From Candidatus Kaiserbacteria bacterium (GTDB lineage Bacteria > Patescibacteriota > Minisyncoccia > Phycocordibacterales > UBA2100), in NCBI GenBank assembly GCA_028286865.1, contig JAQBQU010000011.1, positions 1-44,440 of the forward strand: a DNA stretch of 44,440 nt. The letters run 5' to 3'. Made by a program: the position numbers and the translations under genes. Below the pieces are notes generated by a model, which searched no databases, was not told the DNA's origin, and worked only from the letters and a program-made list of their open reading frames with translations. This document shows positions 1-44,440 of this stretch, in pieces; position 1 is the first letter of the stretch, and every line of letters begins with the position of its first letter.

Positions 1-2
1 TT

Positions 3-491
3 CCGCTCATGCATCCCGATATGAACGGCTCCGACGAGGCAGCACGCGGTGAGAAAAAGGCATTTGAGGTATTCGGTCCTGGTGAATACGAGGTGAAAGA
101 GATCGTTGCCTCCGGATTCCCGGCAGGCTCGATGTACGGAGGGGAGGGACGTATCAATACGGTGTACTCAGTGCATTTCGACGGCATGAGCGTTTTGTAT
201 CTCGGGGCACTTGGCGACTTGGACCTGCCTTCGGAAGTGCTCGAAATGGATTCTCCCGACGTGCTCATTATTCCGGTCGGCGGCGAAGGCACATTGAATG
301 CCGCAGAAGCAGAGAAGCTCGGGGTGAAGCTCGGTGCGAAGATCGTCATCCCGATACTGTACGACGACAAGACCCTCAAGCTCTTCCTGAAAGAAGCAGG
401 GGCCGACGGCACGAAGCCGGTCGACAAACTCACCATCAAGCCGCGAGACATCGTCGGCAAAGAATCAGAGGTCGTAGTGTTGTCCGCGTAG
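3..491 (+). CDS. MBL-fold metal-dependent hydrolase, C-terminal part (5' end outside window)
   Basis: The reading frame is open to the left edge, so the first Met at 9 is probably internal and the N-terminal half, with the HxHxDH zinc ligands, lies outside the window. What remains looks like the C-terminal part of a beta-lactamase-fold hydrolase of the UlaG/UPF0173 type: FGPGEYEVKEI near the start, a VLYLGALGDL strand with its Asp, then DVLIIPVGGEG and a helix beginning NAAEA, followed by KIVIPILYDD. The family cleaves esters, lactones or phosphodiesters with a binuclear metal site; the substrate cannot be read here. No terminator follows; a small membrane gene starts 40 bases downstream from its own -10 box. 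Confidence 0.7.
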   Translation, partial: PLMHPDMNGSDEAARGEKKAFEVFGPGEYEVKEIVASGFPAGSMYGGEGRINTVYSVHFDGMSVLYLGALGDLDLPSEVLEMDSPDVLIIPVGGEGTLNAAEAEKLGVKLGAKIVIPILYDDKTLKLFLKEAGADGTKPVDKLTIKPRDIVGKESEVVVLSA

Positions 492-519
492 CTTGTAACG
501 AATTTCTCGCGCGGGATAG

Positions 520-525
520 TATAAT
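520..525 (+). promoter_or_regulatory. -10 box of a leaderless promoter
   Basis: A perfect TATAAT lies 6 nt before the GTG start at 532, so transcription would begin at or next to the start codon. No Shine-Dalgarno and no clear -35 is visible. Confidence 0.5.
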
Positions 526-531
526 TGCGCG

Positions 532-756
532 GTGGTTGTACAGCGCACAATAAATAATCTTAAAGAGCGCTCGAAGGATGAGCGTAAAGCTGTGGCCAGT
601 GCGATAGCGATAGGCATTATCGTCATTCTTTTTCTGGGATGGGTGATACTTTTCTTCCATCGCATCCGCGACGCGGCCCCGGTGGACAATACTCCCGTTA
701 CTGCATCATCGACCGATACGTTCGACTCGCATCTCCAAACGGAGCAGCCTATATAA
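532..756 (+). CDS. small single-pass membrane protein
   Basis: A 74-residue protein of unknown function. Residues 1-20 are charged (NNLKERSKDERK), residues about 21-43 form one hydrophobic transmembrane helix (AIAIGIIVILFLGWVILFF), and the tail is Thr/Ser/Asp-rich and likely outside the membrane. The GTG at 532 is taken as start because a TATAAT box lies 6 nt upstream, which fits the leaderless style of many genes here; no ribosome binding site is present. It stands alone between the MBL-fold gene and a palindromic repeat plus terminator. Small proteins with this plan are common in Parcubacteria, but no family is recognised. Confidence 0.6.
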   Translation: MVVQRTINNLKERSKDERKAVASAIAIGIIVILFLGWVILFFHRIRDAAPVDNTPVTASSTDTFDSHLQTEQPI

Positions 757-761
757 TGTAT

Positions 762-780
762 TCCAAGGGGACCCCTTGGA
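762..780. repeat. 19-bp palindromic repeat, copy 1 (intergenic)
   Basis: Nine-base arms TCCAAGGGG and CCCCTTGGA flank a single central A. The same palindrome, with central T, lies inside miaA at 22321-22339. Both are followed by GTG. Here it sits between the stop codon at 756 and a terminator hairpin. Confidence 0.8.
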
Positions 781-792
781 GTGAAAAAACAA

Positions 793-838
793 AAGACCGC
801 CACACCGTGACAGTCTAATGTCAGTCGGTGGCGGTCTT
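793..838 (-). terminator. rho-independent terminator for the 857-1273 gene
   Basis: An 11-bp stem (AAGACCGCCAC at 793-803 with GTGGCGGTCTT at 828-838) is followed, on the minus strand, by a T-rich tract (TTTTGTTTTTTC). It lies 18 bases past the stop of the minus-strand gene and can also stop plus-strand transcripts of the 532-756 gene. Confidence 0.8.
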
Positions 839-856
839 AATACAATGATCTAAATC

Positions 857-1273
857 TTAGTCGAAGCGCGAGTCATCGCCGTTCCAGTTCCACGAACCGT
901 TTTCTGATTGATACAGTCTGGGGATCAGGCTGATCTGAACCCAGACGATATCTTCCTCGAGCTTATGCTGGAAGCGACGCGCTTTTTTCTTGAACCAGTT
1001 ATCCACTGATTCTCTAGTTGCGCGGATGTCGTCCCTGTCCCTCAGTCCATCTGACCCCATTACGTGAGGCACATTGAATGTGGGCCCCGAATAGCGGTAC
1101 ACGAACCTGTCCATTGTTCCGACCGGGTCCTTTTCAAGACGGTCGGAAGTTAGCAATTTAGTATTGTCGTACAGATCGCCCCAGGTCATGACGCTGACCC
1201 GATACTGGACTGGGCCGTATTGTCCCAGGACGACGGCGGCTACCTTGTAGTAACGATACTTTATTTGGTTCAT
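857..1273 (-). CDS. hypothetical protein with strong Shine-Dalgarno
   Basis: A 138-residue protein with no family that I recognise. It is soluble in appearance, with many aromatic residues (KYRYYK near the N-terminus, ENGSWNWNG near the C-terminus) and a charged middle segment, DNWFKKKARRFQHKLEED, likely helical. The start is well supported: AAGGAGG lies 5 nt before the ATG, and a consensus-like promoter is found further upstream. The gene is a single-gene unit, divergent from gyrA, and ends at its own terminator. Its SD-led architecture differs from the leaderless neighbours and resembles other accessory genes in the window (4006, 9576, 31340, 32718). Confidence 0.7.
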   Translation of the reverse strand: MNQIKYRYYKVAAVVLGQYGPVQYRVSVMTWGDLYDNTKLLTSDRLEKDPVGTMDRFVYRYSGPTFNVPHVMGSDGLRDRDDIRATRESVDNWFKKKARRFQHKLEEDIVWVQISLIPRLYQSENGSWNWNGDDSRFD

Positions 1274-1318
1274 GAGACCCTCCTTGGTCTATGGCCTATC
1301 GACGCTGTGCAACGTCGC

Positions 1319-1354
1319 TATCTATAATTATACTATAAATATAGATAAAGTCAA
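1319..1354 (-). promoter_or_regulatory. promoter of the 857-1273 gene with an inverted repeat over the -10
   Basis: On the minus strand TTGACT (1354-1349), a 16-nt spacer and TATAAT (1332-1327). A perfect inverted repeat TATCTATA (1319-1326) / TATAGATA (1340-1347) brackets the -10 box, which would suit a repressor or autoregulator; binding is an inference. Confidence 0.65.
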
Positions 1355-1408
1355 TGATTACTTTATGCTCACATAGAGCCTTTTTATGTGGATTATGAAG
1401 TGGAAAGC

Positions 1409-1417
1409 TGATATAAT
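1409..1417 (+). promoter_or_regulatory. extended -10 promoter of gyrA
   Basis: TGA-TATAAT, with 11 nt between the box and the ATG at 1429, so the leader would be about 5 nt. No convincing -35 and no SD. Confidence 0.6.
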
Positions 1418-1428
1418 ACTCACGCTAT

Positions 1429-3918
1429 ATGGCTGCTAAAAAGGAAGAGAAAGAGGCAGGCGAGCCAATTAAGCCCAACCACATCAATGTGATTTCGCGT
1501 TCTATCTCGACCGAAATGCGCGAGTCGTACCTCGACTACGCGATGTCGGTCATTACATCCCGCGCACTTCCTGATGTGCGCGACGGATTGAAGCCGGTGC
1601 ACCGCCGAATCCTTTTTGCCATGCAAGACGCGGGACTCACCGTCTCGGCGAAAACTCGTAAGTCGGCGACGGTCGTCGGAGATGTGCTCGGTAAATATCA
1701 CCCGCACGGCGATGCCTCGGTCTATGACGCCATGGTGAAAATGGCGCAGGACTTTTCTATGCGCTATCCGCTCATCATCGGCCAAGGCAACTTCGGTTCG
1801 ATCGACGGCGATGGCGCTGCTGCATACCGATACACCGAGGCAAAAATGTCACGCCTTGCCGGAGAGATGATGGCGGACATCGACAAAGAGACCGTTAATT
1901 TCACTCCCAACTACGACAACACCCGCCAAGAGCCGTCGGTACTCCCGACCGGCATTCCGAATTTGCTGCTCAACGGCACACTCGGCATCGCCGTCGGTAT
2001 GGCGACCAACATTCCGCCGCACAATCTGCGCGAAGTGATTGGGGCGACGACACATCTCATAGAAAATCCTGATGCAACGACCGAAGATCTGCTCGGATTC
2101 GTACAAGGCCCTGATTTCCCAACCGGCTGTATCGCTTTTAATCAGGCAGATATTAAACATGCATACACGACCGGCCGCGGAGGAGTCGTCGTGCGCGGCA
2201 ACGCCGAGATCATGGAGGGCAAAAAGGGCGACTATCAGATCATCGTCACTTCGATCCCGTTCCGCGTGAACAAGTCCGACTTGCTCACCAAGATCGCCGA
2301 TCTCGTACACGAGAAAAAACTCGAGGGCATCCGCGACATCCGCGATGAATCGACGAAAGATATTCGAGTCGTTATCGAGCTCAAAGGTAATGCGCATCCG
2401 CAGGCGGTCCTCAATTATCTGTACAAGCACACGCAGCTCGAAGAGACATTCCACTACAACGTCGTTGCACTCGTCGATGGCGTGCCACAGACCCTCTCGC
2501 TCAAAGCGATGCTCGAATACTTCATTGCACACCGCAAGGAAGTCGTCACGCGCCGCACTCAATATGATCTGAAGATCGCGCTGGCGCGCGAGCACATCTT
2601 GCTCGGCCTCAAAAAAGCACTCGATCACATCGACGAGATCATTGCGCTCATCAGAAAGTCCAAGACGGTGGAAGATGCGAAGAGCGGTCTCATAAAGACA
2701 TTTAAATTTTCCGATATCCAGGCGCAGGCCATTCTCGATCTTCGCCTTCAGCGCCTCGCTGCACTTGAGCGTCTCAAGATCGAACAGGAGCTCAAAGAGA
2801 TCCAGGCACTCATCGAAGAGCTCCAGGCGCTTCTCAAGAGCGAGAAGAAGCTTTTGGCACTCATCAAGAGCGAGCTTGCCGCTGTGGTGGAGAAGTACGG
2901 CGACGACCGCCGCACCAAGATCGTGAAGAAGGGCGCCACGACACTTACTGCAGAAGATCTCGTGCCCGACGAAGAGTCGGTGCTTGTGCTCACACAGGGC
3001 GGATACATCAAGCGCACCAATCCTTCTGAATACCGCAAGCAGAAGCGCGGCGGCGTGGGAGTGGTGGATCTCGATACGAAGGACGAAGACTTCGTGACGC
3101 AGTTCCTCACGGCATCGGCGCACAACGACATTCTCTTCTTCTCCGATCGCGGAAAGGCATATCAGCTCAAGATGTACGACGTACCGGAAGGTCGCCGCGC
3201 CACCAAGGGCAAATCGATCATGAACTTCATTTCGCTCGAGCAGGGCGAGCAGATCACATCGGTGCTCTCCATGCCAAAAGAAAAGAAGGCAGTCGAAGGC
3301 CTCTCGCTCATGATGGCGACGAAGAACGGCACGGTGAAGAAAGTCGCCGCTGACAAATTCTTTGAAGTACGTCGCTCAGGACTCATTTCTATATCACTAG
3401 AAAAAGGCGACTCACTTATCACCGCACAATTCACGCATGAAGGCGACGATGCGATGCTCGTGACCGCAAAAGGCCAGTCGATCCGCTTCTCTGCAAAAGA
3501 TGTGCGCGAAATGGGCCGTCAGGCTGCTGGCGTGCGCGGCATGAAGCTCGCAGCGGGCGACTTCGTCGTGGGTGCCGGCGTCATTCCGAAGGGTGCCAAG
3601 GGAGAATTACTTGTCGTTTCTTCGACCGGCTACGGAAAAAAGACTCCACTATCTGAATACAAGGCTCAGGGCCGCGGAGGCTCGGGCATCAAGACGATGT
3701 CTATCACCGCAAAGACCAAGCAGCTCGTGGGCGGTGCCGTCATCTTGGGCCCCGGTGAACTCGTCGCAATGTCCAAAAAGAGCCAGACCATTCGCACCGG
3801 ACTCGACGAAATTTCAACACTCTCACGCGCTACACAAGGCGTCCGCGTCATGAAAATGCGCGACGGCGACGAAGTCGCATCATTCGTGATCTTCGAAGGA
3901 GACGAAACGGAGGCGTAA
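1429..3918 (+). CDS. gyrA: DNA gyrase subunit A
   Basis: 829 residues, the normal length for GyrA, the breakage-reunion subunit that introduces negative supercoils together with GyrB (not in this window). The N-terminal domain carries [19 protein letters not shown], the quinolone region [13 protein letters not shown] (residues about 90-102) and the catalytic tyrosine Y135 in AAYRYTE. A coiled-coil arm follows at about 350-480 and then the C-terminal beta-pinwheel with GyrA box QKRGGVG (538-544), which deviates from the usual QRRGGRG. Position 96, equivalent to E. coli Ser83, is Ala, with Ser next to it and Asp at 100 (E. coli 87). The ATG start is fixed by the extended -10 just upstream. Confidence 0.97.
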
Positions 3919-3947
3919 TTGACGCATAGGCGAACCGGGCGTATACC
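3919..3947 (+). promoter_or_regulatory. promoter of the 4006-4419 gene with structured leader
   Basis: TTGACG (3919-3924), 17-nt spacer, TATACC (3942-3947), starting right after the gyrA stop codon. The roughly 50-nt leader contains a CTGCTC-TTGG-GAGCAG hairpin and a GGGCTC/GGGCCC-like segment before the SD, a possible site for control of translation. Confidence 0.6.
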
Positions 3948-4005
3948 TCTCTTTAGCTGCTCTTGGGAGCAGACATGAAGGGCTCTGGGGCCCATGGAGG
4001 ACGTA

Positions 4006-4419
4006 ATGAAATTTAGCTTCGATGATCGCTATCGGCGCGGTGACAAAAATACTGGGGAGAGTCTGTCCGATCCCCACTGGGAAGACATGAAATCTGCGAT
4101 GGAGTCTTTTCGCGCCCATTTTCAAAAAATCGGGATCGCGGATCACGTAGAGCTAATTCGCATTACGTCCCATGTCGACGTGCTCGATATGTTAAATCTC
4201 ACTGCCGTCGCCGTGTTCAGTCTGAGTAAACTCGGAATGAATATGACTAAAGAGCACGAAGTGTGGATGAAATTCCATCACGGTGAATCTCGCAGGAGTG
4301 ACGCATTCAGTCACTTCCAGAGCAAGATTCAGGAATTTCTTGCCAGTTTCTCGGGCGAACTTAAAGCGGCGCACAAAGCATTGCGTACCGCATCGCAACT
4401 CCAAGTTCAAACCGAGTAG
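4006..4419 (+). CDS. hypothetical protein, mostly helical
   Basis: A 137-residue protein that I do not assign to a family. It begins MKFSFDDRYRRGD and contains amphipathic helices (EDMKSAMESFRAHFQK; HVDVLDMLNLTAVAVFSLSKLGM; SHFQSKIQEFLASFSGELKAAHKAL). There is no signal peptide or clear transmembrane helix. The ATG at 4006 is preferred to the one at 3994 because GGAGG (3996-4000) then lies 5 nt upstream. The gene has its own promoter behind gyrA and ends before a perfect 10-bp hairpin. It belongs to the SD-led accessory class of the window. Confidence 0.7.
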   Translation: MKFSFDDRYRRGDKNTGESLSDPHWEDMKSAMESFRAHFQKIGIADHVELIRITSHVDVLDMLNLTAVAVFSLSKLGMNMTKEHEVWMKFHHGESRRSDAFSHFQSKIQEFLASFSGELKAAHKALRTASQLQVQTE

Positions 4420-4440
4420 AGATGCCCACAGAAACTTGTT

Positions 4441-4464
4441 GCGGCCGCACGGAAGTGCGGCCGC
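4441..4464. terminator. strong hairpin downstream of 4006-4419
   Basis: GCGGCCGCAC - GGAA - GTGCGGCCGC, a perfect 10-bp stem 21 bases after the stop codon. There is no following T run on the plus strand, so it is either a weak terminator or a structure that also covers the -35 region of the next promoter. Confidence 0.5.
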
Positions 4465-4470
4465 TTACTA

Positions 4471-4476
4471 TATAAT
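4471..4476 (+). promoter_or_regulatory. -10 box of the methyltransferase operon
   Basis: A perfect TATAAT 8 nt before the ATG at 4485; the transcript would be leaderless or nearly so. Confidence 0.55.
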
Positions 4477-4484
4477 AGAGAGCA

Positions 4485-5039
4485 ATGACTCCGCTTAATA
4501 CGGCCGGTTTTGCGCATCCTGCGCGCAATGTGGAATTGCTTGGCATCGAGCCCGGGCACACGGTCGCGGATTTCGGATCGGGCTCCGGCGCGTACGTGCT
4601 CGCGATAGCGGAGAAGCTCCAGGGCTCGGGGCACGTGTATGCGGTGGATGTACAGCAAGACCTGTTGCTTCGTATCAAGAACGAGGCGCATAAGAAACAT
4701 TTCAAGAATGTGGAGATCATCTGGGGCGACCTCGAGAAGATCGGCGGTTCAAAGATAGCCGATAAGCACGTCGATCTCGTCTTGATATCCAACCTTCTTT
4801 TTCAAGTCGACGAAAAGGAGGCACTCCTTGCCGAGGCGCGCCGTATTCTGCGGCCAAGCGGCAAGCTCGTTATCATCGACTGGAGCGAATCGTTCGGCGG
4901 ACTGGGCCCGATCAAGCGCGCTGTCGTGTCACGCGAGCGCGCGCTCGACCTCGCGCACAATGCGGGATTTCAACAGCAGGAAGAATTCGACGCCGGAGCG
5001 CATCATTACGGGCTTATACTAAGACCTGATTCGATATGA
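4485..5039 (+). CDS. class I SAM-dependent methyltransferase
   Basis: 184 residues with a Rossmann-type methyltransferase core: motif I VADFGSGSGAYV (about 28-39), the acidic residue ending strand 2 in VYAVDVQQDLL, and motif post-II/IV HVDLVLISNLLFQV. It resembles the UbiE/Methyltransf_25 type; the substrate is unknown. The ATG directly follows a TATAAT box. The end overlaps the start of the next gene by four bases (ATGA), which suggests translational coupling to the solute-binding protein and the pilin-like genes behind it. Confidence 0.8.
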   Translation: MTPLNTAGFAHPARNVELLGIEPGHTVADFGSGSGAYVLAIAEKLQGSGHVYAVDVQQDLLLRIKNEAHKKHFKNVEIIWGDLEKIGGSKIADKHVDLVLISNLLFQVDEKEALLAEARRILRPSGKLVIIDWSESFGGLGPIKRAVVSRERALDLAHNAGFQQQEEFDAGAHHYGLILRPDSI

Positions 5040-6340
5040 AAGGCTTATCAGTTTTCCAAATAGTGCTCGTCGCCGTCTTCGGCGCGCTCGCGATCGCCGC
5101 GGTACTCATCTTCGCATTCGCGGTCGGCGGCAATACTTCGACGAGCGTGGGTGCGGTCAAGATCTGGGGAACGGTGAGTGACACCGCATTCAATTCGGTG
5201 ATCCGCCAGGCAACGGAAACTAATGCCCAGCTTTCGCTCGTCACCTATATTCATAAGGACCCGGATACGTTCATTAGCGACCTCACCAATGCGCTCGCCA
5301 GCGGCACCGGACCCGACCTGGTGCTCTTGCCGCAGGATGCCGCCTATGCGCAGGCCAATAAGCTGATACCGATCCCGTATACGACGATCTCAAAATCGCA
5401 ATTTCAAAATACGTTCGTCGAGGCGGCGAATCCGTTCCTCGCCACCAGCGGGGTATTGGGAGTCCCACTTTTGGTCGACCCGCTCGTGCTGTATTGGAAT
5501 AAAGACATGCTGGCGACGGGTGGCATTGCACAGCCTCCGCAATACTGGGACCAGCTCTATGATATGGCGGCACAGATCACCAAGCGCGACCAATCATCGG
5601 GCAGCATCATCAAGAGCCTCATCGACTTCGGTGAATATTCCAATGTGCAGAACGCAAAAGACGTGATCAGCATGCTCATCCTGCAGGCGGGCGGCATGAT
5701 CACCGGGCGCGAGAGCGACACCGGTGCCATCGTCTCGTCGCTCGCTCCGAAAACGGGCGACGCCACGCAGGCAACGCCCGCGGCGGTCCGCTTCTATACG
5801 GAATTCGCCGATCCTTCGAAGCCCGATTACTCGTGGAGCCGCTCGCTGGGGAATTCGCGACAGGAATTCGCGGCAGGCGACCTCGCGCTCTACGTCGGCT
5901 ACGCAAGCGAGCTGCCGCTCATCAAGGCCATGAATCCGAACCTCAACTTCTCTCCGGCGCCGATCCCGCAGATCCGCAACGGCCCCCGCTCGACCAACTT
6001 TGGGCGTGTGTATGCATTTGTGATCCCCAAGACGAGTTCAAACCCTACGGGTGCTTCGATCGTAGAATCGGTCCTCACGGCCGCTGATCTTTCGACCCTG
6101 CTCTCGACCGGACTTGGTATTCCGTCGGCGCGACGCGACGTCCTCGCCGCCAAGGCCGTGGGGGATTTCGCGCTCTTCAATAAACAGGCGATCATTGCGC
6201 GCTCCTGGGTCGACCCCGATCCCACAAAGACAGCGCAGATATTCCGCGATATGATTGAGAACACCACGAGCGGCGCCTCCCTCCTCAGCGAGGCGGTGCA
6301 GCGCGCGGATCAGGAAATGCAGCAATTACTTTCACAATAA
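5036..6340 (+). CDS. membrane-anchored extracellular solute-binding protein
   Basis: 434 residues. An N-terminal hydrophobic helix (about 8-32, IVLVAVFGALAIAAVLIFAF) anchors a large extracellular domain of the sugar-type ABC solute-binding fold (SBP family 1): VKIWGTVSDTAF as the first strand, GTGPDLVLLPQDAAYA, GVPLLVDPLVLYWNKDML and YWDQLYDMAAQ are typical for the family. No permease or ATPase gene is next to it; instead five VirB2-like membrane proteins follow at spacings of 1-41 bases, except for one gap of 79. It may therefore serve the surface apparatus rather than sugar uptake, which is an inference. Four-base overlap with the gene before. Confidence 0.8.
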   Translation: MKGLSVFQIVLVAVFGALAIAAVLIFAFAVGGNTSTSVGAVKIWGTVSDTAFNSVIRQATETNAQLSLVTYIHKDPDTFISDLTNALASGTGPDLVLLPQDAAYAQANKLIPIPYTTISKSQFQNTFVEAANPFLATSGVLGVPLLVDPLVLYWNKDMLATGGIAQPPQYWDQLYDMAAQITKRDQSSGSIIKSLIDFGEYSNVQNAKDVISMLILQAGGMITGRESDTGAIVSSLAPKTGDATQATPAAVRFYTEFADPSKPDYSWSRSLGNSRQEFAAGDLALYVGYASELPLIKAMNPNLNFSPAPIPQIRNGPRSTNFGRVYAFVIPKTSSNPTGASIVESVLTAADLSTLLSTGLGIPSARRDVLAAKAVGDFALFNKQAIIARSWVDPDPTKTAQIFRDMIENTTSGASLLSEAVQRADQEMQQLLSQ

Positions 6341-6341
6341 T

Positions 6342-6701
6342 ATGAAAATAACCCCGGGGAAGACCGTCGCGATCATCACAGGTGCAGTGTATTTTGCAGC
6401 CGCCGCTCTCGCATCCGCAGATGATAATACGCTCGGCAATCCGCTCAATCCGTCGTTCAGCTCTATCCCGAATTTTATCGCGGGCGCTTTGCGAGTCATG
6501 GTGCAGCTCGCACTTCCGATACTCACGCTCATGATCGTCTACTCGGGCTTTCTGTTCGTATTTGCGCGCGGCAATCAGGAAAAGCTATCGACGGCCAAGA
6601 CCAATTTTATGTATGTCATCATCGGGAGCGTGCTCATCCTCGGGGCGTGGGTCATTGCGACACTGATCAGCGGTACCGTCTCTCAGCTCACCACCGGATG
6701 A
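6342..6701 (+). CDS. VirB2/TrbC-like small membrane protein 1
   Basis: 119 residues. An N-terminal signal/transmembrane helix (about 8-26) ends in an AXA-like ALASA site, followed by a short loop and two transmembrane helices (about 48-72 and 88-110) joined by a charged turn FARGNQEKLSTAK. This is the plan of TrbC/VirB2 pilin subunits of type IV secretion systems. The start at 6342 lies one base after the previous stop; an upstream in-frame start at 6255 is rejected because it lies inside the solute-binding gene. The closest relative in the window is the protein at 18768-19196, which shares the GN.EK.S.A loop. Confidence 0.7.
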   Translation: MKITPGKTVAIITGAVYFAAAALASADDNTLGNPLNPSFSSIPNFIAGALRVMVQLALPILTLMIVYSGFLFVFARGNQEKLSTAKTNFMYVIIGSVLILGAWVIATLISGTVSQLTTG

Positions 6702-6702
6702 T

Positions 6703-7056
6703 ATGAAGCGAATTCTCGTGCTTGTGGTCGTCCTTTTGCTGCCGTCCTTTGCATTCGCCGCCGCTCCGCGCACCTTCAGCGACCTCGCCGACCTCATCGT
6801 GTCGCTCTTTGATGCAGGCGTCGGGCTCCTCATCACGGCGGCACTCGTCATATATCTCTTTGGAATATCGCGCAGCATCTTCAAGGCCGGAGAAGAGGGG
6901 AAAGAAGCACTCCGCACGTATGTGCTCTGGGGCATTCTCACCATCTTCCTCATGGTATCCATCTGGGGCATTCTGCAGCTGCTTCAGAACACGCTCTTCG
7001 GCGGCACCACGTACGCCCCCGGGCAATCCTCCGGCAGCCAGACCTACTTTCAATAA
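6703..7056 (+). CDS. VirB2/TrbC-like small membrane protein 2
   Basis: 117 residues with a clear signal peptide (MKRILVLVVVLLLPSFAFAA), then two transmembrane helices (about 33-53 and 72-97) and a polar Gly/Ser tail. The second helix WGILTIFLMVSIWGILQLLQNTL is nearly the same as in the proteins at 7523 and 7930, so these are paralogues. The ATG at 6703 follows the previous stop by one base, so the gene is in the same operon. Confidence 0.7.
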   Translation: MKRILVLVVVLLLPSFAFAAAPRTFSDLADLIVSLFDAGVGLLITAALVIYLFGISRSIFKAGEEGKEALRTYVLWGILTIFLMVSIWGILQLLQNTLFGGTTYAPGQSSGSQTYFQ

Positions 7057-7062
7057 CGGCAT

Positions 7063-7443
7063 ATGAAGCGATATCTCGCGCCACTGGCATTGCTTCTGCT
7101 TCCCGGCATCGCCTCCGCACAGACCATGACGGCTGTTGTAGGTGTATTCAATATATTCGTCGGCCTCATGCTCGCAGCGGCGTTCCTGCTGTATTTCGGC
7201 GGACTGGTGGTGTGGTTCATTCGTCTCGGGACATGGCCGACGTATCGCGATGAAGCCATCGAGTACATGCAGTGGGCTGTCGCGGTCCTCTTCGTGCTCG
7301 TGGTCCTGCTCGCACTTGTGCAGTTCGTTCAGAATCACACCGCTACTGCAATGCTTGTGCTCGGGTTCATCATCGTGGGCCTGGTCGCGTGGGCGGTCTT
7401 TACCGTCGCCTCAGCGCCTGATGCAAGCGAAGAGGAGCACTAG
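7063..7443 (+). CDS. small membrane protein of the pilin-like cluster
   Basis: 126 residues with signal peptide (MKRYLAPLALLLLPGIASAQ) and three transmembrane helices (about 28-52, 66-90, 94-115), followed by an acidic tail DASEEEH. The extra helix sets it apart from its four neighbours, but the beginning (MKRxL... signal, then a short loop) resembles the gene before it. It starts 6 bases after the previous stop. Possible role as assembly partner of the pilin-like proteins; inference from position only. Confidence 0.65.
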   Translation: MKRYLAPLALLLLPGIASAQTMTAVVGVFNIFVGLMLAAAFLLYFGGLVVWFIRLGTWPTYRDEAIEYMQWAVAVLFVLVVLLALVQFVQNHTATAMLVLGFIIVGLVAWAVFTVASAPDASEEEH

Positions 7444-7522
7444 CTATCCACAGCGCGTGAGGGAATTGCCTTGTGTTTTGGCCGCACGAAGATACCATGA
7501 AGCGCATAGAATAAATCTTTTA

Positions 7523-7888
7523 ATGCTTATGCGCGTACGAGTCATCTCATCCATCATTGCAGTCGCCCTCTTCGCACCGGTGCTCGCTTCCGCAGCAAGC
7601 ATCTTCGACACGGTCTCTCTGGCCAACACGCTCCTCAACTCGCTCATCGGTCTCTTTATCACCGCCGCGATCGTCGCGCTCTTCTGGGGCATCGTCAAAT
7701 ACCTCTTCTCGGGAGGCGGCGAAGACAAGACCGAAGGCCTCAAGATCGCCATGTACGGCGTTGTGGCCATCTTCCTCATGGTCTCTATCTGGGGCATCAT
7801 CCGATTGCTGCAGAACACCTTCAAGGTGACCTCGACCGATCCGATCATTCCTCAGGGTATCCAAGTCAACACGGTCACCTCGTACTAA
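7523..7888 (+). CDS. VirB2/TrbC-like small membrane protein 3
   Basis: 121 residues from ATG 7523 (or 119 from ATG 7529). Signal peptide VISSIIAVALFAPVLASAA, helix 1 at about 42-62, a GGGEDKTEGLK loop and helix 2 (AIFLMVSIWGIIRLLQN, about 80-101). The ORF is open much further upstream (to 7142), but that part overlaps the previous gene in another frame and does not look like protein. A TAGAAT box at 7507-7512 lies 10 nt before the ATG, so this gene may have its own promoter inside the cluster, after the 79-base gap. Confidence 0.7.
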   Translation: MLMRVRVISSIIAVALFAPVLASAASIFDTVSLANTLLNSLIGLFITAAIVALFWGIVKYLFSGGGEDKTEGLKIAMYGVVAIFLMVSIWGIIRLLQNTFKVTSTDPIIPQGIQVNTVTSY

Positions 7889-7929
7889 TCAGCTGCCCGC
7901 TCTCGGGGTCATGAGAGGGGGCACTCCAT

Positions 7930-8256
7930 ATGAACGCTGCATCTAATCTCGTTGCAAAATTTACGGACTATATCGTCGATCCGGCGATATTGATCGTGTT
8001 CGCGGCAGGGTTCTTCTTCTTCGTATATGGGCTCGTTGAGTTCATGTGGAACCTCAACGAGGGAGCGCAATCAGACGGAAAGCAGCACATGGTATGGGGC
8101 ATGGTCGGGATGTTCATCATGGTGTCGGTATACGGCATCGTGGCGCTTATCAGCAATACCTTCGGCCTCGGCATCGATCCGGCCAACGGTACGTACAATG
8201 TCGATACATCCCGTGCGAGCAGCATTCCCGCGAACGTGAATTTCAACGTGCAGTAA
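7930..8256 (+). CDS. VirB2/TrbC-like small membrane protein 4 (no signal peptide)
   Basis: 108 residues. There is no cleavable signal peptide; the protein begins with an amphipathic segment and has two transmembrane helices (about 18-40, ILIVFAAGFFFFVYGLVEFMW, and 56-78, MVGMFIMVSVYGIVALISNTF), then a polar tail. The loop NEGAQSDGKQHMVWGM and the second helix align with the other paralogues. The 41-base gap before it contains a small CTCTC/GAGAG stem and a G-rich stretch that may act as a weak ribosome binding site. Last gene of the cluster; tRNA-Leu follows after 40 bases. Confidence 0.7.
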   Translation: MNAASNLVAKFTDYIVDPAILIVFAAGFFFFVYGLVEFMWNLNEGAQSDGKQHMVWGMVGMFIMVSVYGIVALISNTFGLGIDPANGTYNVDTSRASSIPANVNFNVQ

Positions 8257-8296
8257 GCGGGCACATATTCGGATTGTTTGATACGATGCCACCGTT

Positions 8297-8378
8297 GGGC
8301 AGATGGCGGAATTGGTATACGCGCTAGGCTTAGGACCTAGTCCCGCAAGGGTTGGGGGTTCGAGTCCCCCTCTGCCCA
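8297..8378 (+). tRNA. tRNA-Leu (TAG)
   Basis: Acceptor GGGCAGA/TCTGCCC with discriminator A, anticodon loop CTTAGGA (anticodon TAG) on a CTAGG/CCTAG stem, a long variable arm (TCCCGCAAGGGT region) and T-arm GGGGGTTCGAGTCCCCC. CCA is not encoded; ACA-T follows. A structured repeat lies directly downstream. Confidence 0.95.
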
Positions 8379-8381
8379 CAT

Positions 8382-8422
8382 CCAAATAAAAAGATGTCCT
8401 TAACGGACATCTTTTTATTTGG
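8382..8422 (+). terminator. terminator of tRNA-Leu (TAG)
   Basis: A perfect 18-bp stem (arms 8382-8399 and 8405-8422, loop TTAAC) beginning four bases after the tRNA; the distal arm contains TTTTTATTT, which can serve as the T tract. Confidence 0.75.
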
Positions 8423-8431
8423 GAGGACGGG

Positions 8432-8520
8432 GACTCGAAGGACGGAGCGGCTTGGCCGCGAGTCGGGGTCGCGCAACTTTTCAGCAGAAAAGTATGCGTG
8501 ACCGAGGACCTCTGCCCACA
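8432..8520 (+). repeat. tRNA-associated structured repeat, copy A
   Basis: GACTCG...GCGGC-TTG-GCCGC-GAGTC, then CGGGGTCGCG and a second hairpin (ACTTTTC-AGCA-GAAAAGT) closed by GGTCGCG (8467-8473) with CGTGACC (8497-8503). It ends with a copy of the tRNA 3' end: CCTCTGCCCACA at 8509-8520 repeats 8369-8380. It also contains GGGGACTCGAA, the reverse complement of the T-arm of this tRNA. Same family as copies near 9146-9336, 18442-18565 and 23044-23135. Confidence 0.75.
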
Positions 8521-8523
8521 AAG

Positions 8524-9117
8524 TTAGTTGGCGAACATGCCGACGTAGTTGAAAGCCGAGAGCCACATATCTGCGTGGGAGAAATGTTTCGCCACGGGGT
8601 CGAGATATTCCCGCGAGTCGGCGACGTTCACGAGGAGGACTCCTTTCTTCGAGAGGGTCTTCTTCAGAGTGTTCAAGAATTCTTCTTGCATCAAAAGGTC
8701 CGACGGCTTTCCTCCCTTGAATATATCGACAGCAATAATATCGAATTTCTCTTTGAGTGCCGGCACGGCCTCTCCTGCATCGGCACAGATGATCTCGGGG
8801 AGAGGGAACTCGCCGTAAAATTTCAGTTCATGCGTGATCGCGATCATCTCCGGGTCGTATTCGACTGCGGTTATCTTGGCACTCGGCCATATATCATATA
8901 TCTCGCGCAGTATGCCGCCGCCGCCGAGACCGAGCACAAGCACTGAAGGTCTGTCGGTGACGAACGATTCGGCACGGTGGAAGGCGTCTCGCCAAATGGC
9001 GTTGAGTCCTTCGCTGGTCTGGCTGTAACCGCCCACGAGCACCTGCACGCCTCCCAGGCCTTGGTAGACGGTGATCTCACCGTTCTTATCGGAGTGGTAC
9101 TTCTTGTCCCAGGGCAT
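8524..9117 (-). CDS. spermidine-synthase-like class I methyltransferase-fold protein
   Basis: 197 residues. The C-terminal domain of polyamine aminopropyltransferases is visible: VLVLGLGGGGILREI (nucleotide loop, about 58-72), ITAVEYDPEMI with the acidic binding residue, and FDIIAVDIFKGG (about 122-133). An N-terminal strand region, GEITVYQGLGGVQVLV, matches the small beta domain of the family, but the protein is much shorter than true spermidine synthases (about 280-300). Function could be aminopropyl or methyl transfer. The start at 9117 is chosen over 9156 because a TACAAT box lies 8 nt upstream. The stop is only 3 bases from repeat copy A. Confidence 0.75.
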   Translation of the reverse strand: MPWDKKYHSDKNGEITVYQGLGGVQVLVGGYSQTSEGLNAIWRDAFHRAESFVTDRPSVLVLGLGGGGILREIYDIWPSAKITAVEYDPEMIAITHELKFYGEFPLPEIICADAGEAVPALKEKFDIIAVDIFKGGKPSDLLMQEEFLNTLKKTLSKKGVLLVNVADSREYLDPVAKHFSHADMWLSAFNYVGMFAN

Positions 9118-9125
9118 AGAAGAGT

Positions 9126-9131
9126 ATTGTA
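9126..9131 (-). promoter_or_regulatory. -10 box of the spermidine-synthase-like gene
   Basis: TACAAT on the minus strand, 8 nt before the ATG at 9117. The -35 region falls in the truncated repeat unit at 9146-9154. Confidence 0.5.
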
Positions 9132-9145
9132 TACCTGAGCGTTGT

Positions 9146-9336
9146 GGCTCGCACATGTGGTCACCAGGCTCCGGTCACGAATAACTTTTGAATCGTAAGC
9201 AAAAGTTTTCTCGACCCCGGCTCGCTGCCGCATGAGCTCATGCGGACCGCTCCGGCTCGCACTTTGTGGTCACAGATAATTTCTTGCTAGAAATTTCCGC
9301 GACCCCGCCTCGCAGCCAAGCTGCTCCGGCCCGCAC
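9146..9336 (-). repeat. tandem tRNA-associated structured repeats, copies C1, C2 and a truncated third
   Basis: Read on the minus strand after tRNA-Lys: unit C1 9336-9265 (GTGCGGGCCGGAGC ... GTGACCACA), unit C2 9262-9173 (GTGCGAGCCGGAGC ... GTGACCGG), a further GTGACCACA at 9164-9156 and the beginning of a third unit, GTGCGAGCC, at 9154-9146. C1 has GCAGC-TTG-GCTGC, then CGGGGTCGCGG, then AATTTCT-AGC-AAGAAATT. C2 has a perfect CCGCATGAGCTCATGCGG palindrome, CGGGGTCGAG, then AACTTTT/CAAAAGTT. Units are spaced head to tail by 1-2 bases, or by a short duplication. Confidence 0.75.
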
Positions 9337-9380
9337 ATAGCAGAAAATCCGCCCCCGGCGGATTTATCTGTCTATGTGCG
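9332..9380 (-). terminator. composite hairpin / terminator after tRNA-Lys
   Basis: On the minus strand CGCACATAG (starting inside the tRNA 3' end) pairs with CTATGTGCG, enclosing CAGA/TCTG and a strong AATCCGCC/GGCGGATT stem followed by TTTTCTG. The inner stem can terminate; the outer stem competes with the tRNA acceptor. The same plan follows tRNA-Tyr with other bases. Confidence 0.6.
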
Positions 9381-9449
9381 CCCACCAGGATTCGAACCTG
9401 GGACCGTTCGCTTAAGAGGCGACTGCTCTACCAGCTGAGCTATGAGCGC
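9377..9449 (-). tRNA. tRNA-Lys (CTT)
   Basis: Acceptor GCGCTCA/TGGGCGC, D-arm TAGCTCAGCTGGTAGAGCA, anticodon loop CTCTTAA (anticodon CTT), T-arm CCAGGTTCGAATCCTGG, discriminator A. CCA is not encoded (ACATAG follows). Confidence 0.93.
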
Positions 9450-9504
9450 ATGTTCGTCAGTACCGTATCGCTACGATGGTGGCATTCTACAACATTTTTC
9501 GCAT

Positions 9505-9533
9505 TTGAGAACCGCCTGGCGGCTTGTTACTAT
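9505..9533 (+). promoter_or_regulatory. promoter of the Fic gene
   Basis: TTGAGA (9505-9510), 17-nt spacer containing CCGCCTGGCGG, TACTAT (9528-9533). The leader to the ATG at 9576 is about 35 nt. Confidence 0.55.
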
Positions 9534-9575
9534 CCTTGTAGGTTTTGGGTAGATTTTTTGGGAAGGGGTATCGCC

Positions 9576-10202
9576 ATGGCGATCGTTACAGAAGCACAGC
9601 GGCAAGCACGGATCATTGAGGAGAAAGTTCGGGAAGAACATTGCCTGGCGTTCGTTCGCGAAAGCGAACTCATATCAGGCGTCGGCGTACCGGATGACGC
9701 CGAACAGTGGAGGGGTGGCACGAAGCGCCACCTGGAACTGGCGCGCATTATTGCGAAGCCCGGCGGAAATCTCATCAACGTCTGCCTTCTGAACACGACA
9801 CTTACCGACAGGAAGAAAGAGTGGTTCAGGACGGGAACCGAAGGGGCAATGAAAGGTGAACTCCCCGACGGCAACATTATTCCGGATCTCATTGAGCGGC
9901 TCAATCGATCGATCGATCGCAAGGTGAAGCAGCTGATGCAAGACGGCAACGAACAGGAGAAAGACGACTTTGCCTGGGAGATGCACGATCTGCTCATCAG
10001 TATCCATGCCTTCAAGTCCTGCAACGGACGGACCGCTCGCATGCTCATGAATCACATTCGTGTGCAGCTCGGACTTCCTCTTTTCGTGATCAAATACGAA
10101 AAGTCCGATGACTACTATGCGAAGCTGCACGAGTACAAGCGCGATAAGTTCCCGGCGGCACTTGCATTGCTCAGGACTGAAGAAGCAAAGATAGCCGCAT
10201 AG
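9576..10202 (+). CDS. Fic-domain protein with a degenerate active-site motif
   Basis: 208 residues. The Fic core is recognised by HAFKSCNGRTAR near residues 147-158, the counterpart of HPFx(D/E)GNGRxxR, followed by the helix MLMNHIRVQLGLP. Catalytic His, Asn, Gly and both Arg are kept, but the Mg-binding Asp/Glu is Ser and the first Gly is Cys. Near the N-terminus SELISG resembles the inhibitory (S/T)xxxE(G/N) motif with Ser in place of Glu. Fic proteins transfer AMP or other phosphate-containing groups to protein hydroxyls; activity here is uncertain. The ATG at 9576 has GGAAGGGG 7 nt upstream; the longer frame to 9450 runs into the tRNA promoter region and is rejected. Confidence 0.8.
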   Translation: MAIVTEAQRQARIIEEKVREEHCLAFVRESELISGVGVPDDAEQWRGGTKRHLELARIIAKPGGNLINVCLLNTTLTDRKKEWFRTGTEGAMKGELPDGNIIPDLIERLNRSIDRKVKQLMQDGNEQEKDDFAWEMHDLLISIHAFKSCNGRTARMLMNHIRVQLGLPLFVIKYEKSDDYYAKLHEYKRDKFPAALALLRTEEAKIAA

Positions 10203-10221
10203 CGGCTGAATGAAGTGGCAG

Positions 10222-10248
10222 AGCGCGGTCTCCGGACCGCGCTTTTTG
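10222..10248 (+). terminator. terminator of the Fic gene
   Basis: AGCGCGGTC - TCCG - GACCGCGCT, a perfect 9-bp stem followed by TTTTG, 20 bases after the stop codon. Confidence 0.85.
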
Positions 10249-10252
10249 TTTG

Positions 10253-10405
10253 CTATGTCGTATATGTGGCGATGACTTTTTCGTAGCAATTTTGGCACAG
10301 ATGGAACTTCTTCACGGAATTGTCCGCATCGGGCGGGCTAAAGAGAAGTGCGCCGAAATCGGTCAGTTCCTCTTTACAGAAATCACAGACCGGTTTGATA
10401 CTCAT
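10253..10405 (-). CDS. small zinc-ribbon-like protein
   Basis: 50 residues with two CxxC knuckles, CDFC (about 7-10) and CQNC (about 37-40), as in small treble-clef or zinc-ribbon proteins; the tail is YEKVIATYTT. The function is unknown. The start is the ATG at 10405; the frame stays open to 10507, but that part lies inside tRNA-Cys. The gene is 11 bases downstream of tRNA-Cys on the same strand and is probably cotranscribed with it, though a TATAAT also lies directly in front of the ATG. Confidence 0.7.
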   Translation of the reverse strand: MSIKPVCDFCKEELTDFGALLFSPPDADNSVKKFHLCQNCYEKVIATYTT

Positions 10406-10416
10406 ATTATATTTTG

Positions 10417-10488
10417 AGGCCACAGTGGGAGTTGCACCCACCCATAGCGGTTTTGCAGACCGCCGCGTTGCTACTTCGCCATATGGCC
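10417..10488 (-). tRNA. tRNA-Cys (GCA)
   Basis: Acceptor GGCCATA/TGTGGCC with discriminator T (the expected U73 for Cys), anticodon loop CTGCAAA (anticodon GCA) on GCGGT/ACCGC, T-arm GTGGGTGCAACTCCCAC. The T-loop reads TGCAACT, with G in place of the second T of the usual TTC. CCA is not encoded. Confidence 0.93.
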
Positions 10489-10531
10489 GACGCGTGTACT
10501 CTATCATAAATTAGGCTAAGATTATGCGCAC

Positions 10532-10619
10532 GCCAGGATGATGGAATGGTAGACATAGGGGACTTAAAATCCCCAGACCGTAAAAGGTCGTGTGGGTTCG
10601 AGTCCCACTCCTGGTACCA
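10532..10619 (+). tRNA. tRNA-Leu (TAA)
   Basis: Acceptor GCCAGGA/TCCTGGT (first pair G-T), anticodon loop CTTAAAA (anticodon TAA) on GGGGA/TCCCC, long variable arm GACCGTAAAAGGTC, T-arm GTGGGTTCGAGTCCCAC, discriminator A. It is the only tRNA of the window with an encoded CCA (10617-10619). Confidence 0.94.
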
Positions 10620-10620
10620 G

Positions 10621-10944
10621 TTAATTACGTGTAAGTTCGTCGATACGCTGACGATTTAATTCGCCGAAGTCTATCTCGAAATCGAACGTCGGGAGGAATT
10701 TCATTGATGATTTGCCCTTAACGAAATCGCGGAAATCGGTGCGGCTGCGCTTGGCGAAGGCGAGTGCCTTATCCTGGAATTCCTGGGGAAGTACGGTGAA
10801 GTAGATCTTCGCGTTCTTGAGGTCGGGAGATACGTCGGCGCGGGTCACGGTGACGAGTGACTGGCCATTAGATTCCCGCGCGAAGAAATCCGCCGCGAGG
10901 TGCGCAAGATTTTCCGATACCTGTATCTGTCGCTTGCTTGCCAT
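10621..10944 (-). CDS. rbfA: ribosome-binding factor A
   Basis: 107 residues, the size of RbfA, a KH-like cold-shock protein that binds the 30S subunit during 16S rRNA maturation. Typical features are an N-terminal helix RQIQVSENLAHLAADFF, a strand LVTVTRADVSPDLKNAKIYFTVL and the ending PTFDFEIDFGELNRQRIDEL. It follows infB by two bases on the same strand, the classical infB-rbfA order, and is certainly cotranscribed. Its stop codon abuts tRNA-Leu (TAA) on the other strand, with no room for a terminator. Confidence 0.9.
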   Translation of the reverse strand: MASKRQIQVSENLAHLAADFFARESNGQSLVTVTRADVSPDLKNAKIYFTVLPQEFQDKALAFAKRSRTDFRDFVKGKSSMKFLPTFDFEIDFGELNRQRIDELTRN

Positions 10945-10946
10945 AT

Positions 10947-12458
10947 CTATACGGTCTTCGAGACGATGTGTTCGATGATGTCTCCCGCAGCCGGCTCAAA
11001 ATTGGATTCGATCTGCATGCCGAATTCTTTGCCCGACTCTACTTTATCGACATTCTGTTTGCCCGTCTGGATATTGATGACCTTGGCGGTACCGAGCACT
11101 ACAAAGCGGCGCGTGAAGCGCAGCGTTCCTTTTTTGGCGAGGTACCCTTCGGTGACGGCTCCGCCGAGCACGTGGTCGTTCTTCTGCGAAGAGAAGCACT
11201 TGATGACCTTGGCTTTGCCCACGACCTCTTCGACGATGCGCTTTGGAGCCGAGGTCTTGAGGAGTTCCTCGAGGTGCTCGGTGAGCTTATAGATGACGGT
11301 GAATGTCTGTGTCGGGATCTTGTTGTGAAGCGCGAGCGTTTCGGCCTGGCGCTCCACGCTCACGTGGAATCCGATGACGGTCGCCGGAATGGTCGAGCCG
11401 ATCGCATTTTTGATGTCATTTTCAGAGATATTGCCCACACCCGACTGTACGATCTGGACGGAGGTGAACTCGTCGCCGAGTTTTGCAACCTCGCCCTTGA
11501 TCGCCTCAAGTGACCCGGTCGTGTCCGCCCGAATGATGACCGGCATCACAAAGCGACCTCCATGGTCAGTTGGAGCGCCCAAAGTGGCTGGCACGCGATC
11601 TGCGGCAGTGCGCTGCGCATCGCGAGCGGTCTCGGCATCGCGCTTGTTCTTGTAGGTGCTGAAATTCTCTCCCACATTCGGCAGCTCATCGAATCCGATA
11701 AGTGAGATCGGGGTGGAAAACGTCGCGGTCTTAAGCGATTTGCCAAGGTGATCTTCCATGATGCGCACCGGGGCGATCGCATCCCCGGCAAGCACGGCCT
11801 GGCCGCTCTCGAGCGTTCCCTCGGTAATGATAAGAGTCGCTGCGATGCCACGCTTCTGGTCGCGGTGTGCTTCGATCACGTATCCGGTCGCTGAGGCCGA
11901 AGGATCAGCTTTGAAGTCGTGAATTTCGGCCACAAGCAGGATGAGGTCGAGCAGGTCTTCAACGCCTGTGCCTGCCTTTGCAGAAACGGCTGCCCACGGC
12001 ACATCGCCTCCGAGCTTTTCGAGGAAAACATTTTGTTCCAGAAGTGATGCGTGTGTGCGGTTGATATCGGCGTTCGGCTTGTCTATCTTATTGATGGCGA
12101 CGATGAAGGGAATATTCGCCTCGCGTATCTGTGCGAGCGCTTCGAGCGTCTGTGCTTTGACTCCGTCGTCTGCGGCGACCACGAGTATCGCGATGTCAGC
12201 CACGTTGGCTCCGCGCGCGCGGATGGTAGAGAACGCGGCGTGTCCGGGCGTATCAATAAAGGTGATGCGCTTCTGCACGCCTGCTTTCTCCCGAACGACC
12301 TCATAGGCCGCCACGTGCTGCGTGATGCCTCCGGCTTCACCGGCGACGATATTAGACTTTCGTATGAAATCGAGAAGGGTCGACTTACCGTGGTCGACAT
12401 GCCCCATCACTACGACGATGGGCGGACGTTCTATTGATTGAGGAATTTGTTTTGCCAT
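10947..12458 (-). CDS. infB: translation initiation factor IF-2 (short form)
   Basis: 503 residues. The GTPase that brings fMet-tRNA to the 30S subunit. G1 GHVDHGKST (about 19-27), G3 DTPGHAAF, G4 NKID, then domains II, III (PVIIRADTTGSLEAI) and the C-terminal tRNA-binding domain (GGAVTEGYLAKKG). The long N-terminal region of most bacterial IF-2 (150-400 residues) is missing: only 10 residues precede the PPIVVVMGHVDHG strand. This reduction is common in minimal genomes. First gene of an operon with rbfA; the upstream region is shared with the divergent cysteine desulfurase (81-base gap). Confidence 0.96.
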   Translation of the reverse strand: MAKQIPQSIERPPIVVVMGHVDHGKSTLLDFIRKSNIVAGEAGGITQHVAAYEVVREKAGVQKRITFIDTPGHAAFSTIRARGANVADIAILVVAADDGVKAQTLEALAQIREANIPFIVAINKIDKPNADINRTHASLLEQNVFLEKLGGDVPWAAVSAKAGTGVEDLLDLILLVAEIHDFKADPSASATGYVIEAHRDQKRGIAATLIITEGTLESGQAVLAGDAIAPVRIMEDHLGKSLKTATFSTPISLIGFDELPNVGENFSTYKNKRDAETARDAQRTAADRVPATLGAPTDHGGRFVMPVIIRADTTGSLEAIKGEVAKLGDEFTSVQIVQSGVGNISENDIKNAIGSTIPATVIGFHVSVERQAETLALHNKIPTQTFTVIYKLTEHLEELLKTSAPKRIVEEVVGKAKVIKCFSSQKNDHVLGGAVTEGYLAKKGTLRFTRRFVVLGTAKVINIQTGKQNVDKVESGKEFGMQIESNFEPAAGDIIEHIVSKTV

Positions 12459-12526
12459 AGGTGTATTTCATACGTATCCCGCCGCGTGGTGTCCGGATGA
12501 GTATACCGCAGGCGGCAGTTTTCGGC

Positions 12527-12532
12527 TACACT
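12527..12532 (+). promoter_or_regulatory. -10 box of the cysteine desulfurase gene
   Basis: TACACT, 7 nt before the ATG at 12540; leaderless geometry. Confidence 0.45.
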
Positions 12533-12539
12533 ACACGGA

Positions 12540-13745
12540 ATGTTCTTCGGCAAGCAACGTATCTATCTGGACCATGCGAGCGCCACGCCGCTTGATCCTA
12601 TTGTGGCCGAAGCGGTATCCAATGCGTGGAAGCTCGTGGGAAATGCGGGCGCCATCCATCATGAAGGCGTGCTGGCATCGCGCGTACTTGAACGCTCGCG
12701 CGAGCGCGTCGCCGCACAGCTCGGTTGCAAGGCGCGCGAGGTCATATTCACGAGCGGTCTGACGGAAAGTAACAATCTCGCGATACTCGGCTTCGCACGA
12801 AATCTATCGATAAGGGGGACCTCATTGAACGGCACGCATTGGGTCGTGAGCGCGATCGAGCATCCGTCGGTCCTCGAAAGCTTTTCTGATATTGAGCGCA
12901 TGGGAGGCACCGTATCGCATGTGATGCCGGATGCACGCGGCATCATAACCGCCGAAGCGGTGCGTAATACGCTAAAAAAAGAGACAGTGTTCGTATCGGT
13001 AGGATGGGCCAACAATGAGATCGGGGTTGTGCAGCCGCTCTCAGAGATATCGCGTGCGATCAAAGCACACGAAGTTGCGCATAAAACAGTCGTCGTATTC
13101 CATACCGACGCCGGGCAAGCACCGCTCTACCGGGCATCGACCGTGCATTCGCTCGGTGTCGACCTTTTCGCCCTCGGGGCGCACAAGCTCTACGGGCCGG
13201 AGGGCGTCGGCGCACTCTATATAGATGATCGCGTCGCACTCGCGGCACTATTGCTCGGTGGCGCACAAGAGCGCAAGTTGCGCGCGGGCACCGAGAGTGT
13301 CGCGCTTTCCGTCGGCTGTGCAGAAGTACTTGAGCGTGTCGCAGAGGTACGCGCAGAAGAAACGAAGCGCCTCAAGCAGCTTCGCGACGATTTTGCCGCG
13401 ACCCTCGTCAAAGCGCTGCCCGATATCGTCATCAACGGCGCGCTCGACCATGCACTTGCGCACATGCTCAACATTTCTATCCCGGGGATACACAGTGAAT
13501 ACCTGACACTCGCGCTCGACCATGCGGGTATCGCCGTTTCGACCAAAAGCACCTGCCGTGAAGGAGAAGAACGCAGTTCTCATGTCGTGGAAGCGCTCGG
13601 CGGCGATCCGCCGGCTGGCGGATGGCGGGCACAGAACACACTGCGCTTCTCGCTCGGCAGGCACACGACGGCCGTGGAGATGAAAAGGGCAGCTGAAATA
13701 CTCATTGGCCTTGTGCACAGTACGCGAGCAATAGGTGCTCAATAG
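12540..13745 (+). CDS. cysteine desulfurase (NifS/IscS family)
   Basis: 401 residues, normal family length. A PLP enzyme that takes sulfur from cysteine for tRNA thiolation and Fe-S clusters. Seen: IYLDHASATPLDP at the N-terminus, TSGLTESNNLAI, HTDAGQAP, the PLP lysine K216 in GAHKLYGPEG, and the sulfur-carrying Cys C339 in STKSTCREGEE. The conserved SHV after the loop (SSHVVEAL) is also present. Directly behind it a 16-bp palindrome adds PPAGG (357-361) between EALGGD and WRAQNTLRFSLG, a place where most homologues run straight on. No IscU or thiolase gene is adjacent. The ATG is set by the -10 box. Confidence 0.93.
   Translation: MFFGKQRIYLDHASATPLDPIVAEAVSNAWKLVGNAGAIHHEGVLASRVLERSRERVAAQLGCKAREVIFTSGLTESNNLAILGFARNLSIRGTSLNGTHWVVSAIEHPSVLESFSDIERMGGTVSHVMPDARGIITAEAVRNTLKKETVFVSVGWANNEIGVVQPLSEISRAIKAHEVAHKTVVVFHTDAGQAPLYRASTVHSLGVDLFALGAHKLYGPEGVGALYIDDRVALAALLLGGAQERKLRAGTESVALSVGCAEVLERVAEVRAEETKRLKQLRDDFAATLVKALPDIVINGALDHALAHMLNISIPGIHSEYLTLALDHAGIAVSTKSTCREGEERSSHVVEALGGDPPAGGWRAQNTLRFSLGRHTTAVEMKRAAEILIGLVHSTRAIGAQ
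13607..13622. repeat. 16-bp palindromic repeat in frame in cysteine desulfurase
   Basis: TCCGCC-GGCT-GGCGGA; it differs by one base from the perfect palindrome in topA at 27335-27350 and encodes the same PPAGG in the same frame. Confidence 0.65.
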
Positions 13746-13751
13746 CGCGGG

Positions 13752-13760
13752 TGATATATT
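13752..13760 (+). promoter_or_regulatory. extended -10 promoter of the 13768 gene
   Basis: TGA-TATATT with 7 nt to the ATG at 13768; it lies just after the desulfurase stop. Confidence 0.5.
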
Positions 13761-13767
13761 TGAGGTC

Positions 13768-14562
13768 ATGGACATCGAACAGCTCTCAAAATCTCAGATC
13801 GTCCTTCTCACGCTCCTGATCACGTTCGTTACTTCAATTGCGACGGGAATTGTTACCGTCTCGCTCATGGAGCAAGCTCCTCCCGTCGTCGAACAGACCG
13901 TCAATCGCGTCATAGAGCACACGGTACAGACCGTCGCTCCGGCCGCAAAAGGTCAGCCTGCGGCTGCGGCGACTACTATCGTGACGCAGGAAAAGACCGT
14001 TGTTGTAAATGATTCAGAGCGCATCTCCGCAGCGGTAGCCCGCATCACGCCGTCGGTCGTGCGAGTCATGGGAACGCAGAGCGGGGAATTCCTTGCACTC
14101 GGTCTCGTGATCGATGCGCAGGGGACCGTGATCACGGATTCTGCGGCGCTTGAAAGCGGCGATGTGACGCTCACACTCGATACGGGAGCGCATGTGCGCG
14201 CGTTCGTCACCAAGCGCGACAAAGCGAGCGGCCTCGCCTATATGCAGCCCGCCACCTCGACCGAAAAAGCGCCCGTATGGCACCCGGCGTCGCTCGTCAC
14301 CGATAGCGTACTCGGTACCTCGGTCGTCGCGATCTCGGGCAAGACCGTAACGCGCATCGATCCGGGAGTCGTGACCGCGCTTCCCGCGGATTCCGTCTTG
14401 GATACCAACATCAGCGCTTCATCGATCATTGCGGGGAGTCCGCTTCTGAACACGGACGGAAATATCATCGGTATCAGCACGTCAGTATCACGGGCCGTCA
14501 CAGATTCCGGATTTATTTCGGCATCGGTACTCATCGCCCCCGCACCTCCCTTGAAAAAATAA
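13768..14562 (+). CDS. membrane-anchored trypsin-fold protein, probably inactive
   Basis: 264 residues. One transmembrane helix at about 12-33 (IVLLTLLITFVTSIATGIVTV) is followed by a coiled/Ala-rich linker and a domain that aligns with the DegP/HtrA trypsin-like fold: RISAAVARITPSVVRVMG, then FLALGLVIDAQGTVITDSAAL (usually GSGVI...VTNxHV), ASGLAYMQ (usually DxAVL) and SSIIAGSPLLNTDGNIIGI (usually GNSGGPL). His, Asp and Ser of the triad are all absent from their places, so it is likely a pseudoprotease, perhaps a scaffold or sensor outside the membrane. There is no PDZ domain. The start at 13768 follows the extended -10; the frame to 13735 overlaps the desulfurase end. Confidence 0.65.
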   Translation: MDIEQLSKSQIVLLTLLITFVTSIATGIVTVSLMEQAPPVVEQTVNRVIEHTVQTVAPAAKGQPAAAATTIVTQEKTVVVNDSERISAAVARITPSVVRVMGTQSGEFLALGLVIDAQGTVITDSAALESGDVTLTLDTGAHVRAFVTKRDKASGLAYMQPATSTEKAPVWHPASLVTDSVLGTSVVAISGKTVTRIDPGVVTALPADSVLDTNISASSIIAGSPLLNTDGNIIGISTSVSRAVTDSGFISASVLIAPAPPLKK

Positions 14563-14602
14563 TTTCCGGTCGCGCGCATCTCGGCAACACGAGATTTTGT
14601 GT

Positions 14603-14630
14603 TTGTTTCGGAATCCTTTTGTGATATAAA
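14603..14630 (+). promoter_or_regulatory. promoter of clpB
   Basis: TTGTTT (14603-14608), 16-nt spacer, TGA-TATAAA (14622-14630), 10 nt to the ATG. No heat-shock-type (HrcA/CIRCE) repeat is seen. Confidence 0.5.
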
Positions 14631-14640
14631 TTAAAGAGCT

Positions 14641-17325
14641 ATGACACCATTCAATAACTACACGACCAAAGCAAAAGAGGCGATCCACCGCGCTCATCAG
14701 CTTGCCGTTGAGCGGGGCCATAATCAGGTATCCACCCTGCATCTTTTTGCTGCGCTTTTGACGCAGGAAGAGACGATGGTGATCCCGATGCTCGAACAGG
14801 TCGACATCGACGTGACGCACCTCACGGATTCCGTACTCGAAATGATAGAAGGAACGGCCGGATCGACCGCGGTCTCGCCCTCGTTCCAGCTCTACCTCAC
14901 CCCCGAACTCGTTCGGGTCTTTGAGGCTGCGCCCCGAATTGCCGCATCTTTTAATGATCAGTTCGTCTCTCCGGAGCACCTCATCCTCGGCATTGCCGAG
15001 CATCCGGGACCGGCAGCGGAACTTTTCACACGATTCCGCATCGACCGCACCGCGCTCGCACGGGTGCTCACTGATATAAAAGAAGGGAAGATCCGCGACA
15101 TCGAGGAGCCGAAGAAGCCGCGCGCACTCGCACGATTCGCCAAATCGCTCACCGACCGCGCCCGTGAGAACAAACTTGACCCGGTGATCGGCCGCGATCT
15201 TGAGATCACACGCGTGATCCAGATCCTTTCGCGTCGCACCAAGAACAATCCGGTCCTCATCGGCGAAGCCGGCGTGGGAAAGACCGCCGTTGCCGAAGGG
15301 CTCGCTTCGCGCATGGCATCCGGCGATGTACCGGAGTCCTTGCGCGGCAAGGAGCTCGTGCAGCTTGATCTCGGGCTTCTCATTGCGGGCACCAAATACC
15401 GCGGTGAATTCGAAGAGCGCCTCAAGGCGGTCATGAAAGAGGTCGAGCGCTCTGAAGGCCGTATCATTCTCTTTATCGATGAAATGCACACTATCGTGGG
15501 CGCCGGCGCCGCAGAAGGCTCGATGGACGCATCAAATATGCTCAAGCCCGCGCTCTCGCGCGGCGAGCTGCGCGTGATCGGGGCAACAACACTCAAGGAA
15601 TATCAAAAACACATCGAGCACGACCCGGCGCTCACGCGTCGCTTCCAGCCGGTCTATGTGAATGAGCCGACCATCGAAGATACCATTGCGATATTGCGCG
15701 GTCTCAAGGAGCGCTACGAGCTCTATCACGGCGTACATATCACCGATGCTGCTATCATTGCCGCCGCTCAGCTTTCTTCACGATATATTACTGAGCGATT
15801 CCTTCCGGACAAGGCGATCGACCTTATCGACGAGGCAGCTTCGGCGCTTCGCCTTTCGCTCGAGAACATGCCACCGGTACTCGAAGAAGCGCATCGCAAG
15901 ATCACGCGTCTCGAGATCGAGCGTGAGGCGCTCAAGAAAGAAGCTGAAGCAGGCGAGGGCAAGGCACGCAATCGCGTGACCCAGATCGAAAGCGAGGTCG
16001 CCGACCTCCGCGATTCCACACGCGAGCTTGAGACCAAGTGGAAGAACGAAAAAGATACTCTGACCGAGATCAAGCGCGCCAAGAGCGAGCTTGAGACAGC
16101 GCGCTTAGAAGCCGATGCTGCGGAAGGCATCGCAGATTTCACCAAGACCGCCGAATACCGATACGGGAAGATACCGCTTCTGGAAAAAGAGATCGAGGTC
16201 GCCACGAAGCGCCTGAAGAAGCTGCAGCAGACCCGTCGTGTCCTCAAAGAAGAGATCATGGAAGAGGACATCGCGGCGGTGGTATCCCGATGGACCGGGG
16301 TCCCGGTATCGCGCATGCTCGAAGAGGAAGCAGAGAAGCTCTCGCGCATGGAAGAAGTGCTCAAGGGTCGCATCGTGGGCCAGGATGAAGCGGTACAGAA
16401 AGTGTCCGATGCGATCAAGCGCTCACGCGCCGGCATTTCAGATCCGAACCGTCCGGTAGGATCTTTCCTCTTCCTCGGCCCAACGGGAGTCGGTAAGACG
16501 GAGCTCACACGTGCACTCTCGGATTTCCTTTTTGACTCCGACAAGTCACTCATTCGAGTCGATATGTCCGAGTACATGGAAAAACATTCGGTCTCACGCA
16601 TGATCGGCTCACCACCCGGATACGTGGGTCACGACGAAGGGGGAGGCCTCACGGAACTCGTCCGTCATCGCCCGTACTCGGTCATTCTCTTCGATGAGAT
16701 CGAAAAGGCGCATCCTGAAGTATTCAACATCCTGCTCCAGGTCCTCGACAACGGACGCCTCACCGACTCCAAGGGCCGTACGGTCAACTTCAAGAACACA
16801 GTCATCATCATGACCTCGAACATCGGTGCGGAATACATCGACCGCATGTCTGGTCTGGGCTTCGGTTCGGGCCTTTCCAACACGGAAGGTCAGCGCTATG
16901 ACCAAGTGAAGGACAAGGTCATGTCGTCACTCAAAGAATTCTTCCGACCGGAGTTCCTCAATCGTCTTGATGAGATAATCCTCTTCGATATTCTCTCGCC
17001 GGAGTCGGTCCACAATATCGTCCGTATGCAGGTGGAGATCGTCGCTAAGCGCTTGGCCGACAAGCAGATCACCCTGACCCTCTCGGACGCGGCGATCGAT
17101 CACCTCGCAAAAGAAGGCTACAACCCGCAGTACGGTGCGCGACCGCTCAAGCGGTTGATCCAGACCAAGCTTCTCACTTCGATCGCAAATATGATGGTCG
17201 CCCGCGGAGTCATGGAAGGCGGCAAGGTCGTGGTAGATGTAAAAGACGGACAATTCACATTCGATGTTCGCAAAGGTCCTGAGCGAGAACGAAGTGTCCG
17301 CTCACGAGCCAAGGTCGTCGTGTAA
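14641..17325 (+). CDS. clpB: ClpB-type AAA+ disaggregase with a ClpC-like LGF loop
   Basis: 894 residues. N-domain (1-150, two Clp_N repeats), AAA1 with Walker A GEAGVGKT (208-215) and [14 protein letters not shown], a long coiled-coil middle domain (about 410-540, with [21 protein letters not shown]), AAA2 with GPTGVGKT (613-620) and [12 protein letters not shown], and the D2-small domain ending [14 protein letters not shown]. The full-length middle domain and the EYRYGKIP signature are those of ClpB, which rescues aggregates with DnaK. Unusually, the AAA2 segment after [10 protein letters not shown] reads SGLGFGSG (LGF 739-741), resembling the ClpP-docking loop of ClpC rather than ClpB. Single-gene unit with its own promoter and a terminator. 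Confidence 0.92.
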
Positions 17326-17340
17326 GTCTAAAACAGAAAA

Positions 17341-17369
17341 CCGCCTCACGACGATTTTCCGTGAGGCGG
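17341..17369. terminator. bidirectional terminator between clpB and the 17379 gene
   Basis: CCGCCTCACG/CGTGAGGCGG stem with AAAA on the left and GTTTTAG on the right, so it works for clpB (+) and for the convergent minus-strand gene. Confidence 0.85.
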
Positions 17370-17378
17370 CGTTTTAGA

Positions 17379-17723
17379 TCAAAGCTTTCCTTCGTACTTC
17401 ACATTGAAATCGATGACCGCTGGATAAATGAGGTCGACGAGATGGCCTCTGTCTTCGACGCAAACAGCAGCAATCGCTTTCCACCGCTTGTCGATATCAT
17501 AATCGGTCCAGTTCGAGTTCCTAGACCGCATATTCAGCTCGATCTCGACTCCGCGCGTCGAGCTTACAGAATATTCCACGATTCTCGCGTCCTCAAGGAA
17601 TACAGTCTCGGTCAAATAAATCGACACGTCAGACCCGACCGGCAGAATGGGAAAGTTTGTTACCGGTATGGCGAGGAATTCAGTTGCAGAATTCGGAATC
17701 AACAAGAGGGCATGATTAATCAT
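17379..17723 (-). CDS. hypothetical protein (accessory, SD-led)
   Basis: 114 residues that I cannot place in a family. It starts MINHALLLIPNSATEFLAIP, appears rich in beta strands (SIYLTETVFLEDARIVEYSV, then GVEIELNMR) and ends VIDFNVKYEGKL. No signal peptide. The ATG at 17723 is chosen because GGAG lies about 6 nt upstream; the frame runs on to 17774 without a better start. It has its own promoter and shares the clpB terminator in convergent orientation, the same arrangement as the 857-1273 gene next to gyrA. Confidence 0.55.
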   Translation of the reverse strand: MINHALLLIPNSATEFLAIPVTNFPILPVGSDVSIYLTETVFLEDARIVEYSVSSTRGVEIELNMRSRNSNWTDYDIDKRWKAIAAVCVEDRGHLVDLIYPAVIDFNVKYEGKL

Positions 17724-17762
17724 GTGGTGCTCCACTGTTTTCTGCGGTGAGCAGCTAGAAAT

Positions 17763-17790
17763 ACGATAACACAAATTATCAACTAATCAA
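17763..17790 (-). promoter_or_regulatory. promoter of the 17379-17723 gene
   Basis: Minus strand: TTGATT (17790-17785), 16-nt spacer, TATCGT (17768-17763); a leader of about 35 nt. Confidence 0.45.
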
Positions 17791-17881
17791 GTGTCGAGAG
17801 GTCTCTTGGATTCCTCGTTCGGTCAGGCCGCCGCGGAACAATTTTCACGACCCTATCTCACGGCGTGCAAAAGCTTCTGCA

Positions 17882-17890
17882 TGATACGCT
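17882..17890 (+). promoter_or_regulatory. extended -10 promoter of the 17897 gene
   Basis: TGA-TACGCT with 6 nt to the ATG; weaker box but the same geometry as other leaderless genes. Confidence 0.35.
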
Positions 17891-17896
17891 AGGCGA

Positions 17897-18436
17897 ATGT
17901 TCTGGCTTCTATTTGCGGTCTTTCTCGTGCAAGACCCGATCACTTCGAGCGCGGTCGTACTTGAGGCGTATCGGCATGGATATAGCCCGTTGCTCATACA
18001 CGCGATATTTCTCGCCGCGACGCTCATGGATATTGCGGCGGGATACGGGATCGGCTGGCTGCTTATGCGCCGCTATGCACAGTCGCGCCTCACGCTGAAA
18101 GCACGCGGGTACGCAGAAAGACTTTTGCATTCATTCGGAGCGCATGGGCATGCTGTCGCGCTCATACTCATTGCACCGGCATTCTTTCCGCTTTCCGCGA
18201 TATTTCCGCCTTTTCTTGGTATATCGATGGCGCGATCGATCGCATATCTTTTGATCGGGGAGATCGTTTTCTGGTATGTCTTTATATGGGCGATCGTCTT
18301 CGGTCTTCATATTTTTGGATTCGATCTGCGGACATCGCTGTATGTACTGCTTGCGGGAGGGGTGTGCTTCGTACTGGTGAAGCGGTATGTGTGGAGGCGG
18401 GTGGTTAAGAGGAGGAGTGAAGTTGAGATCGAGTAG
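17897..18436 (+). CDS. multi-pass membrane protein, possibly VTT/DedA-like
   Basis: 179 residues with about five hydrophobic segments (1-13, 33-60, 88-110, 113-140, 143-162) and a basic C-terminal tail (KRYVWRRVVKRRSEVEIE). The piece MDIAAGYGIGWLLMRRYA, followed by a cytoplasmic stretch and LLHSFGAHGHAVALILIAPAFFPLSAIFPPFLG, is laid out like the core of VTT/DedA proteins (membrane lipid scramblase or transporter family), but the typical Arg-x-x-Pro signature is not kept, so this is weak. Leaderless-type start at 17897. It ends 6 bases before a remnant of the tRNA-associated repeat. Confidence 0.6.
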   Translation: MFWLLFAVFLVQDPITSSAVVLEAYRHGYSPLLIHAIFLAATLMDIAAGYGIGWLLMRRYAQSRLTLKARGYAERLLHSFGAHGHAVALILIAPAFFPLSAIFPPFLGISMARSIAYLLIGEIVFWYVFIWAIVFGLHIFGFDLRTSLYVLLAGGVCFVLVKRYVWRRVVKRRSEVEIE

Positions 18437-18441
18437 GATTC

Positions 18442-18565
18442 GGTCACGGCTTCTTTCTTAAGAAGTTAATTGTGGTCACGGATATTCTTCCTGCCGTCGC
18501 AGTCAGAATTCCGCGACCCCGACTCGCGGTTCGCTCTACTGAGCTCACATCGCTGCGTCTCGCAC
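18442..18565 (-). repeat. tRNA-associated structured repeat, copy D, plus a remnant
   Basis: Minus strand after tRNA-Tyr: 18565-18471 begins GTGCGAGACGCAGC, has TGAGCTCA in the variable region, then GCGAGTCGGGGTCGCGG and a hairpin ATTCT...AGAAT closed by GGTCGCGG/CCGTGACC, and ends GTGACCACA. A remnant follows (CTTCTT/AAAGAAG and GTGACC, to 18442), as if a second tandem unit had lost its first half. Confidence 0.7.
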
Positions 18566-18612
18566 AAAAGCAGAAAACCTCCCGCAGGGGAGGTTATTCT
18601 GTCTTTTGTGCG
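18561..18612 (-). terminator. composite hairpin / terminator after tRNA-Tyr
   Basis: Minus strand: CGCACAAAAG (starting inside the tRNA 3' end) pairs with CTTTTGTGCG, enclosing ACAGAA/TTCTG and AACCTCCC-CTGC-GGGAGGTT followed by TTCTG. The layout matches the hairpin after tRNA-Lys, with the bases of the outer and inner stems changed on both sides. Confidence 0.6.
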
Positions 18613-18691
18613 CCGGGCAGGATTCGAACCTGCGAAGACCGGAGTCGCATGGTTTACAGCCATGTGCATTTGACCACTCTGCCACCGACGC
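18609..18691 (-). tRNA. tRNA-Tyr (GTA)
   Basis: Acceptor GCGTCGG/CCGGCGC, anticodon loop CTGTAAA (anticodon GTA) on CATGG/CCATG, long variable arm as expected for bacterial Tyr, T-arm GCAGGTTCGAATCCTGC, discriminator A. CCA is not encoded. Confidence 0.94.
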
Positions 18692-18752
18692 AAGTATCTG
18701 GTTGGCCTGAAAGCGTTTGCCTTCGCTCGCTAGTATGCCGTATTTTCGGACA

Positions 18753-18761
18753 TGCTACAAT
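18753..18761 (+). promoter_or_regulatory. extended -10 promoter of the 18768 gene
   Basis: TGC-TACAAT with 6 nt to the ATG. Confidence 0.5.
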
Positions 18762-18767
18762 ATTTGC

Positions 18768-19196
18768 ATGGTTCGGACACGAACAACCGCACTACTCGCC
18801 GCACTGGCGGTATTTCTGGCTCCTACAATTTCATTTGCCGCCGGCCTGCCTTCTCAGATCGTGACCTGCACCGGGGTGAATTGCAGTGTCTGCGATCTGG
18901 CACAGCTGGCCCAAAACGTCCTTAATACCGGCATTTATATCGCGGTCTTCCTCTCGGCGGTACTCTTTGCCTATGCCGGCGGCATCATGGCCACCGCAGG
19001 GGGCAACACCGAGAAGGTCAGCAGCGCGAGAAGTATATTCACCAATGTCGCTATCGGCCTCGTGATCATCCTGGCTGGCTGGCTCGTGGTCGACACGCTC
19101 ATGCGCACGCTCGTAGGCAGCAACTCCTCATTCGGCCCCTGGAACAGGGTCTGCAGTACGACTGCCGAGATACCGCTTGAGCATTTCTACGTCTAA
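18768..19196 (+). CDS. VirB2/TrbC-like pilin-type membrane protein with four cysteines
   Basis: 142 residues. Signal peptide (about 1-24, LLAALAVFLAPTISFAA), a short extracellular loop with Cys residues (VTCTGVNCSVCDLAQLAQNVL), two transmembrane helices (about 49-72 and 90-112) joined by ATAGGNTEKVSSARS, and a C-terminal tail with one more Cys (NRVCSTTAEI). The loop matches the protein at 6342 (GNQEKLSTAK). The Cys pattern suggests disulfides outside the cell. The start at 18768 follows the -10 box; the frame open to 18717 has no support. A single gene apart from the main cluster, ahead of rpmG. Confidence 0.7.
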   Translation: MVRTRTTALLAALAVFLAPTISFAAGLPSQIVTCTGVNCSVCDLAQLAQNVLNTGIYIAVFLSAVLFAYAGGIMATAGGNTEKVSSARSIFTNVAIGLVIILAGWLVVDTLMRTLVGSNSSFGPWNRVCSTTAEIPLEHFYV

Positions 19197-19207
19197 AGGC
19201 TCAAAGA

Positions 19208-19236
19208 TTGACGAATTACAGGCTATTGAGTATAGT
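19208..19236 (+). promoter_or_regulatory. promoter of rpmG
   Basis: TTGACG (19208-19213), 17-nt spacer, TATAGT (19231-19236). The TTG of the -35 box is an in-frame pseudo-start for rpmG and explains why the frame seems longer. Confidence 0.7.
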
Positions 19237-19246
19237 TCCTCCACGT

Positions 19247-19402
19247 ATGTCACAGGATCAATTGATACAGCTCAAACACGCAGCGACCGGCGAGGTCTAT
19301 TGGACGCGTAAGAACCGCAAGCTCGTCACGCGCAAGATCGAGCTCAAAAAGTACAGCAAGAAACTGCGAAAGCACGTTATCTTCAAGGAAGCGAAGAAAT
19401 AA
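19247..19402 (+). CDS. rpmG: 50S ribosomal protein L33
   Basis: 51 residues with the L33 pattern: IQLKHAATGEVYWTRKNRK, then ELKKYSKKLRKHVIFKEAKK at the C-terminus. The cysteines of zinc-binding L33 variants are absent, so it is the zinc-free type. The start is the ATG at 19247, 10 nt after the -10 box; the in-frame TTG at 19208 is the -35 element. It stands between a pilin-like gene and tRNA-Trp. Confidence 0.9.
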   Translation: MSQDQLIQLKHAATGEVYWTRKNRKLVTRKIELKKYSKKLRKHVIFKEAKK

Positions 19403-19419
19403 CAAAAAGTTAAAGTTTG

Positions 19420-19445
19420 GAGCCGGAGAAATCCGGCTCTATACT
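19420..19445 (+). promoter_or_regulatory. hairpin after rpmG and -10 box of tRNA-Trp
   Basis: GAGCCGGA-GAAA-TCCGGCTC (19420-19439) ends the rpmG transcript without a long T run. TATACT (19440-19445) directly follows and is placed to start tRNA-Trp about 24 bases downstream. Confidence 0.45.
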
Positions 19446-19469
19446 TACTCCGCCGACAGTCCGGCACGA

Positions 19470-19540
19470 GGGCGATTAGTTTAGTGGTAGAACAGCGGTC
19501 TCCAAAACCGCTAGTGTAGGTTCGATTCCTACATCGCCCG
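19470..19540 (+). tRNA. tRNA-Trp (CCA)
   Basis: Acceptor GGGCGAT/ATCGCCC with discriminator G, anticodon loop CTCCAAA (anticodon CCA) on GCGGT/ACCGC, T-arm GTAGGTTCGATTCCTAC. CCA is not encoded. The next gene begins 6 bases later. Confidence 0.94.
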
Positions 19541-19546
19541 CCCGTT

Positions 19547-20020
19547 ATGAAACCAACCGTCTATCTTCTGTGCGGATTGCCAGGTTCTGGTAAATCTACA
19601 TACGCCAAAGAACAGGAGGCGAGAGGGTTGGTTCGGCTCATCCTCGACGAAGAACTTTTCAAACGGTTCGGTCGAGAGTTCCCGAGTGAAATGTATTCTG
19701 AATATGAAGCGAAAACCAAGGCGGAACTAAAATATGTCTTACAAGAAAACATTGCGGGTTCCAAGTCGGTGATATTGGACTATGGCTTTTGGAAGAAAGC
19801 TGAGCGTGAAGAGTACAAGCAGCTAATCGAGACATTAGGAGCACAGTGGAGGCTTCTCTATTTTAAAATTCCGACAACAATCTTGAAAGAGCGTCTTCAA
19901 GTGAGAAATCACACCGACCTTGTAAACAACCATCAAATTGATGATTCGTTGCTGGATACCTTTTCCTCAGAATTTGAAGCTCCTGTAGGGGAAGGGGCGG
20001 AGATTATTGAACAATACTAG
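19547..20020 (+). CDS. P-loop kinase (AAA_33 / zeta-toxin-like)
   Basis: 157 residues. Walker A GLPGSGKST (about 10-18) at the end of the first strand, an acidic pair LILDEELF after strand 2 and a strand VILDYGFW (about 75-82) carrying the Walker-B-type Asp, then an Arg-rich lid (LKERLQVRN). This is the plan of small nucleotide or polynucleotide kinases of the AAA_33 group, which also includes zeta toxins; the substrate is unknown and no antitoxin is seen next to it. It starts 6 bases after tRNA-Trp, with no SD, and is probably on the same transcript. More AT-rich than its neighbours. Confidence 0.75.
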   Translation: MKPTVYLLCGLPGSGKSTYAKEQEARGLVRLILDEELFKRFGREFPSEMYSEYEAKTKAELKYVLQENIAGSKSVILDYGFWKKAEREEYKQLIETLGAQWRLLYFKIPTTILKERLQVRNHTDLVNNHQIDDSLLDTFSSEFEAPVGEGAEIIEQY

Positions 20021-20046
20021 TTGCAACGTCGTACCGTACCGTTCGC

Positions 20047-21060
20047 ATGAAAATATACAACAAGTACATATTGCCAAGATTTCTTGATCGAGAAATGGGG
20101 TCGGCAGATTTTAATCAGACGAGAAAAGCCATCGCAGAGCAGGCAAAAGGAACTGTGCTGGAGATCGGGTTTGGATCCGGATACAATATCCCATTCTATA
20201 ACAATGTAAGAAAATTATTCGCACTTGAGCCTTCCGGGGAACTGTATGCATATGCGAAAAATCGGATCAAATCCGCATCATTCCCCGTTGAATATGTTTC
20301 CGCTTCCGCGGAGGAAATACCTTTACCGACCGCATCTGTTGATACCGTTGTCTCTACGTGGACGCTATGTAGCATTCCTGATCTAAAGAGATCTCTTCGT
20401 GAGGTTATACGGGTACTTAAACCGGAGGGAGAATTTGTCTTCGTTGAACACGGTCGCTCTCCGAAGCGATTAAATTCGTTGGCGCAAAGCATTTTGACCC
20501 CGATATCGAAACATTTTACGGGCAACTGTCATCTGGATCGTCAGATAGATACCTATATTCGAGAGGCCGGATTCGATATCCAAGAACTTATTGCTATGCC
20601 CGAAGCGGGCCGCCCTTTGATGTTTTCGTATCGGGGCGTGGCTCGTAAACGCGTGGCAGACATACATAAGGCCATGGGTGTTTTAATCCGTGATCGAAAA
20701 CTCCTCGTCACGCGCTCAAAAGATAAGATCCACTTCATTGGTCCCGGCGGAAAGCTGGAGGCAGGTGAGACAGCGCAGGAGGCCTTGATCCGCGAACTGC
20801 ACGAAGAACTGCAGATAACGGTAAAGACAGAGGATCTTGAAGTGTTCGGATCTTTCTCAGCTGCCGCGGCAGGAAATAAAAGTAGGATCGTTACTGCGCA
20901 GGTATTCACCGTCGCACGGTGGGAGGGAGAGATCATCCCTGGGAATGAAATAGAAGAGATCCGCTGGATCGCTTCAGAAGATGCGAAGTCCATGACCCTG
21001 GGATCGATCTTTGCCGACGACGTGATCCCGCGCCTCAAAGAGCATGACCTGATCGACTGA
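20047..21060 (+). CDS. fusion of SAM-dependent methyltransferase and NUDIX hydrolase
   Basis: 337 residues in two domains. Residues about 1-205 are a class I methyltransferase of the Methyltransf_11 type: VLEIGFGSGYNIPFY (motif I), LFALEPS, SVDTVVSTWTLCSI and LREVIRVLKPEGEFVFVEHG. Residues about 206-337 are a NUDIX domain with the box GGKLEAGETAQEALIRELHEEL (Gly near the end replaced by Leu) after LVTRSKDKIHFIGP. NUDIX enzymes cleave nucleoside diphosphates linked to another moiety. I do not know this pairing as a standard architecture; a fused gene seems real because the frame has no break. Two more NUDIX genes follow directly. Confidence 0.85.
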   Translation: MKIYNKYILPRFLDREMGSADFNQTRKAIAEQAKGTVLEIGFGSGYNIPFYNNVRKLFALEPSGELYAYAKNRIKSASFPVEYVSASAEEIPLPTASVDTVVSTWTLCSIPDLKRSLREVIRVLKPEGEFVFVEHGRSPKRLNSLAQSILTPISKHFTGNCHLDRQIDTYIREAGFDIQELIAMPEAGRPLMFSYRGVARKRVADIHKAMGVLIRDRKLLVTRSKDKIHFIGPGGKLEAGETAQEALIRELHEELQITVKTEDLEVFGSFSAAAAGNKSRIVTAQVFTVARWEGEIIPGNEIEEIRWIASEDAKSMTLGSIFADDVIPRLKEHDLID

Positions 21061-21070
21061 TCGGGACCTT

Positions 21071-21079
21071 TGATATACT
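21071..21079 (+). promoter_or_regulatory. extended -10 promoter of the MTH1-like gene
   Basis: TGA-TATACT with 6 nt to the ATG at 21086. Confidence 0.5.
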
Positions 21080-21085
21080 CAACAA

Positions 21086-21571
21086 ATGAAGGAGACGACG
21101 CTTGTGTTGCCCGTCCGGAAAGCTACAAACGAGATCTTGCTCGCTATGAAAAAGCGAGGTTTTGGCGTGGGCAAGCTCAACGGCATGGGCGGCAAGATAG
21201 AATTGGGCGAATCGATCCGCGAAGCAGCCGCACGCGAAGTGAAAGAAGAGATCGGCATCGATATCGATCCCGCGGCGCTTATTCCCGCGGTCGACATCAC
21301 GTTCACGTTCGAGAACAAGCCCGACTGGGATAATCACTGCCTGACCTTTCTTGCATATGAGTGGAGCGGCGACCCTATTGAGACGGAAGAAATGTCACCG
21401 CAATTCTTTCAGTTGGATACGATACCGTTCGAGCGGATGTGGACGGACGACAAGGAGTGGCTGCCGCTTGCTCTTGCGGGGAAGAAGCTCCAAGCACGAT
21501 TTCACTTTACCGAAGATGGGAGTACGATATTGAGACGTGACCTACAAGAAGTAAATACGTTGAATTTTTAA
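21086..21571 (+). CDS. NUDIX hydrolase, MTH1-like (oxidised purine dNTP pyrophosphatase)
   Basis: 161 residues with an intact NUDIX box GGKIELGESIREAAAREVKEEIGI (about 34-57). The segments around it match the MTH1/NUDT1 group well: GFGVGKLNGMGGK before the box, and QFFQLDTIPFERMWTDDKEWLPL plus FHFTEDGSTIL after it. Enzymes of this group hydrolyse 8-oxo-dGTP and 2-OH-dATP and keep oxidised bases out of DNA, so a role in cleaning the nucleotide pool is likely. It has its own -10 box, overlapping the region just after the fusion gene, and is followed by a third NUDIX gene after 1 base. Confidence 0.85.
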   Translation: MKETTLVLPVRKATNEILLAMKKRGFGVGKLNGMGGKIELGESIREAAAREVKEEIGIDIDPAALIPAVDITFTFENKPDWDNHCLTFLAYEWSGDPIETEEMSPQFFQLDTIPFERMWTDDKEWLPLALAGKKLQARFHFTEDGSTILRRDLQEVNTLNF

Positions 21572-21572
21572 T

Positions 21573-21977
21573 ATGGAACTTCAGGTCGGCGCCAAAATAC
21601 TGCTCAAGAATAAAGAGGGAAAATACCTTTTGATCAAGCGGTCAGCGGATGAAAAACACGGCGTCGGCAAATGGGATATTCCGGGCGGCCGTCTCGAGGC
21701 CGAAATGTCGCTGATGGATAATCTCGTGCGGGAGATCCGTGAGGAAACCGGATTCAGCCACGATACGAAGCCGGTATTTCTCACGGTACAGGACATGATG
21801 TGGCCCGACCGTCACGTGATCCGCCTTGTATACACAGGAATCGCGGAAGGCGATCCGGTCCTGAGTCACGAGCATACAGAATTTAAATGGATGACCGCTG
21901 AAGAGATCAAGAAAATGACCGATCTAGAATTCGACAGGTATCTCAGCCCGTTATTTGCCGACGGGACGCTCACGTAG
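21573..21977 (+). CDS. NUDIX hydrolase with a shifted NUDIX-box glutamate
   Basis: 134 residues. The box region reads GGRLEAEMSLMDNLVREIREETGF (about 38-61). REUxEExGU is intact, but the Glu expected at position 7 of the box is Met, with Glu one place earlier; metal binding by REIREE should still be possible. Before it comes KYLLIKRSADEKHGVGKWDIP, typical for NTP- or sugar-nucleotide-type members. It starts 1 base after the MTH1-like gene and is in its operon. Its last 8 bases overlap the 3' end of the convergent miaA. Confidence 0.82.
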   Translation: MELQVGAKILLKNKEGKYLLIKRSADEKHGVGKWDIPGGRLEAEMSLMDNLVREIREETGFSHDTKPVFLTVQDMMWPDRHVIRLVYTGIAEGDPVLSHEHTEFKWMTAEEIKKMTDLEFDRYLSPLFADGTLT

Positions 21978-22869
21978 CCCACATGGAAACCAACCGTTCG
22001 ATCTTTGCTGATTCCTCCGCATCGAACCAAGTAATGTTCTTGTTGCGCTTCCAATAGGTGATCTGCTTGCGTGAGTAATGCCAGATATCGATCTGCAGCT
22101 CCTTCTGCATGCCTGCAACGTCAAGCTTCTTTTGCAGGACTTTTGCGAGCGAGCGATATTCCAATCCAAGTTCGCCCATACGCTTAAATGAAAGACCTGC
22201 TTTCTTTAGAGACTCCGCCTCTTTGACCATGCCTTTCTTGATACGATCCTTCAATCGCTTATCAATACGCTCGCGAAGTGCGGCGTCACGCCGATTCACC
22301 CCGATCCACATCGCATCGTATCCAAGGGGTCCCCTTGGAGTGGGAACGGTTCCGAGAGCGTGAACGATCTCAAGTGCGCGGATGAGACGCACTTTGTTGT
22401 TGCGTTCGCTCGGCGTCGAAAGTGCTTTTGCGCGTGCGGGATCCTTCTTCTCAAGCATTGTAAAAAGCTGCGCAAGCATTTTCTTATCGAGTATCGCGCG
22501 CAGTTTTCTGTTGGGTGGCACATCAGGGAGCGCAATGCGTCCGACAAGGCTGTCGATATAGAATCCGGTACCGCCGACAATGATCGGCAGCTTGCCCCGA
22601 GATGCGATCTCTTGGATAGCCCTTCTGGCATGCTTCACGAAATCATCCGCAGAAAATGCTTTTTTGGGATTCGCGACATCAAGCAAGTGATGCGGGACAC
22701 CCTTCATTTCGCGCTTGGTGATCTTGCCGGTGCCGATATTGAGGCCTTTGTAAACCTGGCGGGAATCTGCCGAAATGATCTCGCCGTCGAACTTCTTGGC
22801 GAGCTCTACGCCCAATGCGCTCTTACCCGACGACGTCGGCCCGACGATAATAAGCAGCTTTTGCTTCAT
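21970..22869 (-). CDS. miaA: tRNA dimethylallyltransferase with palindrome insertion
   Basis: 299 residues. Transfers the dimethylallyl group to A37 of tRNAs reading UNN codons. P-loop GPTSSGKS (10-17), the ADSRQVYKGLNIGTGK segment, HHLLDVANP, the IVGGTGFYIDSLV motif, RLIRALEI and the C-terminal QKELQIDIWHYSRKQITYWKR with the family's R-Q-x-T-W-like ending. Residues 177-183 (TPRGPLG) are encoded by a 19-bp palindrome that also occurs in an intergenic region at 762. It lies in a variable loop between ALGTVP and YDAMWIG, so the enzyme probably tolerates it. The start ATG at 22869 has only a weak -10 (TAAGGT) 6 nt upstream. Confidence 0.93.
   Translation of the reverse strand: MKQKLLIIVGPTSSGKSALGVELAKKFDGEIISADSRQVYKGLNIGTGKITKREMKGVPHHLLDVANPKKAFSADDFVKHARRAIQEIASRGKLPIIVGGTGFYIDSLVGRIALPDVPPNRKLRAILDKKMLAQLFTMLEKKDPARAKALSTPSERNNKVRLIRALEIVHALGTVPTPRGPLGYDAMWIGVNRRDAALRERIDKRLKDRIKKGMVKEAESLKKAGLSFKRMGELGLEYRSLAKVLQKKLDVAGMQKELQIDIWHYSRKQITYWKRNKNITWFDAEESAKIERLVSMWAT
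22321..22339. repeat. 19-bp palindromic repeat, copy 2, in frame in miaA
   Basis: TCCAAGGGG-T-CCCCTTGGA, identical in its arms to the copy at 762-780 and likewise followed by GTG. Read in miaA it encodes TPRGPLG. Confidence 0.8.
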
Positions 22870-22938
22870 GCCGACACCTTACTTCAAAAGCCTCGATTAA
22901 TGAAGTATTATGCGGGTGCAGTTGTTTGTAGGTAGTTT

Positions 22939-23019
22939 GCCGGAGTGGCGGAATGGTATACGCACACGACTCAAAATCGTGCGGGGCAACCCTTGAGAGT
23001 TCGAGTCTCTCCTCCGGCA
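22939..23019 (+). tRNA. tRNA-Leu (CAA)
   Basis: Acceptor GCCGGAG/CTCCGGC, anticodon loop CTCAAAA (anticodon CAA) on CACGA/TCGTG, long variable arm, T-arm GAGAGTTCGAGTCTCTC, discriminator A. CCA is not encoded (ACAA follows). The last 18 bases of the gene and the next 3 bases (23002-23022) are repeated at 23115-23135. Confidence 0.94.
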
Positions 23020-23022
23020 CAA

Positions 23023-23135
23023 GTTTACGCAGTAAACGAGCATGACTCGAAAGCCGCAGCAGCTCGGCTGCGAGGCGGGGTCGCGGGTCGAGCCAGTAGG
23101 CGAGAACCTGTGACCGAGTCTCTCCTCCGGCACAA
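23023..23135 (+). repeat. tRNA-associated structured repeat, copy B, ending in a duplicate of the tRNA 3' end
   Basis: A GTTTAC-GCA-GTAAAC hairpin (23023-23037), then from 23044 GACTCGAAAGCCGC, hairpin GCAGC-TCG-GCTGC (23059-23071), GAGGCGGGGTCGCGG, a second hairpin (GGT..GCC-AGTA-GGC..ACC) closed by GGTCGCG/TGTGACC. The last 21 bases (23115-23135) are an exact copy of 23002-23022, so the tRNA 3' end recurs at a distance of 113 bases. Confidence 0.78.
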
Positions 23136-23154
23136 ATTTTAGTAAAAACACACA

Positions 23155-23163
23155 TGATATAAT
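23155..23163 (+). promoter_or_regulatory. extended -10 promoter of parB
   Basis: TGA-TATAAT, 7 nt before the ATG at 23171. No -35, no SD. Confidence 0.6.
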
Positions 23164-23170
23164 CGGCGGC

Positions 23171-24166
23171 ATGGCAGCTCCGTATTTGAATGATTCAATT
23201 TTTTGGGTAGAGGTCGAGCGCATCAAGCCGAACCCTTTCCAGCCGCGCAAGACGTTCGACGAGCCGGCGCTCGCATCGCTGGCGGAGTCGATCCGTCAGT
23301 ACGGCATCCTCCAGCCGCTCACTGTGACCCGCAAAGAGATCGAACGCCCCGGGGAGGGGATATTCGTTGAATATGAACTTATCGCGGGAGAGCGACGATT
23401 GCGCGCGTCCAAGCTTGCCGGGCTCGTCCAGGTGCCGGTCGTGATACGAACATCAGAAGATTCGAGCCGCATGAAGCTCGAGCTTGCGATCATCGAGAAT
23501 TTGCAGCGCGAGGACCTCAATGCGCTCGACCGCGCACGCGCATTCAAGCAGCTCGCCGATGAGTTCGGTCTCAAGCACGGCGAGATCGGCACACGCGTGG
23601 GTAAAAGCCGTGAATATGTATCCAACACGCTCCGCATCCTTCTTTTGCCGCAATATATTCAAGACGGTCTCGCGGAGGGCCAGATCAGCGAAGGCCATAC
23701 GCGACCGCTGCTTATGCTCGCCGATAATGCACCCGCGCAGGAAGTGCTCTACAAAGAAGTTGTGGCGCGCCGCCTGAGCGTGCGCGACACCGAATCGCTC
23801 GCGCGCCGCTCTGCAGTGGATAAAGTGCGCCACAAGGCGCTCATGTCGCCTGACCTTCTCTCTCTTGAGAAGCAATTGTCGGAGCGTCTCGGCACGCGCG
23901 TGCGCATCGAAAAGAAAGATACCGGAGGTAAGCTCACGATAGATTTTTTCTCTCCCGAGGACCTCACGCAGCTTTGCTTGTCACTGACGAAACCGGAAGG
24001 GGCCGCAGCCGTCGTATCGGCCGCCACCGAATCCGCTGTCGCGGTAGAAGGTGTCAGCGAGGCGAGTGTACTGCCGGAAGCACAGCCGGAGCCGATGCCC
24101 GAGATCGTTCCCAAAGAAGAGCCGCAGGACCCGGAACTCTACTCCATCAACAACTTCTCTCTCTAG
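23171..24166 (+). CDS. parB: chromosome partitioning protein ParB
   Basis: 331 residues. ParB binds parS sites and spreads as a CTP-dependent clamp. Seen in order: the N-terminal strand VERIKPNPFQPRKTFDE, the CTP-binding motif GERRLRAS (about 77-84), ENLQREDLNALDRARAFKQL, the helix-turn-helix GTRVGKSREYVSNTLRIL, and a C-terminal part ending in an acidic, Pro/Glu-rich tail (PEPMPEIVPKEEPQDPEL) that replaces most of the usual dimerisation domain. ParA is not next to it, and I did not find a parS-like 16-mer nearby. The stop overlaps the stop of the convergent rel gene by four bases. Confidence 0.93.
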   Translation: MAAPYLNDSIFWVEVERIKPNPFQPRKTFDEPALASLAESIRQYGILQPLTVTRKEIERPGEGIFVEYELIAGERRLRASKLAGLVQVPVVIRTSEDSSRMKLELAIIENLQREDLNALDRARAFKQLADEFGLKHGEIGTRVGKSREYVSNTLRILLLPQYIQDGLAEGQISEGHTRPLLMLADNAPAQEVLYKEVVARRLSVRDTESLARRSAVDKVRHKALMSPDLLSLEKQLSERLGTRVRIEKKDTGGKLTIDFFSPEDLTQLCLSLTKPEGAAAVVSAATESAVAVEGVSEASVLPEAQPEPMPEIVPKEEPQDPELYSINNFSL

Positions 24167-25692
24167 CGCGCTTTCTTGCTCGCTGCCGCGAGCGCCGCGC
24201 GGATATGCTTTTTTGCCATGTTGGTCTTGGCTATATCGTGCCACTTGCGCGACGGGTGTCCTGACGGCTTGGTGACGATCTCCACCATGTCACCGTTGCG
24301 TAGCGACGTGTCGAGTGCGACCATTTTGCCGTTGACGCGCGCTCCCGACATCGTGTTGCCCAAGTCGGAGTGGACCGCATACGCAAAATCGATCGGCGTT
24401 GCTTCCATCGGGAGATCGATGACATCGCCTTTTGGAGTGAACACGAATACACGATGTGAGAAGAAGTCGGTCTTGAGCGTATCGAGATATTCCTGCGATT
24501 CCGCATCGTGCGCGTGCGCCAGATCTTTGACCCAGGTCGGTACTCCGCCTTTGTCGGCAAGATCCGCGACGGGTGCTTTGGTGCCGCCCGGGAAGAACTG
24601 CCGTATCCACTCAAGGCTCGAGCGCGTACTTTTGGTCCCGAGCTGCCTCTCCTTATAGGTCAGGTGCGATGCGATGCCGTAGAGCGCTTCCTGATGCATG
24701 GCTTCGGTGCGCAGCTGCATTTCAAGTGCTCCGCCGTCGCCCGTGTAGACGGTCGTGTGGATCGACTGGTAGCCGTTGGGCTTCGGGAAGGCGATATAAT
24801 CCTTGATCTTGCCCGGTACCGGTCGCCAGTGTGCGTGAATGACGCCGAGTGCGGAATAGCAATCCGCCACGGTAGGGAATATGACGCGCAGTGCCAGGAT
24901 GTCGTAGATCTTGGTCATGTCCCAGTTCTTGCGTTCAAGCTTTCGGTACATGCTGTAGACGCCTTTCATGCGCGCCTCCGCGCGAAAATTGCGAATGCCG
25001 GCCTCGCCGAGTTCGCGCTTCATATCGTGCTCGGTCTTCTCCAGGCGCTTTTCGTTCTCGGTACGACGCTCCTTCAGGAGTTCGCGCGTCTTTTCGTATT
25101 CTTTCGGGAACGCATGGGGAAATGCGGCATCTTCGAGCTCTTGCTTGAGAACGCTCATACCGAGCCTGTCTGCGATCGGCGCATATATCTCGAGCGTCTC
25201 GAGCGCGATGCGGCTGCGCTTTTCTATCTTGGGCACGTGCTCAAGCGTACGTGCATTGTGAAGCCGGTCCATCAGCTTGATGATAAGTACGCGGATGTCT
25301 TTGGCGGTCGCCGCAAATAATTTGCGAAGTGACTCGGTGTGTCGCTCAAGCCCGCGGTAGCGCAGGGCGCCGAGCTTGGTCACCCCTTCGACGAGATGGA
25401 GCACTTCCAAACCGAAATCTTCCTCGATGCGTTTGGCGCTGATGCCTGCGTCTTCGATCGTATCGTGCAAAAGGCCCGCGGAGATCGCATGCGCATCCAT
25501 GCCCGCTTCGGAAAGGTAAAAGGCGACCTCGGCGGGATGAATGAAATAACTGTCTCCGGAATATCTTTTTTGGTCCTTGTGCGCCTCTTCGGAGAGCGCG
25601 TAGGCTTTTGTGACGAGCGTCGCATCCTCGGCGGACTTGCTCGTCATAGCTGCGAGGATCTCCTTCAACGGGCGCGCTTGGAGTGATTGCAT
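24163..25692 (-). CDS. rel: RelA/SpoT-family (p)ppGpp synthetase/hydrolase
   Basis: 509 residues. HD hydrolase domain (about 25-180: YFIHPAEVAFYL, GLLHDTIEDAG, LIIKLMDRLHNARTL), synthetase domain (about 230-350: RMKGVYSMYRKLERK, IYDILALRVIF, KIKDYIAFPKPNGYQSIHTTVY, EMQLRTEAMH) and a TGS domain (HRVFVFTPKGDVIDLP, about 415-475). The helical, zinc-finger and ACT domains of long Rel proteins are missing (normal length about 730). Both catalytic parts look intact, so it probably makes and degrades the alarmone; the lack of the ribosome-sensing end could change its control. The start at 25692 follows a TAGTAT box. Confidence 0.93.
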   Translation of the reverse strand: MQSLQARPLKEILAAMTSKSAEDATLVTKAYALSEEAHKDQKRYSGDSYFIHPAEVAFYLSEAGMDAHAISAGLLHDTIEDAGISAKRIEEDFGLEVLHLVEGVTKLGALRYRGLERHTESLRKLFAATAKDIRVLIIKLMDRLHNARTLEHVPKIEKRSRIALETLEIYAPIADRLGMSVLKQELEDAAFPHAFPKEYEKTRELLKERRTENEKRLEKTEHDMKRELGEAGIRNFRAEARMKGVYSMYRKLERKNWDMTKIYDILALRVIFPTVADCYSALGVIHAHWRPVPGKIKDYIAFPKPNGYQSIHTTVYTGDGGALEMQLRTEAMHQEALYGIASHLTYKERQLGTKSTRSSLEWIRQFFPGGTKAPVADLADKGGVPTWVKDLAHAHDAESQEYLDTLKTDFFSHRVFVFTPKGDVIDLPMEATPIDFAYAVHSDLGNTMSGARVNGKMVALDTSLRNGDMVEIVTKPSGHPSRKWHDIAKTNMAKKHIRAALAAASKKAR

Positions 25693-25698
25693 TAATTG

Positions 25699-25704
25699 AT
25701 ACTA
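25699..25704 (-). promoter_or_regulatory. -10 box of rel
   Basis: TAGTAT on the minus strand, 6 nt before the ATG at 25692. Confidence 0.4.
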
Positions 25705-25732
25705 CTCCGCGCACCGGAATTGGCCAAGTGCA

Positions 25733-27943
25733 TTACTTCTGCGTTTTTTCGGCAACTTTCTTTTTTGCGAATCCGCGCTTCTTTTTTTCTTCTTTCAATA
25801 TTTCGAGCGCTCGCTCGAAGGTGACCTTGTACACATCGTCTGTCTTGAGCGAGCGGAAGTCCGCTTTCGGCTTCGTGTTGTGTGCGATGTACGGACCGAA
25901 ACGGCCGACATTGGCAACGACGGATTCTCCGCTCTCCGGGTGTATGCCGAGCACGCGCGGAAGCGATAGATAGACCAGTGCCTGCGCGAGCGAGAGCGTC
26001 GCCGGATCGACTTCCTTCGGGATGCTCGCGCGGCGGGGCTTCGTCTTCGATCCTTTTTTTACTTCGCCTACTTGCACGTACGGACCGAATCGTCCGGTGA
26101 GGACATAGATATCTTCATCGGTCTCCGGGTATTTTCCGATCGCCGTAGGAGGTGCTATTTCGCCACCTTCTTCGGTGCGCGCTCCCAAGCACTCGGGGAA
26201 GCGTTTGCAGCTCATGAACCTGCCGCCGCGAGAGAGCTTGTATTCCATATCGCTTCCGCAGAGAGGACACTTAAATTCCTCGGGAGCATCTCCCATGCCG
26301 GTGATCTTGGGGATCTTGTTCTTAGATTTAACGGCCTTCGTGAACGGTCCATAGAAGTCCTTGAGCGTCTTTTCGTATTTGCGCTTGCCCTCAGCGATCT
26401 CGTCGAGTTCGTCTTCCATTTCGGCGGTGAATGTATCAGAAATATACTCACCGAAATTTTCTTCAATAAAGGATGAGACGACGTCGCCTGTCGCCGTCGG
26501 TAAAAGCGTGCGTCCCTGCTTCTCGACGTAACCGCGGGTCTCGAGCGTGCGCAGAATACTCGCGTAGGTCGAAGGTCGCCCGATGCCGCGCTTTTCAAGC
26601 TCCTTCACGAGGCCGGCCTCAGAATAGCGGGATGGGGGCTGCGTTTCTTTGCCTTCCATCTGCGCCTTCACCAGATCAAGTGGCTCTCCGGCTTTCACCT
26701 TCGGCAATTCCACGTCTTCTCCGCGCGCGTCCGGATCTGCCGCGAGCCATCCGTCGAAGACGACGCGGGAACCGTTGGCGGAGAAATCAGGAATGCTCGC
26801 ACCGCTCACGTTGGCGACGACTTTGGTGCGCAATATTTTCGCTTCTGCCATCTGGCTCGCGAGCGCGCGGGCACGGATGAGCGCGTACAGCCGCTTCTGG
26901 TCCTCATTGGCGCCCGCGCTCGCCTTCGCGGGATTCGTCGGGCGAACTGCTTCGTGCGCCTCCTGGGCACTCTTTGATTTCGTTTTGTATACGCGCGCTT
27001 CGGCATAGTTCGGACCGAATTCTTTGGTCGCTACGGCAAGCAGCGCTTTCTGGGCATCCGCACCGAGATTCATCGAGTCCGTTCGCATGTAGGTGATGTG
27101 TCCCGCCTCGTAGAGCTTTTGTGCGACACCCATCGTGCGCGACGGAGAAAATCCGAGACGCGTCGATGCGACCTGCTGCAGGGTAGAAGTAGTGAACGGG
27201 CCGCGCGGTGAGCGAATGGCTTCGGTCTCGTCGACCGAGAGCACTGCCCAATCTTTTGTCTCTGCCGCTTTCAATATGCGGGACGCCTCTTCTTCGGTCT
27301 TCGGCTCCTCGGAGCAGATCACGGTGAACTGCTCTCCGCCAGCTGGCGGACTTACGGTGCGCACATCGGCGCTCACCACCCAGAATTTCTCAGGAATAAA
27401 AGCGCGGATCTCCCGCTCTCGCTCCATAATGATGCGAAGCGCAGGGGATTGCACGCGGCCCGCGGAGAGCCCGTAGCGGACCTTTTTCCAGACGAGCCCG
27501 GAAAGGTCGTATCCGAACAAGCGATCGAGTACGCGGCGAGCTTCTTGAGCGCGCACCAGCTCGAGGTCTACAGCGCGCGGATTCGCAAGCGCTTCTTGCA
27601 CCGCCGCTTCGGTGATCTCATGGAAGACGATACGCTTCGGCTTCTTCAATCCTATCGCCTGGGCCAAATGCCACGCGATGGCCTCGCCTTCACGGTCGGG
27701 GTCGGTCGCGAGAATGGTCTCGGTCGCTTGTTCGGAAAGTTCGTGCAGCTCATCGATGACGTGCTGCTTGGCGGGAACTATCTGATACTTGGGCGCAAAG
27801 CCGTTCTCGATATCCACCGCATCTTTGTTGGACTTCGGGAGATCGCGGATGTGGCCCACCGATGCGCGCACCGTAAAACCCTTCCCGAGATATTTCTCGA
27901 TCGTTTTTGCTTTTGACGGCGATTCTACAATGACGAGCTTCAT
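25733..27943 (-). CDS. topA: DNA topoisomerase I
   Basis: 736 residues. Type IA enzyme that relaxes negative supercoils, the counterpart of gyrase. TOPRIM domain (KLVIVESPSKAKTIEKYLG, then ATDPDREGEAIAWH with the DxD acids), catalytic tyrosine Y285 in HITYMRTDS, and RPSTYASIL further on. C-terminal: one four-Cys zinc finger (CPLCGSDMEYK ... CKRFPEC, about 560-585) and two short repeats with GRFGPYV / GRFGPYIA, ending in a Lys-rich tail. A perfect 16-bp palindrome inserts PPAGG (199-203) into domain II between VRTVS and EQFTVI. Just upstream of the ATG is an AT-rich TACTATATAT stretch. Confidence 0.97.
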   Translation of the reverse strand: MKLVIVESPSKAKTIEKYLGKGFTVRASVGHIRDLPKSNKDAVDIENGFAPKYQIVPAKQHVIDELHELSEQATETILATDPDREGEAIAWHLAQAIGLKKPKRIVFHEITEAAVQEALANPRAVDLELVRAQEARRVLDRLFGYDLSGLVWKKVRYGLSAGRVQSPALRIIMEREREIRAFIPEKFWVVSADVRTVSPPAGGEQFTVICSEEPKTEEEASRILKAAETKDWAVLSVDETEAIRSPRGPFTTSTLQQVASTRLGFSPSRTMGVAQKLYEAGHITYMRTDSMNLGADAQKALLAVATKEFGPNYAEARVYKTKSKSAQEAHEAVRPTNPAKASAGANEDQKRLYALIRARALASQMAEAKILRTKVVANVSGASIPDFSANGSRVVFDGWLAADPDARGEDVELPKVKAGEPLDLVKAQMEGKETQPPSRYSEAGLVKELEKRGIGRPSTYASILRTLETRGYVEKQGRTLLPTATGDVVSSFIEENFGEYISDTFTAEMEDELDEIAEGKRKYEKTLKDFYGPFTKAVKSKNKIPKITGMGDAPEEFKCPLCGSDMEYKLSRGGRFMSCKRFPECLGARTEEGGEIAPPTAIGKYPETDEDIYVLTGRFGPYVQVGEVKKGSKTKPRRASIPKEVDPATLSLAQALVYLSLPRVLGIHPESGESVVANVGRFGPYIAHNTKPKADFRSLKTDDVYKVTFERALEILKEEKKKRGFAKKKVAEKTQK
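27335..27350. repeat. 16-bp perfect palindrome in frame in topA
   Basis: TCCGCCAGCTGGCGGA, self-complementary over its full length, encoding PPAGG. One base differs from the copy in the cysteine desulfurase gene at 13607-13622. Confidence 0.7.
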
Positions 27944-28031
27944 ATATATAGTATGTGCGGGAACCGCATTGATACTCCATTACACTAGCACATGTCAAAT
28001 ATGACCAGCGAAAAATTGAGATGCGCTCGTA

Positions 28032-28898
28032 TTACTTTTGTCTCACGACACCGAGTTCTTCGACGATCAATCCTTTGATCTCCATCATCGAGAGCAACAC
28101 ATTTGCATCAGATATCGGAAGTTCGAGTGCGTCGATGAGCTGGTCGCGCGAGAGCGGGGACGCGATGATATCAAAGACGCGCCTCTCTTCCGGTGAGAGA
28201 TCAGATCGCAGCGATGACAGAGATGTTGCGCCTTCGCGCTTCACGATACCGAGCGCCATCAAGAGGTCCTCCGGAGAGGTGACCGCGGTGGCACCGAGGC
28301 GCAGGAATTGGTGAGTGCCCTTACTCTCTTCGCTGAATATCGGACCGGGCACCACAAGCAGCTCGCGATTATATTCCGTCGTGAGCTTCGCGGTAATGAG
28401 GCTGCCGGATCTTTCTCGCGCCTCTATCATCAGTGTCGCGTGGCAAAGCCCTGCCATGACGCGATTGCGCTTGGGAAAGGTGTAGTCGGTCGCTTTCATG
28501 TCGGGCTTTTCTTCTGAGAGCAGTGCGCCACCTTTTTCTAATATCTCTTTGGCGAGGGCGACGTTGGCGCGCGGATACAATATATTCCAATCGAGTCCGG
28601 AGCCGGGAACGCCCACGGTCGGTAGTCCCGCATCGAGCGCATTTCTGTGTGCCTCCGCATCGATGCCGTATGCAAGACCGCTCACGATGACCACCGGGTA
28701 GCCGCGAAGCCCGTCGATCAGATATTTACAGACGCGGCGACCGTAATCGGTACAGGCGCGCGAGCCCACGACCGCGAGCCACTTATGCTCGTACGACGGC
28801 AGCGAGCCGCGTACATATAACTGCTTCGGACGGTCGGGGATCTCTTGCAGGAGCGGCGGGAAATCACTGGGGGCAAGTAGTTGGAGTGCGTCCGGCAT
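28032..28898 (-). CDS. dprA: DNA processing protein DprA
   Basis: 288 residues. DprA loads RecA on incoming single-stranded DNA during natural transformation. Rossmann-like core: WLAVVGSRACTDYGRR, VIVSGLAYGIDAEAHRNAL, TVGVPGSGLDWNILYPRAN, FPKRNRVMAGLCHATLMIEARERSGSL, followed by ELLVVPGPI and TNxG-like GTHQFLRLGA. A C-terminal winged-helix part (SPEERRVFDIIASPLSRDQLIDAL) is present; the N-terminal SAM domain is short. Divergent from serS with only 20 bases between the two start codons. Together with the pilin-like genes it fits a lineage that takes up DNA, which is an inference. Confidence 0.93.
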   Translation of the reverse strand: MPDALQLLAPSDFPPLLQEIPDRPKQLYVRGSLPSYEHKWLAVVGSRACTDYGRRVCKYLIDGLRGYPVVIVSGLAYGIDAEAHRNALDAGLPTVGVPGSGLDWNILYPRANVALAKEILEKGGALLSEEKPDMKATDYTFPKRNRVMAGLCHATLMIEARERSGSLITAKLTTEYNRELLVVPGPIFSEESKGTHQFLRLGATAVTSPEDLLMALGIVKREGATSLSSLRSDLSPEERRVFDIIASPLSRDQLIDALELPISDANVLLSMMEIKGLIVEELGVVRQK

Positions 28899-28900
28899 GG

Positions 28901-28916
28901 TGCTAAAATCATACCA
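28901..28916. promoter_or_regulatory. overlapping divergent promoters of dprA and serS
   Basis: Plus: TGC-TAAAAT (28901-28909), 9 nt before the serS ATG, with TTGGAG at 28881-28886 as -35. Minus: TGG-TATGAT (28916-28908), 9 nt before the dprA ATG. The two -10 boxes overlap by two bases, so only one polymerase can open this site at a time. Confidence 0.55.
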
Positions 28917-28918
28917 CT

Positions 28919-30190
28919 ATGTTGGATATCAAATTCATCCGCGAGAACAAAGATGTGGTCATTGCGGGCGCAAAAAAGAAACATATCGAGGTGAATATCG
29001 ACCGGCTCATCGAACTCGACGACAAGCGCCGCGAACTTCAGCTCTCGATAGACGGCAAGCGCGCGGAGCAGAATGCGGTATCGGATAAAATTCCCGCCGC
29101 AACTCCCGAAGAGCGCCAGGCGCTCATCGCCGGGATGACGACGCTCAAAGAAGAGCTCAAGAAACAGGAAGAATCAATGCAAGAAGTGCTCAAAGAATGG
29201 CGATTGCTTATGCTCGCCGTCCCCAACGTGCCCGACATGTCGGTACCGGAGGGGGGATCGGATGCGGAGAATCAGGAAGTGAGGACCTGGGGCGAGTTAC
29301 CGAAATTTGAATTTGAGCCAAAAGCGCATAGCGAACTCATGGTCGCCAATGATATGGTGGATTATGAGCGCGGCGCAAAAGTAGCCGGTTTCCGCGGGTA
29401 CTTCCTCAAAAATGACGGCGCTCGCCTTTTTTGGGCACTCCAGAGATTCGTAGAAGACCGCTATATGAACAAGCACGGATTTACTCCTATGGTGGTGCCG
29501 AGTATGGTGCGCCGCGAGCCATTTATGGGTACGGGCTATCTGCCGCAATCGGAAGAGGATCTCTATAAGAATCAGGACGGTGAATATTTTGCAGGCACCG
29601 CCGAGGTCGCGACCATGGGATATTATCAGGAAGAAGTTCTGGACAAGAAAGACCTTCCGATAAAATTCTTTTCGTACTCACAATGTTTTCGCCGGGAGAT
29701 AGGGAGTCACGGAAAAGACGTGAAGGGAATTTTCCGCGTGCATGAATTCTCCAAGTACGAGCAGGTGGTGCTCTGTGAAGCCTCGCACGAGGAATCGGTG
29801 CGCCTGCACGAAGAGATCACGGGTAACGCCGAAGCACTCCTTCAGGAGCTCAAGCTCCCGTACCACGTGGTCATAAATTGTGGAGGCGACTTAGGACTCG
29901 GCCAGGTAAAAAAATATGACATCGAAGCATGGATGCCGAGCGAGAAAACGTATCGCGAGACCCACTCATCGTCGTACTTCCACGATTTCCAATCGCGCCG
30001 CCTCAATATCCGCTACCGCGATGAGGGCGGCACGATGCGCTACGTCCATTCTCTCAACAACACCGCGCTCGCCATGCCGCGCATTCTCTGCCAGATCGTA
30101 GAGAATTATCAGCGCGCCGACGGATCGATCGCAGTCCCTGACGCGCTTCAGGGCTATATGGGTAAAGATGAGATCAGGAAAAGTAATTGA
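28919..30190 (+). CDS. serS: seryl-tRNA synthetase
   Basis: 423 residues, normal length. Class II synthetase with the long N-terminal tRNA-binding coiled coil (about 25-105, with DDKRRELQLSIDGKRAEQ) and the catalytic core: GFTPMVVPSMVRREPFMGTGYLPQ, GTAEVATMGYYQEE, motif 2 SYSQCFRREIGSHGKDVKGIFRVHEFSKYE and motif 3 NNTALAMPRILCQIVENYQ. Shares its upstream region with dprA. Its last 23 bases overlap the start of the ftsQ-like gene, so the two are translated from one message. Confidence 0.97.
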   Translation: MLDIKFIRENKDVVIAGAKKKHIEVNIDRLIELDDKRRELQLSIDGKRAEQNAVSDKIPAATPEERQALIAGMTTLKEELKKQEESMQEVLKEWRLLMLAVPNVPDMSVPEGGSDAENQEVRTWGELPKFEFEPKAHSELMVANDMVDYERGAKVAGFRGYFLKNDGARLFWALQRFVEDRYMNKHGFTPMVVPSMVRREPFMGTGYLPQSEEDLYKNQDGEYFAGTAEVATMGYYQEEVLDKKDLPIKFFSYSQCFRREIGSHGKDVKGIFRVHEFSKYEQVVLCEASHEESVRLHEEITGNAEALLQELKLPYHVVINCGGDLGLGQVKKYDIEAWMPSEKTYRETHSSSYFHDFQSRRLNIRYRDEGGTMRYVHSLNNTALAMPRILCQIVENYQRADGSIAVPDALQGYMGKDEIRKSN

Positions 30191-31106
30191 TCTTCGCGCG
30201 GGCAAGCGCGCTTCTCCCGAGCCGCAGACTCGGCGTCTCGCCGCGCCTGCGCCGCACAACAGGGACCGAAGAGTATCTCCGATCCGCGTGCGTCGCCGCA
30301 AGGTGCGCGCATATATCGCGCTGGCAGCGGTCGTGCTCCTGGCACTCGTCGTATACGGCGTGCACTGGGTCTCGTATCTGCCGCGGCTCGCGGTGCGCGA
30401 GATCACTATCGAGGGCGCGAACCAGCTCGATCCGCAGCTCATCCGCTCGTATACGGAATCGGTCATCGATGACGGCTCGTTCCACTTCCTCTCGCGGAGC
30501 AATATTTTCTTGTATCCGAAAGCCATCGTCGAAAAGGGGATCGTGGATTCGTTCCCGCGTGTCCGCGCCGCGAGCGTGGCGCGCAACGGGCTCCTCGGCC
30601 AAACACTGACCGTCACGGTGGATGAGCGGGCCCCGTTCGCGCTCTGGTGCCGCGCGCTAGATCAGAATGACTGCTTCGCGATGGATGATCAGGGATTTAT
30701 ATTCACCGAGGCCGCGAGCTCGACAGATTCGGTGCGGTTCGAGCAGCCGTATATATTTTCCGGCGGCGTCGCCAGTGACACGGTCAGTGTCATCGGGCGC
30801 ACCTTCGCACCCGGGCATGTCCCCGGCATTTTGGCTCTCTTGCGATTGCTCGGGCAGAGCGCGGATCTCACGCCTATGAGCGTCACGGTATCTGACGACC
30901 AGGATTTCTTCGTGACCTTCGCGCAGGGATTTATACTAAAAGCTTCATACGGAGAAAGTCCGAGCACGCTCTCGCGCAATATTCATCTCGTACTCGGCTC
31001 CGATGCGCTCGTCGGCAAAGAGAGCCAACTCGAGTACGTGGACCTGCGGTTCGGCAACCGCGTGTATTACAAATTGAAAGGTGAGGACCAAGCAAGCACA
31101 CAATAA
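30168..31106 (+). CDS. ftsQ: FtsQ/DivIB-like cell division protein
   Basis: 312 residues. A basic cytoplasmic N-terminus (about 1-46, Arg-rich), one transmembrane helix (about 47-68, AYIALAAVVLLALVVYGV), then a POTRA domain beginning LAVREITIEGANQLDPQLI and a beta domain with LTVTVDERAPFALWC...NDCFAMDDQGFIF, the usual FtsQ wording (EREPVAVW...DxxG). FtsQ links the early and late divisome. It overlaps serS by 23 bases in another frame; ATG 30168 is the only start that keeps the basic segment. No other fts gene is adjacent. Two Cys (about 164 and 170) may form a disulfide. Confidence 0.8.
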   Translation: MRSGKVIDLRAGKRASPEPQTRRLAAPAPHNRDRRVSPIRVRRRKVRAYIALAAVVLLALVVYGVHWVSYLPRLAVREITIEGANQLDPQLIRSYTESVIDDGSFHFLSRSNIFLYPKAIVEKGIVDSFPRVRAASVARNGLLGQTLTVTVDERAPFALWCRALDQNDCFAMDDQGFIFTEAASSTDSVRFEQPYIFSGGVASDTVSVIGRTFAPGHVPGILALLRLLGQSADLTPMSVTVSDDQDFFVTFAQGFILKASYGESPSTLSRNIHLVLGSDALVGKESQLEYVDLRFGNRVYYKLKGEDQASTQ

Positions 31107-31113
31107 ATAGAAA

Positions 31114-31135
31114 AGGGCGGCACAAGCGCCGCCCT
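31114..31135 (-). terminator. terminator of the 31158-31573 operon
   Basis: AGGGCGGC - ACAAGC - GCCGCCCT with TTTTCTATTTATTG following on the minus strand; it can also end the serS-ftsQ message. Confidence 0.8.
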
Positions 31136-31157
31136 CATCAAGGCTATAAAGATCGCG

Positions 31158-31340
31158 TCAGGTGTTCTGGAACAGCGGCTTAAAAGTGCCCGGCGCTCTT
31201 TCGCTGCCCGTAGCAACCTCACCGATCTGCGGACGTCCGCCGATCGATTGGCAGATAGGCGAGTCGAAGTCAGGCGTCCCGGTCCAATCGCTCGGGTATG
31301 CCGGCGGCTTGTAAGGCGCCTCTTCTCCATTAAGTGTCAT
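31158..31340 (-). CDS. small hypothetical protein, second gene of an operator-controlled operon
   Basis: 60 residues, Pro/Gly/Ser-rich and probably unstructured: MTLNGEEAPYKPPAYPSDWTG at the start (quoted in part), one Cys in DSPICQSIGG, and a tail TFKPLFQNT. I recognise no family. The start is good: AAGGAG lies 7 nt upstream of the ATG, and ATGA overlaps the stop of the gene before it by four bases, so the two are translationally coupled. It ends just before a terminator. Confidence 0.6.
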   Translation of the reverse strand: MTLNGEEAPYKPPAYPSDWTGTPDFDSPICQSIGGRPQIGEVATGSERAPGTFKPLFQNT

Positions 31341-31573
31341 GCCTTAGCTCCTTTTTTCGGCAGAAGCAGATGTTTATCGCAGACGAGGTCGGCCGCTAAT
31401 TTGCGGATCCCATCAGGAAACGCAGGGTTACCGGCGACATCGGCTAACTCCTTTTGAACAATGTGCGACCTTAGATCCTCCTTGGTCAATTGGCGGACAT
31501 TCTCGCAGAAGGTCTCAAAGCTCGGACTTTTTGCGTCTCGTTTGCTGGTCTTTGTATTCTGTTTGTCCGGCAT
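31337..31573 (-). CDS. small hypothetical protein, first gene of an operator-controlled operon
   Basis: 78 residues, highly charged, starting MPDKQNTKTSKRDAK, with a helical middle (FETFCENVRQLTKEDLRSHIVQKELADVAG) and a basic tail LLLPKKGAKA. The pattern LRSHIVQKELADVAGNPAFPDGIRKLAADL could form two short helices, possibly DNA- or protein-binding, but no family is recognised. The start at 31573 has GAGG 8 nt upstream; the longer frame to 31618 starts inside the operator and is rejected. Promoter and operator lie directly upstream, so autoregulation is possible. Confidence 0.6.
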   Translation of the reverse strand: MPDKQNTKTSKRDAKSPSFETFCENVRQLTKEDLRSHIVQKELADVAGNPAFPDGIRKLAADLVCDKHLLLPKKGAKA

Positions 31574-31603
31574 TCCAACGTCCTCTAAATAGCCTGAAAC
31601 ATA

Positions 31604-31620
31604 AGGTGAACTTTTCACCT
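31604..31620 (-). promoter_or_regulatory. palindromic operator in the leader
   Basis: AGGTGAA - CTT - TTCACCT, a perfect 7-bp inverted repeat with 3-nt spacer, starting about 10 bases downstream of the -10 box of the minus-strand operon. Size and place suit a dimeric repressor. Confidence 0.6.
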
Positions 31621-31629
31621 ACTGTATTC

Positions 31630-31658
31630 ATTATACATATTATTCCATAAATTGTCAA
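31630..31658 (-). promoter_or_regulatory. consensus sigma70-type promoter
   Basis: Minus strand TTGACA (31658-31653), exactly 17 nt, TATAAT (31635-31630): a full match to the consensus and the strongest promoter in the window. Confidence 0.85.
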
Positions 31659-31662
31659 AGCA

Positions 31663-31671
31663 TGATATGGT
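31663..31671 (+). promoter_or_regulatory. extended -10 promoter of dus
   Basis: TGA-TATGGT with 9 nt to the ATG at 31681. It lies only 5 bases from the -35 of the divergent operon. Confidence 0.4.
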
Positions 31672-31680
31672 GCTTAAAAC

Positions 31681-32649
31681 ATGAGCTTTTGGCACACACT
31701 ATCGAAACCCTTTTTCGCACTTGCTCCCATGGAGGATGTGACCGATGTCGCATTCCGCACGCTCATCGCGAAATATAGCGACCCTTCAATACCGCGTGTC
31801 TTTTATACAGAGTTCACATCCGCCGACGGTCTGGTACGTGCGGATGAGGACGGACGAAGAAAGCTGATAAAAAAATTGCAGTTCGCCGATGGTGAGCGGC
31901 CGATCGTGGCGCAGCTTTTCTCGGCGACTCCCGAATACATGGAGGCAGGTGCAAAGCTCTGCCGCGAGCTCGGATTCGACGGCGTGGACATCAATATGGG
32001 CTGTCCGGCGGACCAGGTCGTGCGACAGTCATGCGGCGCGGGCCTCATCCGCAATCCGCCGCTTGCGCGTGAACTCATACGCGCTGCAAAGCGCGGCGCC
32101 GGAGACATGCCGGTCTCGGTCAAGACGCGTATCGGATACAATGAGAACGAACTCGAGACCTGGCTCCCTGAACTTTTGGCGGAAGAGCCGGCGGCAATTG
32201 TGATACATGCGCGTACGCGCAAAGAGATGTCTGATGTCCCGGCGCGGTGGGAGCATGTAGCACGCGCGGTCGAGATCCGCGACGCGCTCGGATCAAAGAC
32301 ACTTATCGGCGGCAACGGCGATGTGGCCGATCTCAATGACGCGCGTGCGAAAGCTGTGGCGACTAAATGTGACATCGTGATGATCGGTCGCGGCATGTTC
32401 GGCAACCCGTGGCTTTTCAGCGAACGTGCACCCGCGACACCGGAAGATAAGGTGCGCGTTCTGATTGAACATATCGAACTTTTCCAAAAGCATATGAGCG
32501 GCTTCGTGAACGACGCGGTGATGAAGCGGCACTTCAAGGCGTACATCGGCGGATGGGACGGAGCGAAAGAATTGCGCGTACAGCTCATGGAAACGGAACA
32601 TTTGGAAGACGCAAAAAGCATTCTCAGCGCGACTTTGCAGAACGGGTAA
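31681..32649 (+). CDS. dus: tRNA-dihydrouridine synthase
   Basis: 322 residues, usual length. FMN-dependent enzyme that reduces specific uridines in the D-loop. TIM-barrel motifs: FALAPMEDVTDVAFR at the N-terminus, YTEFTSADGL, PIVAQLFSATPEYM, then DGVDINMGCPADQVVRQSCGAGL with the catalytic Cys in GCP, VSVKTRIGY, AIVIHARTRKEM, LIGGNGDV and VMIGRGMFGNPWLF with the phosphate-binding glycines. The C-terminal helical domain (LFQKHMSGFVND...KRHFKAYI) is complete. Closest in wording to the DusB/DUS-like bacterial type. Divergent from the operator-controlled operon. Confidence 0.94.
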   Translation: MSFWHTLSKPFFALAPMEDVTDVAFRTLIAKYSDPSIPRVFYTEFTSADGLVRADEDGRRKLIKKLQFADGERPIVAQLFSATPEYMEAGAKLCRELGFDGVDINMGCPADQVVRQSCGAGLIRNPPLARELIRAAKRGAGDMPVSVKTRIGYNENELETWLPELLAEEPAAIVIHARTRKEMSDVPARWEHVARAVEIRDALGSKTLIGGNGDVADLNDARAKAVATKCDIVMIGRGMFGNPWLFSERAPATPEDKVRVLIEHIELFQKHMSGFVNDAVMKRHFKAYIGGWDGAKELRVQLMETEHLEDAKSILSATLQNG

Positions 32650-32717
32650 AAACAGCTATCGTTCGCAGCAGAGCTCTTTGACTCATAAAGAGCCACTCCA
32701 ATGGATGGGAGCGAGCA

Positions 32718-34256
32718 ATGGACGACCAGACCAGCATGTCTGCTACCGCGAATGCCGCGATGTGGAAAGGATCTGTTTTGCGTGATGGCGTACCGCACCG
32801 TTGCCCCTTCAATCCGGCCGGCATGAACGAGACGCAGTGCCTCGACACCGGTGGAGCCAATGTGGAGCGGAACAAGAACGGCTGCTGCGGAACGCAGCGC
32901 GGAAGTGTCGAGTTCGAACCGTGCAGTTTCAAAGCGCGCCGCTGTGTCGTTTGTCTCGAACAGGGACGGCGAGGACTTAAGGCTAACGCCGTCGTGAACG
33001 TCGAGCGAGGTACGTGCGAAGAGCACGAGATACCGGAAGGAAAGATCCCCGTTCGCATTCCGGCCACGCCGGGGCGCCGAGGGGCCACAGGCGGGGGTTT
33101 TGCTCAGTTTCGTGCAGAACAGCCGGCAAGTCGGCGTCCTCAAGAGCCCGCAAAACGGCCTGCACTGAATGTTCCGCCAGCAGGCAATGGCACCGCGAAA
33201 GTTGATGTTCCGGAACCGCTTCGCGCAAAAGATGTTCTTACCGATACCCCTAATTCGGTGCCGGTAAAGCAGCTTCTACAGACTACTGCACCTGCTCCTA
33301 CAGATTCTATGCCCCCGTCTCCTTCAGTGCCCGGGGCCGCTGAGCAAGGTGCAGGTAGACCGCTCAAAATTCCTTTGAGCAAACTCTTGCGCTATGAAGG
33401 TCAGCCGCGCCGCTACTTCAACAAGGCGGAGATCGCTGAATTAGCGGATGACATCCAGCTCAATACCCAGGAAACTCCCAATCGGGTATTTCCGACTGTG
33501 GGGAGGCCCGGATTTTACACACTTATTGGCGGCGAGCGACGATGGCGCGCCTACCAACTGATCGCCGAAAGGACAAGGACCGACCCGTTGGTCGATTGCG
33601 TTCTGAGTGATATTGCGGACGCTAGAGACCACTTCCGCAAGGCGTTCCGGGATAACATCAAACGTAAGGACTATATCCCGCGAGACGAAGCAGACGCCTA
33701 CAAGCACATGTACGACGATTGCCCGGCTGCGACTCATGAGGAGAAGGTGCTTGAACTCATGCGCGAGGCCGGTAAGCCAAAGAAACATATCGAGAACTAT
33801 TTGCTCGTCGCAGGACTTCCGGAAGAAGTTAAGGACCTGATGAATCCGGACCTCTTGGACAAGCAGCTGGTCTATATCCTGGCTCTTGAGATCGCCCGAA
33901 GCACCACCGACCGGGACCTGCGGATCAAGCTTGCAAAAGAGATCTCTCAGGACTGCTTGGCACTTCCTCAGGCCCGGTTACACATCAGGAGGGAGACCGG
34001 ACATTCCAACTTCGGGGGTTCCGGTCGTGACCGACGTGCTTCGGACGACTACAGTGCGTTCAAAGCCGTGCTCACCGGAGCACGAACCCGGCTCGATCGC
34101 ATAAAGGAGACGTGGGACGTCGCTGGAGTCTACGAGACTCGTCCTCAGCCAGCCGCCGACCGCGAGAAGGATTCCGTACTCATCAACGAAATGATCACGG
34201 AACTCCAGGAACTGCTCAAGAAAGTGGAGGGACATTCGAAAGCAAAGAAGGTCTAA
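32718..34256 (+). CDS. ParB-domain protein with Cys-rich N-terminus
   Basis: 512 residues. The N-terminal 100 residues hold about ten Cys in several pairs (HRCPFN, TQCLDT, GCCGTQ, EPCSFKARRCVVCL, GTCEEH), possibly a metal-binding module. A long Pro/Ala-rich linker follows (about 110-215). Residues about 218-330 are a ParB/sulfiredoxin-like domain: KIPLSKLLRYEGQPRRYF, then GGERRWRAYQLI with the nucleotide-binding GERRxRA motif, and DNIKRKDYIPRDEADAY in the place of ENLQREDL. The rest is helical, ending in EMITELQELLKKVEGHSKAKKV. Unlike the parB at 23171 it is SD-led (GGGAG 6 nt upstream) and is followed by its own terminator, so it may be a regulator or plasmid-derived partition protein. Confidence 0.8.
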   Translation: MDDQTSMSATANAAMWKGSVLRDGVPHRCPFNPAGMNETQCLDTGGANVERNKNGCCGTQRGSVEFEPCSFKARRCVVCLEQGRRGLKANAVVNVERGTCEEHEIPEGKIPVRIPATPGRRGATGGGFAQFRAEQPASRRPQEPAKRPALNVPPAGNGTAKVDVPEPLRAKDVLTDTPNSVPVKQLLQTTAPAPTDSMPPSPSVPGAAEQGAGRPLKIPLSKLLRYEGQPRRYFNKAEIAELADDIQLNTQETPNRVFPTVGRPGFYTLIGGERRWRAYQLIAERTRTDPLVDCVLSDIADARDHFRKAFRDNIKRKDYIPRDEADAYKHMYDDCPAATHEEKVLELMREAGKPKKHIENYLLVAGLPEEVKDLMNPDLLDKQLVYILALEIARSTTDRDLRIKLAKEISQDCLALPQARLHIRRETGHSNFGGSGRDRRASDDYSAFKAVLTGARTRLDRIKETWDVAGVYETRPQPAADREKDSVLINEMITELQELLKKVEGHSKAKKV

Positions 34257-34288
34257 AGCTGAATTTTAAGAAGCACGACAATGCAATG

Positions 34289-34321
34289 CGGCCGGCGGAA
34301 CATCTCCGCCGGCCGAACTTT
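34289..34321 (+). terminator. terminator of the ParB-domain gene
   Basis: CGGCCGGCGGA - ACATC - TCCGCCGGCCG, an 11-bp perfect stem followed by AACTTTTTTA. Confidence 0.88.
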
Positions 34322-34328
34322 TTTATAA

Positions 34329-34356
34329 TTGTATTTTTTTCGCAATTCGATACAGT
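34329..34356 (+). promoter_or_regulatory. promoter of the 34377 gene
   Basis: TTGTAT (34329-34334), 16-nt spacer, TACAGT (34351-34356); leader about 15 nt with AGAAAGGA as SD. Confidence 0.45.
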
Positions 34357-34376
34357 GGTTGCAGAAAGGACCTGAA

Positions 34377-34658
34377 ATGGCAACCATAAAAAGCAATCGG
34401 ATCGTAAGTAAAGACGATGCGATGGATGCTGCTATCCGCCGCGCAGCGTCGGTGCTTAAGGGATCGTCGATCCCACTCAACCGACATACGATCGCGGTGC
34501 AGGCGTCGCGATATGTGACGCAGGGCGTCGTTTCGATCAAGAATCGGATCGACGCGATGACATACGAACAGCACGAAGCGCTTGGCCTCAACACAAAACG
34601 GCCCGGTAGCAGGGGGCGAGATACGGCTCCCATACGGATCGGCAGATGGAACAGATAG
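34377..34658 (+). CDS. small basic hypothetical protein
   Basis: 93 residues, basic, not assigned to a family. Starts MATIKSNRIVSKDDAMDAAIRRAASVL (quoted in part); the middle SSIPLNRHTIAVQASRYVTQGVVSIKNRIDAM looks like a small helical, possibly helix-turn-helix, unit. The tail is RPGSRGRDTAPIRIGRWNR. The ATG at 34377 has AAAGGA 6 nt upstream, between two terminators, so it is a single-gene unit of the SD-led accessory class. Confidence 0.6.
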   Translation: MATIKSNRIVSKDDAMDAAIRRAASVLKGSSIPLNRHTIAVQASRYVTQGVVSIKNRIDAMTYEQHEALGLNTKRPGSRGRDTAPIRIGRWNR

Positions 34659-34682
34659 CCCCCGCTCCTAAAAGAGCGGGGG
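34659..34682 (+). terminator. terminator-like hairpin after the 34377 gene
   Basis: CCCCCGCTC - CTAAAA - GAGCGGGGG begins at the base after the stop codon; ACGACTTTTG follows, so the T tract is short. Confidence 0.65.
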
Positions 34683-34694
34683 ACGACTTTTGTG

Positions 34695-34700
34695 TATACT
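34695..34700 (+). promoter_or_regulatory. -10 box of dnaX
   Basis: TATACT, 6 nt before the ATG at 34707; leaderless geometry. Confidence 0.5.
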
Positions 34701-34706
34701 GGCTGT

Positions 34707-35756
34707 ATGAAAGGGGAAAAACATACGACTTTGTACCGAGCATACCGCCCTACCGATTGGGACGAGGTCAAAGGTCAGCCGCAGGTGACCGATGTGCTTG
34801 AAAAGGCGATCAAGAACAAAAAGATAGGGCACGCGTATCTTTTTGCCGGAGGCCGCGGGACAGGGAAGACGACGACCGCCCGCATCCTCGCGAAGAAGCT
34901 CGGCGTCTCCGACAAAGACCTTTATGAAATGGATGCGGCATCCAATCGCGGCATCGACGATATCCGTGAGCTACGTGAAGGAGTGTACGCGCGCCCATTC
35001 GAAGGCGAATACAAATTTTATATAATCGATGAGGCGCACATGCTTACCAAAGAAGCGTGGAACGCATTTCTCAAGACGCTTGAAGAGCCGCCGGCGCACG
35101 CCATATTCGTGCTTGCGACGACCGACCGCGACAAGGTCCCCGAGACCATTCAATCGCGCTGCGAGATCTACACTTTCAAACAACCGAATAGGGAAGTGCT
35201 CTCGAAGATCGTGACCGACGTTGCCAAGAAGGAGGGATTCACACTTGAGCGCTCAGCAGCCGAACTTATCGCACTTTTGGCCGAGGGCTCGTTCCGCGAC
35301 GCGCTTTCAATTTTGCAGAAAATTCTCGTCGTTTCGGATGACAAGAAAGTGAGTGTGAAAGAAGTAGAGGAGGTGAGCGGAGCGCCGCGCGGAGAGATCG
35401 TACGCGCGATACTGAGCGGACTTGCCAAGAAAGACGCCGCTGCAGCTCTCACTGCCATGCAGGAAGCCACCGCCGATATGATGGATGCACGGACGCTCGC
35501 GAAACTGCTCATTCATCGCATGCGTGTGATATTACTCATGCGCTACGCGCCGGAGCTCGCGACAAAAATGTCGGGCGAATTGTCCGAAGCGGACGCCGCT
35601 CTCGCGACCGAACTCGCCAAAGAGCCCAATGTGAACTCTGAGACACTCAAGATCCTGCTCGAAGCCTACGGTCGCATGGCATATTCGGCAGTTCCACATT
35701 TACCGCTCGAATTAGCTATAATAGATATAACCGGGGGGTCAGCACTTCGGACATAA
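34707..35756 (+). CDS. dnaX: DNA polymerase III gamma-type clamp-loader subunit without zinc module
   Basis: 349 residues. Walker A GGRGTGKTT (about 43-51), DEAHML as Walker B, LKTLEEPPAHAIFVLATT, SRCEIYTFK as the SRC sensor motif with arginine finger, and domain III (about 235-345). The usual zinc-binding module (four Cys between Walker A and DAAS) is missing: ILAKKLGVSDKDLYEMDAASN runs straight through. The tau C-terminal domains for DnaB and polymerase binding are also absent, so it corresponds to a short gamma. The ATG at 34707, not the in-frame GTG at 34692, is chosen because the -10 box lies between them. Confidence 0.93.
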   Translation: MKGEKHTTLYRAYRPTDWDEVKGQPQVTDVLEKAIKNKKIGHAYLFAGGRGTGKTTTARILAKKLGVSDKDLYEMDAASNRGIDDIRELREGVYARPFEGEYKFYIIDEAHMLTKEAWNAFLKTLEEPPAHAIFVLATTDRDKVPETIQSRCEIYTFKQPNREVLSKIVTDVAKKEGFTLERSAAELIALLAEGSFRDALSILQKILVVSDDKKVSVKEVEEVSGAPRGEIVRAILSGLAKKDAAAALTAMQEATADMMDARTLAKLLIHRMRVILLMRYAPELATKMSGELSEADAALATELAKEPNVNSETLKILLEAYGRMAYSAVPHLPLELAIIDITGGSALRT

Positions 35757-35784
35757 TAGAAATATCTAGATAATAAGCCATTAT

Positions 35785-36429
35785 ATGTATTCACGAAGAA
35801 ATACCTTTATCCTTATCGCTGCAGCGGCACTCGTTGCGTTCGTGGTGGGATATATCTCATACACCGTCCATAAAACTGCTCCTGCGACCTCATACGACAC
35901 CGCAACATCGACCGTTGATCAGAATGTGGACACTCAGACCGGAATGGATGCCGATATCACCGCACTTACATACACCAGCTCCACGTACGGTATCACCTTC
36001 AACTATCCGTCGAACTACACGCTCTCTCAAAAGGATGTAAAGACCGACGCCTCGAACAAGGTATCGGCTCATCACGCGATCACACTCGTATCAAATTCCG
36101 CAAAAGCGGTGAATAACGGCGAAGGGCCGACGGCTATCACCATAGACATCTACCCGAATCCGAAGAAGCTTCTCGTTCAGGACTGGATCAAGAACACTGA
36201 TGCATCGAATTACAAACTCGCCGTCGACCCGAAGATGCAGGATGCACTCGTCGGTAATATGGGCGGTACGAATGCATACGCGTACACGTGGAGCGGGCTC
36301 TACAACGGCAACTCGTTCGTATTCACGCACAAGAACAACATCGTGATGGCGTCCGTCACCTACCTGACGACCAAAGACGTGATCCTCAATGATTTCATAC
36401 AGATCATGTCGACGCTTCGCTTGAAATAG
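35785..36429 (+). CDS. membrane-anchored extracellular protein (PsbP-like fold possible)
   Basis: 214 residues. Short basic start, one transmembrane helix (about 8-28, FILIAAAALVAFVVGYISY), a Thr/Ser/Asp-rich stretch, and a domain with YGITFNYPSNYTLSQ, ITIDIYPNPKKLLVQDWIK, AYAYTWSGLYNGNSFVF and ILNDFIQIMSTLRLK. This order (strand with xxFxYPxxW, then YxxxG, then ILxSFxF) is that of PsbP-like lipoproteins common in Parcubacteria. The function is unknown. It follows dnaX by 28 bases; GATAAT at about 35769 may be its -10. Confidence 0.6.
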   Translation: MYSRRNTFILIAAAALVAFVVGYISYTVHKTAPATSYDTATSTVDQNVDTQTGMDADITALTYTSSTYGITFNYPSNYTLSQKDVKTDASNKVSAHHAITLVSNSAKAVNNGEGPTAITIDIYPNPKKLLVQDWIKNTDASNYKLAVDPKMQDALVGNMGGTNAYAYTWSGLYNGNSFVFTHKNNIVMASVTYLTTKDVILNDFIQIMSTLRLK

Positions 36430-36436
36430 CCCTCGC

Positions 36437-36465
36437 TTGCGCCACATAGGGTGCTCGGATAGAGT
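36437..36465 (+). promoter_or_regulatory. promoter of purE
   Basis: TTGCGC (36437-36442), 17-nt spacer, TAGAGT (36460-36465); a leader of about 30 nt with AGGGAG before the ATG. Confidence 0.4.
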
Positions 36466-36502
36466 CTTGGCAGTGTTGTAACCAGCCAGGGAGTAATGGC
36501 AA

Positions 36503-37021
36503 ATGCCCAAAAAATCCGTTCAGAAGGATGTACTCATCCTTATGGGGTCGGAGACAGATGCGGATACGGTGGACTTCGCGTGTGCCGTGTTGGACGTGCT
36601 CAAGATCACGTATGATCAGCGGATCACTTCAGCGCACCGCACGCCTTGGCGACTTGCATACGCTGCATCTCGCGCGAAGAAACAAGGCTTCAAGGTCATC
36701 CTCGGCTTTGCCGGCGGCTCCGCTCATTTGCCCGGTATGGCGGCTTCGTATACGCCACTCCCCGCTTTCGCCGTCGCTGTTCTTAGCAAGACAAGCGTCA
36801 TCAACGACTTTTGCGCGGTCTTTTCGAGTATCGGCATGCCAAAAGGTGCGCCGCTCAACTTCTGCGGATATGGACAAGCCGGTGCTGAGAATGCCGCTCT
36901 TATGGCTGCCCTGGTTTTGGCACTATCGGACAAAGTGCTTGCGGCACGGGTCGATGCACACCGGCTCAAGCAGGCGCGATCGGTCCGAAGAAAGCCTAGA
37001 CCCAAGGGCAAGCGATCTTGA
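36503..37021 (+). CDS. purE: PurE-like N5-carboxyaminoimidazole ribonucleotide mutase
   Basis: 172 residues. PurE pattern: VLILMGSETDADTVDFA (normally GSxSD), ITSAHRTPWRLAYAASRA with the SAHRTP substrate loop, VILGFAGGSAHLPGMAASYTPLPAFAVAV, and MPKGAPLNFCGYG near the end, followed by a Lys/Arg-rich tail not typical of the family (RSVRRKPRPKGKRS). PurE moves the carboxyl group in purine synthesis; no other pur gene is in the window, and CPR genomes usually lack the pathway, so the role may be salvage or something else. SD-led with its own promoter and a strong terminator. Confidence 0.85.
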   Translation: MPKKSVQKDVLILMGSETDADTVDFACAVLDVLKITYDQRITSAHRTPWRLAYAASRAKKQGFKVILGFAGGSAHLPGMAASYTPLPAFAVAVLSKTSVINDFCAVFSSIGMPKGAPLNFCGYGQAGAENAALMAALVLALSDKVLAARVDAHRLKQARSVRRKPRPKGKRS

Positions 37022-37031
37022 GAACGATATC

Positions 37032-37060
37032 CGGGCGCCGCACGATGCGGCGCCCGCTTT
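37032..37060 (+). terminator. terminator of purE
   Basis: CGGGCGCCGCA - CGA - TGCGGCGCCCG, an 11-bp perfect stem followed by CTTTTAT. Confidence 0.88.
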
Positions 37061-37107
37061 TATATTCCTATAAATGCGTTATTCTCAGAGCGTTTGGCCC
37101 CAAACAC

Positions 37108-37178
37108 TGCCGGATCGTCTAATGGTAGGACAGCAGCCTTTGAAGCTGTGAATCTTGGTTCGATTCCAAGTCCGGCAA
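37108..37178 (+). tRNA. tRNA-Gln (TTG)
   Basis: Acceptor TGCCGGA/TCCGGCA, anticodon loop CTTTGAA (anticodon TTG), T-arm CTTGGTTCGATTCCAAG, discriminator A. CCA is not encoded. No structured repeat follows; the next gene starts after 11 bases. Confidence 0.94.
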
Positions 37179-37189
37179 CAAATAACAAT

Positions 37190-37930
37190 ATGGAAGTAGC
37201 TTCAGCGAGCATAATTATCCCGACGCTAAACGAGGAGAAATATTTGCCGCTCCTCCTCAATTCGTTACAAAATATTTCATCACCATTAGATATAGTGGTG
37301 GTCGACGGAAATTCGGAGGATGACACCGTGCGAGTGGCTGAGAGCTATGCTTCTGTGTTCAGAGGCCGTTCATCGTTGAGAGTAATACGGTCCCCGGAGC
37401 GAGGAATATCACTGCAGCGGAATCTGGGTGTGACCATCGCGAAGCATGATCTGCTGATCTTTTGTGACGCCGACGTGGTAATGCCGTCGACCGAATCATA
37501 TGAGAAGCTGATCTCTTCGTTCGTTGCCAGAAATTTCGTTGTTGCTGCCCCCGCTTTCGTTCCGACCGAAGACGGCATCGGACTTTGGCTGACCTCTAAG
37601 GTCGCATACACGATGCAGAAAATTTTACTTTTATTCAGCAAGCCGTATTTTGGGGGCGCATACTTAATGACCACACGATCCGTCTTTGTCAGAGTTGGCG
37701 GATTTGATACTACTCTGACGCTTGCGGAAGATGTCGATTATTCCTTAAAAGCCGCAAAGTTGGGTCTGCATGGTCTGATCAATGTCCGGGTGGGTGCATC
37801 AGCTCGCCGGCTCACTAAATACGGCTACGGATGGATATTGGGCGGACTGCCGGCAATATTCGGCTTCATTCGAACCGGTCGAGTCGCTCAGGGAAGTATT
37901 TATTACCCGTTCGGCGAATACGGGAAATAG
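37190..37930 (+). CDS. glycosyltransferase family 2
   Basis: 246 residues. GT-A fold with the GT2 signatures: SIIIPTLNEEKYLPLLLNSL (about 6-25), DIVVVDGNSEDDTV, GISLQRNLG, and the metal-binding DAD in LLIFCDADVVM (about 90-100), then GGAYLMTTRSVFVRVGGFD and EDVDYSLKAAKLG. Near the C-terminus a hydrophobic segment (WILGGLPAIFGFI) may dip into the membrane. It transfers sugars to a lipid or polysaccharide acceptor. The frame is open back to 37094, but that part lies in tRNA-Gln; the ATG at 37190 is used. Probably on the tRNA transcript. Confidence 0.88.
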   Translation: MEVASASIIIPTLNEEKYLPLLLNSLQNISSPLDIVVVDGNSEDDTVRVAESYASVFRGRSSLRVIRSPERGISLQRNLGVTIAKHDLLIFCDADVVMPSTESYEKLISSFVARNFVVAAPAFVPTEDGIGLWLTSKVAYTMQKILLLFSKPYFGGAYLMTTRSVFVRVGGFDTTLTLAEDVDYSLKAAKLGLHGLINVRVGASARRLTKYGYGWILGGLPAIFGFIRTGRVAQGSIYYPFGEYGK

Positions 37931-37979
37931 GTGCAAAACGACCGGGCATACCGGACCCTCAAATATTTATTCACTCGAT

Positions 37980-37988
37980 TGCTATACT
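37980..37988 (+). promoter_or_regulatory. extended -10 promoter of the aldo/keto reductase
   Basis: TGC-TATACT, 6 nt before the ATG at 37995. Confidence 0.55.
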
Positions 37989-37994
37989 GGCATC

Positions 37995-38864
37995 ATGGAC
38001 ATACCGGAGAAATCTCTAAAAAGCGGATTTCATATGCCGTCATTCGGGATCGGTACCTGGCAAATGGGAGGAAGGCTGGAATACAATCCGGCGAACGATG
38101 ATGAGGCCGATATAAGAGCGATCCAAGCTGCCATTGAACTTGGTGTAACTCACTTTGATACTGCAGAGCAGTATGCACAAGGATATACCGAGGAACTTTT
38201 GGGAAAGGCAATTCTCGGCCATGATAGGTCAAAACTTTTCATCATCTCAAAGGTAATGGACATCAACATGCGTTATGACGACGTATTGGCGGCATGCGAG
38301 AGAAGTTTAAAACGGGTCGGTACGGATCATTTCGATATGTATCTGTTACACAGATATGTTCCTGATGTTCCCATGGAGGAAACAATGCGGGCTATGGATA
38401 AGTTGATGGCAGAAGGACTCATACGAAACATTGGTGTTGCGAATTATGGCGTGGAAGCGTTCAAAAAAGCGCAGGCCGCAACAGCGAATAAAATTGTGTA
38501 TGACCAAGTGCATTACAATCTCGAGGTTCGCGCACCCGAGAGAACCGGTCTTTTGGAATATTGTCAACACAACGATGTTCTGCTCGCTGCATGGCGTCCC
38601 GTGCAAAAAGGAGCACTGCTTGTGAACCCACCTGCGATCTTGCTTGAGATGGCAAAAAAATATGATAAGACACCCGCTCAGATAGCTATTAATTGGCTGC
38701 TCTCGCAGGAGAATGTCGTCACTCTCGCAAAGACTTCGAATCTCGAGCATTTGAAAGAGAACTTGGGAGCTATCGGGTGGCAGATGAGCACGGATGACAT
38801 TGAACGCCTTAGGTCCGATTACCCGGGACAACAGGATTCGTCTGCGGCTGTTCCGCTCGGCTAA
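37995..38864 (+). CDS. aldo/keto reductase
   Basis: 289 residues. TIM-barrel NADPH oxidoreductase. Catalytic residues: Asp and Tyr in HFDTAEQYAQGYTEELLGKAI (about 50-70), Lys in LFIISKVMDIN, His in DMYLLHRYVPD. Further family signs are LMAEGLIRNIGVANY, YDQVHYNLEVR, GLLEYCQHNDVLLAAWRPV and TPAQIAINWLLSQENVVTLAKTSN, the last binding the cofactor phosphate. The substrate is unknown. An in-frame extension back to 37782 overlaps the glycosyltransferase and is rejected. The alpha/beta hydrolase follows after 5 bases, probably cotranscribed. Confidence 0.9.
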   Translation: MDIPEKSLKSGFHMPSFGIGTWQMGGRLEYNPANDDEADIRAIQAAIELGVTHFDTAEQYAQGYTEELLGKAILGHDRSKLFIISKVMDINMRYDDVLAACERSLKRVGTDHFDMYLLHRYVPDVPMEETMRAMDKLMAEGLIRNIGVANYGVEAFKKAQAATANKIVYDQVHYNLEVRAPERTGLLEYCQHNDVLLAAWRPVQKGALLVNPPAILLEMAKKYDKTPAQIAINWLLSQENVVTLAKTSNLEHLKENLGAIGWQMSTDDIERLRSDYPGQQDSSAAVPLG

Positions 38865-38869
38865 CCCGT

Positions 38870-39595
38870 ATGCAAGAGATCTCCCTCACTGTTGACGGCA
38901 TTAAGCTAAACGGAAAGATCTTCCGTTATGCCGACAGCAATACTATGCAGCCAGGCGCCCTCATCATTCACGGATGGGAAAGTAAACAGGACCGAATGTT
39001 CATGCTTGCAGAAGCGTTGGCACAGAAAGGGTATTGTTGTCTGACTGTCGATATGCGCGGGCATGGAGCCAGTGAAGGAGATCATAAAACCTTCTCAAGA
39101 AAGGATTTTTTGAAAGACGTGGTTGCTGCCTATGACTTTCTCGTTGCACAGGAAAATATTGATACCGAGGATATTATTGCGATAGGGTCGAGCTTCGGCA
39201 GCTATTTAATCTCGTTGTTGAGCGCAGAGCGGAAACTTAAGGCAATTGTACTCAGGGTCCCCGCCGACTATCGCGACGAAGGTTTCGATAAGCCTCTCCA
39301 CGAGCAAAGAGGGCAGGAGAGCCACTCAATGTGGAAAGAGCAGCCGCACACAAATACAGAAACGGCCGCATTGCGGGCAATCCATAATTTTGACGGAAGC
39401 TTATTGATCGTCGAATCTGAAAAGGACGAACTGGTCCCCGTGCCTACCCTCATGAGCTACGTTCAAGCGGCACCGAATCCAGCCAAGCTAAGGCACGTAC
39501 TCATGGCAAATGCCCCGCACAGCATTTCTCATCACCCGGAGCTGCAGCGTCAGTTCGCCGATATTGTTTCAGATTGGCTCAATTCCTTGAAATAG
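38870..39595 (+). CDS. alpha/beta hydrolase
   Basis: 241 residues. Serine hydrolase fold: ALIIHGWESKQDRM (oxyanion-hole HG), VDMRGHGASEGDH, nucleophile Ser in IGSSFGSYL (about 107-115), the acid Asp in VESEKDELVPVPT and the His in ANAPHSISHHPEL. Resembles small dienelactone-hydrolase or acyl-peptidase-like lipases/esterases; the substrate is unknown. No signal peptide, so it acts in the cytoplasm. Directly behind the aldo/keto reductase. Confidence 0.88.
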   Translation: MQEISLTVDGIKLNGKIFRYADSNTMQPGALIIHGWESKQDRMFMLAEALAQKGYCCLTVDMRGHGASEGDHKTFSRKDFLKDVVAAYDFLVAQENIDTEDIIAIGSSFGSYLISLLSAERKLKAIVLRVPADYRDEGFDKPLHEQRGQESHSMWKEQPHTNTETAALRAIHNFDGSLLIVESEKDELVPVPTLMSYVQAAPNPAKLRHVLMANAPHSISHHPELQRQFADIVSDWLNSLK

Positions 39596-39639
39596 TTCGA
39601 ACTTCGTACAAGACCCAAAAAATACAGTAGGATATAGAT

Positions 39640-39906
39640 ATGGGATCCGGTGCATTCGTATCAAAAAGGACCGCTCTGATAATTTTGGGCATTACAGCTC
39701 TCGCATGCTCAAGAGCGATGTTCTCATTTTTCAATGACCCGGAAGGTCCGAATTTGCTGGTGGTTCTCGGGATGGCGGTAATACTATATTTCTTGTCTTC
39801 AGTAGCATTCTTTTTTGGCCGCTCAACTACAACTTTCAAGAAGGTTCTACTGGCTATCGCCCTTCAGATAATAATAGCCGTCGGTTTTTATTTGTTTCTA
39901 AAATAA
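39640..39906 (+). CDS. small membrane protein, three helices
   Basis: 88 residues with hydrophobic stretches at about 10-30, 38-60 and 67-87 (TALIILGITALACSRAMF; LLVVLGMAVILYFLSSVAFFFG; VLLAIALQIIIAVGFYLFL). No family recognised. A TATAGA box lies just in front of the ATG. The gene and its neighbour at 39964 are more AT-rich than the rest of the window. Confidence 0.55.
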   Translation: MGSGAFVSKRTALIILGITALACSRAMFSFFNDPEGPNLLVVLGMAVILYFLSSVAFFFGRSTTTFKKVLLAIALQIIIAVGFYLFLK

Positions 39907-39963
39907 GGTTCCAACTTCGCACCAACCACCAAAATAGTCACTTTCTACAAATATAATTCAGTT

Positions 39964-40407
39964 ATGTCCTCAAAAAAGATTTATTTAACCATAATCTTAG
40001 TTGTTGTCCTTGCCCTCGTCTTATTCTGGATACAAAGAAATATTCCGAAACCAGAGAATATTCTTGCGAGCAATGAAAATCAAAATATTAAGCAGCTCGA
40101 AACTCTAAATTTCTGCGATCACGAATATCAATCTAACCCGGTAATCCTTTTTAATATTGACATGATGCGGCGAATTGCCATGCTCGCATCGCAGCAGCCT
40201 GAAACTCAAATATGCAAAAATATTATTGATTATCATTCTGGCCCTGTTCTTACTCCTGAACTTAAATATATTCCTGAAGATACCAGTGGGATTTACTATT
40301 ACCTCAACATAGGGCAAGTATCTTTTAGTTTTAATCCAGAAACGGAAGAAATATACGTTCTCAGCGCTTATGACGGCTCGCCTTCACTGATAGGTAGCTT
40401 TAAATAG
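39964..40407 (+). CDS. membrane-anchored hypothetical protein, AT-rich
   Basis: 147 residues. A transmembrane helix near the N-terminus (about 6-24, YLTIILVVVLALVLFWI) and an extracellular domain with two Cys (NFCDHEYQ, TQICKNII) that could pair, and a beta-rich end (GIYYYLNIGQVSFSFNPETEEIYVLSAY). I recognise no family. A perfect TATAAT (39952-39957) lies 6 nt before the ATG, so it is leaderless. Base composition and codon use are clearly more AT-rich than in the neighbours, which suggests recent transfer. Confidence 0.6.
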   Translation: MSSKKIYLTIILVVVLALVLFWIQRNIPKPENILASNENQNIKQLETLNFCDHEYQSNPVILFNIDMMRRIAMLASQQPETQICKNIIDYHSGPVLTPELKYIPEDTSGIYYYLNIGQVSFSFNPETEEIYVLSAYDGSPSLIGSFK

Positions 40408-40476
40408 GGCTCTTGAGCCTTATCGGTGCCCCGCCTCAGTTGAAATTGTGTGCTTTTGGGAGTACGTTTGATACAT

Positions 40477-40965
40477 ATGTTGGAACAATACAGTGCATTT
40501 TTTATCGCAAGTTCCCAGGCATCGGCCGCTCTCGTAGGGCTCCTTTTCGTAGCGCTTTCTATTGACGCGGGTCTCGAGCGCGAGTTCCGCATCAAACAGT
40601 ATGCGCTCTCCGAAACAGCGTACATCTCACTCGCCGGCATCTTCACCATCTCACTTTTGACACTTCTGCCCGCCGGACTCCCGCTTATGGCCGGTGCGAG
40701 CATTATTTTCTCGGTTATCGGCATCGGAGCGCTCCTTCGTTTGTATTTCAGTCTTGCTCAAGAGCGCGTACCGATGGATATGTGGCATATCTTTGTAACG
40801 ATTGCGGTCTATACGATCCTTGCAGGCACGGGTGCGTGGATATTGGTAGCCAATGCCACCGTGGGATCACTCAATCTATTTTGCATTTTGCTCATATCAC
40901 TTTTCGGACTCTCTCTTATACGCGCATGGCGTGCACTCAGAATAACTAAACACTCGCGCCACTAG
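40477..40965 (+). CDS. four-helix membrane protein
   Basis: 162 residues with four transmembrane segments (about 8-32 AFFIASSQASAALVGLLFVALS, 49-72, 75-95 and 106-145 in two parts). The first half resembles the beginning of small integral proteins with SQASAALVGLLFVALSI, a wording seen in uncharacterised bacterial membrane proteins; no function known. ATG 40477 is preferred to the GTG at 40450 because the segment between looks like promoter (TGATACAT). It is GC-normal, in contrast to the gene before. Confidence 0.6.
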   Translation: MLEQYSAFFIASSQASAALVGLLFVALSIDAGLEREFRIKQYALSETAYISLAGIFTISLLTLLPAGLPLMAGASIIFSVIGIGALLRLYFSLAQERVPMDMWHIFVTIAVYTILAGTGAWILVANATVGSLNLFCILLISLFGLSLIRAWRALRITKHSRH

Positions 40966-41030
40966 AGCGTGATATCGTTGCCCCCGCCCTTGCCGCCGCT
41001 TCGCACCAGACTCCCACTAAATATGTTGCT

Positions 41031-41351
41031 ATGAAAAAAGATCATCGGTCGGGAGGGAAATTCGGCGCGAGTCATACGACTGTTATTCCCGCAGCGGGGC
41101 ACTTGTGCGATATCGCGCATCAGCAGGCGGAAGTCACCAAGATATCGCTTGGATTCATCAAGTCCGGACTTCGCTCGCTCGAAGGAAAGAAGCGCGCGAA
41201 GGTGACCGAACGGCCGGGAAATCTCCTGCTCTCGGTACGCGATAATTCTTCGAATCAAGAACTCACGATCTACACCGATGACACCAAGAAAACGAGACAG
41301 GCACTCTATAGGGGTGGCAAAGAACACGATATTGAAGTGCGCTTCACCTAA
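41031..41351 (+). CDS. DUF2103-like putative metal-binding protein
   Basis: 106 residues, soluble, basic. The N-terminus GGKFGASHTTVIPAAGHLCDIA and the following VTKISLGFIKSG resemble DUF2103 proteins, described as predicted metal-binding; the end (LLLSVRDNSSNQELTIYTDD) is a beta hairpin. The reaction is not known. The assignment comes from memory of the family pattern and is moderate at best. No Shine-Dalgarno; gap of 65 bases to the gene before. Confidence 0.5.
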   Translation: MKKDHRSGGKFGASHTTVIPAAGHLCDIAHQQAEVTKISLGFIKSGLRSLEGKKRAKVTERPGNLLLSVRDNSSNQELTIYTDDTKKTRQALYRGGKEHDIEVRFT

Positions 41352-41365
41352 GACGTAGAGATATT

Positions 41366-41374
41366 TGATAGAAT
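41366..41374 (+). promoter_or_regulatory. extended -10 promoter of the YjjX-like gene
   Basis: TGA-TAGAAT, 8 nt before the ATG at 41383. Confidence 0.5.
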
Positions 41375-41382
41375 ATATCGGT

Positions 41383-41922
41383 ATGAAAGTCATCATTGCG
41401 TCGATGAGTCCGGTAAAGAAAGAGGCGGCGATCCGAGGTTTTAGCATTTTGTTCCCTAACGAGACATTTGAATACGAATGCGTACCCGCCAATTCCGGTA
41501 TCACGGACCAACCGATGTCGGACGACGAAACCCGTTCAGGCGCGATCGGTCGCGTGGCGCATGCTAGAGAACTTGTTCCGGAGGCCGATTTCTATGTGGG
41601 TCTCGAGGGAGGGGTCGAGGAGAAATACGGCGATATGTACAACTTCGGTTGGGTCGCGGTGGAGTCGAGATCGGCCAAGAAAGGGTATGGAAGAACGTTT
41701 GCGTTCGTCATACCTCCTCAGATACGACACCTGATGCTTCACGAGGGTCTCGAGCAGAGCCATGCGACGGATAAAGTGCTTTCAAAGAACGGCACGAAGC
41801 ATGGCACCGGAACGATCGGTCCCATGACGAATGATGCGATAACCTACACCGATTGGTATGTCCCGGCGGTCGTGAGTGCGCTCATCCCATTCCTGCAGGA
41901 AGCGCTCTATCCGCATCCGTAA
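41383..41922 (+). CDS. YjjX/DUF84-type inosine/xanthosine triphosphatase
   Basis: 179 residues. Begins MKVIIASMSPVKKEAAIRGF as in the ITPase-like DUF84 family, followed by NSGITDQPMSDDETRSGAIGRVAHA and DFYVGLEGGVEEKYGDMYNFGWVAV, the family's active-site wording (AxYGVGIEGG type), and GTIGPMTNDAITYTDWY near the C-terminus. Members hydrolyse ITP/XTP and keep deaminated purines out of nucleic acids. With the MTH1-like NUDIX gene it forms part of a house-cleaning set. The start at 41383 is set by the -10 box; the frame open to 41365 is rejected. Confidence 0.85.
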   Translation: MKVIIASMSPVKKEAAIRGFSILFPNETFEYECVPANSGITDQPMSDDETRSGAIGRVAHARELVPEADFYVGLEGGVEEKYGDMYNFGWVAVESRSAKKGYGRTFAFVIPPQIRHLMLHEGLEQSHATDKVLSKNGTKHGTGTIGPMTNDAITYTDWYVPAVVSALIPFLQEALYPHP

Positions 41923-41954
41923 GAGCATGTGAAGTAGAGCGTCAGTATCTATGA

Positions 41955-43310
41955 ATGAAACAGTCTCGTATCGCGGCGCTTATCCTTGCGTCCTTCATGA
42001 TGATGTCGCCGTTTTCCGTCTTTGCTCAGACGGCCACGTCTTCGCAATACGATAACTACCGATGGGGTCGGGGAACCGATGCCTCTTCTCAGGCCATCAG
42101 CGCTCTTGGCACCACTGCACCGACCTCTTTCCCGATACCGGTGCTTTTCGGCGTCACGCCGTCGAATCTGAGTCCGAACTTCGGTGACCCTCGCGACGGC
42201 GGTGCACGAACGCATCTTGGCGAAGACATCATGGCCGACAAAGATACGCCGATCGTTTCGCCCGTTGCAGGTGTCGTGCTCAAGAATGAGACCGGAGCGA
42301 GCGAAGGCAATGCAGTGTATGTCGCCATAGCCGGCGGCTTCACGTTGGTATATATGCATCTCGATAAATTCGCCGAAGGCGTCGCTGCAGGGACTGTTGT
42401 TCAGCCGGGGTCACTGCTCGGCTATGTAGGCAACACCGGAGATGCCGTGGGAGGCGCGACACATCTGCATTTTGAAGTGCATGACGCCTCGCGCGCAGCT
42501 ATCGATCCGATGCCGTTCTTGAGCCAGGAGTTCTCCGCGCAGCAAAAGATCAGCTTCTTGAATACGATACTTTCGCAAACATCTGACCCGAACGGTCTCG
42601 CCCAATTGCTCGCAGCGAATTTTCGCTCCACGTTCACGGGCGACCAGAATGCCGGAATATCATTGCCTCCGCTTGTGATCTCGGCGCTTGCATCGGTCCC
42701 GTCCTCGTCGAACACGTCGCAGCTCCCGGCAGGGGATCTGACGATCGGATCCTCAGGGCCGGATGTCGTGGCATTGCAACGTTTTCTGATCGCTCAGCAA
42801 AGTAGCGCCGCATCGGATCTGGCTGAGGCAGGAGCTACGGGATATTTCGGAACTATAACCCGGACAGCGCTCAGTAACTATCAAAGCATGCACGGTCTTT
42901 TCCCGGCCACCGGCGTGTACACCGGTACCACTCGTGCGATGATCGCACCGCAATTGTCTTCTGTGTCGGTACCCGCACCGACGCCGGTCACGGCCCCGGT
43001 TCCTGTTCCGAACAATGCGATCGTGCCCGGCGATAGTTCACCCGTCACATCGCTCAATACGGCACTCACCTTGACCCGTGACCTCTCTGCGGGAATGACG
43101 AATAGTGATGTGTTGTTGCTTCAGCGGTTCCTCAATGCACGGGGGTACACTATCGCATCAAGCGGAGCGGGATCGCCCGGTCAGGAGACGACGTATTTCG
43201 GACCGGCCACGAAAGCCGCCGTCATCAGATTACAGTCCGCGCATGCTATCGCACCGGCCGTCGGCTTCGTCGGGACCATCACCAGGGGAGTCATCGCGGG
43301 CATCATTTAG
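41955..43310 (+). CDS. secreted M23 peptidase with two peptidoglycan-binding domains
   Basis: 451 residues. Signal peptide (about 1-24, ending FSVFAQ). M23 (LytM) domain about 68-195: FGDPRDGGARTHLGEDIMADKDTPIVSPVAGVV with the first His and Asp zinc ligands, YMHLDKF, VGNTGDAVGGATHLHFEVHD with the HxH. Then two PG_binding_1-type repeats (about 238-318 LTIGSSGPDVVALQRFLI...GYFGTITRTALSNYQ and 365-450 LSAGMTNSDVLLLQRFL...TYFGPATKAAVIRLQ) joined by a Pro/Val linker. It should cut cross-bridges in the cell wall outside the membrane. The start overlaps an out-of-frame ATG (41951); a TATCT stretch precedes it. Confidence 0.9.
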   Translation: MKQSRIAALILASFMMMSPFSVFAQTATSSQYDNYRWGRGTDASSQAISALGTTAPTSFPIPVLFGVTPSNLSPNFGDPRDGGARTHLGEDIMADKDTPIVSPVAGVVLKNETGASEGNAVYVAIAGGFTLVYMHLDKFAEGVAAGTVVQPGSLLGYVGNTGDAVGGATHLHFEVHDASRAAIDPMPFLSQEFSAQQKISFLNTILSQTSDPNGLAQLLAANFRSTFTGDQNAGISLPPLVISALASVPSSSNTSQLPAGDLTIGSSGPDVVALQRFLIAQQSSAASDLAEAGATGYFGTITRTALSNYQSMHGLFPATGVYTGTTRAMIAPQLSSVSVPAPTPVTAPVPVPNNAIVPGDSSPVTSLNTALTLTRDLSAGMTNSDVLLLQRFLNARGYTIASSGAGSPGQETTYFGPATKAAVIRLQSAHAIAPAVGFVGTITRGVIAGII

Positions 43311-43321
43311 CGCCGCAAAAC

Positions 43322-43349
43322 CTGACAATTTAATAAAGTAGGTTATACT
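43322..43349 (+). promoter_or_regulatory. promoter of the 43357 small gene
   Basis: CTGACA (43322-43327), 16-nt spacer, TATACT (43344-43349), 7 nt before the ATG at 43357. Confidence 0.6.
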
Positions 43350-43356
43350 GCCGTCC

Positions 43357-43476
43357 ATGGCAAAACGAGCGAATGTAGATATCGGTTATAGAAAGTCGCG
43401 ATCCCGAAAGACGGCGAAGCGATTGGAGGCGAAGCGCGTCATGAAAGAGGCGCGTGCCAACAAACCGAAGTACTAA
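43357..43476 (+). CDS. very small basic protein (39 aa)
   Basis: Begins MAKRANVDIGYRKSR and continues with Lys, Arg and Ala (KTAKRLEAKRVMKEARANKPKY). Strongly basic, likely one helix binding RNA or DNA; it recalls the basic tails of small ribosomal proteins such as S21 but is too short to assign. Real because a full promoter (CTGACA-16-TATACT) lies 7 nt before the ATG, in the common leaderless manner. Confidence 0.6.
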   Translation: MAKRANVDIGYRKSRSRKTAKRLEAKRVMKEARANKPKY

Positions 43477-43520
43477 ATATTTTCGGCTCGCGCCGACTTC
43501 ATTAGGTATTAATGTACCGC

Positions 43521-43560
43521 GTGTTACGGTTTCTGCTTACCGTTTACTAAACGCTAACAC
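43521..43560 (+). other. compact multi-hairpin element
   Basis: Outer arms GTGTTA (43521-43526) and TAACAC (43555-43560) enclose CGGT..ACCG and CGTTT-ACT-AAACG hairpins, a possible three-way junction in 40 bases. It lies between two very small ORFs and 9 bases before the ATG at 43570; structure is predicted from sequence only. Confidence 0.4.
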
Positions 43561-43569
43561 ATATCTAAT

Positions 43570-43677
43570 ATGACAGATGAAAATACTCCTGTGACCCCGG
43601 TAGAATCGGAAGTCACTGAGACACCTGAAGAGGTGCCAGCGGAAACACCCGCGACTGAAGAGGCTCCGGCTGCATAA
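43570..43677 (+). CDS. very small acidic protein (35 aa)
   Basis: Composed almost only of Thr, Pro, Glu, Val and Ala (MTDENTPVTPVESEVTETPE at the start), with no basic residue; surely unstructured. A strong terminator begins 3 bases after the stop. No SD; the segment ATATCTAAT directly before the ATG may be a -10. Low sequence complexity means that it could be chance, but the terminator and the position behind the structured element argue for a gene. Confidence 0.45.
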   Translation: MTDENTPVTPVESEVTETPEEVPAETPATEEAPAA

Positions 43678-43680
43678 TCA

Positions 43681-43711
43681 AAAAAATACCGGCCATGTGC
43701 CGGTATTTTTT
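43681..43711 (+). terminator. strong terminator
   Basis: AAAAAATACCGGC - CATGT - GCCGGTATTTTTT, a 13-bp stem with T run on either strand. Confidence 0.9.
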
Positions 43712-43716
43712 TACGC

Positions 43717-43744
43717 TTGAGATGGGTACACGCGATGCTATACT
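43717..43744 (+). promoter_or_regulatory. promoter of mscL
   Basis: TTGAGA (43717-43722), 16-nt spacer, TATACT (43739-43744) with TGC in front, 9 nt before the ATG at 43754. Confidence 0.6.
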
Positions 43745-43753
43745 CGGGTCCAT

Positions 43754-44161
43754 ATGGGAATGCTCAGGGAGTTCAAGCAGTTCTTGCTGCGCGGTAATGT
43801 CGTAGACCTCGCGGTAGGCGTCGTCGTCGGTGCCGCCTTTGGTACGGTCGTCAACGCGCTTGTGAAGGACCTTCTCACTCCCTTTATCGCGGCGATCGCT
43901 AAAGTGCCGGATTTTTCCAGCCTGGTCTTCACCATTCATGGAAGCAAATTCATGTATGGAGATTTTCTCAATGCGTTCATCTCGTTCCTGCTTGTCGCGA
44001 GCGCTATTTTTTTCTTCGTTATCAAACCGATGAATGTCATTATTGCGCGCTCGCGCCGCGAACCGCCGGCTGATCCGACGACAAAAAAATGCCCCGAATG
44101 CCAGAGCGAGATACCGCTCAACGCATCGCGATGCGCCTTCTGCACGCAGCCGATCATCTAG
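43754..44161 (+). CDS. mscL: large-conductance mechanosensitive channel with C-terminal zinc ribbon
   Basis: 135 residues. MscL protects against osmotic downshock. TM1 LLRGNVVDLAVGVVVGAAFGTVVNALVKDLLTP (about 11-43), a short periplasmic loop, and TM2 FLNAFISFLLVASAIFFFVIKPMN (about 74-97). After TM2 the usual cytoplasmic helix is replaced by a four-Cys ribbon, CPECQSEIPLNASRCAFC (about 114-131). This ending is known from some MscL annotated with zinc-ribbon tails but is not in the E. coli protein. A single gene with its own promoter. The start could also be ATG 43760. Confidence 0.93.
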   Translation: MGMLREFKQFLLRGNVVDLAVGVVVGAAFGTVVNALVKDLLTPFIAAIAKVPDFSSLVFTIHGSKFMYGDFLNAFISFLLVASAIFFFVIKPMNVIIARSRREPPADPTTKKCPECQSEIPLNASRCAFCTQPII

Positions 44162-44172
44162 CAGGAGCGTTT

Positions 44173-44181
44173 TGCTATAGT
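44173..44181 (+). promoter_or_regulatory. extended -10 promoter of trhO
   Basis: TGC-TATAGT, 8 nt before the ATG at 44190. Confidence 0.5.
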
Positions 44182-44189
44182 AACGGCAT

Positions 44190-44440
44190 ATGGATACGCG
44201 CTCGGAAGCCGGCACGGCACACCAAGTATTGCTTTTCTATCGCTACATAACGATAGATTCTCCGCAGGAACTTGCGGCGCATATCGAATCCCTCGCACGG
44301 GAAAATGCGCTCACCGGCCGCGTGATCATCGCGCAGGAGGGTGTGAATGCGACGCTCGAAGGGCTGCGGGCCGACACAGAGGCATTTCTCAGTGAATTCA
44401 AGATAGATGAGCGTTTTCGGGATATCGAGGTCAAGCGCAG
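44190..44440 (+). CDS. trhO: tRNA uridine(34) hydroxylase TrhO, N-terminal part (runs off window)
   Basis: 83 residues to the right edge, frame open. VLLFYRYITIDSPQELAAHI, then LTGRVIIAQEGVNATLEGL and a DTEAFLSEF stretch are the N-terminal ferredoxin-like domain of the UPF0176/TrhO (YceA) family, whose rhodanese domain would follow outside the window. TrhO hydroxylates U34 of tRNAs using oxygen. The ATG at 44190 follows an extended -10. Confidence 0.8.
   Translation, partial: MDTRSEAGTAHQVLLFYRYITIDSPQELAAHIESLARENALTGRVIIAQEGVNATLEGLRADTEAFLSEFKIDERFRDIEVKR

What the first reader, a model, noticed from the sequence alone, without database searches (positions are those of the whole stretch)
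23002..23135. Exact 21-bp direct repeat of the tRNA-Leu (CAA) 3' end at a distance of 113 bases
Bases 23002-23022 (end of T-arm, acceptor strand and next bases) are repeated without change at 23115-23135, again with the structured element between. Two independent tRNA loci with the same arrangement make chance unlikely and suggest a common mechanism that uses the tRNA end as target or as primer.
Basis: seen in the sequence. Interest (0 to 1): 0.75.

Follow-up and report, generated by a model that had tools for sequence, protein, structure and literature searches.

The report
Tiny guide-carrying elements at tRNA ends
The repeated tRNA end marks one copy of a widespread, very small, protein-less mobile DNA element of candidate-phyla bacteria that appears to pick its insertion site, usually the 3' end of a tRNA gene, with a short built-in guide sequence, and that leaves a working copy of the gene end behind.

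Summary
The 21-bp repeat is real, and it is one case of a large family. Between the copies lies a structured core of 62-100 nt: two hairpins, all 20 modelled base pairs covary in 106 distinct sequences, and a G-U pair is conserved. No Rfam match. The host genome has 23 copies, 20 of them directly downstream of tRNA genes. 36 of 41 genomes searched (own plus relatives) carry it (0-45 copies each); it also occurs in other Patescibacteria and in Elusimicrobiota. A close relative has the same tRNA-Leu/parB locus without the 113 bp.

Further copies sit at conserved codons near the 3' ends of topA, rpsI and rpsR. In topA both gene-end copies can be intact coding ends that differ mostly at synonymous sites. 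So the element brings a replacement gene end and displaces the resident one.

Just 5' of the core is a segment of about 11 nt complementary to the target across the insertion point. Its 3-nt part matches either the T-loop or the acceptor end of that particular tRNA in 73 of 89 cases. Acceptor-type sites have a G at position -4 (32/33).

Best reading: a non-coding integrative element that finds its target by base pairing and is moved by an enzyme I could not identify.

The parts
22939..23020 (+). Target gene: tRNA-Leu(CAA), intact; insertion point lies in its T-loop between 23002 (C56) and 23003
   Evidence: ARAGORN and Rfam; insertion point from A/A2 boundary and guide register
23003..23022 (+). 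A: upstream copy of the gene 3' end, part of the functional tRNA
   Evidence: identical to the tRNA in the empty-site genome G009
23023..23037 (+). small trailer hairpin GTTTACGCAGTAAAC
   Evidence: sequence
23044..23051 (+). Guide GACTCGAA, complementary to TTC|GAGTC at 23000-23007, spanning the insertion point
   Evidence: sequence; family-wide statistics
23053..23115 (+). Conserved core: hairpin P2 (23053-23076) and hairpin P3 (23079-23115), ending in GTGACC
   Evidence: covariance model hit 59.6 bits, E 2.6e-9; covariation; RNA fold
23116..23135 (+). A2: second copy of the tRNA 3' end, followed by the native flank shared with the empty site of G009
8297..8379 (+). tRNA-Leu(UAG), second target in the window (T-loop type, insertion point 8361|8362)
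8429..8439 (+). Guide GGGGACTCGAA of the tRNA-Leu(UAG) element
8441..8503 (+). Core of the tRNA-Leu(UAG) element; A2 follows at 8504-8520
   Evidence: 77.2 bits
9268..9330 (-). Core of first element behind tRNA-Lys(CUU) (tRNA 9376-9449, -), acceptor type; guide 9332-9342
   Evidence: (75.2 bits)
9173..9256 (-). Core of second, tandem element behind tRNA-Lys(CUU)
   Evidence: 72.7 bits
18474..18559 (-). Core of element behind tRNA-Tyr(GUA) (tRNA 18608-18691, -), acceptor type; guide 18561-18571
   Evidence: (78.2 bits)

Best explanation
A non-coding mobile integrative element with a built-in target guide. Unit: replacement gene 3' end (A), terminator or trailer hairpin, guide of about 11 nt, structured core ending in GTGACC. 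It inserts at 5'-G-NNN|N8. The guide pairs with the 3 nt before and up to 8 nt after the cut, on the coding strand or its transcript. After insertion the gene reads into the element's own end A, so the tRNA or protein stays intact, and the resident end is displaced downstream as A2. Shown: the family, its fold, empty and filled sites, the fixed insertion point, guide-target complementarity, G at -4, and replacement ends in topA. Inferred: that the guide acts as RNA (conserved G-U pair, wobble-tolerant pairing), that it selects the target during integration, and that an enzyme supplied in trans does the cutting and joining.
For: Core fold: all 20 pairs change on both sides, 95.5% of cells paired, 0/500 shuffles reach it, collapse on sliding. 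Copy number 0-45 between related genomes. 20 of 23 own copies downstream of tRNAs, binomial p about 3e-39. Empty orthologous site in G009. topA filled in 7 relatives, empty in others; in G012, A and A2 both encode the C-terminus with mostly synonymous differences. Guide: 11/11 complementary upstream site in 31/152 elements against 0.3% permuted; complementarity 0.83-1.00 at -3 to +5, then decline. Guide triplet matches the T54-56 triplet in 40/89 and the acceptor triplet in 33 of the other 49 (permuted mean 5.0, maximum 13). G at -4 in 32/33 acceptor sites against 46% of tRNAs without element. In topA the guide's last base fits the host Gly codon, GGG or GGC, in 7/7 (by eye).
Against: No mobilising enzyme found: tyrosine recombinase, Y1 transposase/RAYT, reverse transcriptase, IS110 and IscB families do not track copy number. 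No larger version with genes inside. No transcript or movement data. A guide matching its target could also be made by inverted copying at insertion, or be maintained by selection afterwards. A subclass (GTGAG-hairpin-CGCAAG-core) lacks the replacement end and a matching A2.
Confidence: 0.68

Rival explanations
1. Miniature, integrase-dependent integrative element (an attP-only element) moved by a tyrosine recombinase in trans; the antisense segment is a by-product of att-site symmetry.
For: Same outcome as classical islands: tRNA T-loop, acceptor or protein 3' ends as targets, element-borne end restores the gene, tandem arrays at one site; 39/41 genomes have a PF00589 gene.
Against: The complementary segment is present at non-palindromic sites too (acceptor ends, topA, rpsI); one genome has 11 copies and no PF00589 hit (G006), another has 5 such genes and no element (G026); the one gene in this genome is XerC/D-like, next to rarA; over 20 different tRNA and protein sites for one enzyme would be unusual.
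Confidence: 0.13
2. Mobile self-splicing RNA: the element is an intron-like ribozyme that reverse-splices into tRNAs and mRNAs, using the guide as internal guide sequence (3 nt 5' exon, then either its own 5' end or the 3' exon, as P1 and P10 in group I introns), followed by cDNA and recombination.
For: Guide order and its two alternative partners (A and A2) mirror the P1/P10 logic; fold with conserved G-U argues for RNA; A2 in G012 and G016 pairs with the guide if G-U wobbles are allowed (by eye).
Against: Core is only 62-100 nt and matches no ribozyme in Rfam; A2 is decayed in many copies, so splicing is not needed; no reverse transcriptase in several copy-rich genomes.
Confidence: 0.09
3. 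Homing by an RNA-guided nuclease: the element encodes a guide RNA, the cut lies 3 nt from a short motif as with Cas9 or IscB, and repair copies the element in.
For: Guide 5' of a structured scaffold; insertion exactly 3 nt from a conserved G.
Against: The filled site keeps the full target next to the element, so it would be cut again; IscB-type RRXRR proteins absent; the element brings its own divergent gene end, which simple gap repair does not explain.
Confidence: 0.05
4. Host regulatory or processing RNA of tRNA trailers that happens to be near tRNAs.
For: Strong fold; always on the gene's strand; close to tRNA 3' ends.
Against: Absent from some close relatives and present 35-45 times in others, at protein-gene ends, polymorphic at orthologous loci, tandem insertions.
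Confidence: 0.03

Closest known systems
Genomic islands and prophages integrated by tyrosine integrases at tRNA/tmRNA 3' ends
   Same: Target class (T-loop, acceptor end, 3' ends of conserved genes), gene restored by an element-borne end, second copy left downstream, tandem arrays
   Different: About 110-300 bp, no genes, one family serves many different sites, target-complementary guide and structured core
IS110 family with bridge RNA (Nature 2024, PMC11208160)
   Same: Structured RNA with short guides that base-pair with the target across the recombination point; circular-intermediate logic possible
   Different: No DEDD recombinase in 9 of 10 genomes tested; a single guide of about 11 nt, no donor loop recognised, replacement gene end carried
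IS200/IS605 and REP/RAYT elements
   Same: Short guide near an end hairpin pairs with the cleavage or target site; non-coding derivatives spread in trans
   Different: No Y1 transposase in the host genome; gene-end replacement; conserved G-U pair and covariation point to RNA
Group I introns and IStrons
   Same: Guide covering 5' exon and 3' exon in one stretch, insertion into tRNA genes
   Different: No group I core, last nucleotide C not G, no evidence of splicing
TIGR-Tas (Science 2025, PMC12045711)
   Same: Guides of similar shortness reported from parasitic bacteria; evolutionary link to IS110
   Different: Arrays of dual spacers with a Tas protein; here single guides at integration junctions

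Membership tests
Tyrosine-integrase integrative element | Element restores the target gene's 3' end with its own copy | tested here: met
   topA A and A2 both coding, divergent mostly at synonymous sites
Tyrosine-integrase integrative element | Encodes an integrase, or one is consistently present in trans | tested here: not met
   No gene inside the element; G006 has 11 copies and no PF00589, G026 has 5 PF00589 and no copy
MITE of a DDE transposon | Terminal inverted repeats and a fixed-length target duplication | tested here: not met
   Duplication varies from 3 to about 40 nt and ends differ from site to site
IS200/IS605 or RAYT derivative | Y1 transposase in the genome | tested here: not met
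   PF01797 absent from G000, one hit each in copy-rich G024 and G040
IS110 derivative | DEDD recombinase PF01548 in the genome | tested here: not met
   1 of 10 genomes
IS110 derivative | Guide complementary to the target across the recombination point | tested here: met
   (one guide only; no donor-binding loop seen)
Group I/II intron or other known ribozyme | Match to the Rfam family | tested here: not met
   No match at gathering score; best permissive hit E 0.26, NiCo riboswitch
Group I/II intron or other known ribozyme | Self-splicing activity | not testable with these tools
   needs in-vitro transcription
Retroelement (DGR, retron, SINE-like) | Reverse transcriptase in the genome | tested here: not met
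   PF00078 absent from G000, G024, G034
IscB-type RNA-guided nuclease guide | RRXRR/IscB protein in the genome | tested here: not met
   No hit over the cut-off in 41 genomes
TIGR-Tas | Dual-spacer array with Tas (Nop-domain) protein | not tested
   Tas proteins were not searched; no array seen at these loci

The most novel reading that the evidence does not exclude
A previously undescribed kind of programmable insertion: a protein-less element of 75-300 bp whose transcript finds G-NNN|N8 sites through a guide of about 11 nt, integrates by an unknown recombinase or by RNA catalysis, and repairs the gene it hits with its own 3' end.
Probability: 0.5. Interest if true: 0.95.

Novelty: categorically new. 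Interest (0 to 1): 0.86.

Why it matters
tRNA 3' ends are among the commonest landing sites of mobile DNA, and their specificity is usually explained by dedicated integrases. Here one structured non-coding family occupies more than twenty different tRNA and protein-gene ends, apparently because each copy carries a short rewritable guide. If the guide is what selects the site, this is a compact guide-directed integration system outside the known IS110, CRISPR-transposon and IS200/IS605 kinds, and it is widespread in Patescibacteria and present in Elusimicrobiota. It would also account for much tRNA-trailer and gene-end variation in these genomes. It sets a concrete, testable search for the missing enzyme.

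Tried and rejected
Simple tRNA remnant or slippage: rejected by the core fold, the number of loci and the divergent coding ends in topA. Rfam families, strict and permissive: no match. Partner genes by co-occurrence: PF00589, PF01797, PF00078, PF01548, PF14239 gave no candidate. Cargo-bearing elements (second copy kilobases away): none; three apparent cases were an indexing artefact (two) or a 2-mismatch chance hit. Viral vector: one pattern gave 2 IMG/VR contigs with no covariance-model hit; a looser pattern gave 83 contigs, which look like coding sequence, and the model found nothing in 80 of them. tRNA primer model: the antisense segment matches genomic trailer, not CCA. Tetraloop-receptor, hammerhead and HDV resemblances were considered by eye and not supported. 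Literature searches on tRNA-end repeats, CPR repeats and guide-directed integration found no description; only open-access PMC papers were covered.

Full report
Observation. The 21-bp repeat is exact and at the stated coordinates. It overlaps the end of an intact tRNA-Leu(CAA). A scan for the sequence between the copies showed the same motif behind tRNA-Leu(UAG), tRNA-Lys (two copies) and tRNA-Tyr in the window, and behind Gly, Leu(CAG; here upstream), Ala, Glu and Arg tRNAs elsewhere in the 871-kb genome.

The core. Eleven copies were aligned and a covariance model built. On 106 distinct sequences all 20 modelled pairs change on both sides in at least some sequences, 95.5% of cells are paired, no shuffle of 500 reaches this, and sliding the partners destroys it. 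The core has two hairpins. P2 contains a GGA/GA internal loop. P3 starts GGTCGCG and ends GTGACC, and one of its pairs is G-U in 92 of 106 sequences, which points to RNA as the folded form. No Rfam family matches.

Distribution. Own genome: 23 hits, 20 within 330 nt downstream of a tRNA on the same strand, next to 16 of 43 tRNA genes. Of 41 genomes searched (own plus 40 relatives), 36 have copies, from 0 to 45 per genome, with 0 and 35 inside one genus. In 240 genomes drawn evenly from the phylum, 20 have strong hits. Public genomes show it in Kaiser-, Taylor-, Nomura-, Adler-, Lloyd-, Niyogi-, Yanofsky- and Yonathbacteria, Saccharibacteria and Elusimicrobiota, again mostly next to tRNAs.

Insertion sites. 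Two positions in tRNA genes dominate: the T-loop (GGTTC|GA) and the end of the acceptor stem (NNC|ACA). Other sites are the 3' ends of conserved protein genes: topA (same codon in several genomes), rpsI, rpsR and a conserved secreted protein; gene names are my reading of the translations. Empty sites exist. Genome G009, whose ParB fragment is 93% identical to the window's, has the identical tRNA-Leu(CAA) followed directly by the flank that in the window follows the second copy; the window is that site plus 113 bp. topA is filled in seven relatives and empty in others.

What is brought in. In topA the upstream copy A and the downstream copy A2 can both be intact coding ends. In G012 they encode KTIPERCSNKQCPNHRPDKLTKK* and KTIPERCSNKACPNHRPDKLK* with mostly synonymous differences (counted by eye). 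Two such sequences diverged under selection in different lineages and were brought together. A simple target-site duplication would not give this. rpsR shows four differences, all synonymous (by eye). A therefore most likely comes with the element, and A2 is the displaced resident end.

The guide. Directly 5' of the core lies a stretch complementary to the target across the insertion point. Of 152 elements with enough flank, 31 have an 11/11 complementary site in the upstream 230 nt; with guides permuted between elements this is 0.3%. Per position, complementarity is 0.83-1.00 from -3 to +5, declines to 0.62 at +7, and is at background from +8. These 105 sites were selected for complementarity, so an unselected test was made with tRNA geometry alone. 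Of 89 elements behind a tRNA, the guide triplet is the exact complement of that tRNA's T54-56 triplet in 40. In 33 of the remaining 49 it is the complement of that tRNA's acceptor triplet 70-72, where permutation gives 5.0 on average and never more than 13 in 10,000. The acceptor type also needs a G just upstream: 32 of 33 sites, against 46% in tRNAs without an element. The same trailer (ACAAAAGACAGA) accompanies six tRNA types, so the guide triplet changes with the site while the rest is shared. In topA the last guide base follows the host Gly codon (GGG or GGC) in seven of seven (by eye).

Mechanism. The simplest reading is an element that integrates at G-NNN|N8 sites found by base pairing. 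The guide can pair with A (in the element) and with the resident sequence, later A2, and its last 3 nt pair only with the target's upstream flank. Integration regenerates the full target next to the gene, which fits the tandem arrays with the newest copy nearest the tRNA (inferred). The enzyme is unknown. Own genome: one XerC/D-like recombinase next to rarA, no Y1 transposase, no reverse transcriptase, no IS110, no IscB. An RNA-catalysed route is not excluded, because the guide's two partners mirror the P1/P10 arrangement of group I introns.

Limits. Genome assemblies are drafts, so missing genes are weak evidence. Classes T-loop and acceptor were assigned from the guide itself. Selection after insertion, or inverted copying during insertion, could also produce guide-target matches. 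One subclass (GTGAG-hairpin-CGCAAG) lacks the gene end and a matching second copy and may be a decayed or differently working form. Only open-access literature was searched, so an existing description elsewhere cannot be excluded.

Noticed in passing
L089-L091, L096-L101 (G024), L102-L108 (G040), L171, L197: Subclass with fixed 5' part GTGAG-hairpin-CGCAAG before the core, often away from tRNAs, without replacement gene end; some interrupt tRNA 5' halves next to an intact tRNA copy (L103, L108).
   Followed up: partly
L107 around 858-944 (-): A copy appears to sit inside a REP-like palindrome (TGTCATCCTTGCGAATGCGAGG ... GGATTCCCGTC), suggesting REP repeats are also targets.
   Followed up: no
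L002/L024 (G000:C8:11572-11633): Element inside a broken tRNA-Leu 5' part, upstream of intact tRNA-Leu(CAG); its A2 resembles the anticodon arm of that tRNA.
   Followed up: partly
L254 (G004) and L060 (G005): Variant cores with P3 changed to GTGCCC...GCGGGC; the strands still pair, and in G004 the unit sits at the same tRNA-Leu(CAA)/parB locus.
   Followed up: no
whole_genomes, PF01797 hits: Many relatives carry several RAYT-like Y1 transposases of 220-260 aa (up to 13 per genome), unrelated in number to this element.
   Followed up: no
L137, L159, L179, L195: Elusimicrobiota copies share the T-loop arrangement and a conserved extra hairpin before the guide (GCAAAGTCAACTGCTTGACTTTGCGT type), implying transfer between phyla or great age.
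   Followed up: partly
L172 432-577 (-): A copy in Niyogibacteria with an enlarged P3 insertion of about 60 nt, possibly another small element nested inside.
   Followed up: no
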